Source: Hyphomicrobium sp. LHD-15 (GTDB lineage Bacteria > Pseudomonadota > Alphaproteobacteria > Rhizobiales > Hyphomicrobiaceae). Taken from it: a stretch of 64,000 bases of DNA. The translations under genes and the position numbers were made by a program. The stretch spans positions 62,001-126,000 of the forward strand of contig NZ_JAVIFT010000004.1 of NCBI RefSeq assembly GCF_031157355.1, in the 5' to 3' direction. Of this stretch, positions 1 through 64,000 are shown one piece after another (position 1 is the stretch's first letter; each line of letters starts with the position of its first letter). Under the pieces are notes generated by a model. The model worked only from the letters and a program-made list of their open reading frames with translations, was not told the DNA's origin and made no database searches.

Positions 1-236
1 CGTCGATGGCGCTGACGCGCAAGAGCGGCGGGCACGCGATCGCGGTGCATCCGGAGGAGAAGGGACGCGGCTTCGACACCTGCGTGGAGCTGTTCCGCGC
101 GGGGCGCGTCGACTTCTACGCAGCAGCCGACTATCGGCGCGGCTCAGATCTCTTCAAACGGACGTGCCTGCTTTTGGATCGCATCCTCGCGGACATCCGC
201 GTGCAGGAAGAGATTTGGGAAGTGGGGCGCTTTTAA
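1..236 (+). CDS. 3' end of a HAD-like hydrolase (partial)
   Basis: The reading frame is open from the left window edge to TAA at 234-236, so only about the last 77 residues are present. The stretch SMALTRKSGGHAIAVHP, followed by a helical tail (RTCLLLDRILADIRVQEE), resembles the C-terminal cap and tail of haloacid dehalogenase-like phosphatases, where a Gly-rich turn precedes the AIAV strand. The catalytic Asp motifs lie outside the window, so neither substrate nor enzyme class can be given. The internal ATG at 6 is not taken as a start because the frame continues upstream. Family assignment is an inference from a short fragment. Confidence 0.4.
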   Translation, partial: SMALTRKSGGHAIAVHPEEKGRGFDTCVELFRAGRVDFYAAADYRRGSDLFKRTCLLLDRILADIRVQEEIWEVGRF

Positions 237-305
237 GCTTGCTGATTGGCACGTGATATCAGCTAATTGTATAGTCGCCTCATTTGGTAGACGTGGGCAT
301 CTGAA

Positions 306-1676
306 ATGCGCAGGAGATGGACTGGAAAGGATATTACAGAGTTCAGGAAGTCTTCGCTCTTCTCTAAATCCGCACTGGGTCGGCTTATCAATCGCCATGC
401 AAGAACTATTCGCGAATGGGAGCGAACCCCACTCAAGCCGCTCACCGATACTGTTTCGCGAGCGATGGATCTCCTTAAGCAACAGGAAACAGAGCGTGTT
501 GAGGAGTTCAGGCAGAGTTTCGGCGAGTTTTTCGACCAACGAATAGAGGCATCGGAATCTGGCTCAATTTCTGGGCAAGATATTTACAACCAGTACAAAC
601 TGTGGCTCGGCCAAGATCGCGACCCATTCGAATTCGCGCGATACTATCGCCTAGCCTTTGGTGGCTTCAGGTTTGGCTCTAAATTTCAAGGTATCGCGTG
701 GAAGCCAATCCGCGCAGCAACCCCTGAGATACCCGACCAAGTCGTCGGTGTACGCTTTGAACAGGAAGTCGACGGGCGGCTATCTTTGGCCCGTGGTGCT
801 CCCCTTACAGAACAGGAGCGAGGTAGACTTTCCGGACTCCATGAAATGATGCGCGAAGCCGCGGAGGATCTTTTTGAGAGTGTAAGATCCTCCAACGGGT
901 ACACAACACTGCGGCGCCCAACAGAGCGCTATTTGAAGGTCCTGCAGCACCCGACATCGGAGCTGAGGGACGGAGACATCGAGGTGCTGTACGCATGCGG
1001 CCTTTCACTGCAAGCTGCGAGAGAAACACTCGCGCGAGAAATTGATCGAGGCGATGCACCTTCAGAGGATATTCGCATTGCATCACCTCTCCAACAGCTC
1101 TTAGGCCTACACGGACCGTTCTTGCAATCCACCAAGCGTGGGATTGAACTCTACGATCAAACCGATAGAGATCGACGAACCCATGCAGATGAGATGGAGC
1201 TGAAAAATAAGCAATCCGCCCTGAACAAGCTTTTGGCGGAAGCGCCAAGTCTTATTTCTCCCGTTGCACAGCAGACCATAGAAGCAGTGACTTCGACAAT
1301 GGCCATTGGCTCTCAGGAGCATCGGTCAAACGTCACTGGCCGAAATGCTATTCGCAATCTTTGGAGCGCTGTTGCCCGCTTGGCCGCTTCACCGCGTATG
1401 CATGTAAATGCTGCTGGAACGGCGGCAGGTGCAGTGGCAGGGAAAATGCTGTTGGCATCAAACACAGGTATCGCGGTGGTGGCCGGAGGCGCTGCGACTG
1501 TGGACGCCATCGTTGGAACGGGCGGTCAGGCGGTCGCTGCTGCACAAGCCTTTGTGCTGCAGAATGGAATTCTCATAAAGGCTCTGGCGGATGCTGGCGG
1601 ACCCAGCTTTGGCTGGATCAAACCGTTTGTGGATTGGTTGAAGCATCACGCTCAACGCTTCGGCCATGAGCAGTAG
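306..1676 (+). CDS. Unrecognised 456-aa protein with N-terminal HTH-like region
   Basis: I do not recognise the family. Residues about 1-60 are basic and helical, and the segment SALGRLINRHARTIREWER looks like a helix-turn-helix of the kind used to read DNA. Residues 60-350 are charged and mostly helical. Residues about 365-425 are Ala/Gly-rich and hydrophobic (GTAAGAVAGKMLLASNTGIAVVAGGA), which could be one or two membrane-inserting helices or a glycine-zipper core. The base composition is clearly AT-richer than the flanking genes, and codons such as AGA, ATA and TTA are common, which suggests transfer. It stands alone, with palindromic repeats downstream. Possible roles are a phage- or island-derived regulator or a membrane-acting effector; neither is shown. 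Confidence 0.6.
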   Translation: MRRRWTGKDITEFRKSSLFSKSALGRLINRHARTIREWERTPLKPLTDTVSRAMDLLKQQETERVEEFRQSFGEFFDQRIEASESGSISGQDIYNQYKLWLGQDRDPFEFARYYRLAFGGFRFGSKFQGIAWKPIRAATPEIPDQVVGVRFEQEVDGRLSLARGAPLTEQERGRLSGLHEMMREAAEDLFESVRSSNGYTTLRRPTERYLKVLQHPTSELRDGDIEVLYACGLSLQAARETLAREIDRGDAPSEDIRIASPLQQLLGLHGPFLQSTKRGIELYDQTDRDRRTHADEMELKNKQSALNKLLAEAPSLISPVAQQTIEAVTSTMAIGSQEHRSNVTGRNAIRNLWSAVARLAASPRMHVNAAGTAAGAVAGKMLLASNTGIAVVAGGAATVDAIVGTGGQAVAAAQAFVLQNGILIKALADAGGPSFGWIKPFVDWLKHHAQRFGHEQ

Positions 1677-1747
1677 ATCGGTAAGCCCAAACGCTTCAGA
1701 ATGGGTGCGCTAACGACATGGCGAGTGCGTGGACGGCCGCTGTCATC

Positions 1748-1992
1748 GCGGAGCGATGCTCCGCATCAGCAAACGGCCACTCGTTGAGGCCTGGATCCTA
1801 GGCACAAGGCCTAGGATGACAGTGAGAGGCCGGGGCGACTTCTCTTAGACGTGACTGGATCCCGGCCTACGCCGGGATGACAATGTGGGAATGATCGTGC
1901 ATCCAACTCGCGTGGGGGATCGCTGCGTCCACGCCGGAATGACGATGTGGGGACGATCACGCACCCAACTCGCGTACGGGATCGCTGCGTCC
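1748..1992. repeat. Cluster of REP-like palindromes and a 62-bp imperfect tandem repeat
   Basis: The 330-bp gap between the flanking genes holds several palindromes. One is GCGGAGC/GCTCCGC at 1748-1764. Another is a 9-bp stem at 1795-1817 (ATCCTAGGC/GCCTAGGAT). A third is an 8-bp stem with a 4-nt loop at 1859-1878 (ATCCCGGC CTAC GCCGGGAT). The last two share the frame TGGATC...GGATGACA and so belong to one family. From 1872 to 1992 a unit of about 62 bp occurs twice with scattered mismatches (1872-1930 and 1934-1992). These look like chromosomal REP/BIME elements and have no coding potential. Confidence 0.8.
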
Positions 1993-2007
1993 GAGCGCCC
2001 GTCCTGC

Positions 2008-2910
2008 CTAGAACAGCTTGTTGAGGCTGCGCTGGAGGGACTTAAAGCCCTTCGAGACGGACTTGGCGAGATTGGGCTGCTTCTTGTACTTGCGCGCGGT
2101 GCGGCGACGCTCAGGAGGCGAAGCACGCTCGCGCGGCGCAACAGCAGCGCCGGCAGCGGCCGTCCCCGCAGCGGCAAGAGCCCCCGTCTCGCCCGCACCA
2201 AGCCCTGAAGTTTCAGTATCGCGCTCGGTCGACGCGGTCTGTACCGACGCCATCGGGTTCGGCGCGCGCTGAGCCTCGGCAGAGTAGCCCAGATCCTCGG
2301 CGCGCGGCGGCGACGCTTCGGGAGTTTCCTGCGCCACGTCCGTGACGCGTGCCTCGCGCCTTTCGTCAGGGCGGCGGTCGTCGATGCTCGCGACTTCCGC
2401 ACGGCGCTCATCGGCCTTTACCGGCGCGCCTGCCGCACACGTCGTCGTATTATGCGTTTCGAGCAGCACCAGCAAAACCGGATCGGCGCGATCGACGGGC
2501 AGGCGGGCATTCACGCGATCGGTGAATGTGCCCATGCCGCGGCGGGTCTGCGCGTTCCAGATGCCGTTGACCGGTCCGTCGTAGCAGCCGGCACGCTTCA
2601 GTTGGCGCTGGACGGCGCGCGTCACGTTCAGCTCGTCGTTGAAGCGCGTTTCGGAGAGAGCGGGCTCGCTCGGCGCGGTTGGACGCGAAGCCGGCATCGG
2701 CGCGGGCGCCGTCGGCGTCATCGCGACGGGCGTAAACACCGGGCCGGTCACGACGACAGCATCGGCCGGCACCTCTTGCGAGCCGGGCCAGGCGACATAA
2801 GCAACCGTCAGCAGGGCAAGAGCAGCGCCGCCCGCAGCGGCAACCGCGCCAACGCTCGATGAGATATTGGCTGAAAGAAACTGCCGAAGGGCCTCAAGAT
2901 CAAAACGCAT
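2008..2910 (-). CDS. Membrane-anchored protein with peptidoglycan-binding-like domain
   Basis: A 300-residue protein with one N-terminal membrane helix (about residues 18-40), so the bulk should lie in the periplasm. A Pro/Ala/Thr-rich linker follows. Residues about 95-165 (VQRQLKRAGCYDGPVNGIWNAQTRRGM and onwards) resemble the PG_binding_1 fold, in which a long helix pair with the D/N-G-x-W/F-x-x-x-T pattern binds peptidoglycan. The C-terminal half is low complexity, Ala/Arg/Pro-rich, and ends in a Lys/Arg-rich tail. I prefer ATG 2910 over GTG 2916 because GGGG lies 8 nt upstream of it. Convergent with the gene at 306. The catalytic role, if any, is unknown. Confidence 0.7.
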   Translation of the reverse strand: MRFDLEALRQFLSANISSSVGAVAAAGGAALALLTVAYVAWPGSQEVPADAVVVTGPVFTPVAMTPTAPAPMPASRPTAPSEPALSETRFNDELNVTRAVQRQLKRAGCYDGPVNGIWNAQTRRGMGTFTDRVNARLPVDRADPVLLVLLETHNTTTCAAGAPVKADERRAEVASIDDRRPDERREARVTDVAQETPEASPPRAEDLGYSAEAQRAPNPMASVQTASTERDTETSGLGAGETGALAAAGTAAAGAAVAPRERASPPERRRTARKYKKQPNLAKSVSKGFKSLQRSLNKLF

Positions 2911-3168
2911 CACCACTACCCCACCAAGCCGGAGAGCCTGCCGTTCACACGCAGCTCTCGCTCAACGCTTTCCGCCCATCCCCGGTTCATCCCGCACACA
3001 TCGGGGACGCTAGCACACTTCGGAGACAGGTGGCAGGCCGAGAGGTAGAGAAGCCACAGCGGATGTGCGAGGCGCGCAAGCAGCGGTTCAATCATTGATG
3101 CAGTGGAAGACACGCGTGAGCGCGGCGTTGGCTTTTGAAAACGCGCGACGCGCCCGAAGTCGGGCGCG

Positions 3169-3534
3169 TCAGTTTTGCGGCTTCAAGAAACGTCCGGCGA
3201 CCCAGCCTTGGCGGCCGTTGTACTCGATGCGGCACCATTCGAGCTTGGCGTTCTTGCGCTCGTCCTCGGTCATTTCCATCCAGCGGTCGAGGCTCGGCTG
3301 CGGCTTCATGCACCCGAGGCCTTTGAGCCCGCGCGCCTTCGGCGGGATGTCCGAGAGGATCTTGCTGTCGCCGTGCGGGACGTCGCGCATGTGCAGCTTG
3401 TCGTCGGCTGCGACGCCGGTCACGGAAAAATACTGCGGCTGATCTTCCGCGCTCGCGGCGCCAGCGAAAATGCTCGCCGAAATGCAAACCATCAGCGCGA
3501 CCGTGGCCGGGCCGGCTTTGTGCGGATTTTTCAT
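3169..3534 (-). CDS. Secreted SH3-like domain protein
   Basis: A 121-residue protein with a typical signal peptide (cleavage likely after AGAASA, about residue 28). The mature part reads like a bacterial SH3b fold: KLHMRDVPHGDSKILSDIPPKARGLKGLG is the usual L-x-x-R-x-x-P-x-x-x-S-x-x-L...I-P pattern, and the C-terminal GRQGWVAGRFLKP is the closing strand. Such domains bind cell-wall peptides or other envelope ligands, so a periplasmic role is inferred. The insert DRWMEMTEDERKNAKLEWCRIEY carries a Cys, and another Cys lies in GLGCMKP, which together could form a disulfide. A G-rich Shine-Dalgarno stretch lies just upstream of the ATG. It stands alone. Confidence 0.75.
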   Translation of the reverse strand: MKNPHKAGPATVALMVCISASIFAGAASAEDQPQYFSVTGVAADDKLHMRDVPHGDSKILSDIPPKARGLKGLGCMKPQPSLDRWMEMTEDERKNAKLEWCRIEYNGRQGWVAGRFLKPQN

Positions 3535-3793
3535 CGGTCCCCCAGGCTCTCGTTTCTCGATCTCACCCCTTTTCCGATGGCCGCCCCCCAGCCATGTTGG
3601 AAACTAGGCACGCAAAATTGGCCAACCCTATGACCAACCTCAAGGACTAAGGGCAATGTCTATTCATCATTAGCGGCATAAGCGGCGAGGCCCTACCGGC
3701 GATCCCGGATCTTGGGGCGGGCGTCGCGCGTTCCTATCTGAGCAAGACACGACAGACGCTCGCTCTCTCGAACATGCTCTAGGAGATGACCCC

Positions 3794-4003
3794 ATGGCCT
3801 TCGACGATGTGAAAGCGGAAATTGGGCTTCTGCTCACGCGGATGCAAAACGAGCCGGAAGACGCGCACGAGCTTTACCTTCAGCTCACAGAACGGCTCAA
3901 CGAGCTCAAGGCTTACGGTCTGCCGATTCCCGACGACCTGAAGGCGCTCGAAGCGGCGCTCGCGGCGGATTTCGATGAAGAACGGGGGCCGGCGCCCGGC
4001 TAG
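3794..4003 (+). CDS. Small conserved hypothetical protein
   Basis: A 69-residue acidic, almost fully helical protein with no Cys and no membrane segment. The pattern of repeated L-x-x-x-L heptads (ELYLQLTERLNELKAYGLPIPDDLKALEAALAADF, quoted from different points) suggests a short helical hairpin. An AGGAG sequence 8 nt before ATG 3794 supports translation. Small proteins like this are common next to envelope genes in Hyphomicrobiales, but I cannot name the family. There is no operon partner: the next gene starts 160 bp downstream. Confidence 0.6.
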   Translation: MAFDDVKAEIGLLLTRMQNEPEDAHELYLQLTERLNELKAYGLPIPDDLKALEAALAADFDEERGPAPG

Positions 4004-4163
4004 CGAGTCCTGAGGTGCGGCGCGGAACCACATCGGGCGCGGCCCGACGACCAGCTATCCGAATTTGATCTGCCGGGCCCATAGATCGCAGTAGAGCCAG
4101 GGCGGCCAACTCAGCGTGCCCTTTTCAGGGGTGCGCAAAGATCGAGGCTTCGAGGGTTCGTGC

Positions 4164-4466
4164 ATGACCTATGACACCGACAACGAGGAGCAGCCTCACT
4201 CGGGGGCGTTGTTGCGGCTCGCAACCCTCGTCATCGGCAGTGTCGAGATCATCCTTTTCGTGCTGTTCGTCCACCTCATGCTGCAATCAAGCGATCCCCT
4301 CGGGTCCGAGATCGGCGAGGGCATGACGGCGGTGATCGCCGTGCCTTTGATCCTGTTCACGCTGCCGGGACTGCTGCTCGCCTGGCTCAATCGTGCCCCT
4401 CGGGTCGCGCATACTTTGGTGCTGCTCGCCCTGCCGGCCGCCGGAGTTGCATGGTCTTACGCATAA
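4164..4466 (+). CDS. Small three-helix membrane protein
   Basis: A 100-residue protein with a hydrophilic N-terminus (MTYDTDNEEQPHSG) followed by three hydrophobic segments at about residues 18-42, 52-73 and 80-98. It should be an inner-membrane protein. The frame is open back to 4116, but ATG 4164 gives the more usual short soluble N-terminus. I know of no function. It precedes the pqqA region, but the strong promoter at 4597 separates the two transcription units. Confidence 0.55.
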   Translation: MTYDTDNEEQPHSGALLRLATLVIGSVEIILFVLFVHLMLQSSDPLGSEIGEGMTAVIAVPLILFTLPGLLLAWLNRAPRVAHTLVLLALPAAGVAWSYA

Positions 4467-4596
4467 GGCGCGTCGCGGCGAGCCAAGCGTGCGAATTTTC
4501 TAATTGATATCATTCAATATTTTTCGATCTTGTCGCGATAAGCTGAGCTTTGCGTGCCGATAAAATTGCCTGATGTGCAGATCACGCACTTGCGAT

Positions 4597-4625
4597 TTGC
4601 CGTTATCGAGGCCTGCGACTATATA
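4597..4625 (+). promoter_or_regulatory. Predicted sigma-70 promoter of pqqA copy 1
   Basis: TTGCCG at 4597-4602 and TATATA at 4620-4625 are separated by exactly 17 nt. Transcription from here would leave a leader of about 55 nt before the pqqA ATG at 4688. Seen in sequence only. Confidence 0.5.
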
Positions 4626-4687
4626 CCCATCAGAACTAGTTGGGCTGGCGGCCCGCTGGTCACCTGAACATTCCAAGGAGGAATACC

Positions 4688-4777
4688 ATGAAGACCTGGA
4701 TGAAGCCTTCGGTTCGCGAGCAGGAAGTCGGCCTCGAGGTTACCTCGTATCTGCCGGCTGAGATCGACCTCATCTAA
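4688..4777 (+). CDS. pqqA: PqqA, coenzyme PQQ precursor peptide (copy 1)
   Basis: A 29-residue peptide, MKTWMKPSVREQ...IDLI. It carries the invariant Glu17 and Tyr21 of the motif E-V-T-S-Y, which PqqE cross-links and later enzymes excise to give pyrroloquinoline quinone, the redox cofactor of methanol and other alcohol dehydrogenases. It has an ideal Shine-Dalgarno (AAGGAGG at 4676-4682), a sigma-70 promoter and its own terminator, so it is a stand-alone transcript. No pqqB, C, D or E lies in the window. The peptide matches copy 2 at 5377 except for Leu28/Ile28, while seven codons differ only at silent positions. Confidence 0.93.
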   Translation: MKTWMKPSVREQEVGLEVTSYLPAEIDLI

Positions 4778-4801
4778 GTCGATCGGCTTTTGTCGAATTC
4801 G

Positions 4802-4837
4802 GACGGCGGTCGCCAAAGCGGCCGCCGTCTTTATTTT
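4802..4837 (+). terminator. Rho-independent terminator of pqqA copy 1
   Basis: A 12-bp GC-rich stem (GACGGCGGTCGC paired with GCGGCCGCCGTC, one G-U) with a CAAA loop is followed by TTTATTTT. It lies 25 nt after the pqqA stop. Confidence 0.9.
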
Positions 4838-5326
4838 GTGCATTTGAATCGCCGATCCGTCTTCACGATCTCGTGCTTTTCTGACGCCAACTCTAATCGT
4901 TTCCAATTATGGAATAGCCGGTTTCGCACTGGCTTTATCGCGCGCCTTCTTTGATGCGCGAGACGCCTCTGCCAGACGCGGGAGCAGAGCGCAGGAACTC
5001 GTCCGCCACGCACATCGCCTGCCCCTAGGTAGATGCTCCTCCGGCTTCCGGCTCGACGCCATCGGATGCGCAAATCATAGCGATTTTACTGATACAAATG
5101 CTGCATCGAGGCGCGCCTGCGATCGCCGCTTCGGCGAGACCCACACCGGCTTAAGCAACGTATCATTGCCTTTCCAAGGCTTCCGACGCCGTGCTATTTC
5201 GCTTTCGGCCGTTGAGGTTTTTGTGGGCTTTTCGAACCCCGAAAATGCTACACCGTAGCATCAGCCCCGCTGATAGAACGCAAATGAAAATACAATTGGT
5301 AATAGATGGGGCAGCTGCCTACTTAT
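4838..5326. other. Non-coding gap between the two pqqA copies
   Basis: I see no supportable gene in this interval of about 490 bp. It contains a 6-bp perfect inverted repeat with a 3-nt spacer at 5246-5260 (TGCTAC ACC GTAGCA), which is a possible operator for copy 2. A weak TTGGTA...TACTTA promoter-like pair lies at 5296-5325 (18-nt spacing). Confidence 0.5.
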
Positions 5327-5358
5327 AGAGCGTGCGAAGCTTATTCGTTTCGCGCTCT
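5327..5358 (+). promoter_or_regulatory. Leader hairpin in front of pqqA copy 2
   Basis: AGAGCG-TG-CGAA at 5327-5338 pairs with TTCGCGCTCT at 5349-5358. The hairpin ends two bases before the AAAGGAGGAA ribosome binding site (5361-5370). It could stabilise the short mRNA or modulate ribosome access. Copy 1 does not have it. Confidence 0.45.
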
Positions 5359-5376
5359 TAAAAGGAGGAACTACCC

Positions 5377-5466
5377 ATGAAGACTTGGATGAAGCCCTCG
5401 GTTCGCGAGCAGGAAGTTGGCCTCGAGGTCACCTCGTACCTGCCGGCCGAGATCGATATCATCTGA
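5377..5466 (+). CDS. pqqA: PqqA, coenzyme PQQ precursor peptide (copy 2)
   Basis: A second 29-residue PqqA, ending IDII instead of IDLI, with the same Glu17/Tyr21 pair that PqqE joins. Seven silent codon differences and one conservative replacement separate it from copy 1. The peptide is therefore held by selection and this is not a very recent duplication. It has a strong Shine-Dalgarno (AAAGGAGGAA), a leader hairpin and its own terminator. It is monocistronic; the next gene is a GNAT acetyltransferase 150 bp downstream. A high-copy precursor peptide made from several loci would fit a methylotroph with a large PQQ demand (inference). Confidence 0.93.
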   Translation: MKTWMKPSVREQEVGLEVTSYLPAEIDII

Positions 5467-5489
5467 TATCGTTCGACTTTCGGTCTTTA

Positions 5490-5527
5490 GCGCGGCGGCC
5501 GCTTCCAGCGGCCGTCGCGCTTCTTTT
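5490..5527 (+). terminator. Rho-independent terminator of pqqA copy 2
   Basis: A 13-bp stem (GCGCGGCGGCCGC with GCGGCCGTCGCGC, one G-U pair) around TTCCA is followed by TTCTTTTTT. Confidence 0.9.
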
Positions 5528-5619
5528 TTGCGCGTAGACCATATTTCGCAACCTGGACTAGCCAGGCGGGTACGGATCGGCAACACTCCGGTCTCCACCC
5601 CCTAGGATCTTGTCATACC

Positions 5620-6057
5620 GTGATAATTCGAGACGCTTTCCCAAGCGATGAATCCTCTTGGCGCCAGCTTTGGGCCGGCTATCTCGCGTTCTACGAGTCT
5701 GACCTGGCCGAAGAGGTGACCGCCAAAACCTGGGAGCGGCTCATCCGGCGGCAGGACGGCTTCTATTGCCGCGTCGCCGAGACCAGCGGCAACGTGTGCG
5801 GCTTCAGCCTGTCAGTGCTGCATTCCGGGACCTGGACGGCCGATCCTATCTGCTACCTCGAGGATCTGTTCGTCGCGCCCGAGCATCGGGGCCGCGGGAT
5901 CGGGGAGGCCCTGATCCGGGACCTCGTCGCGACCGCCAAGTCGAAGGGCTGGTCGCGCCTTTACTGGCATACGCAGGGGGCGAACGCCGCCGCGCGCAGC
6001 GTTTACGATCGCTTTACGCTGGCTGACGATTTCGTCCGCTATAGGCTCATTTTCTAG
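5620..6057 (+). CDS. GNAT family N-acetyltransferase
   Basis: A 145-residue single-domain GNAT enzyme. The acetyl-CoA pyrophosphate loop is plain: LEDLFVAPEHRGRGIG contains the V-x-P-x-x-R-G-x-G-I-G motif A, and NAAARSVYDRF is motif B. It should transfer acetyl from acetyl-CoA to an amine of a small molecule or a protein N-terminus. The substrate cannot be told. The start is GTG (VIIRDAFPSDE), and the first strand follows immediately, as usual in this family. It is alone between the pqqA terminator and the acyltransferase gene. Confidence 0.85.
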   Translation: MIIRDAFPSDESSWRQLWAGYLAFYESDLAEEVTAKTWERLIRRQDGFYCRVAETSGNVCGFSLSVLHSGTWTADPICYLEDLFVAPEHRGRGIGEALIRDLVATAKSKGWSRLYWHTQGANAAARSVYDRFTLADDFVRYRLIF

Positions 6058-6165
6058 AGATCTCAGGATTAGCCTCCGCGGGACGGGCACGTCCGGCTTC
6101 GCTCCTCATCGAAGAGCGGGCGTGTGCTGTCGCGGCACGCCCGTGCCCCATCGAAGAGGCGAAGA

Positions 6166-7224
6166 ATGACACGTCTGGAGAAAAGCCCCGAAGCCCGCCT
6201 CGCGTGGGTCGATGTCGCGAAGGGGCTCTGCATCGTGCTCGTGGTGCTGATGCACGCGACGCTCGGGGTCGAGAAAGCCACCGGCGCCGAAACCGGCCTG
6301 CACGGCTTCATCGAATGGGCGCGGCCGTTCCGCATGCCGGACTTCTTCCTGATCTCCGGCCTGTTCCTCGCCGCACGCATCGACCGTCCGTGGCGCAGCT
6401 ACCTCGATACCAAGGTCGTGCACTTCGCCTATTTCTATGTGCTCTGGCTGACGATCCAGTTCGCGCTCAAGGCGCCGGGCATGGTGGCCGAGAGCGGTGC
6501 GGCGGCGACGCTCGCAGATTATCTCACGAGCTTCCTGGTGCCGTTCGGAACGCTGTGGTTCATCTATCTCTTGATGATCTATTTCGTCGTCGCCAAGCTT
6601 CTGGAGCCGGTGCCGAAGTGGATCGTGCTCGCGGTCGCGGCTGCGCTGCACGTGTTCGCGCCCGCGAGCGGCGTGTTCATCGTCGACGAGTTCTCGAACC
6701 GCTTCGTGTTCTTCTATTCGGGCTATGCGCTGGCGCCTGTCGTGCTTGCGTTCGTGGATCGGCTCAAGGACGTGCCCGCCATCCCGCTCGTGGCTGGGCT
6801 GACCGCGTGGGCCGGCTTCAACGCGCTCGGGGTCAATTCAGGCGTTGCGCTCACGCACGGCCCCGACCTGATCTTCTCCTATGTCGGCATTGCCGCGGTC
6901 ATCGCCTTCAGCGTGCTCATCACGCATCGCGCGGCCGGAGACGTGCTCGCCTACTGCGGCCGGAACTCGATCGCGGTCTATCTCGCGTTCACCGTTTTCA
7001 TGGGACCGGTCAGGATCGTCCTGCTCAAGCTTTCCGGCGGCGAGGCGGCGACGGCCATCGCGCTCGCATCGGCTGCGGCCGGCATCGTTGGCGCACTCGT
7101 CCTGCAATGGGCCGTCAAGGGAACGTGGGCTGGCTTCCTGTTCACGCGGCCGGCGCTGTTTCGCCTCAAGCCGCGGGGAGGAGAGGTCAGGGCATCGCCC
7201 CGGGTTCAGCCGACAGCGGCCTAA
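6166..7224 (+). CDS. Acyltransferase 3 family membrane protein
   Basis: A 352-residue integral membrane protein with about ten hydrophobic segments. The N-terminal AWVDVAKGLCIVLVVLMHA, with the Asp and His found at this point in acyltransferase-3 (OpgC/OafA-like) enzymes, and MPDFFLISGLFLA identify the family. Such proteins move acyl groups, often acetyl or succinyl, across the membrane onto glycans or other envelope molecules. There is no SGNH domain, unlike the gene at 53025. ATG 6166 is chosen because GAGGCGAAG lies just upstream and the extra N-terminal residues of the longer frame are Arg-rich. The substrate is unknown. Confidence 0.8.
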   Translation: MTRLEKSPEARLAWVDVAKGLCIVLVVLMHATLGVEKATGAETGLHGFIEWARPFRMPDFFLISGLFLAARIDRPWRSYLDTKVVHFAYFYVLWLTIQFALKAPGMVAESGAAATLADYLTSFLVPFGTLWFIYLLMIYFVVAKLLEPVPKWIVLAVAAALHVFAPASGVFIVDEFSNRFVFFYSGYALAPVVLAFVDRLKDVPAIPLVAGLTAWAGFNALGVNSGVALTHGPDLIFSYVGIAAVIAFSVLITHRAAGDVLAYCGRNSIAVYLAFTVFMGPVRIVLLKLSGGEAATAIALASAAAGIVGALVLQWAVKGTWAGFLFTRPALFRLKPRGGEVRASPRVQPTAA

Positions 7225-7262
7225 CCTTCCTGCTCGGCCCTGCCGAGCAGGAACGCCGCCAC

Positions 7263-7301
7263 AGAGCCGTTCCGATTTTGGTGGAATCGCGGAACGGCTC
7301 T
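7263..7301. repeat. Perfect 12-bp inverted repeat
   Basis: AGAGCCGTTCCG (7263-7274) and CGGAACGGCTCT (7290-7301) flank a 15-nt loop. It lies between convergent genes and is immediately followed by a second palindrome. It may act as a terminator without a U tract, or be a dispersed repeat. Confidence 0.75.
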
Positions 7302-7316
7302 AGGTTTCGTTTTCTC

Positions 7317-7359
7317 GTGCTTCTTATCGGAAAACCGGTTCCCACTTTTCCGGAAGCAC
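7317..7359. repeat. 43-bp palindromic dispersed repeat, copy 1
   Basis: The arms GTGCTTC...CGGAAAA and TTTTCCGGAAGCAC pair around CCGGTTCCCAC. Related copies lie at 36692-36785 (split), 40179-40221 and 46124-46165, all intergenic. Confidence 0.85.
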
Positions 7360-7360
7360 T

Positions 7361-7876
7361 TTAAAGCGGCATCCCCGGCTCCTTCTTGGCCTCTTTCTCC
7401 AGGCGGTCGATGCGTTCCTTGAACTTCTTGACCATGCCCTCGACGTAATCGAACAGCTTGTCGACGTCCTTCTCGTTCGGCACCGGAAGATCGCCCGGCG
7501 GAGACGGAGGTGCGGCGTCCGCAACCGGGGGCTCGCCTTCCGGCGCCTTGGCTGCCGGACCGCCCAACGGGGCGTCGCGGAGTTGCCTCTCAGCTTCCAG
7601 CGCCCGCTTTTCTCCTTCCAGCTCCTCGACGCGCTTCTTCAGCGCGCTTTCGGTTTCGGGCATGGCCTTGCAGGTCCAGTCGCCGTCCTTGCCGGTGCAG
7701 AACGCCATGGCGCCGGTTTCGCGGTCGAGGCGGATGACGCCTCCTTCCGCCGGAGACATCGTGTAACGGCCTGGATCGTTGCCGGCGGCGACGGCGGGAA
7801 ACGCCAGACCGACAGCAAGAGCGCCTGCGAGCCAGAGGCGGCCGTCGTTGCGGCCCAAACGAGATGAACTGCGCAC
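7361..7876 (-). CDS. Secreted coiled-coil protein of unknown function
   Basis: A 171-residue protein from a GTG start at 7876 with GGAG 7 nt upstream; longer frames to 7984 lack a binding site. Residues about 10-35 form a signal peptide (LWLAGALAVGLAFPAVAA). The mature N-terminus (GRYTMSPAEGGVIRLDRETGAMAFC...WTCKAMPE) has two Cys that may form a disulfide. After that come a short coiled coil (ALKKRVEELEGEKRALEAE), a Pro-rich linker and a second charged helix. I have seen this arrangement in uncharacterised Hyphomicrobiales periplasmic proteins; no function is known. Convergent with the acyltransferase, divergent from the PodJ-like gene. Confidence 0.65.
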   Translation of the reverse strand: MRSSSRLGRNDGRLWLAGALAVGLAFPAVAAGNDPGRYTMSPAEGGVIRLDRETGAMAFCTGKDGDWTCKAMPETESALKKRVEELEGEKRALEAERQLRDAPLGGPAAKAPEGEPPVADAAPPSPPGDLPVPNEKDVDKLFDYVEGMVKKFKERIDRLEKEAKKEPGMPL

Positions 7877-8258
7877 GGATATTCTCCATCCTTTACAGGG
7901 CACACGCGCTCCTGACAGGCGCGCGGATCTGAGCTCAGAATAGCAGCGGATTGTGACCGCGTCCGCTTCGCGCGGCCTCGCCAAAAACGAATCAGTCGGG
8001 CCTTCCTGCCGCTTTCGTCGGAGAGCGCCAGCCTCCTCACGCGCGATTCAGGGCGGTTTTCCGGCCTCAGAGCAGCACTTAACCGAACATTTACTGGGGG
8101 CTGAGAGCCTTCAACAGTTCGGGTTTCTGGTTCGTGCCTCGTCTGACCCTTCCTACGCGCTTCAGCCCGGCATGACGGGGCGGCCCGGCCGCCTCTTTCA
8201 CCCCCTTCGCGAGGGTGCGGCCGGTATGGGCGCCGCGCTGTGACCGTTGGGGACCGTA
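7877..8258. other. Intergenic region between divergent genes
   Basis: This gap of about 380 bp should hold promoters for both flanking genes. I see no convincing ORF. A small hairpin (CACCC/GGGTG) lies around 8200-8218. Confidence 0.4.
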
Positions 8259-10997
8259 ATGCTGCATTCAGACCAGGACAGATGGCCAACCGGGCAGGGC
8301 GCTTACGCCTTCGCCGGATCGGCCGGTTCGCGCAGCGACGCCATCCACGAGCTTGCGCGCGAGATCGAAGATACGCAGCGGCGCCAGGGCGAAACCATCG
8401 CGCAGATCGTCGAGCGGCTGCGCGCCCTCGACCTGCAAACTTCCGCCGAGCGCGACGCGGCTTCTGCCTCGTCCAAGGGCCAGGCGGGCGACGAGCCATG
8501 GGATGCCGCCAGCGCCGAAGCACTGATGCAGAACTACGAGGCGGACGCCGCCCGCGCCGCAAGCCGCCCAGCCGCGCGCCCTGTTCTTTCCTCAGGACCC
8601 GCCAATTCGAGCGCGCACCAGGACTGGCTCGGCCCCGGGTTTCTCGATGTCACGAAGCGGATCAAACGCACGCTGGCCGATCTCAAGCCCGGCAGCACCA
8701 TTCGCGTGATCGAGGAGCGGCTCGAGCTGTTCCAGCAGCATATCAGTTCCATTCTCGACGACGTGGTGCGCCGCTCGGATCTCGAAGCGCTGAAGCTCAT
8801 CGAGACCCACATCAATTATCTCGGCGACAAGCTGGACGAGCTAGACCGGCACGTTTCGCGCCTCGACGGCATCGAGGCAGACGTCCACAGCGTGATGGAC
8901 CAGGTCTCGGACGAGCGGATTGGCAAGCTGCTCGAGTACGACAGCCGCTTTGCGCACGATCTCGAAGCGCTGGCTATGAAGGCCGCGGAAGAAATGCATT
9001 CCCGCCTCACGCAGGATGACGCACGCGCCGAGGCCGACACGAAGCGCCACGAGGAGCTGCGCGCGCTGATCGAAAGCTCGATCATGAACCAGCGCAAGGC
9101 GGAAACCGAAGCGGCGACGCTGATGACCGGCCTCTCAGGACGCGTCAACGCCCAGTCTGACCGCTACGACGAGCTCAAAGGTCTGCTCGAATCCGCGATC
9201 ACCGAGCAGCGCCAGAACGAACAGACGGCGTTCGGCATGCTCGATACGCTGCAGCAGGCCATGGTGCGAATCCTCGATCGCATGGACGCCATCGAGCAGC
9301 AGCAAGAGCTGCAGCCGCGCCCGTGGCCGGCCGAGCAGGATCAGGCTGCGGAAGCGGAGCTGTTCGTTCCGCAAGACGCCGACCGGGACACCAACGCGGA
9401 TGTTTCCTTCGAGAACGCGCGCGCCCATGCCGAGGTGGTGGCGCCGGAGAATTTCCACGACTACGGCTCCGTCGAGATGGCATCCCCGCCTCCGTTACCC
9501 TCGGCGTTGTCGGCCGATCCCGCCCTGGATGCGCCAGCCGCCCAGGACGACGACAACTCGCCAGTCGACCGGCTGCGCCGCGACTTCGTCGCCGACGCCC
9601 GCCGCGCCAAGATGAAGGCCGCCGCGAACCGCGCGGAAGCCATCGCCGACACCTCCGACATCACGCCGCGCATGATCATCGAGAGCGTACGCTCGCCGAT
9701 GGCTGCGCCTCAGCCGCGCCCGAGCGCCGCCAGCGGGCGCCTGTTCGGCTCCTCGTCGAAGCTGCTCGCCGGCGTGCTCGCGCTGATCATCGCCATCAAC
9801 GGCGGCATCCTGCTGATCAATCGCAAGAACGCCTCGCAGACGGCGGCACCGACGATCACCATTCAGCCGGCCGCCTCGGCAGATCCGAATGCGGCACACG
9901 ATGCGCCGCCGCCCGGCCCGCGATCGGCGCTCGACATGGACGAGAACAGCTTTGCGGAGTTCGTTCCGGCCGCCCCCAAGGCGCCCGAAAAGGAGGGTGC
10001 CGCAAACGGCGGCGCCGGCCTGCCGCTCGGATACATGGACGACGTGCTCGATCCGCCGGTCGTCGAGACGCTGGGCGAGACGTCCCCGGCCAGCACGCCC
10101 GGCGGCGTGACGATCGCAAAGCCTGCCGGATCGATTCCCGACGACGTGGTGGCCGACATCTACCAGCAGCAGATACTCGCGAGCCTTTCCGGAAAGCTCG
10201 GAACGGCCGCCGCAGGACACTCGCCCGACGCGTTGCTTCCCGAGAAGAGCGGGCGCATCGATGCCGCCTTCACGCCGCCGGATGCGGCCGCCGAAGCCGG
10301 TGATCGCTCGGCGCGCTCGAGTGCGCTCGATCTGCCGCCCGCGACCGTCGGCCCGCTCTCGCTGCGTCTCGCGGCCGCCAATGGCGATGCCTCGGCTGAA
10401 TTCGAAGTCGCCGCTCGTCTCGCGGAAGGCAAGGGCACGAAGCAGAACTTCGCGGATGCGCTTCGCTGGTATCAGCGGTCGGCTGCCAAGGGCTTCGCAC
10501 AGGCGCAGTACAGGCTCGGCACGCTCTACGAGCGCGGCCTTGGCGTCTCGCAGGATCTCGGCCGGGCGCGCGTCTGGTACAGCCGGGCCGCCGAGCAGGG
10601 CAACGTGAAGTCCATGCACAATCTCGCGGTGCTCGCGGCAGGCGGCGACAACGGCGAACCCGACTATGCCACCGCGCTCACGTGGTTCAGCAAGGCTGCC
10701 GAGCACGGTCTTGCCGACAGCCAATATAATCTCGGCGTGCTTCTCGAGAACGGGCTCGGCGTCAAGGTCGATCGCGTGGCCGCCTACAAGTGGTATGCGC
10801 TCGCGGCACAGAACGGTGACATGGACGCACTGGCAAGGCGCGATGCGCTCAAGGGCGCGCTGGCCGCCGGAGATCTCAAGGACGGCGAAAACCAGGTTGC
10901 CGCTTTCAAGGCGCAACCGCTCATTCCGCTGGCCAACGATGCCCGCGCCGCTGGCGAGGACTGGAAGAAGCGCGTCAATAACGACACGAACGGCTAG
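8259..10997 (+). CDS. PodJ-like coiled-coil, transmembrane, Sel1-repeat protein
   Basis: A 912-residue protein with three parts. Residues about 20-340 are cytoplasmic and rich in coiled coil. A Pro/Ala/Asp-rich linker leads to one membrane helix at about 501-523 (AGVLALIIAINGGILLI). The outside part ends in four to five Sel1-type repeats at about 700-865 (A-x-Y-x-L-G-x-L-Y-x-x-G-x-G-V...A-x-x-W-Y-x-x-A-A). This is the plan of PodJ/PodJL localisation factors, which sit at a cell pole of stalked or budding alphaproteobacteria and recruit signalling proteins. PodJ also has a C-terminal peptidoglycan-binding part, which I do not see here. ATG 8259 follows GGGGA; the TTG at 8247 is rejected. Confidence 0.75.
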   Translation: MLHSDQDRWPTGQGAYAFAGSAGSRSDAIHELAREIEDTQRRQGETIAQIVERLRALDLQTSAERDAASASSKGQAGDEPWDAASAEALMQNYEADAARAASRPAARPVLSSGPANSSAHQDWLGPGFLDVTKRIKRTLADLKPGSTIRVIEERLELFQQHISSILDDVVRRSDLEALKLIETHINYLGDKLDELDRHVSRLDGIEADVHSVMDQVSDERIGKLLEYDSRFAHDLEALAMKAAEEMHSRLTQDDARAEADTKRHEELRALIESSIMNQRKAETEAATLMTGLSGRVNAQSDRYDELKGLLESAITEQRQNEQTAFGMLDTLQQAMVRILDRMDAIEQQQELQPRPWPAEQDQAAEAELFVPQDADRDTNADVSFENARAHAEVVAPENFHDYGSVEMASPPPLPSALSADPALDAPAAQDDDNSPVDRLRRDFVADARRAKMKAAANRAEAIADTSDITPRMIIESVRSPMAAPQPRPSAASGRLFGSSSKLLAGVLALIIAINGGILLINRKNASQTAAPTITIQPAASADPNAAHDAPPPGPRSALDMDENSFAEFVPAAPKAPEKEGAANGGAGLPLGYMDDVLDPPVVETLGETSPASTPGGVTIAKPAGSIPDDVVADIYQQQILASLSGKLGTAAAGHSPDALLPEKSGRIDAAFTPPDAAAEAGDRSARSSALDLPPATVGPLSLRLAAANGDASAEFEVAARLAEGKGTKQNFADALRWYQRSAAKGFAQAQYRLGTLYERGLGVSQDLGRARVWYSRAAEQGNVKSMHNLAVLAAGGDNGEPDYATALTWFSKAAEHGLADSQYNLGVLLENGLGVKVDRVAAYKWYALAAQNGDMDALARRDALKGALAAGDLKDGENQVAAFKAQPLIPLANDARAAGEDWKKRVNNDTNG

Positions 10998-11029
10998 AAT
11001 TCGCACGCGTCCCGGCGCACGCGCTCATC

Positions 11030-11095
11030 TTTGCCGGGAAATGCGCGCCCTGCGCGGGCCAGCTTCGGCGAAGCGGCACTGGTACTCCCGGCAAA
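11030..11095. other. Structured element, possible three-way junction
   Basis: A 10-bp perfect outer stem, TTTGCCGGGA (11030-11039) with TCCCGGCAAA (11086-11095), encloses two hairpins: GCCC/GGGC at 11047-11059 and GCTTC/GAAGC at 11062-11074. It lies 33 bp after the PodJ-like gene and could be a 3'-end structure or a small repeat. No U tract follows. Confidence 0.5.
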
Positions 11096-11115
11096 GGTTC
11101 AATACGATAAAACTT

Positions 11116-11138
11116 GCGAGGGCCACATTCGCCCTCGC
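11116..11138. repeat. 8-bp perfect hairpin
   Basis: GCGAGGGC (11116-11123), a 7-nt loop and GCCCTCGC (11131-11138). It lies in the leader of the TauE/SafE gene and its role is unknown. Confidence 0.5.
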
Positions 11139-11248
11139 GCCGCTCTCGCTCCCGGGCCGTGCACGACGTTCGTAATCGACGACGCCCACGGGACGGGAGG
11201 CGGCACCGAGGCCCGCCCCGCGCGACACCGGCACAAAATACTCTCCGC

Positions 11249-12175
11249 ATGCACATCTACCTGCCGATCGCCGAGATGTCCGTCAATGTGCTGTTGTTTC
11301 TCGGCATGGGCGCGGCCGTGGGCTTCCTGTCGGGCCTGTTCGGCGTCGGCGGCGGCTTCCTGATGACGCCGCTCCTGATCTTTTCGGGCATCCCCTCAGC
11401 CGTGGCCGTCGGCACCGGCGCGGCGCAAGTGGTGGCTTCGTCGGTTTCCGGCGCGATGGCGCAATACCGACGGAACAATGTCGACATCAAACTCGGCGCC
11501 GTGCTGCTGATCGGCGGCATCGTCGGATCGGTCATCGGCGTCAAGATGGTGCGCATCTTGAACCTCGCCGGACAGTTCGACCTGTTCATCGCGCTCGCCT
11601 ATGTGACGTTCCTCGGCGTCATCGGCACGCTGATGCTGATTGAGAGCATCCACGCGATCCAACGCACGCGCAGCGGCACCTCGCGCGCGCTCCGCCAGTC
11701 GGGCCAGCACAACTGGATCCATAGGCTGCCGCTCAAGATGCGGTTTCACCGCTCGAAGCTCTATATCAGCGCAATTCCGCCGCTGATGATCGGCGCCTTC
11801 GTCGGGTTTCTCGGCGCCATCATGGGCGCGGGCGGCGGTTTCATCATGGTGCCGGCCATGATCTATCTCCTGCGTGTGCCGACCAACGTGGTGGTCGGCA
11901 CCTCGCTGTTCCAGACGGTGTTCGTTTCGGCGGTGACCACCGTCATGCAGGCCTCGGAAAACTACAGCGTCGACGTGGTGCTCGGCCTCATCCTGATCGT
12001 CAGCGGCGTGATCGGCGCGCAGTACGGCGCCGCGGCCGGCGCGCGGCTCAAGGGCGAGCAACTGCGCCTGCTGCTGGCGGCGCTCGTGCTGTTGGTCTGC
12101 TTCCGGATCGGCTGGGATCTCGTCGTGACGCCGTCCGAGCTGTTCAGCATCTCGAAAACGTTCGGGGTGCCGTGA
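11249..12175 (+). CDS. TauE/SafE (TSUP) family anion exporter
   Basis: A 308-residue inner-membrane protein with eight or more hydrophobic segments. The two family half-repeats are visible: GFLSGLFGVGGGFLMTPLL at about residue 27 and GFLGAIMGAGGGFIMVPAM at about residue 190. TSUP proteins move sulfite, sulfoacetate or related organic anions and thiol compounds. The long hydrophilic loop (about 130-170, with a run of Arg/His) is cytoplasmic. ATG 11249 is used because the frame before it is Arg-rich and not membrane-like. The stop overlaps the start of the TIGR02186 gene, so the two are translationally coupled and probably work together. Confidence 0.9.
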   Translation: MHIYLPIAEMSVNVLLFLGMGAAVGFLSGLFGVGGGFLMTPLLIFSGIPSAVAVGTGAAQVVASSVSGAMAQYRRNNVDIKLGAVLLIGGIVGSVIGVKMVRILNLAGQFDLFIALAYVTFLGVIGTLMLIESIHAIQRTRSGTSRALRQSGQHNWIHRLPLKMRFHRSKLYISAIPPLMIGAFVGFLGAIMGAGGGFIMVPAMIYLLRVPTNVVVGTSLFQTVFVSAVTTVMQASENYSVDVVLGLILIVSGVIGAQYGAAAGARLKGEQLRLLLAALVLLVCFRIGWDLVVTPSELFSISKTFGVP

Positions 12176-13155
12176 TGAAGCGCGTGCGTTCCCTCACCTT
12201 CCGTCGGCCTCTGGCATGCCTGATTGGGGCGGGCCTCATGGCTGCGCTATGGGCCGGATTGCCGGCAAGCGATGCGGTCGCTCAGGGAACGGGGAAGGCA
12301 GAAACCGGCGGCCAGGCCCAACCGGGCAAAGCAAGCCCCACACCATCGGACTGGCGGGACCCGCTTCGCAAGTTCGCCCAGCGCAAGAAGAAAGACGAGC
12401 GGCTGCCGGCGAAAGCCGATCAACAGCCCAAAGAGGTGGTCGAAGCCGACGTTTCGACGCGGACGATCGCCGTCACGTCGGCATTCACCGGCACCGAGAT
12501 CGTCGTGTTCGGATCGGTGGTCAACAGCCGCCAGCCGAGCGCGGAGGCGGGATACTACGATGTCATCGTCGTGCTCGAAGGCATGCCGACTCCCTTGCTC
12601 GCTCGGCGCAAATCAAACGTCGCCGGGCTCTGGGTGAATACGGAAAGCGTCGCGTACGAAAGCGCGCCCAGCTATTACGCCATCGCCTCGACGCGTCCGA
12701 TCGAGGAGATCGCCGACGAACCGCTGCTGCAAAGACATGCCATTGGCCTCGACTTCGCGCGCTTGGCGCCAGCCGCGCAATCCGTGCTCGAGATCGAACC
12801 GGCGGAACTCAAAACCTACAAGGATGCCGTGATCCGGCTGAAGCAGAAGGAAGGCGTCTTTATCAAAGCCGACTATGCCGTCATCTTCATCGGCAAGAGC
12901 CTGTTCCGAGCCGCGATCTCGCTGCCGGCGAACGTACCGGTCGGGCCGCTCACGGCGCGTGTCTACCTGTTCCGCGAGGGGGACCTTCTAAGCTCGTTCC
13001 AATCCCGGGTGCGGCTCGAACGCGAGGGTGTGGAGCTGTGGCTCTACCGGTTCGCGATGAAGCAACCGGTGCTCTACGGATTTTTCGCCGTGCTGCTGGC
13101 GGTGGTCGCGGGGCTGCTCGCGTCGGCGGCGTTCCGGCGCCGGGATACCGCTTAG
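12175..13155 (+). CDS. TIGR02186 family transmembrane protein
   Basis: A 326-residue protein with an N-terminal signal segment (about 10-36) and one C-terminal membrane helix (about 298-318) followed by a short Arg-rich cytoplasmic tail. Most of it therefore faces the periplasm. It matches the alphaproteobacterial Alph_Pro_TM/TIGR02186 family, whose genes almost always follow a TauE/SafE gene, exactly as here (TGATG overlap). The conserved core TRTIAVTSAFTGTEIVVFGS is a beta-sandwich-like start. The natural reading is an accessory or substrate-capturing subunit of the exporter, but this has not been shown for the family. Confidence 0.88.
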   Translation: MKRVRSLTFRRPLACLIGAGLMAALWAGLPASDAVAQGTGKAETGGQAQPGKASPTPSDWRDPLRKFAQRKKKDERLPAKADQQPKEVVEADVSTRTIAVTSAFTGTEIVVFGSVVNSRQPSAEAGYYDVIVVLEGMPTPLLARRKSNVAGLWVNTESVAYESAPSYYAIASTRPIEEIADEPLLQRHAIGLDFARLAPAAQSVLEIEPAELKTYKDAVIRLKQKEGVFIKADYAVIFIGKSLFRAAISLPANVPVGPLTARVYLFREGDLLSSFQSRVRLEREGVELWLYRFAMKQPVLYGFFAVLLAVVAGLLASAAFRRRDTA

Positions 13156-13892
13156 TCCTCTTTGAGGAGGCGGGGAGCGATGGGATAAAGGCCTTCCTGG
13201 CCAAGCACGAACACCGACAAGCCGTCGTTGCCGAAGAGCGGCGCGAACGCCTCGTCGAGCACGTTCAATCCACCTGCGTAAGTGCCGAAAGCCGGCAGAA
13301 CGAGACGGTTGCCGTTGCCGACGAAACACGGGCGGCGAATGACGTGGCCATGGAACGAGACGCGCGCGGCCGGATGCAGATGTCCGGCGATCTCGTGCGT
13401 GACGGGACTTGCCGTGGGCTCGTGGCGGAAGGTGATGTCGGAAACGGTGATCTCGCTGCGAACCTCTCCGCCGAAGCGCGCATCGATCACAGGATCATGG
13501 TTGCCGTTGAGCCAGAGCCAGTCGCGGTCTTCCTGCAGGATCGACAGCGTCCCGCGATCCTCGGCGGTCATGCGGTCGGCGGCGTTGCGGTCGTGGAAGC
13601 TGTCGCCCAGGCAGATGACGGTGGACGCCTGATAGGCATCGAGCGTGGCGGCGAGGCGTTCGAGGGTGGCGGCGGTATCATAGGGCGGCAGCAGGATGCC
13701 GCGCGATGCGAACGCCGAGCCCTTCTCGAGATGCAGATCGGCGACGATCAGCACATCCTCGGCCGGCCAATAGAGCGCGCCGGACACATCGGCCACGAAG
13801 GCGCGACCGGATATCGAGACCGGCTGCTGGCTGAATTCGCCGACGTCGAGGCGCTCGGGCTTCAGCTCAAGCAATGGCGCTGTGTTTCTCAC
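13152..13892 (-). CDS. pdeM: Ligase-associated DNA damage response endonuclease PdeM
   Basis: A 246-residue calcineurin-like metallophosphoesterase. All metal motifs are present in order: DLHLEKG (about residue 52), GDSFHD (about 95), GNHD (about 130) and GHLHPAARVSFHGH (about 168-182). PdeM-type proteins accompany the bacterial ATP-dependent ligase LigC-type repair cluster and are thought to process damaged DNA ends. It lies 40 bp downstream of the helicase gene on the same strand, so the two are an operon. It overlaps the end of the convergent TIGR02186 gene by 4 bp. Confidence 0.9.
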   Translation of the reverse strand: MRNTAPLLELKPERLDVGEFSQQPVSISGRAFVADVSGALYWPAEDVLIVADLHLEKGSAFASRGILLPPYDTAATLERLAATLDAYQASTVICLGDSFHDRNAADRMTAEDRGTLSILQEDRDWLWLNGNHDPVIDARFGGEVRSEITVSDITFRHEPTASPVTHEIAGHLHPAARVSFHGHVIRRPCFVGNGNRLVLPAFGTYAGGLNVLDEAFAPLFGNDGLSVFVLGQEGLYPIAPRLLKED

Positions 13893-13932
13893 GTCTCGTT
13901 TCCCCGCAGCAGTCCCACAAACACGCCCGACA

Positions 13933-16527
13933 TCAGCCCGACTTCCGCGTCGCTTCGGCGATCAGCTCCTGGGCCGCTTCCCGCAGAAGATCTTCCCGCG
14001 CCAGGCGTGCAACCGGCTCAACGCCGATCTCGATCAGGATCGGCACGGCCAGCGGCGAAACGCGATCCAAAACTTGATGCCTGATTCGTCCCCGGATGCG
14101 CGCCAGGAATTGACCAAGACGAGCAATATCCAGCAAACCCGTGGCCGCGTCCTCACGGGCGGCTTCCAGCAGAATGTGGCCCGGATCATGGCGCCTCAGC
14201 ACGTTGTAGACGAGATCGGTCGACATCGTGACCTGGCGGCCACTCTTTTCGAGGCCCGGATGGCGCCGCTCGATCAATCCGGCAATCACCGCCACATTGC
14301 GGAAGGTGCGGCGCATCAAACTACTTTCGGCGAGCCAGGCTTCGAGGTCGTCGCCCAGCATATCCTCCGCAAACAGTTGATCGAGATCGAGACTTCCGTC
14401 CGCAATGCGCTGCGAAAGATCGCCAAGGCCCCAGACGGCGAGGCCATAGTCGTTGGCGACGAAACCGAGCGGACGGGCGCCATCGCGCTCCAATCTGCGC
14501 GTCAGCAGCATGCCGAGCGTCTGATGGGCGAGACGGCCCTCGAACGGATAGGCGACCATGAAATGACGGGAGCCGCGCGGGAACGTCTCGATCAGCACGT
14601 CGTTCACGCCGGGAAGCTGCGACCGCTCGTTCTGAAGGCCGAGCCATTCGGCGACAGGCAGCGGCAGACCGGCCCATTGCTCGCTGTCGGCCAGCATGGC
14701 GCGGACACGCTTGGCCAGATGGGTCGAGAGCGGAAACTTGCCGCCCGCATAGCTCGGGATCATGGCGTCGGCACCGGGCGCACGTGTGACATAGGCCTCG
14801 GTCTCGGAAATCCCTTCAAAGCGGAGGATCTCTCCGGCGAACACGAACGTCATGCCGGGCGAGAGCTGCTCAATGAAGTACTCCTCGACCTCACCCAGCA
14901 CGCGCCCGCCCATCAACGGACGAGCCGCGCCAGACTTCCCGGAGGCTGTCGCGCGGCGGCGGCCGACGAGGCGGACCTTGATCATCGGGGCTTCGACGAT
15001 GGTGCCGGCGTTCATGCGGTACTGCCGGATGAGCGATGGGTGGGAGAGACGCAGGCGGCCATCGTCGGTAGGGCGGAGCTTCGCGAAGCGCTCGTAGGTC
15101 TTGAGCGCGTAGCCGCCTGTCGCCACGAAATCGACCACACGATCGAAGCGGGCGCGGGTGAGGCCTGCGTAGGGCGCGGCGGAGCGGACTTCCTCGAACA
15201 ACGCATCGGGTTGAAACGGTCCGTGGCAGGCCATGCCAAGAACGTGCTGGGCCAAAACGTCCAGCGCGCCCGAACGGGCAATCACCGTGTCCTGCTCGCC
15301 AGCCTTGGCGGCCTCAAGCGCAGCGCGGCATTCGAGAACCTCGAACCGATTGGCGGGCACGAGAAGTGCCGCGGACGGTTCGTCGAGGCGATGGTTGGCG
15401 CGACCGATGCGCTGAGCCAAGCGAGAGGCCCCCTTCGGCGCGCCGACGTTGACGACAAGATCAACGTCGCCCCAATCGATGCCGAGATCGAGCGTGGAGG
15501 TTGCGACCACGGCGCGGAGCTTGCCCTCACTCATGGCGGCTTCCACCTTGGTCCGGCGCGCCTTGTCGAGTGAGCCGTGATGGAGCGCAATCGGCAGATT
15601 GGCTTCGTTCAGGCGCCACAACTCCTGGAACACCAGCTCGGCCTGCATGCGGGTGTTGACGAACACCAGCGTCGTGCGATGGCTCTGGATGGCGCGGTAG
15701 ATGTCGGCCATCGCATAGAGGGCGGAGTGGCCGCCCCAGGGCACCGGCTCGTCGATCTCCAGGATTTCGATGTCGGGATCGGCACCGCCTTTGGCGACGA
15801 CGAGATCCGCCATCGACCGCATCAGGTCAGGCGCGGTCTGGGGCACGAGATAGCTCAGAAGCTCCGACGGGTGTGCGACGGTCGCCGACAGGCCGATCTT
15901 GATATGGCCGGGCGCCAACGTGGCGAGCCGCGCCAGGCCGAGCGACAGCAGGTCTCCCCGCTTCGAGGGGGCAAGCGCATGCAGCTCGTCGAGGATGATC
16001 GTGTCGAGGTCGCCGAAGAGATAGCCGGCGTCGGCGCTCGACAGCATCAGCGCGACTTGCTCGGGCGTGGTCAGCAGGATCTGCGGGGGCTTCACCCGCT
16101 GGCGGGCCCGGCGCGCGACCGATGTATCTCCCGTGCGGGTCTCGATCGAGACCTTGAGGCCCATTTCGGACACCGGCGCGACGAGATTGCGGGAGATGTC
16201 CTCGGCCAGCGCCTTCAGCGGCGAGATGTAGAGGGTGCGCAAGCCTGCGCCCATGCTGTTGCGGCGCGGGGCACCCGCGAGGGCGATCAGGCTCGGCAGG
16301 AACCCGGCCAGCGTCTTGCCGGCGCCGGTCGGGGCGATCAGCAGCGTGGAGCGGCGGGCTTGCGATTTCTCAACCAGGGCGAGCTGGTGGTCGCGGGGGC
16401 GCCATCCGCGGCGGGCGAACCACTGCTTGAATTGATCCGGGAGCACGGCCGGCGCGTTCGCGGGCTTGGCGGCCCGAACCGGCGGGCCCTTTGGCCGGCT
16501 CCTGGCCTTTTGCGATACGCCGCTCAC
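13933..16527 (-). CDS. Ligase-associated DNA damage response DEXH-box helicase
   Basis: An 864-residue superfamily 2 helicase of the Lhr-like type. Walker A is APTGAGKT (about residue 61) and the Walker B box is LDELHALAPSKRGD (DELH). Motif VI-like QRIGRANHRLDEP lies at about 378, followed by the long winged-helix/DUF4145-like C-terminus of the family TIGR04121. It should be a DNA translocase acting with a ligase and nuclease in end repair. The start is GTG 16527, giving the basic Pro/Ala-rich N-terminus usual here. pdeM follows. The ligase and exonuclease partners found with it in many genomes are not in the window. Confidence 0.92.
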   Translation of the reverse strand: MSGVSQKARSRPKGPPVRAAKPANAPAVLPDQFKQWFARRGWRPRDHQLALVEKSQARRSTLLIAPTGAGKTLAGFLPSLIALAGAPRRNSMGAGLRTLYISPLKALAEDISRNLVAPVSEMGLKVSIETRTGDTSVARRARQRVKPPQILLTTPEQVALMLSSADAGYLFGDLDTIILDELHALAPSKRGDLLSLGLARLATLAPGHIKIGLSATVAHPSELLSYLVPQTAPDLMRSMADLVVAKGGADPDIEILEIDEPVPWGGHSALYAMADIYRAIQSHRTTLVFVNTRMQAELVFQELWRLNEANLPIALHHGSLDKARRTKVEAAMSEGKLRAVVATSTLDLGIDWGDVDLVVNVGAPKGASRLAQRIGRANHRLDEPSAALLVPANRFEVLECRAALEAAKAGEQDTVIARSGALDVLAQHVLGMACHGPFQPDALFEEVRSAAPYAGLTRARFDRVVDFVATGGYALKTYERFAKLRPTDDGRLRLSHPSLIRQYRMNAGTIVEAPMIKVRLVGRRRATASGKSGAARPLMGGRVLGEVEEYFIEQLSPGMTFVFAGEILRFEGISETEAYVTRAPGADAMIPSYAGGKFPLSTHLAKRVRAMLADSEQWAGLPLPVAEWLGLQNERSQLPGVNDVLIETFPRGSRHFMVAYPFEGRLAHQTLGMLLTRRLERDGARPLGFVANDYGLAVWGLGDLSQRIADGSLDLDQLFAEDMLGDDLEAWLAESSLMRRTFRNVAVIAGLIERRHPGLEKSGRQVTMSTDLVYNVLRRHDPGHILLEAAREDAATGLLDIARLGQFLARIRGRIRHQVLDRVSPLAVPILIEIGVEPVARLAREDLLREAAQELIAEATRKSG

Positions 16528-16645
16528 GCGCTGAGACTTCCTTCGCTCCCGCCGTTCCCTGTGCTAGATGGTGAGCCGGCTCGCTGGTTTCATCCCACGA
16601 TCGAAACGGCTTCGGCCCTCCTGCTCCACGTCTATGGAACGCCCA

Positions 16646-16918
16646 ATGGACCGTAACACGATATTTGGCGGAAACCCGCTCGGGGTAATCCTCCGCCTCG
16701 CCCTGATCTCGATCGTCGTCGGCATCGTGATGAAGGCGCTCGGCATCGATCTCCGGAATTTCTTCCAGCGGATCAACGAGCTGTTGCGGAACCTCTACGA
16801 TCTCGGGTTCGGCGCCATCGAGTGGGTGATCGAGTACATGCTGCTCGGCGCGCTGGTCGTGATCCCGATCTGGCTCATTGCGCGCGTGGTCGGGGCGGCC
16901 CGCTCGAAGGCCGAGTAG
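16646..16918 (+). CDS. Small two-helix membrane protein (DUF6460-like)
   Basis: A 90-residue inner-membrane protein. Two hydrophobic helices (about 12-32 and 58-83) flank an amphipathic segment, DLRNFFQRINELLRNLYDLG. The pattern G-I-V-M-K-A-L-G-I-D and the second helix W-V-I-E-Y-M-L-L-G-A match a small conserved alphaproteobacterial family (DUF6460 by memory). No function is known. ATG 16646 follows GGAACG; an in-frame ATG at 16634 is possible. It reads divergently from the helicase and converges on pyrD. Confidence 0.7.
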   Translation: MDRNTIFGGNPLGVILRLALISIVVGIVMKALGIDLRNFFQRINELLRNLYDLGFGAIEWVIEYMLLGALVVIPIWLIARVVGAARSKAE

Positions 16919-16921
16919 CCG

Positions 16922-18010
16922 CTACGAAAGCGGCTTCGCGGCCCATTCGGCGGCACGGGTTCCGGTCAGCTCAGTGATCGACGCGACGCCGCGCTTGGCG
17001 CAGGCTTCGGACAAGTGGGCCTTGATGCGGCCGATAAGGCCCGGGCCTTCATAGATCAACCCCGTGTAGAGCTGGAGCAAGCTGGCGCCGGCCTCGATTT
17101 TCGCGAGCGCAGCCTCGGGACTGTCGATGCCGCCAATGCCGATCAGCGGAATTTTCCCGTCCGTCGCCCGATAGACGCGGGCCAGCACGACCGTCGCGCG
17201 GTGAAACAAGGGGCTGCCCGAGAGGCCACCGGCTTCCTTGGCCACCGGATCTACCAGGCCGGTGCGGGCGAGCGTCGTGTTCGAGACCGCGATACCGTCG
17301 ACGCCGCTCGCGACGAGCGCCGCGACGACCGGCTCGATATCGTCCTCGGCGAGATCGGGCGCGATCTTGACGACGATGGGCCTGCGCGGCGCACCGGCCG
17401 CGACTTTCGTCGCCCGAGCCGCCATCACGCGAGCCAAGAGCTCGCCGAGCGCGGCAGGCGCCTGGAGATCTCGCAGTCCGGGTGTGTTCGGCGACGAGAT
17501 GTTCACGGTGAAATAGCTCGCGACCTCATAGAAGGCCTCGATCCCGGCAACGTAATCAGCGGCGCGGTCAGAGCTTTCCTTGTTGGCTCCGATGTTGACG
17601 CCGACGACGCCGCGGCGCGGCCGTGCGGTAAGGCGGCGCAACGCGGTCGCGTGGCCCTCGTTGTTGAAGCCGAGCCGGTTGATGACGGCGCGCTCGCGGA
17701 CAAGCCTGAACACCCGTGGTGCGGGATTGCCTCCTTGTGGACGCGGCGTGGTGGTGCCGATCTCGGCAAAGCCAAAACCCAACCCCAGGATCGCATCCGG
17801 GACGCGCGCGTCCTTGTCGAAACCGGCGGCGATGCCGAGCGGGTTCGGAAAGCTCTCTCCCCACAGCGAGACCGCGAGGGCCTGGCTTTGCGCCGCGGCA
17901 CAGCGCGGGTAGGCGCCCAGCTCGAGCGCGCGCAGCGTCAGCTCATGCGCAACCTCAGGATCGAGCTTGAGAAGGAACGGGCGGGCGAGACCGGACAGCG
18001 CGGACATCAT
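16922..18010 (-). CDS. pyrD: Dihydroorotate dehydrogenase (quinone)
   Basis: A 362-residue class 2 DHODH that oxidises dihydroorotate to orotate in pyrimidine synthesis, passing electrons through FMN to membrane quinone. The N-terminal amphipathic helix (ARPFLLKLDPEVAHELTLRAL) is the membrane and quinone tunnel typical of class 2. The active-site stretch NISSPNTPGLRDLQ holds the catalytic Ser, and the FMN phosphate site is LIGIGGIDSPEAALAKI near the C-terminus. GGAGG lies 10 nt before ATG 18010. Its start overlaps the stop of the DUF952 gene (ATGATG), so expression is coupled. Confidence 0.95.
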   Translation of the reverse strand: MMSALSGLARPFLLKLDPEVAHELTLRALELGAYPRCAAAQSQALAVSLWGESFPNPLGIAAGFDKDARVPDAILGLGFGFAEIGTTTPRPQGGNPAPRVFRLVRERAVINRLGFNNEGHATALRRLTARPRRGVVGVNIGANKESSDRAADYVAGIEAFYEVASYFTVNISSPNTPGLRDLQAPAALGELLARVMAARATKVAAGAPRRPIVVKIAPDLAEDDIEPVVAALVASGVDGIAVSNTTLARTGLVDPVAKEAGGLSGSPLFHRATVVLARVYRATDGKIPLIGIGGIDSPEAALAKIEAGASLLQLYTGLIYEGPGLIGRIKAHLSEACAKRGVASITELTGTRAAEWAAKPLS

Positions 18011-18348
18011 GGAGCGATATCCTCCGGTATCTGAGGAACGCCGTCTGCTCCGAGGGGCAGCGGTTTCTCCCAAATGGCAACCTTGGTGGACACCGTTCCG
18101 TAAAGATGCGGGAATAGATCCCCGCCACGCGAAGGCTCCCACAGGAGCGCGTTGCCGAAAAGTTTCTCGTCGAAAGCAACGAGAACGAGATCCGCTTGCC
18201 CGTGAAAATGCTTCGCGGCCGTGCCCCTCAGCTGCGCGGGCGCGGAGAAATGAATGAAGCCATCGCGAAGATCGTCGGGCGAACCACGATAAATTCCTTC
18301 CTGGCACGCAGAGGCCCATGCGTCTCGACCGACAATCTTGAAAATCAT
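18007..18348 (-). CDS. DUF952 domain-containing protein
   Basis: A 113-residue protein fully covered by DUF952. It starts MIFKIVGRDAW, contains the hallmark DGFIHFSAPAQL, and carries the His/Asp residues of the ADP-ribosyltransferase-like fold proposed for this family. Members are often annotated as glutathione S-transferase-like or ART-like, but the activity is not settled. ATG 18348 is chosen because family members begin at this Met; the frame is open to 18375. It sits directly upstream of pyrD and overlaps it, an arrangement common in Hyphomicrobiales. Confidence 0.88.
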   Translation of the reverse strand: MIFKIVGRDAWASACQEGIYRGSPDDLRDGFIHFSAPAQLRGTAAKHFHGQADLVLVAFDEKLFGNALLWEPSRGGDLFPHLYGTVSTKVAIWEKPLPLGADGVPQIPEDIAP

Positions 18349-18630
18349 GCGGCTTGCTCGTGTGACCTGTTTCACTCACTGCCTGTAATCGAGGCGCGCG
18401 ACCGGCGCGAGCTTCTTCTCGCTCGCGTTCGCTTCCGCTACACTTAGACGCTCGTCCTCCGAGCGTGGCTTCGTTATAACTCGCTCGTGGGGGATCAAGT
18501 GGCCGAAACGAGCGGGGCTTCATAGCACGGGCTTGTGGGGTGTTGCGCAACCCCGATTACATTTTCCGAGGCAATCCGACGGACATATTGAAGTCTTGCT
18601 CGCGACGAAGGTCGCGGAACGGAAAGCCGT

Positions 18631-20304
18631 GTGTCGACTAGGGTGGAAGGCGAAGGACGTTCTGGCGTGCACGAGGTTATTTCCGTAAAGGTCGTACCGC
18701 TCAAAGAGCTTTTTTCCGATGTCTACGAGTTCAGGCTTCCGTATTTTCAGCGGGCCTATGCGTGGCAGACCGCGGAGATCGGGCGACTTCTGTCGGATAT
18801 CACGCAAGCGATGCGTGCGAGCGACGGCAAGCGGGGGTACTTCCTCGGCAAGCTCATGGTCGCGAAAAAGCAGGGGCAGCCGGAAACCGCCCTCGTGGAC
18901 GGCCATCAGCGCGTCATGTCGCTGACTTTGTTGTTTGCCGTGTTGCGCGATCTCGAAAGCAATCCCGCGCTGCAGATCCGGCTCAACGACTTCGTCCGGG
19001 GCAACAGCGTGCGGCTGAAACCGCAGGATGCGATGGCGCTTTCCTGCGAGCGCTTCGTGCAGACACCCGGCGCCACTGCGGTCGAGCCCGAGGACGATCT
19101 CGACCTCCTTTCTGAGACCGAGCGCAACGTCATCGAGAACCGCAACTACCTACGGACCGAGCTTTCCGGCGCCGACTACCCGCCGGAAGTGCGCCACGCG
19201 CTCGTGACCTACCTTTCCGAACGGTGCTGTGTGATCGTCGCCTCGGTCGAGGACGACGAGGAGGCGTGGTCGTTCCTCAGGACCGAGGAAGAGACGCGCG
19301 TCGACTTCAGCAAATCGGATCGGGCCAAATTCAGCCTCATCGCCATCGTGCCACCAGGCGAGCGCGCGGCCTGCCAGAAGGTGTGGGAATCCTGCGAAGC
19401 GCTTCTCGGCGCTGCCGACATGCATGCGTTGCTCGGACACCTGCGCACCCTCAAGCGCCGTCGCAGCAGCGGCAAGCCGATCGAGATCGACCTCGCGGAA
19501 GGCTACAAGTTCAACTCGCCCGGGGCGGGGCTTTCGTTCCTCGAAAATCAGTTCAAGCCCGCCGCAGAGCGGCTTGCGATGCTGCGCAAATCCAGCGAGG
19601 GCCGCGATGGACGGCCATTACCGGCCGTGTCGGAGCGTCTCAAGTGGATTGATCCGCAACTGTGGGTGCCGGCGGCGCTTCTCTGGTTCGAGCGCAACCA
19701 AGATCCCGACGAAACGCTGCTGTTCTTCCGCAAGCTCGAACGGCTCATCTGGATGATGAAGATCGCAGGCTTCGATCCGACGAAGCAGAGCAATCGCATC
19801 CTCCAGCTGCTTGGCGAGATCGACCGCACCGTCTCGCCCGCGAAGATGCGCGAGCTCGAAATCACCAATGCGCTGCGGGACGCCGCGGCCTCAAACCTGC
19901 GCAGCCCGACGTTCGACGCCAAGCACTACAGCGGCCGTGTGTTGCGGCGGGTCAGCCTTTCGCTGGGGCAGGATCCGGGGCCGATCGAGCGCACGACGCT
20001 CACCATCGAGCATGTGCTGCCGCGCGGGTTTGCGCCGAAAAGTGGCTGGCGCACGCATTTTCCGTCGGCGCGTTCGGTGCGCGACTACTCGCACCGGCTC
20101 GGCAACCTCACGCTGCTTTCGCCCGAAGACAATCAGAGGGCGGATACCATCGACTGGGCGGACAAGCGCCCCATTTTCGCGCGGTCACAGTACGTGCTTT
20201 CGCAGAAGCTGGCGGAAGCCGAGAGCTGGACACCAGCGCGCATCCTCGAACGAACCGAGGAGCTGATCGCGCTTCTGTTCAAGGACTGGGATATCAAGGT
20301 CTAG
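18631..20304 (+). CDS. DUF262-DUF1524 fusion protein (GmrSD-like, possible anti-phage nuclease)
   Basis: A 557-residue protein that fuses the two halves of the GmrSD type. The N-terminal DUF262 part has PYFQRAYAW (about 37-45) and VDGHQRVMSLTLL (about 89-101), the NTP-binding/ParB-like motif that is usually DGQQR. The C-terminal DUF1524 part is an HNH-type nuclease with TIEHVLPRGF (about 457-466) and YSHRLGNLTLLSPEDNQRAD (about 487-506). Characterised relatives are type IV restriction systems that cut modified phage DNA using NTP. It is a single gene with no methylase nearby, between DUF952-pyrD and lysK. The start is GTG 18631 with GGAA upstream. Confidence 0.85.
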   Translation: MSTRVEGEGRSGVHEVISVKVVPLKELFSDVYEFRLPYFQRAYAWQTAEIGRLLSDITQAMRASDGKRGYFLGKLMVAKKQGQPETALVDGHQRVMSLTLLFAVLRDLESNPALQIRLNDFVRGNSVRLKPQDAMALSCERFVQTPGATAVEPEDDLDLLSETERNVIENRNYLRTELSGADYPPEVRHALVTYLSERCCVIVASVEDDEEAWSFLRTEEETRVDFSKSDRAKFSLIAIVPPGERAACQKVWESCEALLGAADMHALLGHLRTLKRRRSSGKPIEIDLAEGYKFNSPGAGLSFLENQFKPAAERLAMLRKSSEGRDGRPLPAVSERLKWIDPQLWVPAALLWFERNQDPDETLLFFRKLERLIWMMKIAGFDPTKQSNRILQLLGEIDRTVSPAKMRELEITNALRDAAASNLRSPTFDAKHYSGRVLRRVSLSLGQDPGPIERTTLTIEHVLPRGFAPKSGWRTHFPSARSVRDYSHRLGNLTLLSPEDNQRADTIDWADKRPIFARSQYVLSQKLAEAESWTPARILERTEELIALLFKDWDIKV

Positions 20305-20330
20305 AGACAGCCCAGTTTCGCTTGAATCGC

Positions 20331-20375
20331 GATCATGGTGGTCTTTCGTGAGACCGATGATTCACGCTTCGGACT
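20331..20375. repeat. 45-bp direct repeat, copy A
   Basis: Identical over 45 bp to 20445-20489. It contains the small hairpin GGTCT/AGACC and the string GATTCACGCTTCGGACT. Intergenic, between convergent genes. Confidence 0.9.
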
Positions 20376-20444
20376 TTTCCGGCGCTGCCGATTCACGCCG
20401 CGCCCGATAGGGGCCGCGACGATCGGAGCGCGCTGGCCCGAAGA

Positions 20445-20489
20445 GATCATGGTGGTCTTTCGTGAGACCGATGATTCACGCTTCGGACT
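20445..20489. repeat. 45-bp direct repeat, copy B
   Basis: The second copy of the 45-bp unit, offset by 114 bp. A third fragment (GATCATGGTCTA) at 20505-20516 runs into the lysK stop codon. Confidence 0.9.
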
Positions 20490-20503
20490 GATAGGGTCCG
20501 AAG
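20481..20503 (-). terminator. Hairpin just after lysK
   Basis: CTTCGGAC (20481-20488) and GTCCGAAG (20496-20503) form a perfect 8-bp stem with a 7-nt loop, 10 bp past the lysK stop. There is no U run, so it may be a REP-type 3' end and not a true terminator. Confidence 0.4.
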
Positions 20504-20513
20504 CGATCATGGT

Positions 20514-22184
20514 CTAGGCTGGCGCGGCGTCCTTGGCGAGCAGCTCGCCCTTGAGGGCCGACGCGATCAGCGCGCGGGTCTCGGGGATACCGTACAGCGC
20601 GATGAACGAGCCGAAGCGCGGGCCCTTGCTCTCACCCAGCAGGATCTCATAGATGCTGTTGAACCAGGCGTTCGAGACGCCGGGACGTTCCGGTGTCGCG
20701 CCTTTGGCAGCGAAATCCTGGTAGCGCGGAACGGCGCGCCCCACGTCGTAGATGATCGTCTGCAGGTCCTCGGCGGTGGCATTCGGCGGAGCCTTGGCCA
20801 ACGCAGCCGAGAGCGCTTCGAGCGCTGCGCGTTCCTCTTCGTCGGCGGCGCGGTGGCGCTTCTTCGTCTTCACGAAATCCGTGTAGTAGCGAACCGCATA
20901 GCCCGCGAGCTGATCGAGAAGCGGGGAGGCTTCCGGGCTTGTTCCCGGGAAGTGGCGCTTGATGAACCCCCACAGCACGGACTTGTCCTCGGCGTTCGAG
21001 GCCGCCACGAGATTGAGCAACAGCGCAAACGTGACCGGGAGCTCGGCGGCCGGCGGATTGCCGCCGTGAATGTGCCAGACGGCGTTGTCGAGCTTGGTTT
21101 TGCCGTCCTGCCGGGGATAGCCGGCGAGCAACTGCAGGTACTCGTCTACGGCACGCGGGATGACGTCGAAGTAGAGCTTCTTCGCGCTTCTCGGCTTCTG
21201 GAACATGAAGAGCGCGAGGCTCTCGGGCGACGCGTAGGTCAGCCATTCGTCGATGGTGAGGCCGTTGCCCTTCGACTTCGAGATCTTCTCGCCGTTCTCA
21301 TCGAGAAACAGCTCGTAGACATAGTGCTCAGGCGCGGTCCCGCCCAGGATTTCGCAAATCTTGTCGTAGATCGGCGCGTTGGTCTGGTGGTCTTTGCCGA
21401 ACATCTCGAAATCGACGCCGAGCGCGGCCCACCGCATGCCGAAATCAGGCTTCCACTGCAGCTTTACGCGACCGCCGGTGACGGGAAGCGTGACGTCGCG
21501 GCCATCCTCGTCGGCGAAGGTGATCGTGCCGGCCTTGGCGTCGACTTCCTTCATCGGGACGTAGAGCACGCGGCCGCTGATCGGCGAGATCGGCAGGAAC
21601 GGGCTGTAGGTCGCCTGCCGCTCGGCGCCAAGCGTCGGCAGCATGACCTTCATGATGGCGTCGTAGCGCTCGACGGCGCGCAGCAGCACCTCGTCGAAGC
21701 GGCCGGCTTTGTAATACTCGGTGGCGCTCGCGAACTCGTACTCGAAGCCAAAGGTGTCGAGGAAACGGCGCAGCATCGCGTTGTTGTGGTCGCCGAAGCT
21801 CGGATAGTCGCCCCCGAACGGATTGGGCACCGAGGTGAGCGGCATCTGAAGGTAGGGCTCGAGAAACGCGCGATCCGGCACATTCTCGGGGATCTTGCGC
21901 ATGCCGTCCATGTCGTCGGAGAAGCAGAGCAGGCGCGTCTTGATCTTGCCGCCGGTCAACGCCTCGAAGGCGTGGCGAACCATGGTCGTGCGCGCGACCT
22001 CGCCAAAGGTGCCGATGTGCGGCAGACCCGAAGGGCCATAGCCGGTTTCGAACAGCACAGTTCGGTCGGATCCCGCCTTCTGCTTCTCGAGCCGCTTGAT
22101 GAGACGGCGTGCCTCCTCGAACGGCCAGGCTCTCGCGTCGCCGAGCGCGGCGGAAAGGATCGGATCGAGAGCGGCTTGAGACAT
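20514..22184 (-). CDS. lysK: Lysyl-tRNA synthetase, class I
   Basis: A 556-residue class I LysRS, the archaeal-type enzyme that many alphaproteobacteria carry in place of the class II form. The HIGH box is [14 protein letters not shown] (about residue 46-59) and the KMSKS loop is KISKSKGNG (about 289). It charges tRNA-Lys in the cytoplasm. I use ATG 22184 (MSQAALDP); the TTG at 22202 is the only longer option and has no binding site. The stop codon lies inside a 12-base fragment of the neighbouring repeat. Convergent with the GmrSD-like gene. Confidence 0.95.
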
Positions 22185-22321
22185 GGGGCGGGCTTTCGGC
22201 AAAAGAGGATTTTCGGTAGCAAATCGAATGAGGCCCGCAACCTATGGGGCGGCGTCGGGCCCGTCAATTGCGCGACCCGAGCGCGCTCGCCGCGATCAAC
22301 AGGCGCGGCGCCACGCGGACG

Positions 22322-24139
22322 TTACGCTGTCGTCTGGACCGGCCCCGTGCCCGTGGGGCGACGCGGGCGAAACAGTCGGCGCAGCATCAACAGAACAAAG
22401 ACGACCGCCAGCCCCAGTCCTCCGACCACGAGCGGGTGCTTCTCCCACAGCAGAACGGGAGAGATCTGCCCGTCCCAGGCCGCGCGTGCATCCTCCAGAA
22501 TGACCTCAGGGCCGCCACTGCCCTCTCTCAGCATCATATCGACGGCACGGGCCTGATCCTTGCTTGCAAGCACCGCCTCGCGGACGCGGGGGGCAGCCAG
22601 GCTCTGCATCTTTGCCGGCGCCGCGGCGACGGCTGCGAGGACGCGCGCGCGGGGTTCCGGCTCGAGCCCATCAAGATAGCGCGAGAGCGTTTCAAGCTCG
22701 GCTTCGGAAAAGCTTCGGGCCAGGCGCTTCAAGTCTTCGGTGCCGAGGGCGAACAGGCGGTCGCGGGACGTTGGCGCAAGCGCCGCAAGGCGTGTGATCG
22801 CGACGTGATCGTCGAGCGCGAGAAGGGTGGAGAGCGTCAGGCGCGTAAACCCTTCGGGCGCGGCGCGGCGGTAGATCTCATGCTCCAGCACTTTCGGCAG
22901 CTGATCACCCGCGAGCGCCGACCAGCCGAGGGCAGCATCGATCGAGCGGGTATCGCGGGCAATAACCATTGCGGGCTCTGGCAGAAAGCGCACCGCTTCA
23001 TTCAACGTTCCGTTGTCGAGCCGCTTCAGAACGCCCGGCTCGCCGTCCGCGCCGAGTACGAGCGCGACGACCTCGTCCAGACGAGCAAGCTGCTCCGGCT
23101 TCACGGTATCGAGAAACTTCTTGAAGCCCTCGTTGCGCTCGGCGAGATCGAGCGCCTTCTGATGCGCATTGCGGAAGGCGCGCCAGATCTCGATGACGCG
23201 ATCGGCTGATTTCGCGGCGATCTCGTGCAGGTGCTCCGCGATCTGCTCGCCGAGCGTCTTGGCGAGCTCGGCTTTCACCATCTCCTTGCTCGCGTCCGAC
23301 TTCATTTCTTCGGAAATGATCGGCAGGACGCCGTTTCTCAGCTCCCAGATATCCTTGGCGACCAGGACCAGCCCAACGCCCCCGGCCGCGACCGAAACGA
23401 GGCGCGCCAGAATGCTTCCCGCCAGGCGCTGGCCGACGCGGGCGGCGATGTTTGCAAGCTGGCGACGCATCAACAGGATGGCAGCGCCGGCGATGCCTTG
23501 GCTAGAATGCTGAATGACCGATCCGGACGAGATCGTTGCCCGGCCGGCTGCGGCTTCGAGGCCGAAATCTTTCTCGACATCCGACGTGACGACGCCGGCC
23601 ACCGTGGCGCCGTAGCGTTTTCCAAGGAACGCTCGCAGGCATTCGAGCGACGGGCCGACCGCATCCTGGCTCGCGAGTTCGAGCGTGCGGCCGACTTCGT
23701 TGCCGACACCGACGGCCAAGCTTTCGATCGCCGTCTTCATGGCATCGGACTTGTAGACACGCTCGGCGACCGCGGTGGATATCGCCTGGGCTTTCTCCGA
23801 GTTGACGAGCGATTGGGCAAGTCCCGCCCAGCTGGTCTCGCTGCGGACTTCCTCGACCGCCAAATCCACGCGCTTGGCGAGCAGATCGTCCATGCCGAGA
23901 CGGCGCCATTGGTTGTCGACGGCTGCGCGGTAGTCGATATTCTTCACGCCGGCTTCGAGGGCCTTCAGTGAAAGAGCCTCGATCGAGCTGCGGAAACCCG
24001 CCTCATCGGCCGACTGGCACGCCTCATAGTCGGCCCGCGTCATGGGAGGAGCGGCAAAAACGGGGAGCGCCTCGCGCGTCGAAACCGCCAGTACCAGGAT
24101 CGCCGAGACAGCAGGACGCAGAAAACGAGACAACGGCAA
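22322..24139 (-). CDS. Large envelope protein of unknown function (605 aa)
   Basis: The family is not recognised. A signal peptide (about 1-30) precedes a long, almost entirely helical region. Two hydrophobic stretches occur at about 218-232 (GIAGAAILLMRR) and 245-268 (ILARLVSVAAGGVGLVLVAKDIWELRNGVLP). A final membrane helix lies at about 567-587 (VVGGLGLAVVFVLLMLRRLFRPRR), with a positive tail that places the C-terminus in the cytoplasm. Residues 290-560 look like repeated helical hairpins. One Cys near the N-terminus and one in ECLRAFL may pair. It appears to be a periplasmic helical scaffold tethered at the C-terminus. It stands alone, upstream of lysK. Confidence 0.65.
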   Translation of the reverse strand: MPLSRFLRPAVSAILVLAVSTREALPVFAAPPMTRADYEACQSADEAGFRSSIEALSLKALEAGVKNIDYRAAVDNQWRRLGMDDLLAKRVDLAVEEVRSETSWAGLAQSLVNSEKAQAISTAVAERVYKSDAMKTAIESLAVGVGNEVGRTLELASQDAVGPSLECLRAFLGKRYGATVAGVVTSDVEKDFGLEAAAGRATISSGSVIQHSSQGIAGAAILLMRRQLANIAARVGQRLAGSILARLVSVAAGGVGLVLVAKDIWELRNGVLPIISEEMKSDASKEMVKAELAKTLGEQIAEHLHEIAAKSADRVIEIWRAFRNAHQKALDLAERNEGFKKFLDTVKPEQLARLDEVVALVLGADGEPGVLKRLDNGTLNEAVRFLPEPAMVIARDTRSIDAALGWSALAGDQLPKVLEHEIYRRAAPEGFTRLTLSTLLALDDHVAITRLAALAPTSRDRLFALGTEDLKRLARSFSEAELETLSRYLDGLEPEPRARVLAAVAAAPAKMQSLAAPRVREAVLASKDQARAVDMMLREGSGGPEVILEDARAAWDGQISPVLLWEKHPLVVGGLGLAVVFVLLMLRRLFRPRRPTGTGPVQTTA

Positions 24140-25021
24140 ACTCCTCGACGCGCCGGTGGCGGCTCTCCCCTCCGAACGGCGCTTCCTGCACCGCTCAGGG
24201 CCACGGCTCGGGCTTACGCGCCGACATTATTTACTATACGCGCGCGTGGTCGAGTGACCAGTGACTTTTCGGACATGTTGGCCGGCTCGCCTCCTTCGTT
24301 CGGACGCGGCAGCGGGAATTGCGGATCGGGACGAAACGATCCGAAACACTTCTTGCGAAGGTCCATTTAAGCTCCAATTCCCCGGGTGCGACAATCTGAC
24401 CACCCATCCAATGGGGGCGCCATATCCCCGTCCATTCCCGCTCGAAACACAATCAGATCGAAGACTGCGGAAATTGGAATTGCGGTGAGAGGCCGGCAGA
24501 TGATCCGTTAACGATAAATCGGCCGTCAAATTTCTGCCGCACACGGCGATCAGTACGGCGCCATCGGCCCTTTCGGGGGCGGTTCGGAGCTTCTCGTCGC
24601 GTAAGATTTCACTCTAAAGTGACGAGGCAAGGTCTGATTGTGTTGGCCCTTATTTACCTTGCGACCGATAGCCCCATAGGCAAAGCCGGTGCGAGAGTTG
24701 CAGGTAGGGCGACGGCGGCCAAGCTAGGCAATCCTTCTGGGCCCGACGATGTGCGAAACGCACGTCGCACAGGGTCCGGCGCTTTGGCTGATTAGCGGAA
24801 AATTTCCGATTGGAGAGATTATAGAGGTCCTTCGGGCTCAAGCTTATGAAACGGCTGCTCGTTTATTTTGCGAGCAAGGCGCCAATAAATGAAGCAGAGC
24901 ATGGAAACCAAGGGGTCGCTATTGGGGCAGGATTAATGGGGGCGCTGACTCAGCGCTTGGCATCGTCGCATTAATCGGCTTTATTTCCTTTTGGAGTGCA
25001 ACAGCGAGTTCATCTAACCGC
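24140..25021. other. Long non-coding interval (about 880 bp)
   Basis: No gene could be supported. The interval is AT-richer than average and probably contains promoters for the 605-aa protein and for the hydrolase at 25022. A short ORF at 24846-24974 lacks a binding site and was rejected. Confidence 0.4.
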
Positions 25022-25900
25022 ATGAAAAAGAAAGAAAAAATCAACGCCTACCGCGGCAGCCTTCTGATCGAGGGCGGTAAGGTCGGCGTGCTTCTGGTGC
25101 ACAGCCTGGGCGGCAATCCAATCGAATTGCGCTTTGTGGCTCAAGGACTTGCGCGCCAGGGCTGCACCGTTTACTGCCCCCTCATTCCGGGTCTCGGCGG
25201 CGGTACGGATGCATCCGGTCTTTCTTCCTGGCAGGATTGGTACGCGGCTCTCGAGACCGCACACGACGAGCTGAAGGCGCATTGCGACGTCGTTGTCGTC
25301 GGTGGCATCTCTGCCGGCTCCATGCTCGCGCTGAGGCTCGCCCGCGAGCGCTCCAAGGACATTCACGGCCTGTTGCTGTTCGCTCCGACGATCTGGCCTA
25401 ACGGCTGGGCGATCCCGCTGCATTTCAACCTGTTCGCGCTCGTCTACCACAAGTGGGTGGCCAAGCTGATGCGGCTTCAGCAGCGTGCGCCCTACGGCAT
25501 CAAGGATGAGCGCATCCGGAACTTCGTGATCGACTCTTTCAAGAGCGAAGGCCGTCCCCTGGAAGACCTCTTCGGCCGCGGGGGCGGACTGGTTTGGGAG
25601 TTCAAGGCGCTCGCACGCGATGTGCGCCGCCGCCTCGGCGAGATCACGCAGCACGCGGCAATCTTCCATCCGCGCGAAGACGACCAGAGCGACATCTCCA
25701 ACGCATTCAAGCTGCAGCGCAAGCTCGCGGGTGTTGTCGAAATGACGGTGCTCGATGACAGCTATCACATGGTGACGCTGGATCGTCAGCGTTCGGTCGT
25801 CGTCGACCGTTCGGTCGAATTCGTGCAGCGGCTGACGCAGAAGCTCGAGGAAAAGGCTGCCGTTTCCCGGCTGGTCCAGAACAAGGGCATCGCCGAATAA
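25022..25900 (+). CDS. Alpha/beta hydrolase (carboxylesterase/monoacylglycerol lipase-like)
   Basis: A 292-residue serine hydrolase. The oxyanion loop HSLGGNP (about 27-33) and the nucleophile elbow GGISAGS (Ser at about 98) are clear, and the C-terminal DDSYHMVTLD supplies the catalytic His (and probably Asp). It resembles Est30-type carboxylesterases and monoacylglycerol lipases, so it likely cleaves short or medium acyl esters in the cytoplasm; no signal peptide is seen. ATG 25022 has no clear Shine-Dalgarno within 15 nt (GGAG lies 27 nt upstream), so translation may be weak or the leader structured. A strong terminator follows. Confidence 0.85.
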   Translation: MKKKEKINAYRGSLLIEGGKVGVLLVHSLGGNPIELRFVAQGLARQGCTVYCPLIPGLGGGTDASGLSSWQDWYAALETAHDELKAHCDVVVVGGISAGSMLALRLARERSKDIHGLLLFAPTIWPNGWAIPLHFNLFALVYHKWVAKLMRLQQRAPYGIKDERIRNFVIDSFKSEGRPLEDLFGRGGGLVWEFKALARDVRRRLGEITQHAAIFHPREDDQSDISNAFKLQRKLAGVVEMTVLDDSYHMVTLDRQRSVVVDRSVEFVQRLTQKLEEKAAVSRLVQNKGIAE

Positions 25901-25926
25901 AGCTGAAACAGCTGCATTTATTCAAA

Positions 25927-25966
25927 AGAAAAAGGCCGGCGCTGATGCCCGGCCTTTTTCTTTTTC
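25927..25966 (+). terminator. Rho-independent terminator
   Basis: AAAAAGGCCGG pairs with CCGGCCTTTTT, then CTTTTTC. The A and T runs on both sides let it serve both the hydrolase gene and the convergent DUF2147 gene. Confidence 0.92.
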
Positions 25967-25984
25967 ATATCTTGTTCCGGACAA

Positions 25985-26500
25985 TCAGGCCGGGGGCGGG
26001 GCGCCTGCGCAACGCGGAAGATCCGCCGGTGCCTTGGTCCAGGTGAACGATTTGCCGAGCATTTTCACACCGAGATAGCCGGTCACGACCAATTTGTCGG
26101 CTTGGGTGAGCTTCAGCGCTACGCTGTAGGTTTTTCCAGTTTTCGGATCGTAAATCTTGCCGCCGTCAAAGGTGCCGTCCGACATCAAGCCCAGCCCCCA
26201 GAGGATCGGCAGGCCGCAGATCGGGCGATCCTGGTTAGCGGGGTCCGGGTTGTAGCGATCGTGCTTGGCAACGCCTTCCGCATTGAGCGGCTCTTTGAGC
26301 CAAATGATGCGTCCGCACAGGCGATTGGGGTTATCGGCGCAAATGTAAACTTCGACCGCGCCTTGGCCGCTGTCGTCATACCAAACGCCGATCTCGGGGC
26401 GGGCGGCAGCACTCTCGGACGCGAGCGCGACCAGGCCGATCACGAAAACGGGAACAATCCGCGCGGCAGGGCCCAGCAGGGCAAAGATTCTCTGAATCAT
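25985..26500 (-). CDS. DUF2147 domain-containing secreted protein
   Basis: A 171-residue protein with a signal peptide (about 1-31, ending ESAAA). The mature part is a lipocalin-like DUF2147 domain: IGVWYDDSGQGAVEVYIC at its start, a Cys-bearing CGRIIWLKEP strand, then GGKIYDPKTGKTYS and KSFTWTK. Members sit in the periplasm and may bind a small hydrophobic ligand; no activity is established. I choose ATG 26500 because the 24 residues upstream in the open frame are hydrophilic and would bury the signal peptide. AGG lies 6 nt ahead. Convergent with the hydrolase gene. Confidence 0.88.
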   Translation of the reverse strand: MIQRIFALLGPAARIVPVFVIGLVALASESAAARPEIGVWYDDSGQGAVEVYICADNPNRLCGRIIWLKEPLNAEGVAKHDRYNPDPANQDRPICGLPILWGLGLMSDGTFDGGKIYDPKTGKTYSVALKLTQADKLVVTGYLGVKMLGKSFTWTKAPADLPRCAGAPPPA

Positions 26501-26924
26501 GAGGGACCTAATGGCTTGACTAGACTGCTTCCAGGAAAGCGCTTGCGCCGAACGGGTGTCGCTTCGTCGCATGACGTCGACTTTGCAATCAATAACGGCG
26601 AAAACACGGAGCGAAACCGTTATCGATCAAGTGTTGAAGCTCATCAAGAGGACACGAAAAAGACTTACCATCTTTCTGCCCTAGCGCTTTGATTTGAATG
26701 CTTTGGCGCTACAAGGGTAGTGTGTGCCCGCTTTAAAGCCTATATACCGGCTCAATAAACGATCTATGTCAGAACATCAGTGACGGATGAGCGTTATTTG
26801 AGCTCACGAACTTGCCGCGGTGACGGCGCTCCTGCTCTGGTCGATCTCATAGAGACGCACGCTCGTCCGAAGCATGCACGTCCGACGCGCCCTGGCCCCG
26901 CAAACCCGATCGGTTCTTGAGAAG
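26501..26924. other. Intergenic region between DUF2147 and the ABC operon
   Basis: The 424-bp AT-rich divergent control region holds the 6-bp inverted pair TAGCGC...GCGCTA (26683-26712) and a TATATA-like stretch near 26741. It probably holds promoters for both sides. Confidence 0.4.
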
Positions 26925-28055
26925 ATGATTCTTACTCTGGCGTTCCGAAATCTGTTTCACGATCGCATCCGGCTAGCCGTGACGCTGGTGGGCATTCTGT
27001 TCTCCATCGTGCTCGTCGCCATTCAGCTCGGCATGTATCTCGGATCGAGCCGGATGATCACGTCGATGATCGAGCGCTCCAACAGCGATCTGTGGATCAC
27101 GGCCTTCGGCGCCAAGAGCTTCGAGGAAGGCGGCATCCTGCTGACGTCACGGGAGCGGCATCAGGCGCTCGCCACACCCGGCGTCAAGGCGGTGGTGCCG
27201 CTGGTCGTCGCGTTCGCCGAATGGCGCAAACCGGAAGGCGGGTCGACGCGCGTCGTGCTCGTCGGCACCGACGCAGAGGACGGCGCGCTCGAACCCTGGT
27301 CTCTCGTCTCGGGAACCTGGCAGGACATCAAATCTCCCGACGCGATTTCCGCCGACGACACCTATTTCCGCGAGCTCGGCATCAACGGCATCGGCGATAC
27401 GGCTCAGATCGCGATGGGACGCGTGAAGGTGAAGGCGCTGACCCACCGGATCCGCTCGTTCACCCAATCACCCTATGTCTTCACGACGCTCTCGCGCGCG
27501 AGAAGCCTGCTTGGCGCCGAAAGCGACAAGGCGACGTTCTATCTGGTCCAGCTCGAACCGGGCGCAAACCTGGAGACCGTTCGCCACGAGCTTCTGACGC
27601 GGCTCGACGGCGCGGAGGTTCTGACCAAGAACGAGTTCGAGGATCGCAGCCTTCGGCAATGGTTGTTCCGGACCGGCGCGGGTCTCGCGCTCATCGGCGG
27701 CGCGTTGCTCGGCATCCTGGTCGGCACGGTGATCGTCGCGCAGACGCTCTATTCCAGCACCAAGGACCATCTCAACGAGTTCGCTACGCTGCGCGCGCTC
27801 GGCTCGTCCTCGGGCTACATCTATAAGGTCATTCTCGCGCAGGCGGGCTTGAGCGCGGTGATTGGCTACGTTCTCGGCATCCTGATCTCGCTCGGTATAC
27901 TCTACATCAGCCGCAACACGCCGTTGCCGCTGGTTATGACGCCCGGACTCGCCGGGGCCTTGTTCGGCCTCACCCTCTTCATGTCCGCGGTCTCCGCGAT
28001 TTCGGCGATCATCAAAGTGACCCGGATCGATCCAGCCACGGTGTTCAACAGATGA
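26925..28055 (+). CDS. ABC transporter permease, FtsX/DevC type
   Basis: A 376-residue permease with one N-terminal helix (about 18-40), a large periplasmic domain (about 45-265) and three C-terminal helices. This is the MacB/DevC plan. The FtsX signature is visible at the end: FATLRALGSSSGYIYKVILAQAGLSAVIGYVLG. DevBCA-like exporters pass glycolipids or peptides through the envelope together with an outer-membrane TolC-type channel. ATG 26925 (MILTLAFRNLFHDR) matches family N-termini; the frame is open to 26874. It overlaps the ATPase gene by ATGA. No TolC gene is in the window. Confidence 0.88.
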   Translation: MILTLAFRNLFHDRIRLAVTLVGILFSIVLVAIQLGMYLGSSRMITSMIERSNSDLWITAFGAKSFEEGGILLTSRERHQALATPGVKAVVPLVVAFAEWRKPEGGSTRVVLVGTDAEDGALEPWSLVSGTWQDIKSPDAISADDTYFRELGINGIGDTAQIAMGRVKVKALTHRIRSFTQSPYVFTTLSRARSLLGAESDKATFYLVQLEPGANLETVRHELLTRLDGAEVLTKNEFEDRSLRQWLFRTGAGLALIGGALLGILVGTVIVAQTLYSSTKDHLNEFATLRALGSSSGYIYKVILAQAGLSAVIGYVLGILISLGILYISRNTPLPLVMTPGLAGALFGLTLFMSAVSAISAIIKVTRIDPATVFNR

Positions 28056-28801
28056 CGAAACCCGTTCTCGAATGTGAAAACGTCGTCAAGGAGCTCGGCA
28101 AGGGCGCCGGCAAGGTGCGCGCGCTCAAGGGCGTGAACCTGTCGCTCGTCAAAGGCGAGCTGACGCTGCTCATGGGGCCTTCCGGCTCCGGCAAGACCAC
28201 GCTGCTCTCCATTCTCGGCTGCATCCTGACACCGACCTCCGGCACGATCCGCGTCGAGGGCGAGGAAGTTGCCGGAAAGGGGCCCGAAGAGCTCGCGGAG
28301 CTGCGGCGCAAGCACATCGGCTTCATCTTCCAGTCCTACAACCTGTTCCCGACGCTGTCGGCGCTTGAGAACGTGCGCATCGCGCTCGACGTGATCGGGC
28401 GCAAGGGCTACCAGGCCGCGCTGCGCGCCGAGGAAGTGCTGCGGGAGGTCGGGCTCGGGAACCGGCTCAAGAACTATCCGTCGAACCTCTCGGGCGGCGA
28501 GCAGCAGCGCGTTGCGGTGGCACGCGCAATAGCGGCTTCGCCTTCGGTCGTGCTTGCAGACGAGCCGACGGCCGCACTCGACAGCGAAAACGGCCACGCG
28601 GTCATGGCTTTGCTGGCGCGCATCGCCAAGGAGCAGAACCGCAGCGTGCTGGCCGTGACCCACGATCCCCGAACCCTCGGTTACGCCGACCGCGTCGTGC
28701 GCATCGAGGACGGCCTCATCGTCGGCGAGGAGCGCAGGCCACAGGGCCTCGATGCTCCCGAGATCACCGACCTCACAAAAAGGCGCAAAGCAAATGCCTA
28801 A
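28052..28801 (+). CDS. ABC transporter ATP-binding protein, DevA/LolD/MacB type
   Basis: A 249-residue ATPase that powers the adjoining permease. Walker A is GPSGSGKTT (about 44-52), the Q-loop is FIFQSYNLFPT, the signature is LSGGEQQRVA (about 147), Walker B is VVLADEPTAALD, and the H-loop is AVTHDP. It belongs to the MacB/LolD branch, as shown by SYNLFPTLSALENV. The start overlaps the permease stop (ATGA), and its 3' end overlaps the adaptor gene by 8 bp, so the three subunits are made in step. Confidence 0.93.
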   Translation: MTKPVLECENVVKELGKGAGKVRALKGVNLSLVKGELTLLMGPSGSGKTTLLSILGCILTPTSGTIRVEGEEVAGKGPEELAELRRKHIGFIFQSYNLFPTLSALENVRIALDVIGRKGYQAALRAEEVLREVGLGNRLKNYPSNLSGGEQQRVAVARAIAASPSVVLADEPTAALDSENGHAVMALLARIAKEQNRSVLAVTHDPRTLGYADRVVRIEDGLIVGEERRPQGLDAPEITDLTKRRKANA

Positions 28802-29891
28802 AATCGACCCGACATTTTCAGCCGTGACGGCAGCCGCCGTCGCGGCGATAGCGACGAGCGTGATGCTGAACCAGCTGACGCCGCAGCTCGGCCAGAGCGC
28901 GCAGCAGATCGCCAGCGGCAACGCCCAGGCGGCCGACTCCTCGCTGACACGCCCCGTGTGGGCAGCTTCCGCAACCGGCCGCGTCGAGCCCAAGGACGGC
29001 GAAGTGCGCATTTCGGCCGAGGTTCCGGCGCGGATCGTCGACGTGATCGCCAAGACCAACGACAAGGTCACGGCCGGCGAGCTTCTGGTGAAGCTCGACA
29101 GCGACGACCTTCAGCCCAAGCTCACCGCCGCCCGTTCGGAAGCGGATGTGCGCGTCCGCGAGCGCGACGAAGAGGAAGCAACCGGTGTCGCACTCGACCG
29201 CCGCAAAGCAGAGGATGCGGTCAACGCTTCTGAGCGCGCGCACTTCCGCGCCCAGGACGAGCTGGATACGGCGGTTGTCCAAAGCAAAATCGGCGGCGGC
29301 GACGCCAATGCCGTGACTGCCGCCCGCGAGAAACTTACCGAAGCCGACAAGAAACTCGCCGACGATCGCGCCGCGCTTGCGGCCGTTCTGGCGAAGCCCG
29401 GCCTTCCCCTCCCCACGCGTCTCGAGTCCGCGGTTTCGATCGCGCGTACGGACGTCGCCCAGGTCGAGAACGCCATCGAACGTACGCGCGTGCGCGCGCC
29501 TTACGACGGCACCGTGCTCAACGTGTGGGCCAAGGCCGGCGAGATGACCGGTCCCGCTGCGGATCCGGCGCTGCTGCTGTTCGGCGATATTTCGAGCCTT
29601 CGGGTCCGCGCCGAGGTTGAGGAACGCGACGTCACGCGTATCCGCATCGGGCAGCGTGTTGTGGTGCGGGCCGATGCCTTCCCCGACAAGGATTTCGAAG
29701 GCGTCGTCACCCAGCTTGCGCCGGCGCTCGGTTCTCCGCGCATCACCACGCGCGGGCCGCGCCGCCCGAACGACGTGGAAGTTCTGGAAGTCTTGATCTC
29801 GCTCGACGGTACGCCGCCGCTTCTGACCGGCATGCGTGTCGACGCGTTCTTCCGGCACGAGGCATCGGCCTCCGCCACGCCGGCGCGCTGA
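28794..29891 (+). CDS. HlyD/DevB-type periplasmic membrane-fusion protein
   Basis: A 365-residue adaptor with an N-terminal membrane anchor or signal (about 9-28). A biotinyl-lipoyl half domain follows (SATGRVEPKDGEVRISAEVPARI), then a long coiled-coil hairpin at about 105-225 (with the run ARSEADVRVRERDEEEA). The second lipoyl half is RVRAPYDGTVLNVWAKAGEM, and a beta-barrel domain closes the chain. It bridges the inner-membrane ABC pair to an outer-membrane channel. The last gene of the operon, it is followed by a strong bidirectional terminator. Its substrate is unknown. Confidence 0.9.
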   Translation: MPKIDPTFSAVTAAAVAAIATSVMLNQLTPQLGQSAQQIASGNAQAADSSLTRPVWAASATGRVEPKDGEVRISAEVPARIVDVIAKTNDKVTAGELLVKLDSDDLQPKLTAARSEADVRVRERDEEEATGVALDRRKAEDAVNASERAHFRAQDELDTAVVQSKIGGGDANAVTAAREKLTEADKKLADDRAALAAVLAKPGLPLPTRLESAVSIARTDVAQVENAIERTRVRAPYDGTVLNVWAKAGEMTGPAADPALLLFGDISSLRVRAEVEERDVTRIRIGQRVVVRADAFPDKDFEGVVTQLAPALGSPRITTRGPRRPNDVEVLEVLISLDGTPPLLTGMRVDAFFRHEASASATPAR

Positions 29892-29912
29892 TCAGCGTCC
29901 CCAAGCGCACAT

Positions 29913-29953
29913 AAAAAAGCCGGGCGGTCCGACGGGGACGCCCGGCTTTTTTG
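29913..29953. terminator. Bidirectional terminator between the ABC and RND operons
   Basis: AAAAAAGCCGGGCG and CGCCCGGCTTTTTT form a 14-bp stem with a 12-nt loop. The A and T tracts serve both converging operons. Confidence 0.95.
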
Positions 29954-29971
29954 TATCGTGTTTGCTTCTCT

Positions 29972-32900
29972 CTATTCGGCGGCGGAATGGGTAGCCGGGG
30001 GCGCGAGAAGCGGCTGTGCTTGCGGCTGATCGGGCTCGTCAACTTCTCCGAGATGCCGGCTGAACAGACGCCAGATCGCGCTCGCCACGTCGTCCATCAC
30101 CGCGAACACTGCAGGGACGAACAGAAGACTTCCCACGGTCGACGAAATGAGCCCGCCGATGACGGCGATGGCCATCGGAGCCCGGAATTCGCCTCCTGAA
30201 TCGAGCGCGAGCGCCGACGGCAACATGCCGCCGATCATCGCAATCGTCGTCATGACGATCGGGCGGGCGCGCTTGCGTCCGGCATCAATGATCGCTTCGT
30301 CGCGCGGGACGCCGCGGCGGATCTCCTCAACCGCAAAGTCTACGAGCATGATGGCATTCTTGGTCACGACGCCCATCAGCATCAGCAGGCCGATGACAAC
30401 AGGCAGGCTGATGGCGTTGCCCGTCAAGGCAAGAGCTGTGATCGCGCCGCCGATCGAAAGGGGAAGAGAGAAGAGGATGGTGATCGGCAGCAGAAAACTT
30501 GCGAACAACAGAACGAGTACGGCATAGACCATCATCAAGCCGGCACCCATTGCCTGTCCGAAGCTTTCGAACACCTCGCCCATGATTTCGGCTGCGCCGA
30601 ACTGCTTGATCTCGACGCCCGGCGGCAAGCTCTTGGCGGCGGGCAAGGCCATCACGGACGCCACGGCATCGCCGAGCGGCGTTCCAGTCACGAGATCGGC
30701 GCCGAGCACGATGCGGCGTGTGCGGTCGTAGCGGTCGATGGCGGTCGGGCCTTGGCCGTAACCGAACGTGGCGACGGCCGAGAGCGGCACCGACGAGCCC
30801 GAGGCCGTGGTGATCTTGAGTCCCTCGAGTAGCTGACGGTTCTCGCGCGCACCTTCCTTCAACTGCACGCGGATCGGCACCTGCCGATCTCCGACGTCGA
30901 ACTTGGCGAGATTGGCGCCAATGTCGCCGATGGTGGCGATACGCACCGCTTCCGAGATCGCCTCGGTGGTTATGCCCAGTTCGGCTGCGACCTCGGAACG
31001 GGGATAGACGCGCAGCTCGGGACGATCCAGTTCGGCGGTCGAGACGACGTTGACGAGGGTCGGGATGCGCTTGGCCTGGCTGGTCAGTTCGGCCGCCACC
31101 TTGTTGACGGCTTCGCCATCGCGGCCGGTGACGACCAGCTGCAGCTCACGCTGGCCGTCGTCCTGCAGGAAGAAGTAGCGGATGTCAGGGATGTCGGCCA
31201 AGTCGCGGCCGATCTGTTCCTGGATGCGGCTTTGCGGAAGCGCACGCTTTTCCTTCGGGACAAGCGTCACGATCAACGTGGCCTTGCGAACTTCCTCGCC
31301 GCTTCCGAGCAAGGTTCCGCCGATGACGAATACGCTCTCGATATCGGGTCGGGCCTTGATACGACGCGTTACGTTATCGGTTGTTGTTTCGGTATCGGCG
31401 AGCTTGGTTCCGGGCGGAAGTTCGACGCCGAGCAACATGCGGCCACTATCTTCCTGCGGCAGAAAGCCAGACGGCAGCAGATAGAAGCTGCCGATCGATC
31501 CCATAAAGACGAGGATGCCGAGACCGACGGCGGCAAAGTGATGGCGCACAGTCCAGCCGATGACGCGGGTGTAGAACCGCATCAGGCGGCCTTCCTTCTC
31601 GACGTGGTGATGGCTGCGCATGAAATAAGCCGCGAGCAACGGCGTTATCAGTCGCGCGACGAGCAGCGAGAAGAAGACAGCCGCGGCGACCACCAGACCG
31701 AACTGCTTGAAATACTGCCCTGCGATGCCGCCCATGAACGACACCGGCGTAAACACGGCGATGATCGTCATCGTAATGGCGATCACGGCGAGGCCGATTT
31801 CGTCGGCGGCTTCGAGCGAAGCGCGGTACGGAGATTTCCCCATCTGGATATGCCGGACGATGTTCTCGATCTCGACGATGGCGTCGTCGACGAGAATGCC
31901 GGTCACGATGGTGATCGCAAGCAAGCTCACGAGGTTCAGCGAAAAATCCATCGCCGACATGGCCCAGAAGGCGGGAATGATGGACAAGGGAAGCGCGATG
32001 GCCGCGATGACGGTGGCGCGCAGGTCGCGCAGAAAAACGAACACCACGACGATGGCCAGAACCGCGCCTTCCAGCAGCGTCTTCATGGTCGACTGATAGA
32101 CGCCGTACGTGTAGTCGACCGTGTTGTCGATGCGCTGGAGGATGACGTCCGGATAGAGCTTCTGGATCTCCTCGATCTTCTTGGCGGCGGCGGCGGCGAC
32201 CTCGGTGTCGCTCTCGCCCTTGGCACGTGAGATCGAGAAAGCGACGATGCTTTCTCCATCGAGCTTGGCGAACGTGCGCGGCTCCTCGACCTCGTCGGTC
32301 ACGGTTCCGAGCTGATCCAGCCGCACTTTGCGGCCGCCGGGAAGCGCGATCACGGTCTGGGCCAGCTCGGTCACGGTCTCTTTGCTGGCGAGCGTGCGAA
32401 TGGCCTGCTCGCGACCGGCAATCTCTCCGCGACCACCCGCAAGATTGATGTTCGAGGCGCGGACCTGCTGGTTCACGTCGCCGGCGGTCACGCCAAAGGC
32501 CAGCAGCCGGTCGGGATCGAGATTGATCCGGACCTCGCGCAAGACACCGCCCGTCCGCTTCACTTCGGACACGCCCTTCACGCCTTGCAGCAGGCGCACG
32601 AGCGTATCGTCGACGAACCAGGACAGCTCCTCAGGCGTCATCGCAGGTGCGCGCGCCGCGTAGGTCACGACGGGCAGACCCTCGATCTCGACGCGGGTGA
32701 CGACCGGTTCCTCGATGGTGCGCGGCAGGTCGGTGCGGATGCGCTGGACCGCGTCCTTCACGTCGTTCAAGGCGCGGTCCGGGTCGATTTCGAGGCGGAA
32801 CTCGATGGTCGAGACGGACGCGCCTTCGTTCACGGCGGAGGTGACGTGCTTCACGCCATTGATACCGGCGACGGCATCCTCGATCCGCTTGGTGACCTGC

Positions 32901-33082
32901 AGCTCAAGCTCGGACGGCGCCGCGCCCGACTGATAGATTCGGACCTGGATAATCGGGACGTCGATGTTCGGAAAGCGCGTGACGGGCAACGACTGGAAGC
33001 TGTTCAGGCCCAGAACGAGCAGGACCATGAACAGCACCAACGAGGGCACCGGATGGCGGATCGACCATGCGGAGATGTTCAT
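29972..33082 (-). CDS. RND efflux transporter permease (HAE1/AcrB family)
   Basis: A 1036-residue inner-membrane RND pump with the twelve-helix, two-large-loop plan. The N-terminus MNISAWSIRHPVPSLVLFMV and the helix 4 motif VDDAIVEIENI, whose Asp pair carries protons, mark the HAE1 family. It exports drugs, solvents or metabolites with the adaptor encoded just upstream (ATGA overlap) and an outer-membrane factor encoded elsewhere. Glu and His occur in the C-terminal tail but there is no metal-binding run of the CusA kind, so a drug or lipid substrate is more likely. The last gene of tetR-adaptor-pump. Confidence 0.95.
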   Translation of the reverse strand: MNISAWSIRHPVPSLVLFMVLLVLGLNSFQSLPVTRFPNIDVPIIQVRIYQSGAAPSELELQVTKRIEDAVAGINGVKHVTSAVNEGASVSTIEFRLEIDPDRALNDVKDAVQRIRTDLPRTIEEPVVTRVEIEGLPVVTYAARAPAMTPEELSWFVDDTLVRLLQGVKGVSEVKRTGGVLREVRINLDPDRLLAFGVTAGDVNQQVRASNINLAGGRGEIAGREQAIRTLASKETVTELAQTVIALPGGRKVRLDQLGTVTDEVEEPRTFAKLDGESIVAFSISRAKGESDTEVAAAAAKKIEEIQKLYPDVILQRIDNTVDYTYGVYQSTMKTLLEGAVLAIVVVFVFLRDLRATVIAAIALPLSIIPAFWAMSAMDFSLNLVSLLAITIVTGILVDDAIVEIENIVRHIQMGKSPYRASLEAADEIGLAVIAITMTIIAVFTPVSFMGGIAGQYFKQFGLVVAAAVFFSLLVARLITPLLAAYFMRSHHHVEKEGRLMRFYTRVIGWTVRHHFAAVGLGILVFMGSIGSFYLLPSGFLPQEDSGRMLLGVELPPGTKLADTETTTDNVTRRIKARPDIESVFVIGGTLLGSGEEVRKATLIVTLVPKEKRALPQSRIQEQIGRDLADIPDIRYFFLQDDGQRELQLVVTGRDGEAVNKVAAELTSQAKRIPTLVNVVSTAELDRPELRVYPRSEVAAELGITTEAISEAVRIATIGDIGANLAKFDVGDRQVPIRVQLKEGARENRQLLEGLKITTASGSSVPLSAVATFGYGQGPTAIDRYDRTRRIVLGADLVTGTPLGDAVASVMALPAAKSLPPGVEIKQFGAAEIMGEVFESFGQAMGAGLMMVYAVLVLLFASFLLPITILFSLPLSIGGAITALALTGNAISLPVVIGLLMLMGVVTKNAIMLVDFAVEEIRRGVPRDEAIIDAGRKRARPIVMTTIAMIGGMLPSALALDSGGEFRAPMAIAVIGGLISSTVGSLLFVPAVFAVMDDVASAIWRLFSRHLGEVDEPDQPQAQPLLAPPATHSAAE

Positions 33083-34311
33083 TCTCCGACCTCACTGATC
33101 TTGGCCGCAGGCTGAACGGGACGCACCGCATCTCCGTCGCGCAAGAACGTGCCGGCCTTCGAGACGATCAGGTCGCCCTCGGACAGACCGGCCTCGATGG
33201 CGACCATGCCGCCGGTCTCGAGCCCGGTCTTGACCTGGCGGGTCACGACCTTGCCATCGACCACGGCCTGGACGCTCGCGCCGTCATCCGTGTAGAGGAC
33301 GGCCGATAGGGGTACGGCGATGGTGCGGTCGCGCGAGGTCTCGATGGTGCCGCGCCCAAACGAGCCGATCTTGAGATCGGGATTGTTGCCGATGAATATG
33401 CGGACGTGGCCAAGGCGCGTCGCCTTGTCGACCTCGGCTGCGACGAGGCGGACGGTTCCCGTTACCTGGGTGCCGCCGGACGACGTCACGCGCGCCTTCT
33501 GGCCCTGTTTGACCTTCGCAAGATGCGTTTCGGCAACCTCGGCATCGAACTCGATATCGCCGTTCTCGATGATCCGGAACATGGCGTCGCCGCCGGCAAA
33601 CGAATTGCCGAGCGCGAGGCCGCCAATGCGCGCGCCGCGACGGCTGATGATGCCATCGGCCGGAGCGCGAACCTCAGCGTTGCCTCGACGCCAGAGGAGC
33701 TCGCGGCGCTGTGCCTCGACTTGAGTTTTCTCGGCCTCCGTCTGGGCGAGACCACCCCGAGCAAACGAGAGCTGAGATGAGGCGGTTTTGGCAGCCGCCT
33801 CGCGCTGATCGAACACGCTTTCGGACAGATACCTGTCCTTCACGAGCGGCCGGGCGCGTTCGAGCTGCGCCTTGGCTTCGGCAACGCGCGCTTCCATTTC
33901 CGCGACCGTGCTCTTCGCGCGCTCGATGTTGGCGGTTGCGCTTCCGAGAGCGGCTTCGTTCGCGGCGAGCTGCGCTTCAATCTGCTCGGTGACGAGCACG
34001 GCCAGCACGTCGCCTTTCTTGACGCGATCGCCTTCCTCAGCCTTCAGCTCGAGGACGCGCAGTCCGTCGACTTCGGGCGCGACCAGAATCTCTTCGCGCG
34101 CGACGAAGGACCCGGTAACGAGAACGGTCTCGACGAAATCCGACGTCACCGCCTGCACGACGGAGACGGCAGGCGCGGGCGCACCGGCGTGGGCGACGTG
34201 GCCATTCTCGGCTTCAGCATGACGGGCCACGGAGGTCAAGAAGCCCGCCTGATAGGCTGCGACCACAAGGCCGACGAGGCCCAAGGCGATGACAAGAGCA
34301 CGCTTCTTCAT
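33079..34311 (-). CDS. RND efflux periplasmic adaptor subunit
   Basis: A 410-residue adaptor. A membrane or signal segment (about 5-28) is followed by lipoyl half 1 (GSFVAREEILVAPEVDGLRVLELKAEEGDRVKKGDVLA, across about 68-105) and a coiled-coil hairpin (about 110-195). Lipoyl half 2 is RAPADGIISRRGARIGGLA, then come a beta-barrel and a membrane-proximal domain. It docks the RND pump encoded downstream to the outer-membrane channel. Both flanking junctions overlap by ATGA, which shows tight coupling. The variable loop 30-60 contains His residues (RHAEAENGHVAHAG) that might bind a metal; this is speculative. Confidence 0.93.
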   Translation of the reverse strand: MKKRALVIALGLVGLVVAAYQAGFLTSVARHAEAENGHVAHAGAPAPAVSVVQAVTSDFVETVLVTGSFVAREEILVAPEVDGLRVLELKAEEGDRVKKGDVLAVLVTEQIEAQLAANEAALGSATANIERAKSTVAEMEARVAEAKAQLERARPLVKDRYLSESVFDQREAAAKTASSQLSFARGGLAQTEAEKTQVEAQRRELLWRRGNAEVRAPADGIISRRGARIGGLALGNSFAGGDAMFRIIENGDIEFDAEVAETHLAKVKQGQKARVTSSGGTQVTGTVRLVAAEVDKATRLGHVRIFIGNNPDLKIGSFGRGTIETSRDRTIAVPLSAVLYTDDGASVQAVVDGKVVTRQVKTGLETGGMVAIEAGLSEGDLIVSKAGTFLRDGDAVRPVQPAAKISEVGE

Positions 34312-34952
34312 ACGGTGGCCTCGGACTTTGCGGCTTTCGTGGCCACTTGAGGTGGGACTTCGACAGGGTTCAGCAGCGTGCTCACGAGCTTCACGATCAC
34401 GGGAAGTATTTTCTCGACATCGAAATTCCGATCGACGGCATGGCGCCAGAACAAGCCGTCGCCGAGCAGCGAGAGAACCTCCGAAAGCGTACGGGAGTCG
34501 TGTTCCGGCGCTATCTTTCCGTCCTGGCGCGCCTTCTCGAAAATCTGCTCGAAGTTCTGGAGGCAGAAATCATCGACAGAGCGAAAGATCTCGCCCACGG
34601 CGGGATTGCGCGTCGCCTCGCAACCGATCTCGATGCAAAGGACGCGCTTATAGTGCGGCTCCTCGACGGTGTAATGCTCGCCGAGCTTCGCGAGGGCAGA
34701 CAGCAGGTCAGGCGCATCCGTCAGCTCGGCAAGCTTGGACGCGAGCTTGTTGCGATCACGCTCGACGATGCCGGCGATCAACTCTTCCTTCGAGGCAAAA
34801 TAAACATAAAGCGCACCCGGGCTGATGCCGGCCTCTTTGCAGATGTCCTGCATGGTGCAGCGGTGAAAGCCCGCATTCGCGAAGCAACGCTCCGCCGCGT
34901 CGAGGATTCGCTCTCGACGCGCCCTCTGAGTCTCTGGCGTGAGTTTCGGCAT
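34308..34952 (-). CDS. TetR/AcrR family transcriptional regulator
   Basis: A 214-residue repressor. Residues about 10-55 are the TetR HTH (RERILDAAERCFANAGFHRCTMQDICKEAGISPGALYVYFASKEEL, quoted in parts), and the C-terminal ligand domain has the usual helices ending FWRHAVDRNFD. ATG 34952 (MPKLTPETQ) is chosen because CGGAAG lies 8 nt upstream; ATG 34973 is an alternative. It is the first gene of the tetR-adaptor-pump operon, so it should repress its own transcript. The 26-bp palindrome at 35016-35041, just ahead of the gene, is the likely operator. The inducer is not known. Confidence 0.92.
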   Translation of the reverse strand: MPKLTPETQRARRERILDAAERCFANAGFHRCTMQDICKEAGISPGALYVYFASKEELIAGIVERDRNKLASKLAELTDAPDLLSALAKLGEHYTVEEPHYKRVLCIEIGCEATRNPAVGEIFRSVDDFCLQNFEQIFEKARQDGKIAPEHDSRTLSEVLSLLGDGLFWRHAVDRNFDVEKILPVIVKLVSTLLNPVEVPPQVATKAAKSEATV

Positions 34953-35015
34953 GGTTGTCTTCCGGACGGCCATGAACAGTGGCCGACGGGTCGGCCAATC
35001 GCTGTTCCCTTGGAA

Positions 35016-35041
35016 ACAAAACGAATGATCATTTTGTTTGT
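35016..35041. promoter_or_regulatory. Palindromic operator candidate for the efflux operon
   Basis: A 26-bp imperfect palindrome with the perfect 10-bp core AATGATCATT (35024-35033). The 13-nt half sites match at 10 of 13 positions. It lies 64-90 bp upstream of the tetR start. Confidence 0.65.
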
Positions 35042-35222
35042 GTCGGAGGATTGTGGCCCGGTCAAGGCGCAAAATGCCCGCCTGGCGACGGCATATGCTT
35101 TTGATCTTTAACCATTTTGTTCGCCACGCCCGGGCTTTCGGAAGCCTCCCGATTTGGCTGACTGAGGGACAGCGGACAAACCTCGACCGTTGCCCACCTC
35201 GCGAGACCGGGTTTCCGTTATC

Positions 35223-36107
35223 TCAGAATTGGGTGAGCCAGTTGACGGTCACGTATGGCGAAATTTCTGCTTCGCCCCGGTTGGCGAAGCTGTCGCCGAG
35301 GACGCCTGCGGAGAGGGACACTTCTCCGCTCCCCCATTCGTAGCGGGCGAATGCCCCACCGCGCGCGTAGTCCATCAGGTCGGCGCGCTCGATGGGGTCG
35401 CCATCGTTCGGCACGCACTCGGATCCGCTGGCCTTACCCAGCCGGCATTCGCCCTGCGCATCGACATTGATACCGCCTTCAAGGCCCAGCGAGAGCTTCG
35501 GCCAGACGCGATAGCCGATCCGCGCTCTGGCGGCGCGGGTGTTGTGCGCCGACGACCATGACAGATCGAGCGAACCCCAGCCGCGCTCGCCGATGTTCAA
35601 CCACAGCTCCAGCACGCCTTTGACGCCGATTTCCTCGCCAATGGCGACGGTTTCCGGATCGAGCGGCGCGATCTCGTGGCTGATGATCGAGGCGCCGACG
35701 AAGGCCTTGGCCGTCAGATCCCCGAAACGCTGCAGATAGCCGACGAGGACGTCGGCAAAATAGGTGCGCGCGTGCGGATTGAGGCCGCGTTGTCCGTCAA
35801 GAAGTGGATCTTCGCTCGGCGTTTTCTCGTAGCTGTATTCGCCGTAGCCGCCAGCCGCGCGAAAGCGCCAGCCATTGTCGTAGACGCCGCTCCAAGGCGC
35901 GACCGTCACGCCGGAGTACAGAAGCCAGACGTTGCTTGAAATGTCGGCACCGGCCCAAACCTCACGGCCGATTGCGGGAGCCTTGTCGGGATCGGCCACG
36001 GCCGGGAGAGAGAGCAGCGCCAGCAGGGCCGTAGCGATCAGCGGCCGTGCGCGGCCCAGACCCGGGCGCGCTCCAACACGATGAACTGAACGCCACCGCA
36101 CCGCCAT
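35223..36107 (-). CDS. bcsS: Cellulose biosynthesis protein BcsS
   Basis: A 294-residue protein with a signal peptide (about 20-38, ending PAVA). The mature part alternates aromatic and polar residues in beta-strands (EVWAGADISSNVWLLYSGVTVAP..., YEWGSGEVSLSAGVLGDSFAN) and ends in a strand closing on Phe (YVTVNWLTQF), the mark of an outer-membrane beta-barrel. This matches the BcsS family of alphaproteobacteria (CBP_BcsS). Members often occur with bcsA/bcsB, but none lies here, so the role in cellulose export is carried over from the family name only. A small disulfide loop may form between CRLGKASGSEC. Confidence 0.85.
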   Translation of the reverse strand: MAVRWRSVHRVGARPGLGRARPLIATALLALLSLPAVADPDKAPAIGREVWAGADISSNVWLLYSGVTVAPWSGVYDNGWRFRAAGGYGEYSYEKTPSEDPLLDGQRGLNPHARTYFADVLVGYLQRFGDLTAKAFVGASIISHEIAPLDPETVAIGEEIGVKGVLELWLNIGERGWGSLDLSWSSAHNTRAARARIGYRVWPKLSLGLEGGINVDAQGECRLGKASGSECVPNDGDPIERADLMDYARGGAFARYEWGSGEVSLSAGVLGDSFANRGEAEISPYVTVNWLTQF

Positions 36108-36323
36108 GACCGACGCAACACAGTTGAAACATGACTGATCTCATCAGGGGACTTAACGTTAATGGTGTCAACGGAGATTGTCTGCCTACGTATCATTATC
36201 TATTTTCGATTGTGGCACCGAACAGCTCCCTCAATTACAGGTTGCGCGCCTCTCGCACTTGGCAGACCGCGTCGCTCGCGGTAGCAACGAACGTGTCTCC
36301 CAGCTCAAGCCGGATCGGCCTCG

Positions 36324-36518
36324 ATGTGCCCTGACGACCAGCACAAACCGACCGCTAAGCCCTCCCGAGAGGAGCGGCAGGCGAAGGCGTTGCGCGAGAA
36401 CCTGGCGCGGCGGAAGGCGCTCGCGCGGGCCCAGCGGAAACGGGAAAGCGCCGAGACGGCCGCACCGCCGGAGGGGCAAGGCTCGGCGGTAAAGCGTGAA
36501 GAGGACCCAGAGCTGTAG
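36324..36518 (+). CDS. Small basic helical protein, upstream of murA
   Basis: A 64-residue very hydrophilic protein. The core REERQAKALRENLARRKALARAQRKR is an uninterrupted basic helix and the tail is acidic (REEDPEL). Similar small REERLAAALRENLKRRK-type proteins are encoded near murA in many Hyphomicrobiales. The function is unknown; nucleic-acid or ribosome binding would suit its charge. No strong Shine-Dalgarno is seen. Confidence 0.6.
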   Translation: MCPDDQHKPTAKPSREERQAKALRENLARRKALARAQRKRESAETAAPPEGQGSAVKREEDPEL

Positions 36519-36883
36519 GCGTCCGGCCCTATTCTCCCAGGCACTTGAAAATCAAGGCGGTTCAGGGCTTGGCCGCCAATAGAGCCGTCGCCATTTGCCG
36601 GTGCCCGATGCCCGTTATCCAGGCTCCGATGTCTATGACCGCGCTTTCTGCCTTCGCGGGGCCATGCTTTTCCGGAAGCAGTATTTTTGTCGTGCTTCTT
36701 ATCGGGCTCTTTTGCTTTGCATGGCTCCGCCATGACTTTAGTTGCATGGCTCCGCCATGACCGCTTCCCACTTCTCTTGAAGCACTTTAATCATTCCGGT
36801 CACGTTTCGGCGGGCGGCGCTTGGCAGGGAATTACTCGGCTCGCCCGCATACCCACAAATTCGGCGAAAGGTTTCAGCACTCC
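36519..36883. other. Intergenic region with a split repeat, upstream of murA
   Basis: The 365-bp gap contains a copy of the dispersed 43-bp palindrome interrupted by extra DNA (36692-36785) and a doubled 20-bp unit at 36717 and 36742. No gene is supported. The murA promoter must lie here or within the repeat. Confidence 0.5.
36692..36785. repeat. 43-bp palindromic repeat, copy 2, split by a 20-bp doublet
   Basis: The left part GTGCTTCTTATCGG (36692-36705) and the right part CGCTTCCCACTTCTCTTGAAGCAC (ending 36785) match copy 1 at 7317. Between them lie about 55 bp with two copies of TTGCATGGCTCCGCCATGAC (36717 and 36742), itself a hairpin (CATGGC/GCCATG). Confidence 0.75.
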
Positions 36884-38176
36884 ATGGATCGCATCAAGAT
36901 CACCGGCGGCGAACGTCTTCAGGGATCTATCCCGATCTCGGGCGCGAAGAACGCAGCGCTCCCCCTCATGATCGCTTCGCTGCTGACCGACGACCGGCTC
37001 ACGCTCAAAAACGTGCCGAACCTCGCCGACGTCAACCTGCTCGCCCGCATCCTGCGCAACCATGGCGTCGATCTCGCCGTCGACGGCAAGCGCTCGGGCG
37101 TTACACCGCATCTCGGCGAGACCTTCCATCTCACGGCGCGCGACATTTCCGACACGACGGCGCCCTACGAGCTGGTCTCGCGTATGCGCGCAAGCTTCTG
37201 GGTGCTCGGACCGCTGATCGCGCGCATGCACAAAGCCAAGGTGTCTCTACCGGGCGGATGCGCCATCGGCACGCGGCCCGTCGATCTGCATCTCATGGGC
37301 CTCAAGGCGCTCGGCGCGGAAATCGAGATCGACGGCGGCTATGTCATCGCGAGCGCCCCCAAGGGCCTCACGGGCGGACACGTTCTCTTCCCGACGGTCT
37401 CGGTGGGCGCCACGCACAATGTGCTGCTTGCGGCGGCACTGGCGAAGGGCGAGACGCTGATCGAAAACGCCGCGCGTGAGCCCGAGGTCGGAGACGTCGC
37501 TTCCTGCCTCGTCAAGATGGGCGCGCAGATCGAAGGCATCGGCACCTCGACCTTGCGCATCCAGGGCAAGTCGCGTCTGGAAGGCGCCGTGCATACGGTG
37601 CTACCCGACCGCATCGAGACCGGCACGTTCGCGTTCGCGGTGGCGGCAACAGGCGGCGACGTGGTGCTCGAAGGTACGCGGCGGGAGCTGCTCAAAAACG
37701 CGCTCGATACGCTCGCAACAACCGGCGCGTCCGTCACCGATACCGATACGGGGATCCGCATCACGCGCAACGGCAACGGGCTTCAGCCCATCGACGTGGA
37801 AACCCAGCCCTTCCCCGGCTTCCCGACAGATCTGCAGGCCCAGCTCATGGCGCTGATGACGCGCGCTCACGGCACCAGCGTGATCCGCGAAACGATCTTC
37901 GAGAACCGCTTCATGCACGTGCAGGAGCTGGCTCGCCTCGGCGCCGACATCAAACTGCACGGCGACACGGCCACGATTAAGGGCGTGAAAAGCCTGCGCG
38001 GCGCGCCGGTGATGGCCACCGATCTGCGCGCGTCCGTCTCGCTCGTCATCGCGGGGCTGATGGCGGAAGGCGAGACCACGATCAACCGCGTGTACCATCT
38101 CGATCGCGGGTTCGAGCGGCTCGAAGAAAAGCTCTCGCGTTGCGGGGCGAAGATCGAACGTATCTCCGCGGGTTGA
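36884..38176 (+). CDS. murA: UDP-N-acetylglucosamine 1-carboxyvinyltransferase
   Basis: A 430-residue MurA, the first committed enzyme of peptidoglycan synthesis. It adds enolpyruvate from PEP to UDP-GlcNAc in the cytoplasm. [23 protein letters not shown] carries the Lys/Asn pair that binds the sugar nucleotide (about 5-27). The catalytic Cys is in [15 protein letters not shown] (about 122), so it is of the fosfomycin-sensitive Cys type. The C-terminal [20 protein letters not shown] is also diagnostic. ATG 36884 gives the family N-terminus. A GCCGGA/TCCGGC hairpin lies just after the stop. Confidence 0.97.
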
Positions 38177-38221
38177 GCCGGAGGCATCCGGCCAAAGCAA
38201 AGGCCACCGTGGCCCCGCGCG

Positions 38222-38593
38222 TCAGAGGCTCTTGTTCATGCGGCGAATGCGGGCAGCGAGCTGGCGCATCACGTAAAGCGAGAACGCGGGGTTGTGGCGT
38301 ACGAGGTCGAGGAAGGTTTCGCGATTGATTAGCGCCACTTCCGTCGGCTCGGCAGCGATCGCTGCCGCCGACCGGGGTGAGCTGTCGATCAGGGCCAATT
38401 CTCCGAAGATGCCGTGCAGCCCGACGTTCTCGAGCACCGTGCCGTAAGTCACGATACTGACCTTCCCCTCGACCACGAGATACATGAACTCTCCCGGGTC
38501 TTCCTCCAGGAAGATCTTCTCGCCGGCTGCATACCGCTTGAGCGGAATTCTGAAGCGATCGAAGAAATCAAAGTCAAAAGGGGCGCCCGTCAT
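38222..38593 (-). CDS. Single-domain cyclic nucleotide-binding protein
   Basis: A 123-residue protein made of one cNMP-binding (CAP_ED) domain and no HTH. The strand EKIFLEEDPGEFMYLVVEGKVSI and the phosphate-binding cassette FGELALIDSSPRSAAAIAA, with its G-E-L-A-L and P-R-S/T-A pattern, are intact, so ligand binding is plausible. Such stand-alone domains may act as cAMP/cGMP sensors for partner proteins. ATG 38593 follows GAGG at 7 nt; the open frame to 38623 lacks a site. It converges with murA. A cyclase and a full Crp-type regulator lie 4-6 kb away, but the link is inferential. Confidence 0.85.
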   Translation of the reverse strand: MTGAPFDFDFFDRFRIPLKRYAAGEKIFLEEDPGEFMYLVVEGKVSIVTYGTVLENVGLHGIFGELALIDSSPRSAAAIAAEPTEVALINRETFLDLVRHNPAFSLYVMRQLAARIRRMNKSL

Positions 38594-38884
38594 GGCCAAG
38601 CCTCGCTCCGAATTCATACCCAACCGAGAACTCGCACTATATCGCGAAAGGCGGGCGCCTGTCGCAGGAGATCCGCGCGCGGACGTTAACCAGAGCGAGA
38701 CATCAACGGCCTAAGCGCGCCACACTTTTCGTTTATTGACGGGCTTTCTATTCGTTGACGCAGCTCAATGCCCGCGCCTCAATGGAGACCAAGATCCGAC
38801 ACCGGGCGTAGGGCGTACATGAATGCACGTCATCCTGCCTGACGACGCGAAAGCTCGGTGGCCCTCAAACGTTGGAGATCTCAC

Positions 38885-39352
38885 GTGACCAAATCCGGTA
38901 GCATCCTCGTTGCCCTCGCGGCGGTGGCTCTCCTCGCGCCAGCGCCTGCCCTCGCGCAAGCAAAGGTCAAGGCAGGAACGCTGACCTGCACGGGCGGCGC
39001 GGGCGCCGGCCTCATTCTCGGTTCCAAGAAGACTTACGATTGCACCTATAAGTCGGTTTCGGGACGCACCGAACGCTACTCCGCTTCGATCACCAAGATC
39101 GGTCTCGACATCGGCGTGACCAGCGAAAGCGTCATCATCTGGACCGTGCTCGGGTCGACGACCGACATCACCGGGCGCGGCCTTGCCGGAAATTATGCAG
39201 GCGCGACAGCCGATGTGGCGCTCGGAATCGGCGGCGGCGCGAAGGTGCTGGTGGGCGGTTCCAAACAATCCGTCGTGCTGCAGCCGGTCAGCGTACAGGG
39301 ACAAACCGGGCTCAATCTCGCCGTCGGCGTCGCGGAACTTTCGATCCGTTAA
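38885..39352 (+). CDS. DUF992 family secreted protein
   Basis: A 155-residue protein with a signal peptide (cleavage after ALAQA, about residue 26). The mature domain is DUF992: KVKAGTLTCTGGAGAGLILGSKK and YDCTYKS share two conserved Cys that probably form a disulfide, and the rest is Gly-rich beta-strand (GGGAKVLVGGSKQSVVLQPVSVQGQ). DUF992 proteins are abundant small periplasmic or outer-membrane proteins of alphaproteobacteria with no known activity. The GTG at 38885 is preferred because TTGGAG lies 7 nt upstream; the GTG at 38858 would add a charged leader to the signal peptide. Confidence 0.88.
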   Translation: MTKSGSILVALAAVALLAPAPALAQAKVKAGTLTCTGGAGAGLILGSKKTYDCTYKSVSGRTERYSASITKIGLDIGVTSESVIIWTVLGSTTDITGRGLAGNYAGATADVALGIGGGAKVLVGGSKQSVVLQPVSVQGQTGLNLAVGVAELSIR

Positions 39353-39476
39353 GTCCTGCTTCGTAGTTCAAGCGCCCGCGCATCTCCGCTCCGGCTGCGC
39401 GGGCATACCTTGCGTGCGGCAACGGCTCCCGTTATCTCTCGCCGTATTCCAGGATCCGCAACGGGACGTCGCCTTC

Positions 39477-39920
39477 ATGACCGACCTCAAGCTCATAGCC
39501 TTCGATGCTGAGGATCTTGCGGTGATCGCCGCTCACTTGCAGGACGCCGTGTTGCGTGTCGAAGACATGGCGTACGTCAAGGCTGAACGGCGCTTTGCCA
39601 TCGTCGCCAATCGTTTCGATTGGAGCCAGTCGGCTCAAGAAGGCAAAAAGCCGGGCCGCTTCGTTCGCCGTCGGGCAGGCGCCCGCATCGAGCACGTAAC
39701 CGGCGCGAAAGTCTCCGGGATCGACCTCAAAAACAAGGATCAGGTGCTCTCGCTTTTAACCCTGACGTTCGAAGAGACCGAGGCGCCGCAGGGCGTCATC
39801 ACGCTCTCGTTCGCCGGCGGCGGGGCAGTGCGGCTCGATGTGGAGTGCGTGGAGGCAGCCCTTACCGACCTGGGCGCGGCGTGGGCTACCCGCAGCAAGC
39901 CCCAGCACGCCGAGGATTGA
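39477..39920 (+). CDS. DUF2948 family protein
   Basis: A 147-residue cytoplasmic protein that DUF2948 covers from end to end. It begins MTDLKLIAFDAEDLAVIAAHLQDAV, contains ERRFAIVANRFDW, and ends in a V-E-C-V-E-A-A-L-T-D-L-G segment, all typical of the family. In many alphaproteobacteria this gene lies directly ahead of hisD, as here, though a 320-bp spacer with repeats intervenes. No function has been assigned. ATG 39477 matches the family start. Confidence 0.88.
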   Translation: MTDLKLIAFDAEDLAVIAAHLQDAVLRVEDMAYVKAERRFAIVANRFDWSQSAQEGKKPGRFVRRRAGARIEHVTGAKVSGIDLKNKDQVLSLLTLTFEETEAPQGVITLSFAGGGAVRLDVECVEAALTDLGAAWATRSKPQHAED

Positions 39921-40240
39921 GGGGCATTGCGCCAATCGGGCCACGAATACGGGAACCTCCTGTGGCGCTCGTGCGATGATTGGGAAAAGCGCTCCGGAGC
40001 AATTCGAGGGCACAGCCGAACTTCGGAATGGCGAACTTCGGAATTGAGACACTAGCGCGCTTTCCCCTTAGGCATCCGTAGCTTATAAGGGCCCAACTCA
40101 TGGGGCCTCGCGACGAGGTTTCTCGGGTGTTTCCGCTGTTCTTCGAATCGCTCCGACACCCTAATCTTTCGCAGTAACGTGCTTCCGGCCGGACAACCGA
40201 AACCCGCAATTCCGGAAGCACTCTGACACCGGAGCTCTCG
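39921..40240. other. Spacer between DUF2948 and hisD
   Basis: The 320-bp interval has a 13-bp near-tandem repeat (CGAACTTCGGAAT at 40017 and 40032) and copy 3 of the 43-bp palindromic family. No gene is supported. The hisD promoter probably lies here. Confidence 0.5.
40179..40221. repeat. 43-bp palindromic repeat, copy 3
   Basis: A perfect 10-bp stem, GTGCTTCCGG (40179-40188) with CCGGAAGCAC (40212-40221), in a unit of the same 43-bp length as the copy at 7317. It ends 19 bp before the hisD ATG. Confidence 0.85.
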
Positions 40241-41539
40241 ATGCCCCAGCGGCTGACGTCATCCGAGCCGAATTTTGCGTCCCGCTTCGAAGCCTTTCTC
40301 TTGACCAAACGGGAGGCCTCGGCTGACGTCGATCTCGCCGTGCGCGCGATCCTGGCCGACGTCCGCGAGCGGGGCGACAAGGCGCTCATCGAGCTGTCTC
40401 AGAAATTCGATTCCGTCGACCTCGGAAAGCTCGGCATCCGCGTTTCCAAGGACGAGATCGAGGCGGCCGTCCGTGCGTGCAGCCCGGAGACGCTCGAGGC
40501 GCTCGCCTTCGCGCGCGACCGGATCTCCGATCACCACATGCGCCATCTGCCTTCGAGCGAGACGTATCGGGATGCGCTCGGCGTGACGCTCGGCCATCGC
40601 TGGACGGCCGTCGAGTCGGCCGGGCTCTATGTTCCGGGTGGGCTCGCGTCGTATCCGAGTTCGGTGCTGATGAATGCGATCCCGGCCAAGGTGGCGGGCG
40701 TCGAGCGCCTCGTGATCGTCGTGCCGTCGCCGCGCGGGGAGCTGAACCCGCTGGTGCTGGCGGCCGCGAAACTCGCGGGCGTGGAAGAAGTTTATCGTGT
40801 GGGTGGGGCGCAAAGCATCGCCGCGCTCGCGTACGGTACCGAAACCATCCCGCCCGTCGCGAAGATCGTCGGCCCCGGCAATGCCTATGTGGCCGCCGCC
40901 AAGCGGCAGGTGTTCGGGACGGTCGGCATCGACAGCATCGCCGGGCCTTCGGAAGTGCTGGTGATCGCCGACAAGTACAACGATCCGGATTGGATCGCGG
41001 CTGATCTGCTGGCGCAGGCGGAGCACGATACGGCCGCGCAATCGATCCTGATGACCGACGATGTCGCATTTGCCGATGCCGTCGAGGCGGCCGTACTGCG
41101 CCAGGTGCAGCAGCTCCCGAAAGCCGACATCGCGGGCGCAAGCTGGCGCGACTTCGGGGCGGTGATCGTCGTCGGATCGCTCGACGAAGCGCCCGCTCTC
41201 GCGGACCGCATCGCGGCAGAGCATCTCGAGATCGCGACCCGCGACCCCGACGAACTGGGTTCCCGGATTCGCAACGCGGGCGCGCTGTTCCTTGGCGCCT
41301 ATACGCCTGAGGTCATCGGCGACTATGTTGCCGGATCGAACCATGTGCTGCCGACCGCGCGCAGCGCCCGCTTTTCATCGGGTCTCGGTGTGCTCGATTT
41401 TCTGAAGCGCACCTCGATCCTAAAACTCGACGAAGGATCGCTCGGCAAGCTCGCGCCCGCCGCCATGACGCTCGCACGCGCCGAAGGGCTGGAAGCGCAC
41501 AGACGATCCGTAGAAATCCGACTTTCTCAGAAGGGCTAA
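40241..41539 (+). CDS. hisD: Histidinol dehydrogenase
   Basis: A 432-residue HisD that catalyses the last two oxidations of histidine synthesis, histidinol to histidine, with NAD and zinc. The family landmarks are GLYVPGGLASYPSSVLMNAIPAKVAGV (about 127-152), GPGNAYVAAAKRQVFGTVGIDSIAGPSE (about 209-235) and the zinc-binding AEHDTAAQSIL (about 262). Near the C-terminus NHVLPTARSARFSSGLGV also lines the site. It heads a tight cluster: UPF0262 starts 3 bp after its stop and the phosphatase 3 bp after that, the standard alphaproteobacterial order. Confidence 0.97.
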   Translation: MPQRLTSSEPNFASRFEAFLLTKREASADVDLAVRAILADVRERGDKALIELSQKFDSVDLGKLGIRVSKDEIEAAVRACSPETLEALAFARDRISDHHMRHLPSSETYRDALGVTLGHRWTAVESAGLYVPGGLASYPSSVLMNAIPAKVAGVERLVIVVPSPRGELNPLVLAAAKLAGVEEVYRVGGAQSIAALAYGTETIPPVAKIVGPGNAYVAAAKRQVFGTVGIDSIAGPSEVLVIADKYNDPDWIAADLLAQAEHDTAAQSILMTDDVAFADAVEAAVLRQVQQLPKADIAGASWRDFGAVIVVGSLDEAPALADRIAAEHLEIATRDPDELGSRIRNAGALFLGAYTPEVIGDYVAGSNHVLPTARSARFSSGLGVLDFLKRTSILKLDEGSLGKLAPAAMTLARAEGLEAHRRSVEIRLSQKG

Positions 41540-41542
41540 GGT

Positions 41543-42049
41543 ATGGACCAGGCTTCGACGGAGACCGTTCAGACCAACAATCGTCTCAGCGAGATCATTC
41601 TCGATTCCGGCTCCATCGCGCGCGGTAACGCCAACATCGAGCATGAGCGGGAGGTCGCGATCTACGATCTGCTCGACGGAAATTCGTTCGAGCTCGAGGG
41701 CCGCGACGACGGGCCCTACAAGCTCACGATCGGGCTCGTCGACGACCGCCTGGCGCTCACCGTGTATAGCGCGGCGCAGACGTCGGACGAGCCGGTCGTC
41801 GCGCATTATCTTTCGCTCACGCCCTTCAAGCGCATCATGAAGGACTACTTCCTGGTGCTCGACAGCTACTACCAGGCGATCCGCACCGCGCAGCCTTCGC
41901 GTATCCAGGCCATCGACATGGGTCGGCGGGGGCTACACGACGAAGGCAGCCGCGTGCTGGTGGAGCGCCTGGAAGGCAAGGTCAAAATCGATTTTGATAC
42001 GGCGCGCCGTCTTTTCACGCTGATCTCGGCCCTGCACTGGAAGGGGTGA
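41543..42049 (+). CDS. UPF0262 family protein
   Basis: A 168-residue cytoplasmic protein of UPF0262. NRLSEIILDSGSIARGNANIEHEREVAIYDLL begins the family domain, and FKRIMKDYFLVLDSYYQAIRTAQPSRIQAIDMGRRGLHDEGS is its most conserved part. It is restricted to alphaproteobacteria and consistently follows hisD, but no function is known. The spacing of 3 bp on each side makes co-translation with hisD and the LMW phosphatase near certain. Confidence 0.95.
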   Translation: MDQASTETVQTNNRLSEIILDSGSIARGNANIEHEREVAIYDLLDGNSFELEGRDDGPYKLTIGLVDDRLALTVYSAAQTSDEPVVAHYLSLTPFKRIMKDYFLVLDSYYQAIRTAQPSRIQAIDMGRRGLHDEGSRVLVERLEGKVKIDFDTARRLFTLISALHWKG

Positions 42050-42052
42050 CGC

Positions 42053-42514
42053 GTGGCGGGCGAGGGCGACGGGCCTCAGGCGGTGCTGTTCGCGTGCGCC
42101 ATGAATGCCGTGCGCAGCCCGATGGCCGCCGCGATTCTCCAGCATCTTCTGGGACAGCGCATTCACGTGGCCTCGGCCGGCGTTCGCCCCGGCCTGCTCG
42201 ACCCCTATGCTGTGGCCGTGATGGATGAGATCGGCATCGACATCTCCGATCACGAGCCGGCCTCGCTCAAGGATGCGGAGGTCGAAACATTCGATCTCAT
42301 CATTACGCTCTCGCCGGAAGCCCATCACCATGGGCTAGAACTGACGCGGGTGGTGCCGGCCGAGATCGAATACTGGCCGACGCCGGACGCCACGGCCGTT
42401 CTCGATAGTGCGGGGCGGGACGAAATTCTCGCGACCTATCGCTCGGTGCGCGATTCCCTGTTCCAGAAAATCAAGCAGCGCTTTCTGCCGGCGAGCGGCG
42501 GCCCGACGGTTTGA
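42053..42514 (+). CDS. Low-molecular-weight protein tyrosine phosphatase / ArsC-like protein
   Basis: A 153-residue protein with the LMW-PTP fold. The catalytic P-loop is CAMNAVRSPMA (Cys-x5-Arg-Ser, about residues 15-22), and the family general acid region reads EYWPTPDAT (about 103-110), where Asp can act. Whether it removes phosphate from tyrosine or reduces arsenate (thioredoxin-type ArsC) cannot be settled; in this gene neighbourhood it is often annotated as either. The start is GTG 42053, 3 bp after UPF0262. In many relatives infA follows; here the next genes are a cyclase and a Crp-type regulator on the other strand. Confidence 0.85.
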   Translation: MAGEGDGPQAVLFACAMNAVRSPMAAAILQHLLGQRIHVASAGVRPGLLDPYAVAVMDEIGIDISDHEPASLKDAEVETFDLIITLSPEAHHHGLELTRVVPAEIEYWPTPDATAVLDSAGRDEILATYRSVRDSLFQKIKQRFLPASGGPTV

Positions 42515-42527
42515 CGGCCGGACCGGC

Positions 42528-43922
42528 TTACGCGGATTTGGTGATGGCCGGAGCACGGGCGGCGATCAGGAACCAGGTGTCCTGCTTGCCGACGCCCTTG
42601 ATTTCGATGGCGCCACGAGGCTCCACCTCGAACGCATCGCCGAGCCTTTCGCGCGTGACGGGGCACAAATGAATGCGCCCGGGGACCGACGTATTTTCCA
42701 GCCTTGCCGCGAGGTTCACGGCATCTCCCCAGATATCGTAGCTAAACTTCTGGCGCCCGATCACGCTGGCCATGACGGGGCCTGTCGCCAGCCCCATTCG
42801 CATGTCGATCTCGTAACCGGTGCTGGCGCGAAGCTCTCGCACCGCATCCTGCATATCGATCGCCATGCGCGCCAAACGGGCCGCGAAATCCGGAACGGGT
42901 TCGGGAACGCCAGAGGCTACCATGTAGGCATCGCCGATGGTCTTGATCTTCTCGACGCCGTGACGTTCGGCGAGCGCGTCGAACATCGTGACCAGCGTGT
43001 TCAACAGCGTCACCGTCTCGTTGGCGCCGAGACGGCGGGCGAGCGGGACGAAGCCCGAGATGTCCGCGAACAGGATCGAAGCTTCCGCGAACGTATCGGC
43101 GACGGCCTCCGTCGGCTTCGCCTTCAGGCGCTCGACGATCGTATCGGGCAGGATGTTACGCAGGAGCGCGTCGGTCTCGGCCTTGGCGTTCTCGGCCAGG
43201 CGGAATGCATAGAAGACGGCGGCAGCAATGATGCCGAATGTCGTAATCGCGGCCTGCATGTAGAGCGCGTCCAGCACCTCCTGCTCGACCCCGATGGCCG
43301 CGTTCGCCTGCGGAAACCAGAACCAGCATAGGAGATGCAGGATGAGGGCGGCCGCGATCGACGGAACGACGAGCCACAAGCGGCCGAGGCCGAACACGAC
43401 GAACGCACCCGCCGAGAAGGCGACGTACTGGATGTGCAGTCCCGATTCGCGACCGAGATAGGAGGTCAACGCGAAGAGCGCCGTGCATTCGCTTACGAGA
43501 ATCAGCAAGGCCGCGGCGACGGGGCCGAAACGGTGGACGAACGGCACGGCCGCAATGATGACGACGAGCGCGTAGTTGATGTGAATGATCGGCCAATAGC
43601 GATCGTAGTCGAGGAACGTCTGCTGCACCGCATAGATCAGTGTCGTGACCACGATCAGATAGGCGATCATGTTCAAAATCATGAGCCGGCGCTTGGTCTC
43701 GGGCGGATAGCCTTGCGTACCGGCCTCGACGAGGCGTGCGAGCCAGGGCCCCACCCCGGCCAGACGGCGCGACAAATCCAGACGTTCGAACCCCCTCGCG
43801 AAGCGAGCGGCCAGCCCAGCGCCAGATTCTTTCATCCGCGACACGGTCGCCAGCCTCCCAGACACATGCGAGTGTCCGGAGCCTAGATCACGTTCGCGCT
43901 GATTTGAATCGGGATGTTCCAT
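42528..43922 (-). CDS. Membrane adenylate/guanylate cyclase (class III)
   Basis: A 464-residue protein. After a hydrophilic N-terminus, six hydrophobic segments (about 80-245) form the membrane part. The class III catalytic domain (about 270-450) has the metal-binding ILFADISGFVPLARRL and the loop KIKTIGDAYMVASGVPEP; the IWGDAVNLAARLE motif holds the transition-state Asn and Arg. The substrate-selecting residues look like an adenylyl cyclase (Lys in EKIKTIGD). It should make cAMP in response to an envelope signal. ATG 43922 gives the longest form; ATG 43835 is possible. A Crp/Fnr gene lies 130 bp upstream on the same strand. Confidence 0.92.
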   Translation of the reverse strand: MEHPDSNQRERDLGSGHSHVSGRLATVSRMKESGAGLAARFARGFERLDLSRRLAGVGPWLARLVEAGTQGYPPETKRRLMILNMIAYLIVVTTLIYAVQQTFLDYDRYWPIIHINYALVVIIAAVPFVHRFGPVAAALLILVSECTALFALTSYLGRESGLHIQYVAFSAGAFVVFGLGRLWLVVPSIAAALILHLLCWFWFPQANAAIGVEQEVLDALYMQAAITTFGIIAAAVFYAFRLAENAKAETDALLRNILPDTIVERLKAKPTEAVADTFAEASILFADISGFVPLARRLGANETVTLLNTLVTMFDALAERHGVEKIKTIGDAYMVASGVPEPVPDFAARLARMAIDMQDAVRELRASTGYEIDMRMGLATGPVMASVIGRQKFSYDIWGDAVNLAARLENTSVPGRIHLCPVTRERLGDAFEVEPRGAIEIKGVGKQDTWFLIAARAPAITKSA

Positions 43923-44049
43923 GCGTGACGGCAGCGACCTGGCCCGGAAAGAGGAAAACGATGGGCCAGCGCTATCGCGCGATACGGGAGGTCCCGGCTA
44001 TCTCCCAAGAGACAACGGCCAGGACTTCAGCCCTGGCCGCAGTGCGACG

Positions 44050-44745
44050 TCAGGCGCCCGCGATGTTTTCGAGCTCGTCGATGTCGCACGTGAAACGGCT
44101 TTCCTTGCGCTCTATCGCGCCGGTGTCCTCGAGCATGGCGAGGGCCGCGTTTACCTTAGGACGGCTCGCGCCGATAAGGAGCGCCAGCTCGCTCTGGGAA
44201 ATCGGCAAATCGAGGACAATCTTGGCGCCGGGCTTGAACTCGCCCTTCTGCCGGGCCGCAGCCAGGAAAAACCGCGCGAGACGCACTTCGATCGGATAGA
44301 GGGCGATGCCTTCCATCTGATGGTCGGCTTCACGCACCCGGTTGCATAGGAACTTGATCACGGCCTCGCGCACGACGGCGCGCTGCTCGATCAAACGGGT
44401 GAGCGCTGCCTTGGACAGAGTGAGGGCGGTGACCTTGGTGACGGCCGTGGCATCGGCCGTGCGCACGCCACCGTCGAGGACCGCGATCTCGCCGAAGATC
44501 TGGCCGGGCTCGGCGTGAGCGAAAGACAATTCACGGCCTTCGGAGGTCAGAACCGAAAGCCGGACACGTCCGCCAGTCACGAGATAGATATCGCGGCCGG
44601 CGTCGCCCCGCGCGAAGATGGACTGGCCGCCGTCGAACGACGTCTCGCGCATCTCCTGAACCACGGCTTTTCTGTCGGCCTCCTCGAGCGGGCCGAACAG
44701 CGATGTTTTTCCCAGCACTTCGAGGAGCGCATCCTTGGCTATCAT
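44050..44745 (-). CDS. Crp/Fnr family transcriptional regulator
   Basis: A 231-residue regulator. The N-terminal cNMP domain (about 20-130) has the cassette FGEIAVLDGGVRTADATAV; the R-T-A-D pattern keeps an Arg that binds cyclic phosphate. The C-terminal winged HTH (about 170-225) contains ISQSELALLIGASRPKVNAALAMLEDTGAI, the recognition helix of the family. No Fnr-type Cys cluster is present, so iron-sulfur sensing is unlikely. ATG 44745 is preferred because GGAG lies 6 nt upstream. The cyclase gene lies downstream on the same strand, so the pair could form a cAMP-making and cAMP-reading unit (inference). Confidence 0.92.
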   Translation of the reverse strand: MIAKDALLEVLGKTSLFGPLEEADRKAVVQEMRETSFDGGQSIFARGDAGRDIYLVTGGRVRLSVLTSEGRELSFAHAEPGQIFGEIAVLDGGVRTADATAVTKVTALTLSKAALTRLIEQRAVVREAVIKFLCNRVREADHQMEGIALYPIEVRLARFFLAAARQKGEFKPGAKIVLDLPISQSELALLIGASRPKVNAALAMLEDTGAIERKESRFTCDIDELENIAGA

Positions 44746-45018
44746 CCCGTTCTCCGACGGTCGCATGTCGGCGGGGATTTTCGCGGGTTGGGGACGGAAT
44801 GGCAACGTGCTTCTTGCTTTTCACGAGGGCTCTCTGCATTCTCCGGCCGTGTTTACGGGGGACGGCGCCGCTTTCGGACCGGTTTTGGCATCGTCAGCCT
44901 CGTCGCCACCGTCGGGCCTTAACGTTAGCGGCCCTTTTGCCGTCAAAGTTGCCGCGATTGATCGATCCGGTGTGCGTTCGTAGCCCCATCGCCCGTCTCT
45001 CATCATCGGCTAGCAGAC

Positions 45019-45765
45019 ATGACCTCCGTCAAGGCCGCCTTTCTCTCCTCCTTCAAACGTACGGACAGCCCTCGCCGCGAGACGCTGCGCCGCGAGCTTA
45101 CTCGCGAGCGCGCCCGTGAGGGCGGGCCGCCGGGTGCGCCTAAACTGGTTCTCGCCAGCGCCAGCCCGCGGCGGTTGATGCTGCTCGCTCAGGCCGGGAT
45201 CGTGCCTGACGCGCTGCGCCCAGCCAGTATCGACGAAACCGCGCGGACCGCCGAGATGCCGCGCGCGCTCGCCTCGCGACTCGCCCGATCCAAGGCGGAG
45301 ACCGCGCGCGACCAGATCGCCAACGATACGGATATCGCCGGAGCTTACATTCTGGCGGCGGATACCGTGGTTTCGGTCGGCCGGCGCGTTTTCGGGAAGC
45401 CCGAGCATATCGAGGAGGCCGTCGCCACACTGGAGCGGCTTTCCGGGCGCTCCCATCGCGTGCTGACCGGCATCTGCCTGATCACGCCCGACGACAAGGT
45501 TCGCACCAAGATCGTCGACACACGCGTGCGCTTCAAGCATCTGGCGAAATCCGAGATCGAAGCCTACATCGCTTCAAGAGAGTGGCGCGGCAAGGCCGGC
45601 GGCTACGCGATCCAGGGGCTCGCCGGCTGTTTCGTGCGCACGATCACGGGCTCCTATACGAATGTCGTCGGGTTGCCGCTCACCGAGGTGGTCAGCCTTT
45701 TGATAGGCGAAGGGTTCCCGGTGCATTTCAACTGGCTGAGAGCGGCAGAGGTCGACTCTGAATGA
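45019..45765 (+). CDS. maf: Maf family nucleoside triphosphate pyrophosphatase
   Basis: A 248-residue Maf/YhdE-type enzyme that hydrolyses (modified) pyrimidine or purine NTPs to limit their incorporation. [18 protein letters not shown] (about 43-60) is the nucleotide-binding start. Further along are [29 protein letters not shown] and the closing [13 protein letters not shown]. The domain usually starts at residue 2-4; here a basic extension of about 40 residues precedes it, and there is no in-frame alternative start closer to the domain, so the long form is probably real. yacG starts 7 bp after its stop. Confidence 0.93.
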
Positions 45766-45772
45766 TCGCAGA

Positions 45773-46024
45773 ATGAATGCCTCGAACGACAACACCGTGC
45801 CCGGCGCCGCCGCCGGACGCTGCCCGATCTGCGGAAAACCGGCCGTGCATTCGGTGCGGCCGTTCTGCTCGCCCCGGTGCGCCGACATCGACCTCGGTCG
45901 GTGGGTGTCGGGGGCTTATGTCATCGCGGGCGGCCAATCGGGCGCGGACGAGGACGGCGATGAAGGCTTCGCCAAGGAGACCGGGACGCTCGACCGCGGG
46001 AAGGGTTCCGACGAAGCCTCCTAA
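45773..46024 (+). CDS. yacG: DNA gyrase inhibitor YacG
   Basis: An 83-residue zinc protein. [20 protein letters not shown] (Cys 17, 20, 32, 36) binds one zinc, and [15 protein letters not shown] is the conserved helix after it. In Escherichia coli YacG binds GyrB and blocks gyrase; that role is carried over by family. It follows maf by 7 bp, as in most alphaproteobacteria, and lies ahead of tRNA-Phe. The C-terminal tail is acidic and not conserved. Confidence 0.93.
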
Positions 46025-46123
46025 CCCACCGGCCTGCAATGCTTTCTCGAGAGTTGAATAGCCCTCTGCAGCCTCTTTTCAGGCAGTCGCGTCAGGTAAC
46101 CCGGAGCCCCCACCAAGTTTGTC

Positions 46124-46165
46124 GTTCTTCTGAAGGAAAACTGCTTCACACTTTTCCGGAAGCAC
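46124..46165. repeat. 43-bp palindromic repeat family, copy 4 (42 bp)
   Basis: GTTCTTCTGAAGGAAAAC... to ...CTTTTCCGGAAGCAC matches the copy at 7317 over the right half, with a degraded left arm. It lies between yacG and tRNA-Phe. Confidence 0.75.
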
Positions 46166-46224
46166 TCTATAAAGCGCGAGCTTCGACGGCGGCCTGCTCC
46201 AGGCCGTGGGCCTCGAAGCAAAAA

Positions 46225-46300
46225 GCCCAGGTAGCTCAGTTGGTAGAGCATGCGACTGAAAATCGCAGTGTCGGGTGTTCAATTCACCCCCTGGGCACCA
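46225..46300 (+). tRNA. tRNA-Phe (GAA)
   Basis: A 76-nt tRNA. The acceptor arms are GCCCAGG (46225-46231) and CCTGGGC (46290-46296), and the 3' ACCA is encoded at 46297-46300. The anticodon stem is TGCGA/TCGCA with loop CTGAAAA, so the anticodon is GAA at 46258-46260. The D arm GTAGCTCAGTTGGTAGAGC and the T-arm motif GTTCAATTC are present. Its last 19 bases and the 4 after it recur at 47823. Confidence 0.97.
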
Positions 46301-46304
46301 TTCT
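46282..46304. other. att-like repeat at the tRNA-Phe 3' end
   Basis: The 23-bp 3' end of tRNA-Phe plus ATTCT-type flank. It matches 47823-47845 with a single G/A difference, the arrangement left by an integrase using a tRNA as target. Confidence 0.7.
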
Positions 46305-46620
46305 TATCAGCGCCTTAGCCGGTCTCCCGCTCCGCTGATCATCGGCAAACACCACCCATGTCATGATCTTGTAATGACCTAGCGGAAGCGCATGCTCCCG
46401 CTCGCTTCGCGTTACCGCCGCGCCCGGAAAGATGAGCTATTGGACTTCGATCCGGTCGGACAACTCTTCGGCGGGAACAAGTCGAGAGCGTCGCGCTGGT
46501 TCGGTAAGTTGGAGCAGGAGGGGACTATGGAAATGTCTATCGAAAGCCCGCAGTAGTGCGAGACGGCAAACGGCGAGCTACAATAAAAATCCGTCTCCTC
46601 GGACAGACTTGGGTTACCGT
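46305..46620. other. Non-coding interval after tRNA-Phe
   Basis: This interval of about 315 bp lies between the tRNA and the end of the barrel gene. No gene or integrase remnant could be supported. Confidence 0.4.
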
Positions 46621-47553
46621 TTAAGTTGGCACGCCGAAGCAGAGGAAAGTGCCGCCACCGGCGTTGTTGGGTGGCGAGCCTTCCAGGCCAGTTCCAGAAG
46701 GACATGTGCATTCCCCATTTGCGGGGCTCGTTACTGGGACGCCACCGACGCTTCCGTTGACCGCGCAAATAGGCGTCTCGCCAGATCCAGGTTTCTCCGT
46801 GACAAGCTTGGGGAACACCGGCGTGTAGTTGTCGGGATCGTCGGTGCGATGACGCTGAATGAGCGACTTGTTGCGGTCAGCGCCAAGGTAGATCTTCAGG
46901 CCGCCCGTCACCGCTGTGTAGTCGTCATCGCCAAAATCTCCGCGCGCGAATAGCGACATCGGAACGTCGCCAGCATCGAACAGAAACTCCGCGCCTGCTG
47001 ACGCGAAGCTCACTTCATTGAGGTAGCGATAGCCGCCTGAAATCTTGAAGTTATCGGTTGGGTAATAGGCCAAGTCGATGTGAGTGAACGCGTGCTCGTC
47101 GTCCTGTGTAAGAACGACTAATCCGCCCGATGTGGTTGGGACATCTACACCCTCGAAGCCTGCTATACCCGTGAGCGAGAAGCGACCGAGGTATAGCTCG
47201 GCTTCCACCGCTACCCGCCAGATATCGATTGAGTCCCAGGTGTGATAGCTGCCGTAGATGCCGAAGAGGTATTGGGACGGATCTCGCGTAAAAAGATGTG
47301 CGCCACCACCACCCATAGTCTCGCCGTCAATCGAACCGACTGCACCGTCGACCTGAAATCCAATGGATGGGGCAAGGGGGATTGAATAGCTGCCGAGCGC
47401 GAGGAAGGAAGAGTCGCCGTCAAATGCGCCACCTTCAACGCTGAACTTGCCGTTGGGTCCCGAGACAGCCGGCCCTTCTGCGAAGGCGTTGTTCGCTACA
47501 AGTGTCGCAGAAAGCATCAACGCAAGCTTCAATATTGAACGCAAAACACTCAC
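46621..47553 (-). CDS. Outer-membrane beta-barrel-like protein with Cys-bearing tail
   Basis: A 310-residue protein with a signal peptide (about 1-25, ending NAFA). Residues about 35-230 are alternating beta-strands with aromatic girdles (KFSVEGGAFDGDSSFLALGSYSIPL; YLFGIYGSYHTWDSIDIWRVAVEAELYLGRFSL, quoted in parts), so it is a probable outer-membrane barrel. After GGLKIYLGADRNKS a hydrophilic tail of about 85 residues carries four Cys in PICAV, ECTCP and FLCFG. This tail is unusual for a barrel and may be a surface or periplasmic disulfide knot. It is AT-richer than the core genes and is the only gene between the two att-like repeats. The GTG start is provisional. Confidence 0.65.
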   Translation of the reverse strand: MSVLRSILKLALMLSATLVANNAFAEGPAVSGPNGKFSVEGGAFDGDSSFLALGSYSIPLAPSIGFQVDGAVGSIDGETMGGGGAHLFTRDPSQYLFGIYGSYHTWDSIDIWRVAVEAELYLGRFSLTGIAGFEGVDVPTTSGGLVVLTQDDEHAFTHIDLAYYPTDNFKISGGYRYLNEVSFASAGAEFLFDAGDVPMSLFARGDFGDDDYTAVTGGLKIYLGADRNKSLIQRHRTDDPDNYTPVFPKLVTEKPGSGETPICAVNGSVGGVPVTSPANGECTCPSGTGLEGSPPNNAGGGTFLCFGVPT

Positions 47554-47953
47554 CCACGGTACGCATACAGAACCGATCTGATCTGATCAGGTAACAGAGA
47601 GGCTGGATAGGTAGCATTGGTCCGTCGAGAGACTATTTGGTGCTCTGTTGCGATTGGGTGACGCCGGCCGTGCCGCCCAGGCAGCGGTGCTCGACAAGAG
47701 CGTCCGCCCTACTCTCGCTTCACTATTTAAAGGTTGCCGGACAGCACACGGCGGTGTTACACACGGCAAAACTGCGAGCTAAATACTTGTTCTAAATCAA
47801 TGGGCTGCGCGTACAGGGCGGCATTCACCCCCTGGACACCATTCTCACCCTCTCAAGATTCAAAAATAGCCAGCCTCCCTCAGAGCCCCCGGCTCGCACG
47901 AGCGCCCTCGCTAGCTCACAACGCTGCAATTCAAAATTCTGAATACTGGTTCG
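47554..47953. other. Intergenic region holding the second att-like repeat
   Basis: 400 bp without a supportable gene. It contains the tRNA-Phe-derived repeat at 47823-47845. Confidence 0.5.
47823..47845. other. att-like copy of the tRNA-Phe 3' end
   Basis: 22 of 23 bases match 46282-46304 (CTGGAC in place of CTGGGC). No other part of a tRNA is present, so this is a 3'-end duplication and not a decayed gene. Confidence 0.7.
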
Positions 47954-49186
47954 TTACCAGCCAAGCGTCATACCTGCGCGACCAGCAGCGACGCCTTGGC
48001 CGGCGCCGGTGCCAATACCTCCGTCGACCATGATACTCGTGCCTGGACCAAAGGTGTTCCTTGCAACGACTCCGGCGGCGGAAACTCCCACGGCATGCGA
48101 GCCATCAAAATTGCCCCAGCCAACGCGGACCGCAAACGTTTGTCCGGGCAAGAACGTCGGCGCCGCAACCGCCATTGCAATCGCAATTCCCTCGGCAAGC
48201 TCAGCGTCTCGTTTGTGGAGGCCACTGACTTCCGATTGAAGGGCAGATATCTCTCCGCCGATGCCTGAAATTTGGCTATCGACGTAGGCTTTGTTCGCCG
48301 CATCAGACGCATCGGTGGGAGACGCGACATTCGTCACAGCATGCCCACCCATGTTGATTGCCCCTGTCATCGCGCCTCCGGTGCGCTGGAGAGCGCCGCT
48401 TGCTGTTGCTGCAGCCGCTGTGGCTGTTGATTGTGCGTTGGCTGCCGATGCGGCAGCCGAATTTGCAACGTTCTGGGCACTTGCTGCTAGGCCCGCGAGG
48501 ATGATGCCTTGGTTTGCAGATAGCGCGGCGCTAGATCCCCCTGTTGTTAAATCATCGATAACGGTTATTGCGCCCCCGGATCCAGCCGCGGTGGAGAGTT
48601 TTCCGTTCGCATCAATCGTCACGAACATCGGCGCACCGCCGGTGCCAAGTCCAGCAAGCACATAGCTCGACGTTGATGTGCCGAACATCATTTGATTGTC
48701 GGCCGTTGTTTGGGCGCCGTGTCCGATAGCAACGGAATAATCGTGCAGCGCTTTTGCGCTCGTTCCCAAAGCAACAGACGCAAAGCCTTGTCCGAGAGAT
48801 CCTGCTCCAAGTGCTGACGCGTGAAAGCCTGTGGACGTAGCGCTGAGGCCTACTGCAGTCGCATTGGGCGCTGTTGTTGACGAGAGTGCGCCGATTGCGG
48901 TGCCGCCGCCCGGTCCACCGCTTGTCGTGGCAAATGCACCAAGCGCCACCGAATTTTCACAGCTCGCAACGGCCCCGGCACCAAGTGCCGTTGCACGATA
49001 GGCCTGAGCCGACGCGCCCGGCCCGTCAGCAAAGTTGTCGCTCACTGGGCTTACGGGCGCGCACTGGGCAAGGACGGCCGAGGAGAATGCCAATATGGAG
49101 AGAACAATGACACTTGCCGCTAGTGCCTTTACGCCAAGCGACACGACAAAAACGCAAACATACTCAAACGCAAAACGAATTTTCAT
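47954..49186 (-). CDS. Trimeric autotransporter adhesin (YadA-like)
   Basis: A 410-residue type Vc secretion protein. The long signal region (about 1-41, MKIRFAFEYVCVFVVSLGV to AVLAQ) resembles the extended signal peptides of autotransporters. The head (about 60-170) consists of YadA-type left-handed repeats with the A-I/L-G-x-x-A beat (SVALGAFATT, AIGALSSTTA, SVAIGHGAQT). An Ala/Ser/Thr-rich stalk and a neck follow, with NMGGHAVTNVASPTDASDAANKAYVDSQI as a typical DALN(K) neck. The last 75 residues form the four-strand membrane anchor ending in Trp. It should trimerise in the outer membrane and stick to surfaces. ATG 49186 is used. Confidence 0.9.
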   Translation of the reverse strand: MKIRFAFEYVCVFVVSLGVKALAASVIVLSILAFSSAVLAQCAPVSPVSDNFADGPGASAQAYRATALGAGAVASCENSVALGAFATTSGGPGGGTAIGALSSTTAPNATAVGLSATSTGFHASALGAGSLGQGFASVALGTSAKALHDYSVAIGHGAQTTADNQMMFGTSTSSYVLAGLGTGGAPMFVTIDANGKLSTAAGSGGAITVIDDLTTGGSSAALSANQGIILAGLAASAQNVANSAAASAANAQSTATAAAATASGALQRTGGAMTGAINMGGHAVTNVASPTDASDAANKAYVDSQISGIGGEISALQSEVSGLHKRDAELAEGIAIAMAVAAPTFLPGQTFAVRVGWGNFDGSHAVGVSAAGVVARNTFGPGTSIMVDGGIGTGAGQGVAAGRAGMTLGW

Positions 49187-49429
49187 GACGCACACAACCC
49201 CGATTGATCGGGCGTCTCAAGAATTGAACACTGCCTCAGGAGATGACGCCCACACCCCAAAAATCAGAATGCTATATGCGCAGTCGACAGATCAACAGCT
49301 ATCTGACAAATGAGGAGCGTGCTGTCATTGGAGCGCGTGGCGGCTGGCCGCGTCGGCGCGAGGACGCACGACAGCCTCTCGGCGCGACCGATCCCTGCGC
49401 GACCGTTTTGCGGAGCAGCAGCTGCCTTC

Positions 49430-50251
49430 TTACGGAGCTGCTGAGACGTTTCGTTTTCCGGCGGTAGGCCGGCGCCGCCACGTCGATCGGACTAGCTTCT
49501 GGGCTGCCATTTCCAGAGCACAGCGAGACCACCAATAGGGGCCGAGCTTTTTGAGATTGTATAGGAACGACGACGGAGAGCGATAACCGCTTCCGCTCCA
49601 ACTCTTGTGGCGTGAGTTCCCGCCGAGGGTGTGTATCGCGGAACTGAACTCGGCCTGATCGAAGGGAGCCGGGGAAACGCCATAGATATCCAGACCCCAA
49701 CGCCACGGCATCCTGACATCTACGTCGACAGGATTGTTCCTTGGAACATCTTTGAGGAGCTTTCTTGCACCGCGATTGCTGACCAGCTGAGCGACGGTGC
49801 CGTCAGGAATTCGCACATACCTGACGAGATGGCGATCATCTCGCAGTTTGAATATCGGCCGATACGCGAACTTTTTACGTCTTGGCCGGCCATCGAGATG
49901 CACATAGTCCCATCCTTCCGGCAAGTTCGCGAGACAATCGCCAACCAACGCGATCGCGGACTCATCGAATTTCGCGTCATCTTCGAGCACGAGTGCGTAC
50001 GGCAAGTCACGCGAGACAATTTGTTGCCAGACCAGCACATGGCTTGCGTAGCAGCCCACTTCGCCATTCTTCAATCTGGATGGCGGAAAGAGCCTGTGAA
50101 GATCCCCCGGGAGATCCCGGCCGTTAACGCCGGGAACTCGCTCTGCCTCCATCCGGCATGCAGCGAAATTTTGTTCGATCCGTTCTCGACGGGGCAAGTC
50201 GATATCGCGATTGATGTAAAATACAGTTGGCCGGCAGGCTATCGCACTCAT
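49430..50251 (-). CDS. Glycosyltransferase family 25
   Basis: A 273-residue GT25 (LPS/LOS galactosyltransferase-like) enzyme. YINRDIDLPRRERIEQNF (about 12-29) is the family N-terminal motif, VGCYASHVLVWQ (about 65-76) is the conserved G-C-x-x-S-H, and YALVLEDDAKF carries the E-D-D metal site. It should add a hexose to a lipopolysaccharide or other surface glycan in the cytoplasm. ATG 50251 has AGGGG a short 4 nt upstream. The C-terminal part (SFLYNLKKLGPYWWSR onwards) is basic and may touch the membrane. It is on the minus strand together with FkbM and GT39. Confidence 0.88.
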   Translation of the reverse strand: MSAIACRPTVFYINRDIDLPRRERIEQNFAACRMEAERVPGVNGRDLPGDLHRLFPPSRLKNGEVGCYASHVLVWQQIVSRDLPYALVLEDDAKFDESAIALVGDCLANLPEGWDYVHLDGRPRRKKFAYRPIFKLRDDRHLVRYVRIPDGTVAQLVSNRGARKLLKDVPRNNPVDVDVRMPWRWGLDIYGVSPAPFDQAEFSSAIHTLGGNSRHKSWSGSGYRSPSSFLYNLKKLGPYWWSRCALEMAAQKLVRSTWRRRPTAGKRNVSAAP

Positions 50252-50350
50252 ATCGCCCCTCACGACAAAGCGTGCTGGGCATTTGGGAGCGCCGGCATGC
50301 GAAGTCAAATTCCTAAAGATGCTTTGTTATTGCCCGGCTGCGGCATCAGC

Positions 50351-51067
50351 CTACTGGCGGAGGTAGGTGCGAACTCTTCCCGTGGAGGAGCCAGGCTTTT
50401 CGACGAAGCCAAACCGTTCCAGCGATTTTGTGAGTTGCGACACGCCCCGGCTCCCGTACACGCCCGGGTGCAACTCGGCGACGATGGCGCGCAGCGGATC
50501 GAGCGTTTTCGCCGACGTCAGAAGATCGAGCTCTCCCCCTTCGATGTCGAGGGTCAGGATGCTCGGCTGGTGGGTGCTCAGCAACTGCGAAAAATCAAGA
50601 GCAGGCGTTTCCACGACGCGATCGAACGGCGCATCGCTCGGCTCCATGGAGCTCATCCAAAAATCTCTTCTGCAGTAGAACGGCACCGAGCTACTGGATA
50701 CGTCGCTCAGCACGACGCCGTTGAGGATCGTGATGTCTCTCGCATCGTTGCGCTCGTGAACCTGCGCAATGTACGGAACCAGATCCGGGTTTGCCTCTAC
50801 GCAGACGATCTTTCCGGCAGACGTCTTTTTCCGCAGATAGGTCGAAACAAAACCAAGTCCGGCGCCGAGCTCCACAATCGTCTCGCCCGGCTTGACGACG
50901 GCTGCCGTTATTTCGGCTTCCTGCTGCTCGTAGGCGCCTTTGCCCAGGACGAGCTGAATTTTTGGCGACATGACGCGAGTGTCGATCGGCAGCCGGATAC
51001 CGGCAATTTTGGCTTCTCCACGCCGCGCGTTTCCGAACGCCCGAACTCTCTTGATAAGCGACTTCAT
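50351..51067 (-). CDS. FkbM family methyltransferase
   Basis: A 238-residue SAM-dependent methyltransferase. The SAM-binding loop is IVELGAGLGFVSTYL (about 64-78), the ribose-binding acid is VCVEANPDLVPYI, and the FkbM signature at about 170 is SILTLDIEGGELDLL. The C-terminus (RVRTYLRQ) is short. FkbM enzymes O-methylate sugars or other hydroxyls; here it is between two glycosyltransferase genes, so methylation of a glycan is the natural guess. The distance to both neighbours is about 100 bp, so the three may share a transcript. Confidence 0.9.
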   Translation of the reverse strand: MKSLIKRVRAFGNARRGEAKIAGIRLPIDTRVMSPKIQLVLGKGAYEQQEAEITAAVVKPGETIVELGAGLGFVSTYLRKKTSAGKIVCVEANPDLVPYIAQVHERNDARDITILNGVVLSDVSSSSVPFYCRRDFWMSSMEPSDAPFDRVVETPALDFSQLLSTHQPSILTLDIEGGELDLLTSAKTLDPLRAIVAELHPGVYGSRGVSQLTKSLERFGFVEKPGSSTGRVRTYLRQ

Positions 51068-51158
51068 ATTTTCCGATACCCGGACGTGATTTTCGAGGTT
51101 GAGCGCAGTGCAAACAGCTTGCTGATTGCACAGTAGTTTCAGATCTTCATAGACCGGG

Positions 51159-52754
51159 TCAATTGGGGCTCGACTTGACCCGGAAGATCATGATCCCACG
51201 CCCCGCCTTGCTGAGGAAGGTGTGTTCGAGCTGATAATTGTCGGTCAGATAGCCGATCAATTTTGGGAACGCGGGCGCCGTGTCATGGGTAAATGCCAGC
51301 ACGAGATAGTCATAGCCTCTGATCTCGTCCTTCTGATTTTCCAGTTCGAAATGACCAGCCGCTTCCTGCTTTCTGCTCGGATGATCCCGAACAGTGGCTG
51401 GAGATTTTATCCGCGCGAAGTAATAGTCCAATGTCGGCTTTGGGCACACTTCGTATACGAGGTAGCGCTTGCCTGGACTTCCCCGAACCAGCGTATCGAT
51501 CGTCTGGGCGATACCGCGATGGTCGGTTTTCTTGAAAGCGGCGGCGCGCTTCGTCCCCGGCAATACGAAAATTGCAGCTACGAGCAGAGCGACCAGTACC
51601 GGAGAGGCGACAAGCGCGCGCCCGACGCGAGGCTGCCAGCGAGCCAGCCGCCCCAGTACCAGATTGGTTGCCAGGCCCAATAGCACCGCGAGTGGAGGCG
51701 TACAGAACGCGAAGTAGCGCGGGCGATAGCGTTCCTGCTCAAACAGCCAGAAAGCGACGTAAGCGAAAACGATCGGAAGGACCAACCAGGCGACGAAATA
51801 CAGGTTGGCCACATCGCGAGAACGATAGCCGGAGTGCCATAACCTCCTAATCGACAGCGCAATGACCAAGACGACCAGACCGCCGAATGCAAGCAGCACG
51901 AGACCTGGGAACTTGAAGTTCTGCTCAACGACCAGATCTACGAGCATCATCCAGGGAGAGTGGGCCGGCGCTGTTGCTTCGACCGCGTAAGCCCCTTCGT
52001 CTCCATAGCTTCGATAGGACCGCGCCATCACCGGTCCCCAGACGATCGCCAAAAGGAAGACAGGCGTGAGACCGAAGCCGGCAAGCTTGAGGACAGAGCC
52101 CACAGATAGGCGATATCGAAAGAGAAACCAGATCGCGAAAAAGACGCCCTGACCGGCGAGGAAAAAGACGTTGTAATAGTGGGTGAGGAGCAGGGCCAGG
52201 TTAACTGCGGAGAGCGCGGCAAACCACCGATTGACGACGAGCGTGTTTCTGCCGGCCTCCAACAGGCTCCGCATATAGCGGAACATCAGCAGAGACGACA
52301 GCGTCACCAGAAACAGCGTCTGCGCATAGGACCGCGTTTCCATCGCATAGAGAAACGGGATGTACATCAGTGAAAAGAACAACGCAGCGGCTATCGCCAA
52401 TCGTTTGCCGTGCGTGTGAAGAACCAGAGCGTAGAGACAGACTGTTGCGCCGGCCACATACCAGTTCGATAGATTGCGTGTTGTCGTTTCTCCATCGCCG
52501 AATGCGGCAATCCAACCGTACAAAATAGATTGGTAGAGCGGCGGATGGATCGAGTTCTCGGCAAGCGCCTGGATCGCGCTCCACACCGATCCGTGCTTGT
52601 TCCCATAGTGATACACGGACAATAATTCGTCATACCAATAAGACTGCCCCGATAGGAGCTGTCTCATCGTGAAGGTCAGAAACAATATCAGGAAAAACGT
52701 GCTGTGATCGCGCAAGAACCTGGACGTCGACGTTGCTTGCTGAGGTGCCATCAT
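51159..52754 (-). CDS. Glycosyltransferase family 39 (ArnT-like, polyprenyl-P donor)
   Basis: A 531-residue GT-C membrane enzyme with about eleven hydrophobic helices and a C-terminal soluble part (about 430-531). SYWYDELLSVYHYG (about 38-51) carries the conserved Asp-Glu of the first periplasmic loop that defines GT39/GT83 catalysis. Further landmarks are HPPLYQSILYGWIAAFGDGE and LTHYYNVFF. It should move a sugar from a polyprenyl phosphate to a lipid or glycan on the periplasmic side. It sits with GT25 and FkbM. Of two adjacent ATGs, 52754 is used. Confidence 0.88.
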   Translation of the reverse strand: MMAPQQATSTSRFLRDHSTFFLILFLTFTMRQLLSGQSYWYDELLSVYHYGNKHGSVWSAIQALAENSIHPPLYQSILYGWIAAFGDGETTTRNLSNWYVAGATVCLYALVLHTHGKRLAIAAALFFSLMYIPFLYAMETRSYAQTLFLVTLSSLLMFRYMRSLLEAGRNTLVVNRWFAALSAVNLALLLTHYYNVFFLAGQGVFFAIWFLFRYRLSVGSVLKLAGFGLTPVFLLAIVWGPVMARSYRSYGDEGAYAVEATAPAHSPWMMLVDLVVEQNFKFPGLVLLAFGGLVVLVIALSIRRLWHSGYRSRDVANLYFVAWLVLPIVFAYVAFWLFEQERYRPRYFAFCTPPLAVLLGLATNLVLGRLARWQPRVGRALVASPVLVALLVAAIFVLPGTKRAAAFKKTDHRGIAQTIDTLVRGSPGKRYLVYEVCPKPTLDYYFARIKSPATVRDHPSRKQEAAGHFELENQKDEIRGYDYLVLAFTHDTAPAFPKLIGYLTDNYQLEHTFLSKAGRGIMIFRVKSSPN

Positions 52755-53024
52755 CACATACCGGCTGGAGATGCTTGCGTTCGCTATTCACGCAATAGCG
52801 CTGGATGTCCAGTGGCGCGGCGGAGCGTGAACTCATGCACGCACGAATATCGCAGCGCCATGGCTGCTGCAAATAGCCGGAGGCGCGTCTTTTCGCAATT
52901 GCCTATCCACAACATCTCATCGGCGGGGCGGATCTGAGTGCGAGGTCCTCCCTTCGCATGCTTATAGATCGACTTTCCGCCGACGTTGCCGCATCATCGG
53001 CGCCCGGATCGCGACTTGAGGGAC

Positions 53025-54974
53025 ATGGTGGGGAGCGCGGAGGGATACAGACCTGAAATCGACGGATTGCGCGCGATCGCAGTCCTGTCGGTCATTTTCT
53101 TCCATGCTGGGATTCCCGGCTTCAGCGGAGGATACGTCGGCGTCGACGTGTTCTTCGTGATCAGTGGCTATTTGATATGCTCGATCGTCGTCGGCGAACT
53201 CAGGTCCGACACATTCTCGTTTGCAAAATTCTACGAGCGACGCGCCCGCCGCATCTTGCCTGCGCTGTTCGTGATGCTGCTGGCGAGCGCGGCAGTCGCA
53301 CCGCTCGTTCTGCTGCCCAACGACATGCTTGATTTCTCGCGCAGCCTCACGCACGTCATTCCATTCCTCTCGAACACGTACTTCTACGATCAACGCGGAT
53401 ACTTCGAGACGGCCGCGGAGCTGAAGCCGCTGATCCACACCTGGAGTCTCGCGGTGGAGGAGCAGTTCTATGTGGTTTTGCCGATCGCCGCTTGGGCGCT
53501 TTGGCGATGGCACAAGTCGTTCCTCCTGCCGGCGCTCGTGATCGCGGCCGCCGCAAGCCTCGCCTACTCGCAATACAGCGTCTCGGCGGACCCGCATGCG
53601 GCGTTCTATCTTACGACCTCGCGCGCTTGGGAGCTTCTCGCGGGCGCGATCCTCGCCGTCTTCACGAAGCAGCGAAACCTTCCCGCGCAGCCCAGCCAAG
53701 CCGGCGGCGCAGCAGGCCTAATGCTCATTGTCTTTGCCGTGTTCTTCTTCGATCAGACTGTCGCGTTTCCCGGATTGAATGCCGTGGTTCCCGTGGCTGG
53801 CGCGCTGCTGGTCCTTCACTACGGCGCCCCGCAAACGGCCGTGGGGCAGCTACTCGGCAGCAAGCTCGCTGTCGGCATCGGACTGATCAGCTACAGCGCC
53901 TATTTGTGGCATCAGCCGCTTTTCGCCTTCGCGCGCCATCTCACGCTCACCGAACCGGGCCTGCCGATCTTTGCAGTGCTCATTGCGGCGACGCTGGCAC
54001 TCGCCTTCCTGAGCTGGCGATATGTGGAGCAGCCATTCAGACGGGGGACCATTGATCGCCGCGGAATTGTTGCCGTGGCGGTCGCTGCCTCGGTTTTTCT
54101 GTTCTCTGTCGGAATGGCTGGCACGGTCAGCGACGGATATGCGCGCCTCTATCAGGCGAGCTGGGATTCGCGTCAGCTCGCGATATGGAACGAGGGCAAG
54201 AACGCCGTTCCGAGAGACAACGGCGATTGCCACCTCAGCTTCAGAACCGTTTCGGCCGAACTCGAACCTCGCTTCGACGCGTGTCTCGAAAAATACGGGA
54301 AAGCGATCGTTGTCCTTGGAGACTCCCACGCCGCCGATGTGTTTGGCGCGATCGCCTCACAGTCGGATAGAAAGTTCATCCTCGGAGTTGCGCAGGGCGG
54401 ATGCAGGCCGCATTCGCCCGCCGACAAATGCCACTACGACGGTTTCCTTTCCTTCCTGGAACGGCGCTCTCAGGCAATTTCCGACGTGATCTACGTCCAA
54501 GCCGGCTTTCACATGATCCAGGACGACGACGGCCACCCCGGCGACCGATCGTTCTTTCGGAAGCGGGCCATTCCAGTCTATCGACCCGACATCGATGCCA
54601 TCGATCAAACGATCCGCTACCTCAACACACTATCGACCCGTGCCCGCGTCACCTGGCTTGGTCCTCGGTTCGAGCCTCACGTGAATACGATGAAAATCAA
54701 AAAGTTCGCGATGGCCTGCGAGGACGCCCAGATCGAGATTCATGACAGCGTATCGAGGACTTGGCAGGCGTTGGATGCGTTCTTGACGACCCGATTGGCC
54801 GAAGAACCACGTCTTCGGTACGTCTCCGGGCTGGCGGCGGTTCCGTTCGACAGCCGACACGACCTCTATGATTGCCACTCGGTATACTGGGAGGACACCG
54901 ATCATTGGTCCGCCTCCGGAGAACGGCGCTTCGGGAAACGCATCGTGGCGGCATTGCAAGCCTCTGCCCAATAA
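53025..54974 (+). CDS. OafA/YrhL-type O-acyltransferase with SGNH domain
   Basis: A 649-residue protein. The first 370 residues are an acyltransferase-3 membrane domain with ten or more helices (YRPEIDGLRAIAVLSVIFFHAGIPG near the start, then GVDVFFVISGYLI). The periplasmic C-terminal half is an SGNH hydrolase-like domain with the nucleophile in VLGDSHAADVF (Ser about 433) and the catalytic pair in DTDHWSASG (about 624-628). Such enzymes O-acetylate O-antigen or exopolysaccharide. ATG 53025 is used; the GAGGG site is close. Reads divergently from GT39. Confidence 0.93.
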   Translation: MVGSAEGYRPEIDGLRAIAVLSVIFFHAGIPGFSGGYVGVDVFFVISGYLICSIVVGELRSDTFSFAKFYERRARRILPALFVMLLASAAVAPLVLLPNDMLDFSRSLTHVIPFLSNTYFYDQRGYFETAAELKPLIHTWSLAVEEQFYVVLPIAAWALWRWHKSFLLPALVIAAAASLAYSQYSVSADPHAAFYLTTSRAWELLAGAILAVFTKQRNLPAQPSQAGGAAGLMLIVFAVFFFDQTVAFPGLNAVVPVAGALLVLHYGAPQTAVGQLLGSKLAVGIGLISYSAYLWHQPLFAFARHLTLTEPGLPIFAVLIAATLALAFLSWRYVEQPFRRGTIDRRGIVAVAVAASVFLFSVGMAGTVSDGYARLYQASWDSRQLAIWNEGKNAVPRDNGDCHLSFRTVSAELEPRFDACLEKYGKAIVVLGDSHAADVFGAIASQSDRKFILGVAQGGCRPHSPADKCHYDGFLSFLERRSQAISDVIYVQAGFHMIQDDDGHPGDRSFFRKRAIPVYRPDIDAIDQTIRYLNTLSTRARVTWLGPRFEPHVNTMKIKKFAMACEDAQIEIHDSVSRTWQALDAFLTTRLAEEPRLRYVSGLAAVPFDSRHDLYDCHSVYWEDTDHWSASGERRFGKRIVAALQASAQ

Positions 54975-55019
54975 TCAGCCCCATGTGTTCAGGCTCGGCT
55001 CTGCGATGACGGCCTGGCC

Positions 55020-56012
55020 TCAGCCCACAGAGACCTTTCGCCCGCGGGAGCCTTGGCGTTTCAGCCATTCCAGGATGGGCCAGATCGGAGCCGTCATTCG
55101 GTTCGATATCACCATGGAAAGGGCATAGAGGATCGGATTGTCCCTGACATAGAACGTGTCCAGCGGAGCGCCGCCAAATCGCCCAGCGCGGGCGGCATGC
55201 AGCACATAGAGGAATGCCTCGAGATTATATAACTCGCGCAACCGCGATCCGAGTTCGGGCGGCGCGGTTTCGAGCAGCATCTCGATTGTTTTCGTAATGC
55301 AATGCGGCTCGGTCGTCGCGACACTGACCGTGACCATGTTTGTCGAGTCGGTTCTGTAGGTCGCGAGCGCTTTGTTGCAATGGAGGGCGGTTCCAAGGTT
55401 CATCGCACGAAGCCAGAGATCCTTGTCTCCCCCGCGCTTGCAACGATGCTCGGGAAAAAGCCCGGATTCGAGCAAGACCGTTCTGCGGAAACTCGCTGCT
55501 CCGGTCCAGATGGGACATTCCCGGTCAGTCAGCCAGGCATCGATAAAAGCTTCGAAATTCAGCTCGTGCACGCCCTGTGCATCGTTGCGCCGCATATATT
55601 TCTGATCGACCAGCGTGTCGTCCTTCCGCCTCCGAGCGTAGCCGGTAAAAACGCAGCCGACGCGAGACGGCGCATTTTTTGCCAAATCGTCGACGTTGCG
55701 AAGATACTCGGCGTCCCATTCGTCATCGGCGTCGAGAAAGGAAATCCACTCCGTGACGGCGTGCCTGACAGCGCAGTTTCTCGCCGCATACCCGCCCGGG
55801 CCTGGAGATGGGCGCGTCAGAACGACGGCGTTCGGCCAGTCGAGCTGGCGCAGATACTCCACGCCGCCATCTGTCGATCCATCATCGACAAAAATCACTT
55901 GGGCGGGCTGGACGGTTTGGCGCGCAAGCGACGCCACGCAGCGCAACAGATCGGGCATCTTGTTGAGCACCGGTACGACGACGGTTACGTCAGCCACTCT
56001 TTCGTCGGTCAT
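55020..56012 (-). CDS. Glycosyltransferase family 2 (first)
   Basis: A 330-residue GT-A enzyme. VTVVVPVLNKMPDLLRCV opens the fold, VIFVDDGSTDGG (about 40-51) binds the UDP-sugar, and FLDADDEWDAEY (about 93-104) holds the metal-binding D-x-D. The aromatic-rich middle (CPIWTGAASFRRTVLLESGLFPE) is the acceptor part of family 2. The C-terminal 80 residues are amphipathic and may lie on the membrane. It transfers a single sugar from a nucleotide donor to a growing glycan; the sugar is unknown. It is convergent with the acyltransferase gene and divergent from the flippase gene. Confidence 0.9.
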   Translation of the reverse strand: MTDERVADVTVVVPVLNKMPDLLRCVASLARQTVQPAQVIFVDDGSTDGGVEYLRQLDWPNAVVLTRPSPGPGGYAARNCAVRHAVTEWISFLDADDEWDAEYLRNVDDLAKNAPSRVGCVFTGYARRRKDDTLVDQKYMRRNDAQGVHELNFEAFIDAWLTDRECPIWTGAASFRRTVLLESGLFPEHRCKRGGDKDLWLRAMNLGTALHCNKALATYRTDSTNMVTVSVATTEPHCITKTIEMLLETAPPELGSRLRELYNLEAFLYVLHAARAGRFGGAPLDTFYVRDNPILYALSMVISNRMTAPIWPILEWLKRQGSRGRKVSVG

Positions 56013-56197
56013 CAATCACTCGTTTCGAAGCTGCCCGAACCTGGCCCGCTCAATTTTCTGATGGGTTTCCCAGGTTGCCCAGGCGCATTGACGCTGGCAC
56101 TCGACCCCGACAAATGCAATACACGCCCAGGGAGATACAGATGATTGCGCTGCGTCACTTTCGATAATCAGGGCAACCCGCTCATGGGATCTGACGC

Positions 56198-57622
56198 ATG
56201 CAATCTCTGAAGTCCGACGCCACGTGGACCGCGGTCGATACACTGATCTCAAGCGGTTTAGGACTGCTGTTCCGGTTGGCAATAGCGCGCGTCCTCGCAC
56301 CCGATCAATTCGGTATTGTCGCAATCGCGCTCGCTTTCATATCGATCTTAACCGCGATCAACAACTTTGGTCTCACGGCCGCCCTCATCCAGCGGGACAG
56401 GGAGACTTTGTCGCCATCGCTCATCAACTCGTGCTTCACGGCTTCCTGCATCATTTCGGGTGTGCTGTGCCTTTTGACCATCGGCGGACTGGCACCGTTT
56501 TTGGCGTGGTACTATCAAAGCCCGACGATATCGGCGCTCACGTCCGCCCTTGCTATCACCCTGATCGGCGCTCCGTTCGCGACGGTCTCTTCGGCGCTTC
56601 TCTCGCGCGAACGCCGTTTCAGAGATCTTGCGATCATTCGCGTTGCCTCGAGCGGAATCAGTATCCTGATCGCGGCGCTCTATCTTTGGGTGTCGGCGGA
56701 CGTTTGGGTGATCGCAGTCCAGCTGTGGGTCGCCCAAATCATCTCGACCATCGGCCTTACAATCGCGGCGCGCTGGAAATTTCGTCTCGAGCTCGACAAA
56801 AGCCATATCGGCGAATTGTTCGGCTATAGCACCCTTGTTTTTATCAACGATGTCGTCGGCACCATTACCGCTAACGTCGGAACGTTGATCATAGGGCGCA
56901 TCTTCACCCCCTCGGAAGCCGCGATCTACGGGTTGGCGGTCAATCTTACCGAAACCGTGCGCCGGGTCATCATGTCAGTGCTCAATCGAGTGATGTTCGT
57001 TCACTACTCGATAAACAAGCACGACAACCATGCGCTCAGAACCGGGTATGTCCGGACGCTGACGTGGAACTGCCGGGTCATTTTTCCGATGATGACCGCA
57101 TGCATTTTCTTCAGCGACGCGATCGTAAACGTTCTTCTTGGCCCGGAGTGGCGAGATATGGAGAGCGTCATGCAGATCCTTGCCGTGTCGATCATGATCC
57201 AGACCGCCGGAGGCACCACCTCGACCCTTTACAAGGCCATCGGCAAACCGGGCCTCGACACCTCCCTTTCAATCCTGACCAACCTTCTACTCCTCCTGCC
57301 CGCAATCGTAGCAGGATCGTATTGGGCTGGCCTCGAAGGCGCTGCGGCGGCAACGGCAGCAACAAAGCTGATCGCCGTTTGCCTGCGGCAGGTTTTGCTC
57401 GACCGGCTCATCGGATCAACGCTGGCCGCCGTCTGCAAGACGGTTCTGGCCGCACTTGCGGCCCAGCTCCCGATCATCGCTGCATTCGCATTGAAATATG
57501 CTTTTATGCCGGATGCTGATTCTCTTGCTGCGGTCGGTTTTCTCGTCCTCGGCCTGATCGGGACCGGGTTGATAGAACTGTGGCGGATTCGTGCGAGCGA
57601 CCCGCCTGACTTCCTAAAATAA
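56198..57622 (+). CDS. Oligosaccharide flippase (Wzx/MATE-type)
   Basis: A 474-residue inner-membrane protein with about twelve to fourteen helices. It starts AVDTLISSGLGLLFRLAIARVLAPDQFGIVAIALAF, the usual opening of polysaccharide-export flippases, and has GRIFTPSEAAIYGLAVNLTE midway. It should turn lipid-linked repeat units from the cytoplasmic to the periplasmic leaflet, the step before polymerisation in a Wzx/Wzy pathway. No Wzy polymerase was found in the window. It lies inside the glycan cluster and a 19-bp tandem repeat follows it. Confidence 0.92.
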   Translation: MQSLKSDATWTAVDTLISSGLGLLFRLAIARVLAPDQFGIVAIALAFISILTAINNFGLTAALIQRDRETLSPSLINSCFTASCIISGVLCLLTIGGLAPFLAWYYQSPTISALTSALAITLIGAPFATVSSALLSRERRFRDLAIIRVASSGISILIAALYLWVSADVWVIAVQLWVAQIISTIGLTIAARWKFRLELDKSHIGELFGYSTLVFINDVVGTITANVGTLIIGRIFTPSEAAIYGLAVNLTETVRRVIMSVLNRVMFVHYSINKHDNHALRTGYVRTLTWNCRVIFPMMTACIFFSDAIVNVLLGPEWRDMESVMQILAVSIMIQTAGGTTSTLYKAIGKPGLDTSLSILTNLLLLLPAIVAGSYWAGLEGAAAATAATKLIAVCLRQVLLDRLIGSTLAAVCKTVLAALAAQLPIIAAFALKYAFMPDADSLAAVGFLVLGLIGTGLIELWRIRASDPPDFLK

Positions 57623-57641
57623 ATTTGCAGGATCACATTTG

Positions 57642-57679
57642 CGATCGGTAGACTCCGGCGCGATCGGTAGATTCCGGCC
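57642..57679. repeat. 19-bp tandem repeat, two units
   Basis: CGATCGGTAGACTCCGGCG (57642-57660) is followed at once by CGATCGGTAGATTCCGGCC (57661-57679), two mismatches. It lies between the flippase gene and the nitroreductase-like gene. Confidence 0.85.
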
Positions 57680-57712
57680 TACTCGAGGCTGGCTCGCTCG
57701 GCGAGAGGACGC

Positions 57713-58831
57713 ATGGCGTTGGCAAGACAAGTATTATCTCGAATTCTGCCGGTGCGGGTGTATCAAGCCCTAGCCGGTTTTCGACGTCGCCAGCAGCGCC
57801 TGCTGCAACAGACCTTGCGTGCGCGCGCGATGAAGAGCGACGCGTTCTCAGCTTTTTATGCGTTTGTCATCGATCGGGGGCTCGGCCGGGAAGCTCGAGC
57901 GGTCGCGGCAGGACAACATCGCTATCACGCTGATCACGATGCAGCCGCGACAAGCTACTTCCTGCTCAGACGCAATATTCACCGCCTCGAAAAGGGCCTG
58001 ATCATGCGGCCGCGCCGCGACAGTTTCGCTGCCGATTATATAGGCGAAACCGTCAGGTGCTATCGCAACGCCTATCTTGAGCTCGAACGAACCAATCGAT
58101 CTGAAACGCCCGAGCTTGCGTGGGCGACGGACGTCCTCGGACAGTACTTTTCAGTCGTCCAGAAAGATGATCCGAAAATCGCGGACGCGCATGAAATTTT
58201 TTCAAAGCTGGCCGCGATTCCTCTCGGGCATGCCGTGCCGTATGCGCGAGATATCGCGGCGCCGCCGCCCGTCAGCTACGACGCTTTCATGAGTCTGTGC
58301 CGGCGGCGAAGATCGGTTCGCTGGTATCTCGACAAGCCGGTCCCGAGAGACATGATCGATCTTGCAATCGACGCGGCGGCCCAGGCGCCCAGTGCCTGCA
58401 ATCGACAGCCGTTCGTGTTCAGCATATTCGATGACAAAGAGTTGGCGAGACGCGTCGCCAAGCTTCCCATGGGAACAAAAGGCTTCTCCGATCAAATTCC
58501 GGCGGTCGCGGTTGTGATCGGCCGCTTGAGAGCCTATCCCCACTCCCGGGACAGACACGCGATATATATCGATGGCTCGCTGGCGGCGATGTCGTTCATG
58601 CTTGCCCTCGAAAGCATGGGCATTGCCTCCTGCACGATCAACTGGCCCGACCAGAACCCACAGGAAACGCAAATCGCGCAGCTTCTCGGGCTTGCGCAAG
58701 ACGAGCGTGTGATCATGCTAATCGCCTTCGGATGGCCCGATCCCAGCGGACAAGTTCCTTACTCGGCGAAACGAGGACGAGACGAGCTGCGGACCTACAA
58801 TTCGCTGGCTACGCAGACATCGATCCAATGA
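57713..58831 (+). CDS. Nitroreductase-family protein with unknown N-terminal domain
   Basis: A 372-residue protein. The last 190 residues are an FMN nitroreductase domain: CRRRRSVRWYLDKPVPRD (about 198-215) and AAAQAPSACNRQPFVFSIF (about 221-239) hold the flavin, and LGLAQDERVIMLIAFGWPD closes the fold. The first 180 residues, with RRNIHRLEKGLIMRPRRDSF and many charged helices, do not match anything I recognise. It is followed by a pyruvyl transferase gene 9 bp downstream, so it is part of the glycan operon. Whether it reduces a sugar intermediate, a flavin or something else is unknown. Confidence 0.85.
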   Translation: MALARQVLSRILPVRVYQALAGFRRRQQRLLQQTLRARAMKSDAFSAFYAFVIDRGLGREARAVAAGQHRYHADHDAAATSYFLLRRNIHRLEKGLIMRPRRDSFAADYIGETVRCYRNAYLELERTNRSETPELAWATDVLGQYFSVVQKDDPKIADAHEIFSKLAAIPLGHAVPYARDIAAPPPVSYDAFMSLCRRRRSVRWYLDKPVPRDMIDLAIDAAAQAPSACNRQPFVFSIFDDKELARRVAKLPMGTKGFSDQIPAVAVVIGRLRAYPHSRDRHAIYIDGSLAAMSFMLALESMGIASCTINWPDQNPQETQIAQLLGLAQDERVIMLIAFGWPDPSGQVPYSAKRGRDELRTYNSLATQTSIQ

Positions 58832-58840
58832 GTCTCACGC

Positions 58841-60013
58841 ATGTCCGGCCGTCTTTCCGATAGAGCACCTCGCATGAACATCGAGATCGTCGGCGTGCAT
58901 CCCGCGAACAAGGGCGCGCTGCTGATGTTGGAGGCGATCCGGGCGCAGCTCGCTCCGCGCTTCCCAAACGCGCGGTTCGCAGTTCCGTTCACCTGGCCGC
59001 CGGACCAGAGGATCAAATACGGCCTTTGGGCCACGGTGCCCAACGACCTGGGGCGCGTCGATTTCTCAAAATGGTCCTCGCTCGTTCCCGCACGCCTGCT
59101 GCGCCCACTTGGCGTGCTGCTCCCCAAGGACATTGACGTTCGGCTCGATGCGTCCGGGTTCGCCTACGGGGACTACTGGGGACCGCGCAAACTCAATCGA
59201 CGCCTCGTAGGTCCGGCAACCGGCTGGAAGCGCGCAGGAAAAAGCCTGATCCTGCTTCCACAAGCCGTCGGCCCCTTCGAAAAACCTGGCATGGCCGAGG
59301 CTTTCCGGGCGGCGCTTCGCGGGGTCGACCTCGCCTACGTTCGCGACAGCGTGTCGATGGCGTACGTAAAAGCTGTTGCGCCTGATGCCACGAATATCAA
59401 GCAAGCTCCGGACTTCACGAACCTTCTAAAACCCGAACTTCCGGACCGGCTTTCTCATCTCAAGGGGGCGGCGCTTATCGTACCAAACGAGAGGGTGGTT
59501 CAAGGAGACGAAGAGAGCCGTAAAAAATACCTCTCGTTCCTGGCCCAAGCGGTGCGAGAGTTGCAGGCACGAGGCTTTCCGGTTGCGATCGTGTTGCACG
59601 AGGGAAGCGGTGACCGGGCATTGGCAACTGCTCTCAACAGTCAATTCTCCACGCCTCTCGAACTCATCGACGAGGACCAGGCGCTTGTCACCAAAGCCGT
59701 CATCGGGGCCGCCTCTGCGGTCATCTCGTCTCGTTTCCACGCCCTCGTGAGTGCATTGAGCGCTGCGGTACCGGCGCTCGCATGCGGATGGTCGCACAAG
59801 TACCGCGAGTTGATGTCCGACTATGGGTGCGAGGATTTCATGATCTCGCTCACACAGCCATTGACCTGGTCCGAACGTATAGGAGCGCTCGCGGCTGCCG
59901 TGCACGATCGGGATTTTTTGCAGGCGCTTTCGGACCGTGCTGTACACCAGCGCCGTTTGAGCGAGACGATGTGGAAGGATGTGATCGAGTTGATCGAGGC
60001 GCGGCAAGCATGA
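58841..60013 (+). CDS. Polysaccharide pyruvyl transferase family protein
   Basis: A 390-residue CsaB/WcaK-type enzyme. After an N-terminal stretch, MNIEIVGVHPANKGALLMLEAI carries the G-x-x-N-x-G-A pattern of the family. LLPQAVGPFEKPG and DLAYVRDSVSMAYV are the middle motifs, and SSRFHALVSALSAAVPALACGWSHKYREL is the ligand-binding end. It probably adds a pyruvate ketal to a sugar, giving the glycan negative charge. ATG 58841 is given; ATG 58874 would begin exactly at the domain. It is followed with an ATGA overlap by a glycosyltransferase. Confidence 0.9.
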   Translation: MSGRLSDRAPRMNIEIVGVHPANKGALLMLEAIRAQLAPRFPNARFAVPFTWPPDQRIKYGLWATVPNDLGRVDFSKWSSLVPARLLRPLGVLLPKDIDVRLDASGFAYGDYWGPRKLNRRLVGPATGWKRAGKSLILLPQAVGPFEKPGMAEAFRAALRGVDLAYVRDSVSMAYVKAVAPDATNIKQAPDFTNLLKPELPDRLSHLKGAALIVPNERVVQGDEESRKKYLSFLAQAVRELQARGFPVAIVLHEGSGDRALATALNSQFSTPLELIDEDQALVTKAVIGAASAVISSRFHALVSALSAAVPALACGWSHKYRELMSDYGCEDFMISLTQPLTWSERIGALAAAVHDRDFLQALSDRAVHQRRLSETMWKDVIELIEARQA

Positions 60014-60888
60014 GCACAACGCCGTTTGTTTCGGTCATCGTGCCGGTCTGGAATGGCGCAGGCGAGATCGAAAAGTGTGTCGCCGCGTTGAGTACGCAGT
60101 CCTACCCGCGCGAGCGCTACGAAATTCTCGTCGTCGACAACGGCTCATCGGACGACACGCCCGACATTCTGGCTCGCCTCGCTGACATCAAGGTGCTCAG
60201 CGAGCGCGAGCCCGGCTCCTATTGCGCGAGAAACCTGGGACTTCGTCACGCTGCTGGGGACGTCATCGCATTTACGGACGCGGATTGCGTCCCGGATCCC
60301 ACATGGATCGAGACAGGAGCTGCGCGCCTTTCCGAACGCCCGGATGCTGGCCTTGTCGGAGGGCGGATCGAGCTTTTCAGCAGGGCTTCTGAAAGCGAAA
60401 CCTGCCGGCTCTACGAGCTGACGTTCAGTTTCGATCAGGAGACCACAATTCGGAAAGGGCGTTGCGCGACGGCGAACTGGATGAGCCCTCTTGCGGTGCT
60501 GAGGAAAACGGGCGGCTTCAACGCGCAGCTCAAATCGGGAGCGGATTTCGAGCTTTCGCGCCGTCTGTTCGATGCCGGCCTAGCATTGCTTTACGAGCGT
60601 GACATGGTCGTGCGGCATCCCTTTCGGGGCGGCTGGGCAGAGCTTCTCAACAAACGGCGTCGCACCACCGGCGGGAATTGGGCGCTTCTCGAAGGCAAGC
60701 GCGCGAAGCTGCGCTATATGGCCGGAATTCCGTTCGGCTGGGCGCAGCGCATTGCCATAGTCGCTAGCAACACATCGATTCCGTTGCACCGAAAGCCCGG
60801 CGTGGCCGCTCTCGTGTCCGCGCTTTCAATCGTGCAAATCGCGGAGATCATCCGCCTCGCGTTCGGCGGCAATCCCCGGAGGCGCTGA
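60010..60888 (+). CDS. Glycosyltransferase family 2 (second)
   Basis: A 292-residue GT2 enzyme. FVSVIVPVWNGAGEIEKCV starts the GT-A fold, ILVVDNGSSDDTPDIL (about 38-53) binds the sugar nucleotide, and IAFTDADCVPDPTW (about 87-100) holds D-x-D. The acceptor region GGFNAQLKSGADFELSRRL is also present. The C-terminal part has a hydrophobic helix (VAALVSALSIVQIAEIIRLAF), so it may be membrane associated. Its ATG overlaps the stop of the pyruvyl transferase gene, so the nitroreductase, pyruvyl transferase and this gene form a tight three-gene unit. Confidence 0.92.
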   Translation: MSTTPFVSVIVPVWNGAGEIEKCVAALSTQSYPRERYEILVVDNGSSDDTPDILARLADIKVLSEREPGSYCARNLGLRHAAGDVIAFTDADCVPDPTWIETGAARLSERPDAGLVGGRIELFSRASESETCRLYELTFSFDQETTIRKGRCATANWMSPLAVLRKTGGFNAQLKSGADFELSRRLFDAGLALLYERDMVVRHPFRGGWAELLNKRRRTTGGNWALLEGKRAKLRYMAGIPFGWAQRIAIVASNTSIPLHRKPGVAALVSALSIVQIAEIIRLAFGGNPRRR

Positions 60889-60902
60889 GAGGATCGTAGG
60901 GT

Positions 60903-61997
60903 CTAGCCCAGCATCACGACCGAGCGCTCGTCGATCGACACCGCTTTGACGAGCGCGTAGACCTCGCGCCCCACGTCGAGGCCGAGGTCCGAAATCGCCA
61001 GGCGCGTGAGCGACGCCGAGATCTTGTCCCCGCCATCAAGCTCGACCGTGACCAGCGCCGTCGGGCCGGTGCCAACTGCGATCGCGTGGATCCGCCCTTT
61101 CAATGTGGTCCTGACGCTGAGCCCCTGGGGCTTCTCGGTCGCGAGCGTGACGTTGGTCGCGCGAATGGCCATGCGGACCGTGCGGCCGGGAGGTCCGAAC
61201 AGGCCTGGAACGGCGATCTCGCCAGCCGGATGGGCGAGCGTCGTCATCGCATAGGCGGTCAGTTCCTTCAGCGAGGTTCCTGCTAGAACCGAGACGGCTT
61301 CGAAACGGTCGGCGGCGCTCTCCGGTAGGGCTGCGGCGAACACCTCTGTCGGCGGGCCTTGCGCGACTATTCTCCCCTCCGACATCCGAACCACGACCGT
61401 CGCAAGCCGCGCCACTTCCTCGAGTGCATGGGAGACGTAGACGATCGGCAGCGAAAGCTCGTCACGCAGCCGTTCGATGAACGGGAGGATTTCCAGCTTG
61501 CGGTCCGCGTCGAGCGAGGCGAGCGGCTCGTCCATCACGAGCAGTCGTGGCGCGGCCAAAAGCGCGCGGCCGATTGCGACGCGCTGGCGCTCGCCTCCCG
61601 ACAAGGTTGCGGGCCTCGCCGCCAGCAAGTGACCGATACCCAGCAGCTCGACGACGCCATCGAACGGCACTTCGCGCGCATCGACCGGTGAAAAATAGCG
61701 ACCGTAGGCGAGGTTCTGACGTACGGAGAGATGCGGAAGAAGCTGCCCGTCCTGAAAGACAAGCCCGACGCGGCGCTTGTGGACGGGTAGGTCGATGCCC
61801 GCGTTGGTATCAAGCAGAACGCGATCGCCGACGACGATGCGGCCGCTTTGGGGGCGTTCCAGCCCCGCGATCAGCTTGGCAACGGTCGTCTTGCCGGAAC
61901 CGGACGGGCCGAACAGCGCCACGCAACCGCTCGGGCAATTGAAATCAGCTTCGAGGGTGAAGCGAGGACGCGACAGACGGCAGGAGAATTCGATCAT
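60903..61997 (-). CDS. modC: Molybdate ABC transporter ATP-binding protein
   Basis: A 364-residue ModC. Walker A is GPSGSGKTT (about 30-38), the Q-loop is LVFQDGQLLPHLSV, the signature is LSGGERQRVAIGRAL (about 130), and Walker B is LLVMDEPLASLD. The C-terminal part is a TOBE (Mo-pterin/oxyanion-binding) domain, with MAIRATNVTLATEKPQGLSV. It energises uptake of molybdate or tungstate through ModB. Start and stop overlap modB by ATGA. Molybdenum is needed for nitrate and formate enzymes. No modA lies in the window. Confidence 0.93.
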   Translation of the reverse strand: MIEFSCRLSRPRFTLEADFNCPSGCVALFGPSGSGKTTVAKLIAGLERPQSGRIVVGDRVLLDTNAGIDLPVHKRRVGLVFQDGQLLPHLSVRQNLAYGRYFSPVDAREVPFDGVVELLGIGHLLAARPATLSGGERQRVAIGRALLAAPRLLVMDEPLASLDADRKLEILPFIERLRDELSLPIVYVSHALEEVARLATVVVRMSEGRIVAQGPPTEVFAAALPESAADRFEAVSVLAGTSLKELTAYAMTTLAHPAGEIAVPGLFGPPGRTVRMAIRATNVTLATEKPQGLSVRTTLKGRIHAIAVGTGPTALVTVELDGGDKISASLTRLAISDLGLDVGREVYALVKAVSIDERSVVMLG

Positions 61998-62692
61998 TCG
62001 TAACCCGCCCTACGCTGGTTCGAACGACGCGCGAGGATCTCCGACACGATGAGTGCGCCTAACGAAAGCGCCACCGCCACCAGCGACAGCCGGAAGGCTC
62101 CCTCCTCGCCGCCGGGCGTCTGTGTGTATGAGTAGATCGCGGCCGGGATGGTTTGTGTCTCTCCGGGGATGTTCGAAACGAACGTGATGGTGGCGCCGAA
62201 TTCTCCCAGCGCCTTGGCGAAGCCCAGCATGGCGCCGGCGATAATGCCAGGTAGCGATAGGGGTAACGTCACCGTAAGAAACACCCAGGCCGGAGAGGCA
62301 CCGAGCGTGGCCGCGGCGTCTTCGCTTCGGCTATCGATCGTATCCATAGCGAGGCGGATCGCCCGCACCATGAGCGGGAACCCCATCACGGCGGCGGCCA
62401 ACGCGGCGCCTGTCCAGCGGAACGACAGCACCAGGCCGAAGGTCTGCTCGAGGAATGCGCCGAGCGGCCCACGGCGGCCAAACAGGATCAGCAGAATGTA
62501 TCCGGTCACCACCGGCGGCAGGACCAGCGGCAGGTAGACGAGGCCATCAAGCAGGATCTTGCCGCGGAAGTTTCCCCGCGACAGCAAATAGGCCACCAGC
62601 ACGCCGAGGGGGAGGCTCGCGAGCGTCGCCACCGTCGCCACGCGCAGCGAGAGCTTTATGGCCGTGAACTCGTCTGGCGTGATCGTCCACAT
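61994..62692 (-). CDS. modB: Molybdate ABC transporter permease
   Basis: A 232-residue inner-membrane permease with five to six helices (SLRVATVATLASLPLGVLVAYLLSR near the N-terminus). The EAA loop that docks the ATPase is in AATLGASPAWVFLTVTLPLSLPGIIAG, with G-x-x-x-x-x-x-x-x-x-x-L-P spacing, and GFAKALGEFGATITFVSNIPGETQT is the ModB signature. It forms the channel with ModC, encoded directly downstream. The usual first gene of the operon, the periplasmic binding protein modA, is missing: the region upstream holds no ORF and leads into a divergent wecA-like gene. I see no palindromic ModE site. Confidence 0.93.
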   Translation of the reverse strand: MWTITPDEFTAIKLSLRVATVATLASLPLGVLVAYLLSRGNFRGKILLDGLVYLPLVLPPVVTGYILLILFGRRGPLGAFLEQTFGLVLSFRWTGAALAAAVMGFPLMVRAIRLAMDTIDSRSEDAAATLGASPAWVFLTVTLPLSLPGIIAGAMLGFAKALGEFGATITFVSNIPGETQTIPAAIYSYTQTPGGEEGAFRLSLVAVALSLGALIVSEILARRSNQRRAGYE

Positions 62693-62878
62693 ATTCCCAA
62701 CTTCTCGATTCGAGCGTCCTGAGCTCGAGCATTGCTTCGCCTATGGCTCTTGGCAGCTCTAGGCGACGCTCCGGACCGGGGCAAAGTTGCACATGGCTTT
62801 CTGTTCGGGCAAGCAATTGATCTTGTTGATCGAGCGGCGCTTGATATACCGAATTGCGAAAGCGGTGGGGAGCGGCGG

Positions 62879-63877
62879 TTGAAAGCGATCATTCCGGCAG
62901 TGCTGAGCTTCGTGGCCGCCGTGGCCCTCGTCCGGCTGCTGGCGCTCAGCCGCTTCTCCCAAAGCGCGCTCGATATGCCTAATGAACGCTCGCTCCATGT
63001 CGCTCCGGTGCCGCGAACCGGCGGTCTCGGCTTACTCAGCGCTGCCAGTATCGGATGCGTGCTGCTCGCGCCCTCGGGGCTGTGGGGGCTCGTGGCGCTC
63101 GCGGGCCTGCTCAGCGTCGTGACGTTCGCGGACGACCGAGTCGGCCTGCCGGTGATGACGCGCCTCTTCGTGCAGATCGCCGCCGCCGTGCTCTTTCTCG
63201 CGCTTTACTACGCGGGACCCTTGTGGCTGCTGCCGCTCGCGTTCGGGGCGCTGATCTGGATGGCGAACCTCTATAATTTCATGGACGGATCGGACGGCCT
63301 CGCGGGGGGAATGACGGTCGCCGGATTCGGCGCCTACGCCATTGCCGCGATCTACGCGCCGGCCGAGGCGCCCCAAGCGGAGGCGCTTGCTGTGATTGCA
63401 GCCTCGATCGCGGGGGGCGCCGGCGGGTTCCTGGTCTGGAACTTCCACAAGGCGAGCGTCTTCATGGGCGACTCGGGCTCCGTTCCGCTCGGCTTCCTGG
63501 CAGCGGCGCTCGGCATCGTCGGATGGCAGAGCGGGATCTGGCCGGTCTGGTTTCCCGCGCTGGTGTTTTCGCCCTTTATCGCAGACGCCACCGTGACGCT
63601 GATCAAGCGGTTCCGGCGCGGCGAGAAGCTCACCCAGGCGCACAAGACGCACTACTACCAGCGGGCACTGCGCATGGGGCTCGGCCATCGCGGCACCGCG
63701 CTGGCGAGCTATGTGCTGATGGGGGCCGTGGGAGTGAGCGCACTTTTGGCCCGCGACTGGGGGCCTGTGGCGGTTGGCTTAATGCTCGGGTTCTGGGGGG
63801 CGGCCTATGCGGCGCTGATGACCCTCATCGACCGGCATTGGGACGCCTTTTCGCGCGATCCGGCTCGGGCCGTCTAA
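62879..63877 (+). CDS. WecA-family undecaprenyl-phosphate sugar-1-P transferase
   Basis: A 332-residue integral membrane enzyme of the MraY/WecA superfamily (GT4 in some schemes). FADDRVGLPVMTRLFVQIAAA holds the D-D pair, MANLYNFMDGSDGLAGGM is the N-x-x-N-x-x-D-G catalytic helix, and VWNFHKASVFMGDSGSVPLGF is the closing motif. It should load a sugar phosphate onto undecaprenyl phosphate, the first step of a Wzx/Wzy glycan, and so could start the polymer made by the genes at 49-61 kb. TTG 62879 is the likely start, with GGGGAG upstream. The partial epimerase gene follows on the other strand. Confidence 0.9.
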   Translation: MKAIIPAVLSFVAAVALVRLLALSRFSQSALDMPNERSLHVAPVPRTGGLGLLSAASIGCVLLAPSGLWGLVALAGLLSVVTFADDRVGLPVMTRLFVQIAAAVLFLALYYAGPLWLLPLAFGALIWMANLYNFMDGSDGLAGGMTVAGFGAYAIAAIYAPAEAPQAEALAVIAASIAGGAGGFLVWNFHKASVFMGDSGSVPLGFLAAALGIVGWQSGIWPVWFPALVFSPFIADATVTLIKRFRRGEKLTQAHKTHYYQRALRMGLGHRGTALASYVLMGAVGVSALLARDWGPVAVGLMLGFWGAAYAALMTLIDRHWDAFSRDPARAV

Positions 63878-63882
63878 ACCTC

Positions 63883-64000
63883 TTATTGGCGGGACCGGTA
63901 TCCATCGGCCGTGAGCTTCATGGCCTCGCCCGCACTGACGCGAGGCTCCCACGCCAGCAAACGGCGCGTTTCGCCGTCGTCGATCTCCAGATTGCCGGTG
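63883..64000 (-). CDS. 3' end of a NAD-dependent sugar epimerase-like gene (partial)
   Basis: Reading from the right window edge, the frame gives TGNLEIDDGETRRLLAWEP, then a helical tail and TAA at 63883-63885. The pattern (L-x-x-D-D...L-x-W-x-P) is typical of the C-terminus of extended SDR enzymes such as UDP-glucose 4-epimerase or the epimerases paired with WecA-type transferases. Only about 38 residues are present, so the Rossmann fold and active site are outside. It reads towards the WecA-like gene. Confidence 0.5.
   Translation of the reverse strand, partial: TGNLEIDDGETRRLLAWEPRVSAGEAMKLTADGYRSRQ

Follow-up and report, generated by a model that had tools for sequence, protein, structure and literature searches.

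Two genes for PqqA, the precursor peptide of PQQ, lie close together in the 64,000 nucleotide stretch of Hyphomicrobium DNA analysed here (the window), and the genes for the PQQ biosynthetic enzymes are absent from their neighbourhood. Copy 1 (MKTWMKPSVREQEVGLEVTSYLPAEIDLI) occupies positions 4688-4777 and copy 2 (MKTWMKPSVREQEVGLEVTSYLPAEIDII) positions 5377-5466, both on the plus strand, as are all of the pair's features described below. Each encodes 29 amino acids followed by a stop codon and scores 30.8 bits against Pfam PF08042 (cut-off 21.1 bits) and 27.2 bits against NCBIfam TIGR02107 (cut-off 20 bits), and 599 bp separate them. As the initial annotation had stated, both genes are complete and differ by seven silent codon changes and a single Leu28/Ile replacement; the stop codons, TAA and TGA, differ too. 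Its further claim that the peptide is under selection is borne out, as the values of pS and pN between the copies are 0.36 and 0.015, respectively (Fisher p = 8e-5), which supports purifying selection on the PqqA peptide of the pair.

The absence of pqqBCDE noted at the outset is a feature of the surroundings of the pair but not of the genome. When the 4.29 Mb genome was searched for further pqqA genes and for pqqBCDE, as the initial annotation had proposed, eight PqqA matches were returned: the head of a pqqABCDE operon, the head of a pqqADE cluster and six orphans. The operon, at 328.5 kb in contig C1, is headed by one pqqA, and its pqqB, pqqC, pqqD and pqqE (locus L040) score above the NCBIfam cut-offs. 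The orphans are the window pair and single genes at C1:375.8 kb (C1:375,831), C2:973 kb, C5:136 kb and C1:1184.9 kb. Grouped by neighbouring genes, the loci were assigned to groups A (pqqABCDE), B (the window pair), C, D, E, F and G (pqqADE). Among named relatives, H. zavarzinii ATCC 27496 was the closest found, and pqqA copy number is 5-7 in the seven other genomes of the genus. The pqqADE cluster (L039:8474-9990, about 1,320-1,321.5 kb in C1) is on the minus strand and encodes a divergent PqqA (MTSLTPACLEENVTLTWVAPAYCDVRLGFEVTAYVYVR) and a PqqE that scores above the NCBIfam cut-off; genes for a Crp-like regulator, a U32-peptidase-like protein and a UbiD-like protein were recognised nearby by eye. 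The proposal that dosage or differential control of the substrate sets PQQ supply is a sound idea with partial support. The pair makes up two of the eight copies, and the operon elsewhere has a pqqA of its own.

In each of the seven Hyphomicrobium genomes read, both copies are present and the locus is syntenic; an eighth genome (G003) was left out. In three other genera, a single pqqA shares at least one of its two downstream neighbours with the pair (L090, L098 and L078, the last at a contig end). As the matching locus in these genera holds one pqqA, the pair appears to have arisen by duplication of an older orphan locus in the Hyphomicrobium lineage. Gene conversion between the copies was also considered and is unsupported because copies 1 and 2 (B1 and B2) are no closer in the same genome (8.0 differences) than when taken from different genomes (8.1 differences).

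Across 66 PqqA copies, operon copies included, 18 of the 29 positions are invariant. They include E17 and Y21, the Glu-x3-Tyr residues that are cross-linked by PqqE, and the residues between them. Orphan PqqA peptides might act otherwise than as PQQ precursors, for example in lanthanide handling. Methylobacterium extorquens AM1 has orphan pqqA genes; in M. extorquens, the response of the orphans pqqA2 and pqqA3 depends on the form in which lanthanide is provided, and the study raises the possibility that PqqA belongs to a lanthanide uptake system (PMC11317620). With the residues used by PqqE invariant in orphan and operon copies alike, we regard such a role as very improbable.

Both copies have their own ribosome binding site and terminator, as originally described. 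The Shine-Dalgarno sequences are AAGGAGG (4675-4681) for copy 1 and AAAAGGAGG (5360-5368) for copy 2, and a terminator scan placed intrinsic terminators at 4801-4830 and 5489-5521, with fold z scores of -5.9 and -5.4 relative to shuffled sequences. The clear promoter claimed for at least one copy fared less simply. A generic sigma-70 scan of 4450-5600 found no promoter, and it is cross-species conservation instead that supports a promoter at each copy. The probable -10 element of copy 1, CTATATA (4619-4625), is retained in all seven species, and that of copy 2, CCTACTTATA (5318-5327), is placed by its position and its similarity to CCTATTTA in the orthologs. A leader hairpin had been reported for copy 2 only. 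That is incorrect, as copy 1 also has one, at 4640-4658, with 17 nt (GGGCTGGCGGCCCGCTG) invariant in 7/7 species, though its fold z score against shuffles is only -1.6. The copy 2 hairpin (5327-5358; z -2.3) recurs with altered sequence in the orthologs. Rfam searches of the pair, the other pqqA loci and a putative RNA adjacent to oxyR (see below) returned one tRNA and otherwise sub-threshold matches only.

Further upstream, each copy is preceded by a candidate OxyR-type operator. The pattern used here is a 40-mer composed of a 15 bp dyad, ATMAG-N5-CTKAT, then N18 and YRATTRG. Copy 2 matches it exactly at 5260-5299, where the dyad ATCAGCCCCGCTGAT (5260-5274) is followed by CAATTGG. Abutting this operator is the palindrome GCTACACCGTAGC (5247-5259) pointed out in the initial annotation, which is real, is retained in 7/7 species and, within the pair, belongs to copy 2 alone. 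An alignment of the upstream regions of copy 2 and its orthologs gave a common order of GCTACAnnGTAGC, with the first base pair variable, ATCAG-N5-CTGAT, GAAAATACGATTGG and a -10 element resembling CCTATTTA. When the genome was searched with an 18-mer covering the palindrome, allowing up to two mismatches, the only other match was upstream of the group C orphan at C1:375.8 kb, with two mismatches. The palindrome, with its one variant in the genome, points to a possible second regulatory input.

In copy 1, the candidate operator (4560-4599) consists of the dyad ATAAAATTGCCTGAT (4560-4574) followed by CGATTTG, and another dyad, ATAAG-N5-CTTTG (4538-4552), ends exactly 7 nt before it. Tandem dyads with this 7 nt spacer precede copy 1 in 7/7 Hyphomicrobium genomes, and no other occurrence of the pattern was found on either strand of 3.2 Mb of DNA. 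The 15-7-15 arrangement is the geometry of the OxyR consensus; the letters (ATMAG/CTKAT) differ from it, the dyad having AT-MAG where the Escherichia coli consensus has ATAG, and oxyR and catalase sites within the family deviate from the consensus letters likewise. The view that the two copies are under different control therefore stands in part: the operators differ in quality and geometry and only copy 2 has the palindrome, but both copies have an OxyR-type operator and a leader hairpin.

The dyad and its spacing are the same in groups B2 and C and in other genera. In seven Hyphomicrobium genomes, exact matches to the 40-mer were found at copy 2, at group C and at one further site that is kept in all seven. 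In the five genomes read at this point, the further site falls on the start codon of a LysR gene that is transcribed divergently. The two redox cysteines of OxyR are present in its protein (GHCLRDQALTYC), which is encoded in the present genome as well, and OxyR is the best PDB match (4x6g, E 1.1e-58), although the score is below the NCBIfam OxyR equivalog cut-off. Opposite this oxyR, the same operator and promoter lead into a non-coding stretch of about 150 nt that ends in a strong terminator (L179:4313-4530; about 850,312-850,530 in C1). This putative short RNA is kept in the five Hyphomicrobium genomes aligned, a similar terminator is present in some other genera, and it matches no Rfam family; the arrangement resembles oxyR-oxyS of E. 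coli.

Outside the genus, 16 genomes (15 of the same family and one of another) were searched, and all but three matches with at most one mismatch are upstream of an orphan pqqA or beside oxyR; the three are unexplained. At three such loci, Pfam confirmed that the gene on the side of the operator where pqqA would lie encodes a catalase or peroxidase. Across 347 genomes of the order there are 54 exact matches (nine of them from three Hyphomicrobium genomes); base composition predicts about 0.9, and the reversed pattern gave 3. We read 27 loci, recognising catalase, OxyR and PqqA by short sequence motifs: 17 are beside a divergent oxyR, eight precede an orphan pqqA, one precedes katA alone and one is unexplained. 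Catalase or katG is downstream in 13 of the 17 oxyR-adjacent loci. The 40-mer was derived from pqqA promoters, so there is no circularity in its finding oxyR-catalase regions. The 29 pqqA loci read from other parts of the class had no strong match to the operator.

This distribution bears on plain gene dosage, in which the extra pqqA genes would raise the basal amount of precursor for methanol dehydrogenase from a shared strong promoter with no peroxide control. The literature on multi-copy pqqA takes precursor amount to be the limiting step, and in Methylosinus trichosporium OB3b the expression of a lone pqqA resembles that of mxaFI and greatly exceeds that of pqqBCDE (PMC3615186). A generic strong promoter would leave unexplained why exact matches are found at oxyR-catalase regions and orphan pqqA genes and almost nowhere else, and we consider dosage by itself a rather unlikely account. 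Dyads of the T-N11-A type are typical of LysR regulators generally, and another member of that family, responding to methanol or a different C1 signal, could use an OxyR-like site at the orphans; a response of orphan pqqA genes to lanthanides is reported for M. extorquens and RH AL1. Against this, the site abuts oxyR itself, its orientation is the same ahead of catalase genes, and no different LysR gene is beside the sites read. Another LysR-type regulator is accordingly an unlikely choice.

A matrix trained on oxyR-adjacent sites only was then compared with a background of 7714 windows, in which the maximum was 12.4 bits. The window pair scored 17.0 bits (copy 1) and 19.2 bits (copy 2). All copy 2 orthologs (19.2-28.9 bits) and all group C orphans (16.9-25.8 bits) exceed the background maximum, while copy 1 orthologs range from 4.3 to 21.2 bits, with five of seven above it and two below. 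Group D scores are mixed because of its spacing, which in most members is shifted by one base and so departs from the full 40-mer. The matrix recovers most orphan pqqA promoters in this way, but scores at the pqqABCDE promoters and in groups E and F are below zero, except in genome G020, in which four tandem pqqA genes directly upstream of pqqBCDE (L077:5833-6905) have such sites, including at least two exact ATCAG-N5-CTGAT dyads; another pqqA, with the same upstream genes, is at a contig end in this genome.

The region upstream of pqqABCDE and its leader (L040, about 6240-6500) contains a different set of elements, the dyad CACGAANTCGTG, TTGACAAGC, GATCCGCAGACTGA and GGCCCTCGGCGGGG, which are kept across several genera; there were no Rfam matches in this region. 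Because the conserved elements of the operon, notably the CACGAANTCGTG dyad and TTGACAAGC, differ from those of the orphans, enzyme and substrate supply look to be separately controlled.

As the same 40-mer operator is present at oxyR-catalase regions and at orphan pqqA genes, control of the pair by OxyR is suggested. We consider it probable, on the pattern of conserved sites, that the pair are orphan suppliers of PqqA to the enzymes of the distant pqqABCDE operon and that the peroxide sensor OxyR controls both copies along with most orphan pqqA genes of the family. One peptide is consumed per PQQ, and the orphans, as parts of a dispersed set of eight, would provide it. Since each orphan appears to be a stand-alone transcription unit, precursor supply could change with no change in the catalytic PqqBCDE. 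The dyad is predicted to lie approximately 60 bp before the transcription start, with the weaker repeat 7 bp further on reaching the -35 zone, a position and orientation that match those at catalase promoters beside oxyR. Catalase genes of other bacteria are known to be activated by oxidised OxyR, and such activation is the simplest reading of the operator placement here: oxidised OxyR would recruit RNA polymerase and more PqqA would be made under peroxide stress. Counting against control by OxyR are the misfit of groups E and F and most of group D to the full 40-mer, the two low-scoring copy 1 orthologs, the departure of the dyad from the E. coli consensus letters and the sub-threshold NCBIfam score of the OxyR protein. 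In addition, the published data on orphan pqqA genes tie them to lanthanides and methanol rather than to peroxide.

More tentatively, and as a possibility we put a little short of even, the PQQ precursor may have been drawn into the peroxide-stress regulon of the Hyphomicrobiaceae. OxyR would then raise PqqA together with catalase and also, in Hyphomicrobium, with the short RNA encoded opposite oxyR, and PQQ or a product derived from PqqA would belong to the response of methanol-oxidising cells to oxidative stress or be coupled to it. Extra pqqA genes have been reported in methylotrophs for over a decade, and no proposed regulator was found in the accessible papers. If OxyR is that regulator, cofactor supply would be linked to peroxide sensing and the separate location of substrate and enzyme genes would have a rationale. 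A regulator would also be of use for PQQ production, in which Hyphomicrobium strains are already employed. Control of pqqA by OxyR was not found to be described in the literature searched, which consisted mainly of titles and abstracts, with most subscription papers outside it.

Multiple orphan pqqA genes have already been published, Hyphomicrobium included, and the new part is the candidate OxyR-type operator at their promoters. In the accessible parts of the sources, five pqqA genes are given for Methylovorus MP688 (cited in PMC11317620), 3-12 for Methylophilaceae (PMC4109929), three for RH AL1 (PMC10848612) and five for Hyphomicrobium FJNU-6, which include a nearly silent pqqADE and a separate pqqA3 that is among the most expressed copies (PMC9851590). 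In these methylotrophs and in AM1, as here, several pqqA genes lie apart from the one set of pqqBCDE, and FJNU-6 shares the pqqADE cluster. Those parts of the papers name no OxyR site, whereas the genes described here are a tandem pair conserved in synteny and preceded by OxyR-type operators. The lone pqqA of OB3b is likewise away from pqqBCDE, but a single copy is reported there. The closest parallel in promoter structure is with the divergent oxyR-katA and oxyR-katG promoters, which have the same 40-mer operator, spacing and orientation as the pair. In the pair, the gene downstream encodes the PQQ precursor peptide rather than an enzyme that removes peroxide, and there is no oxyR next to it.
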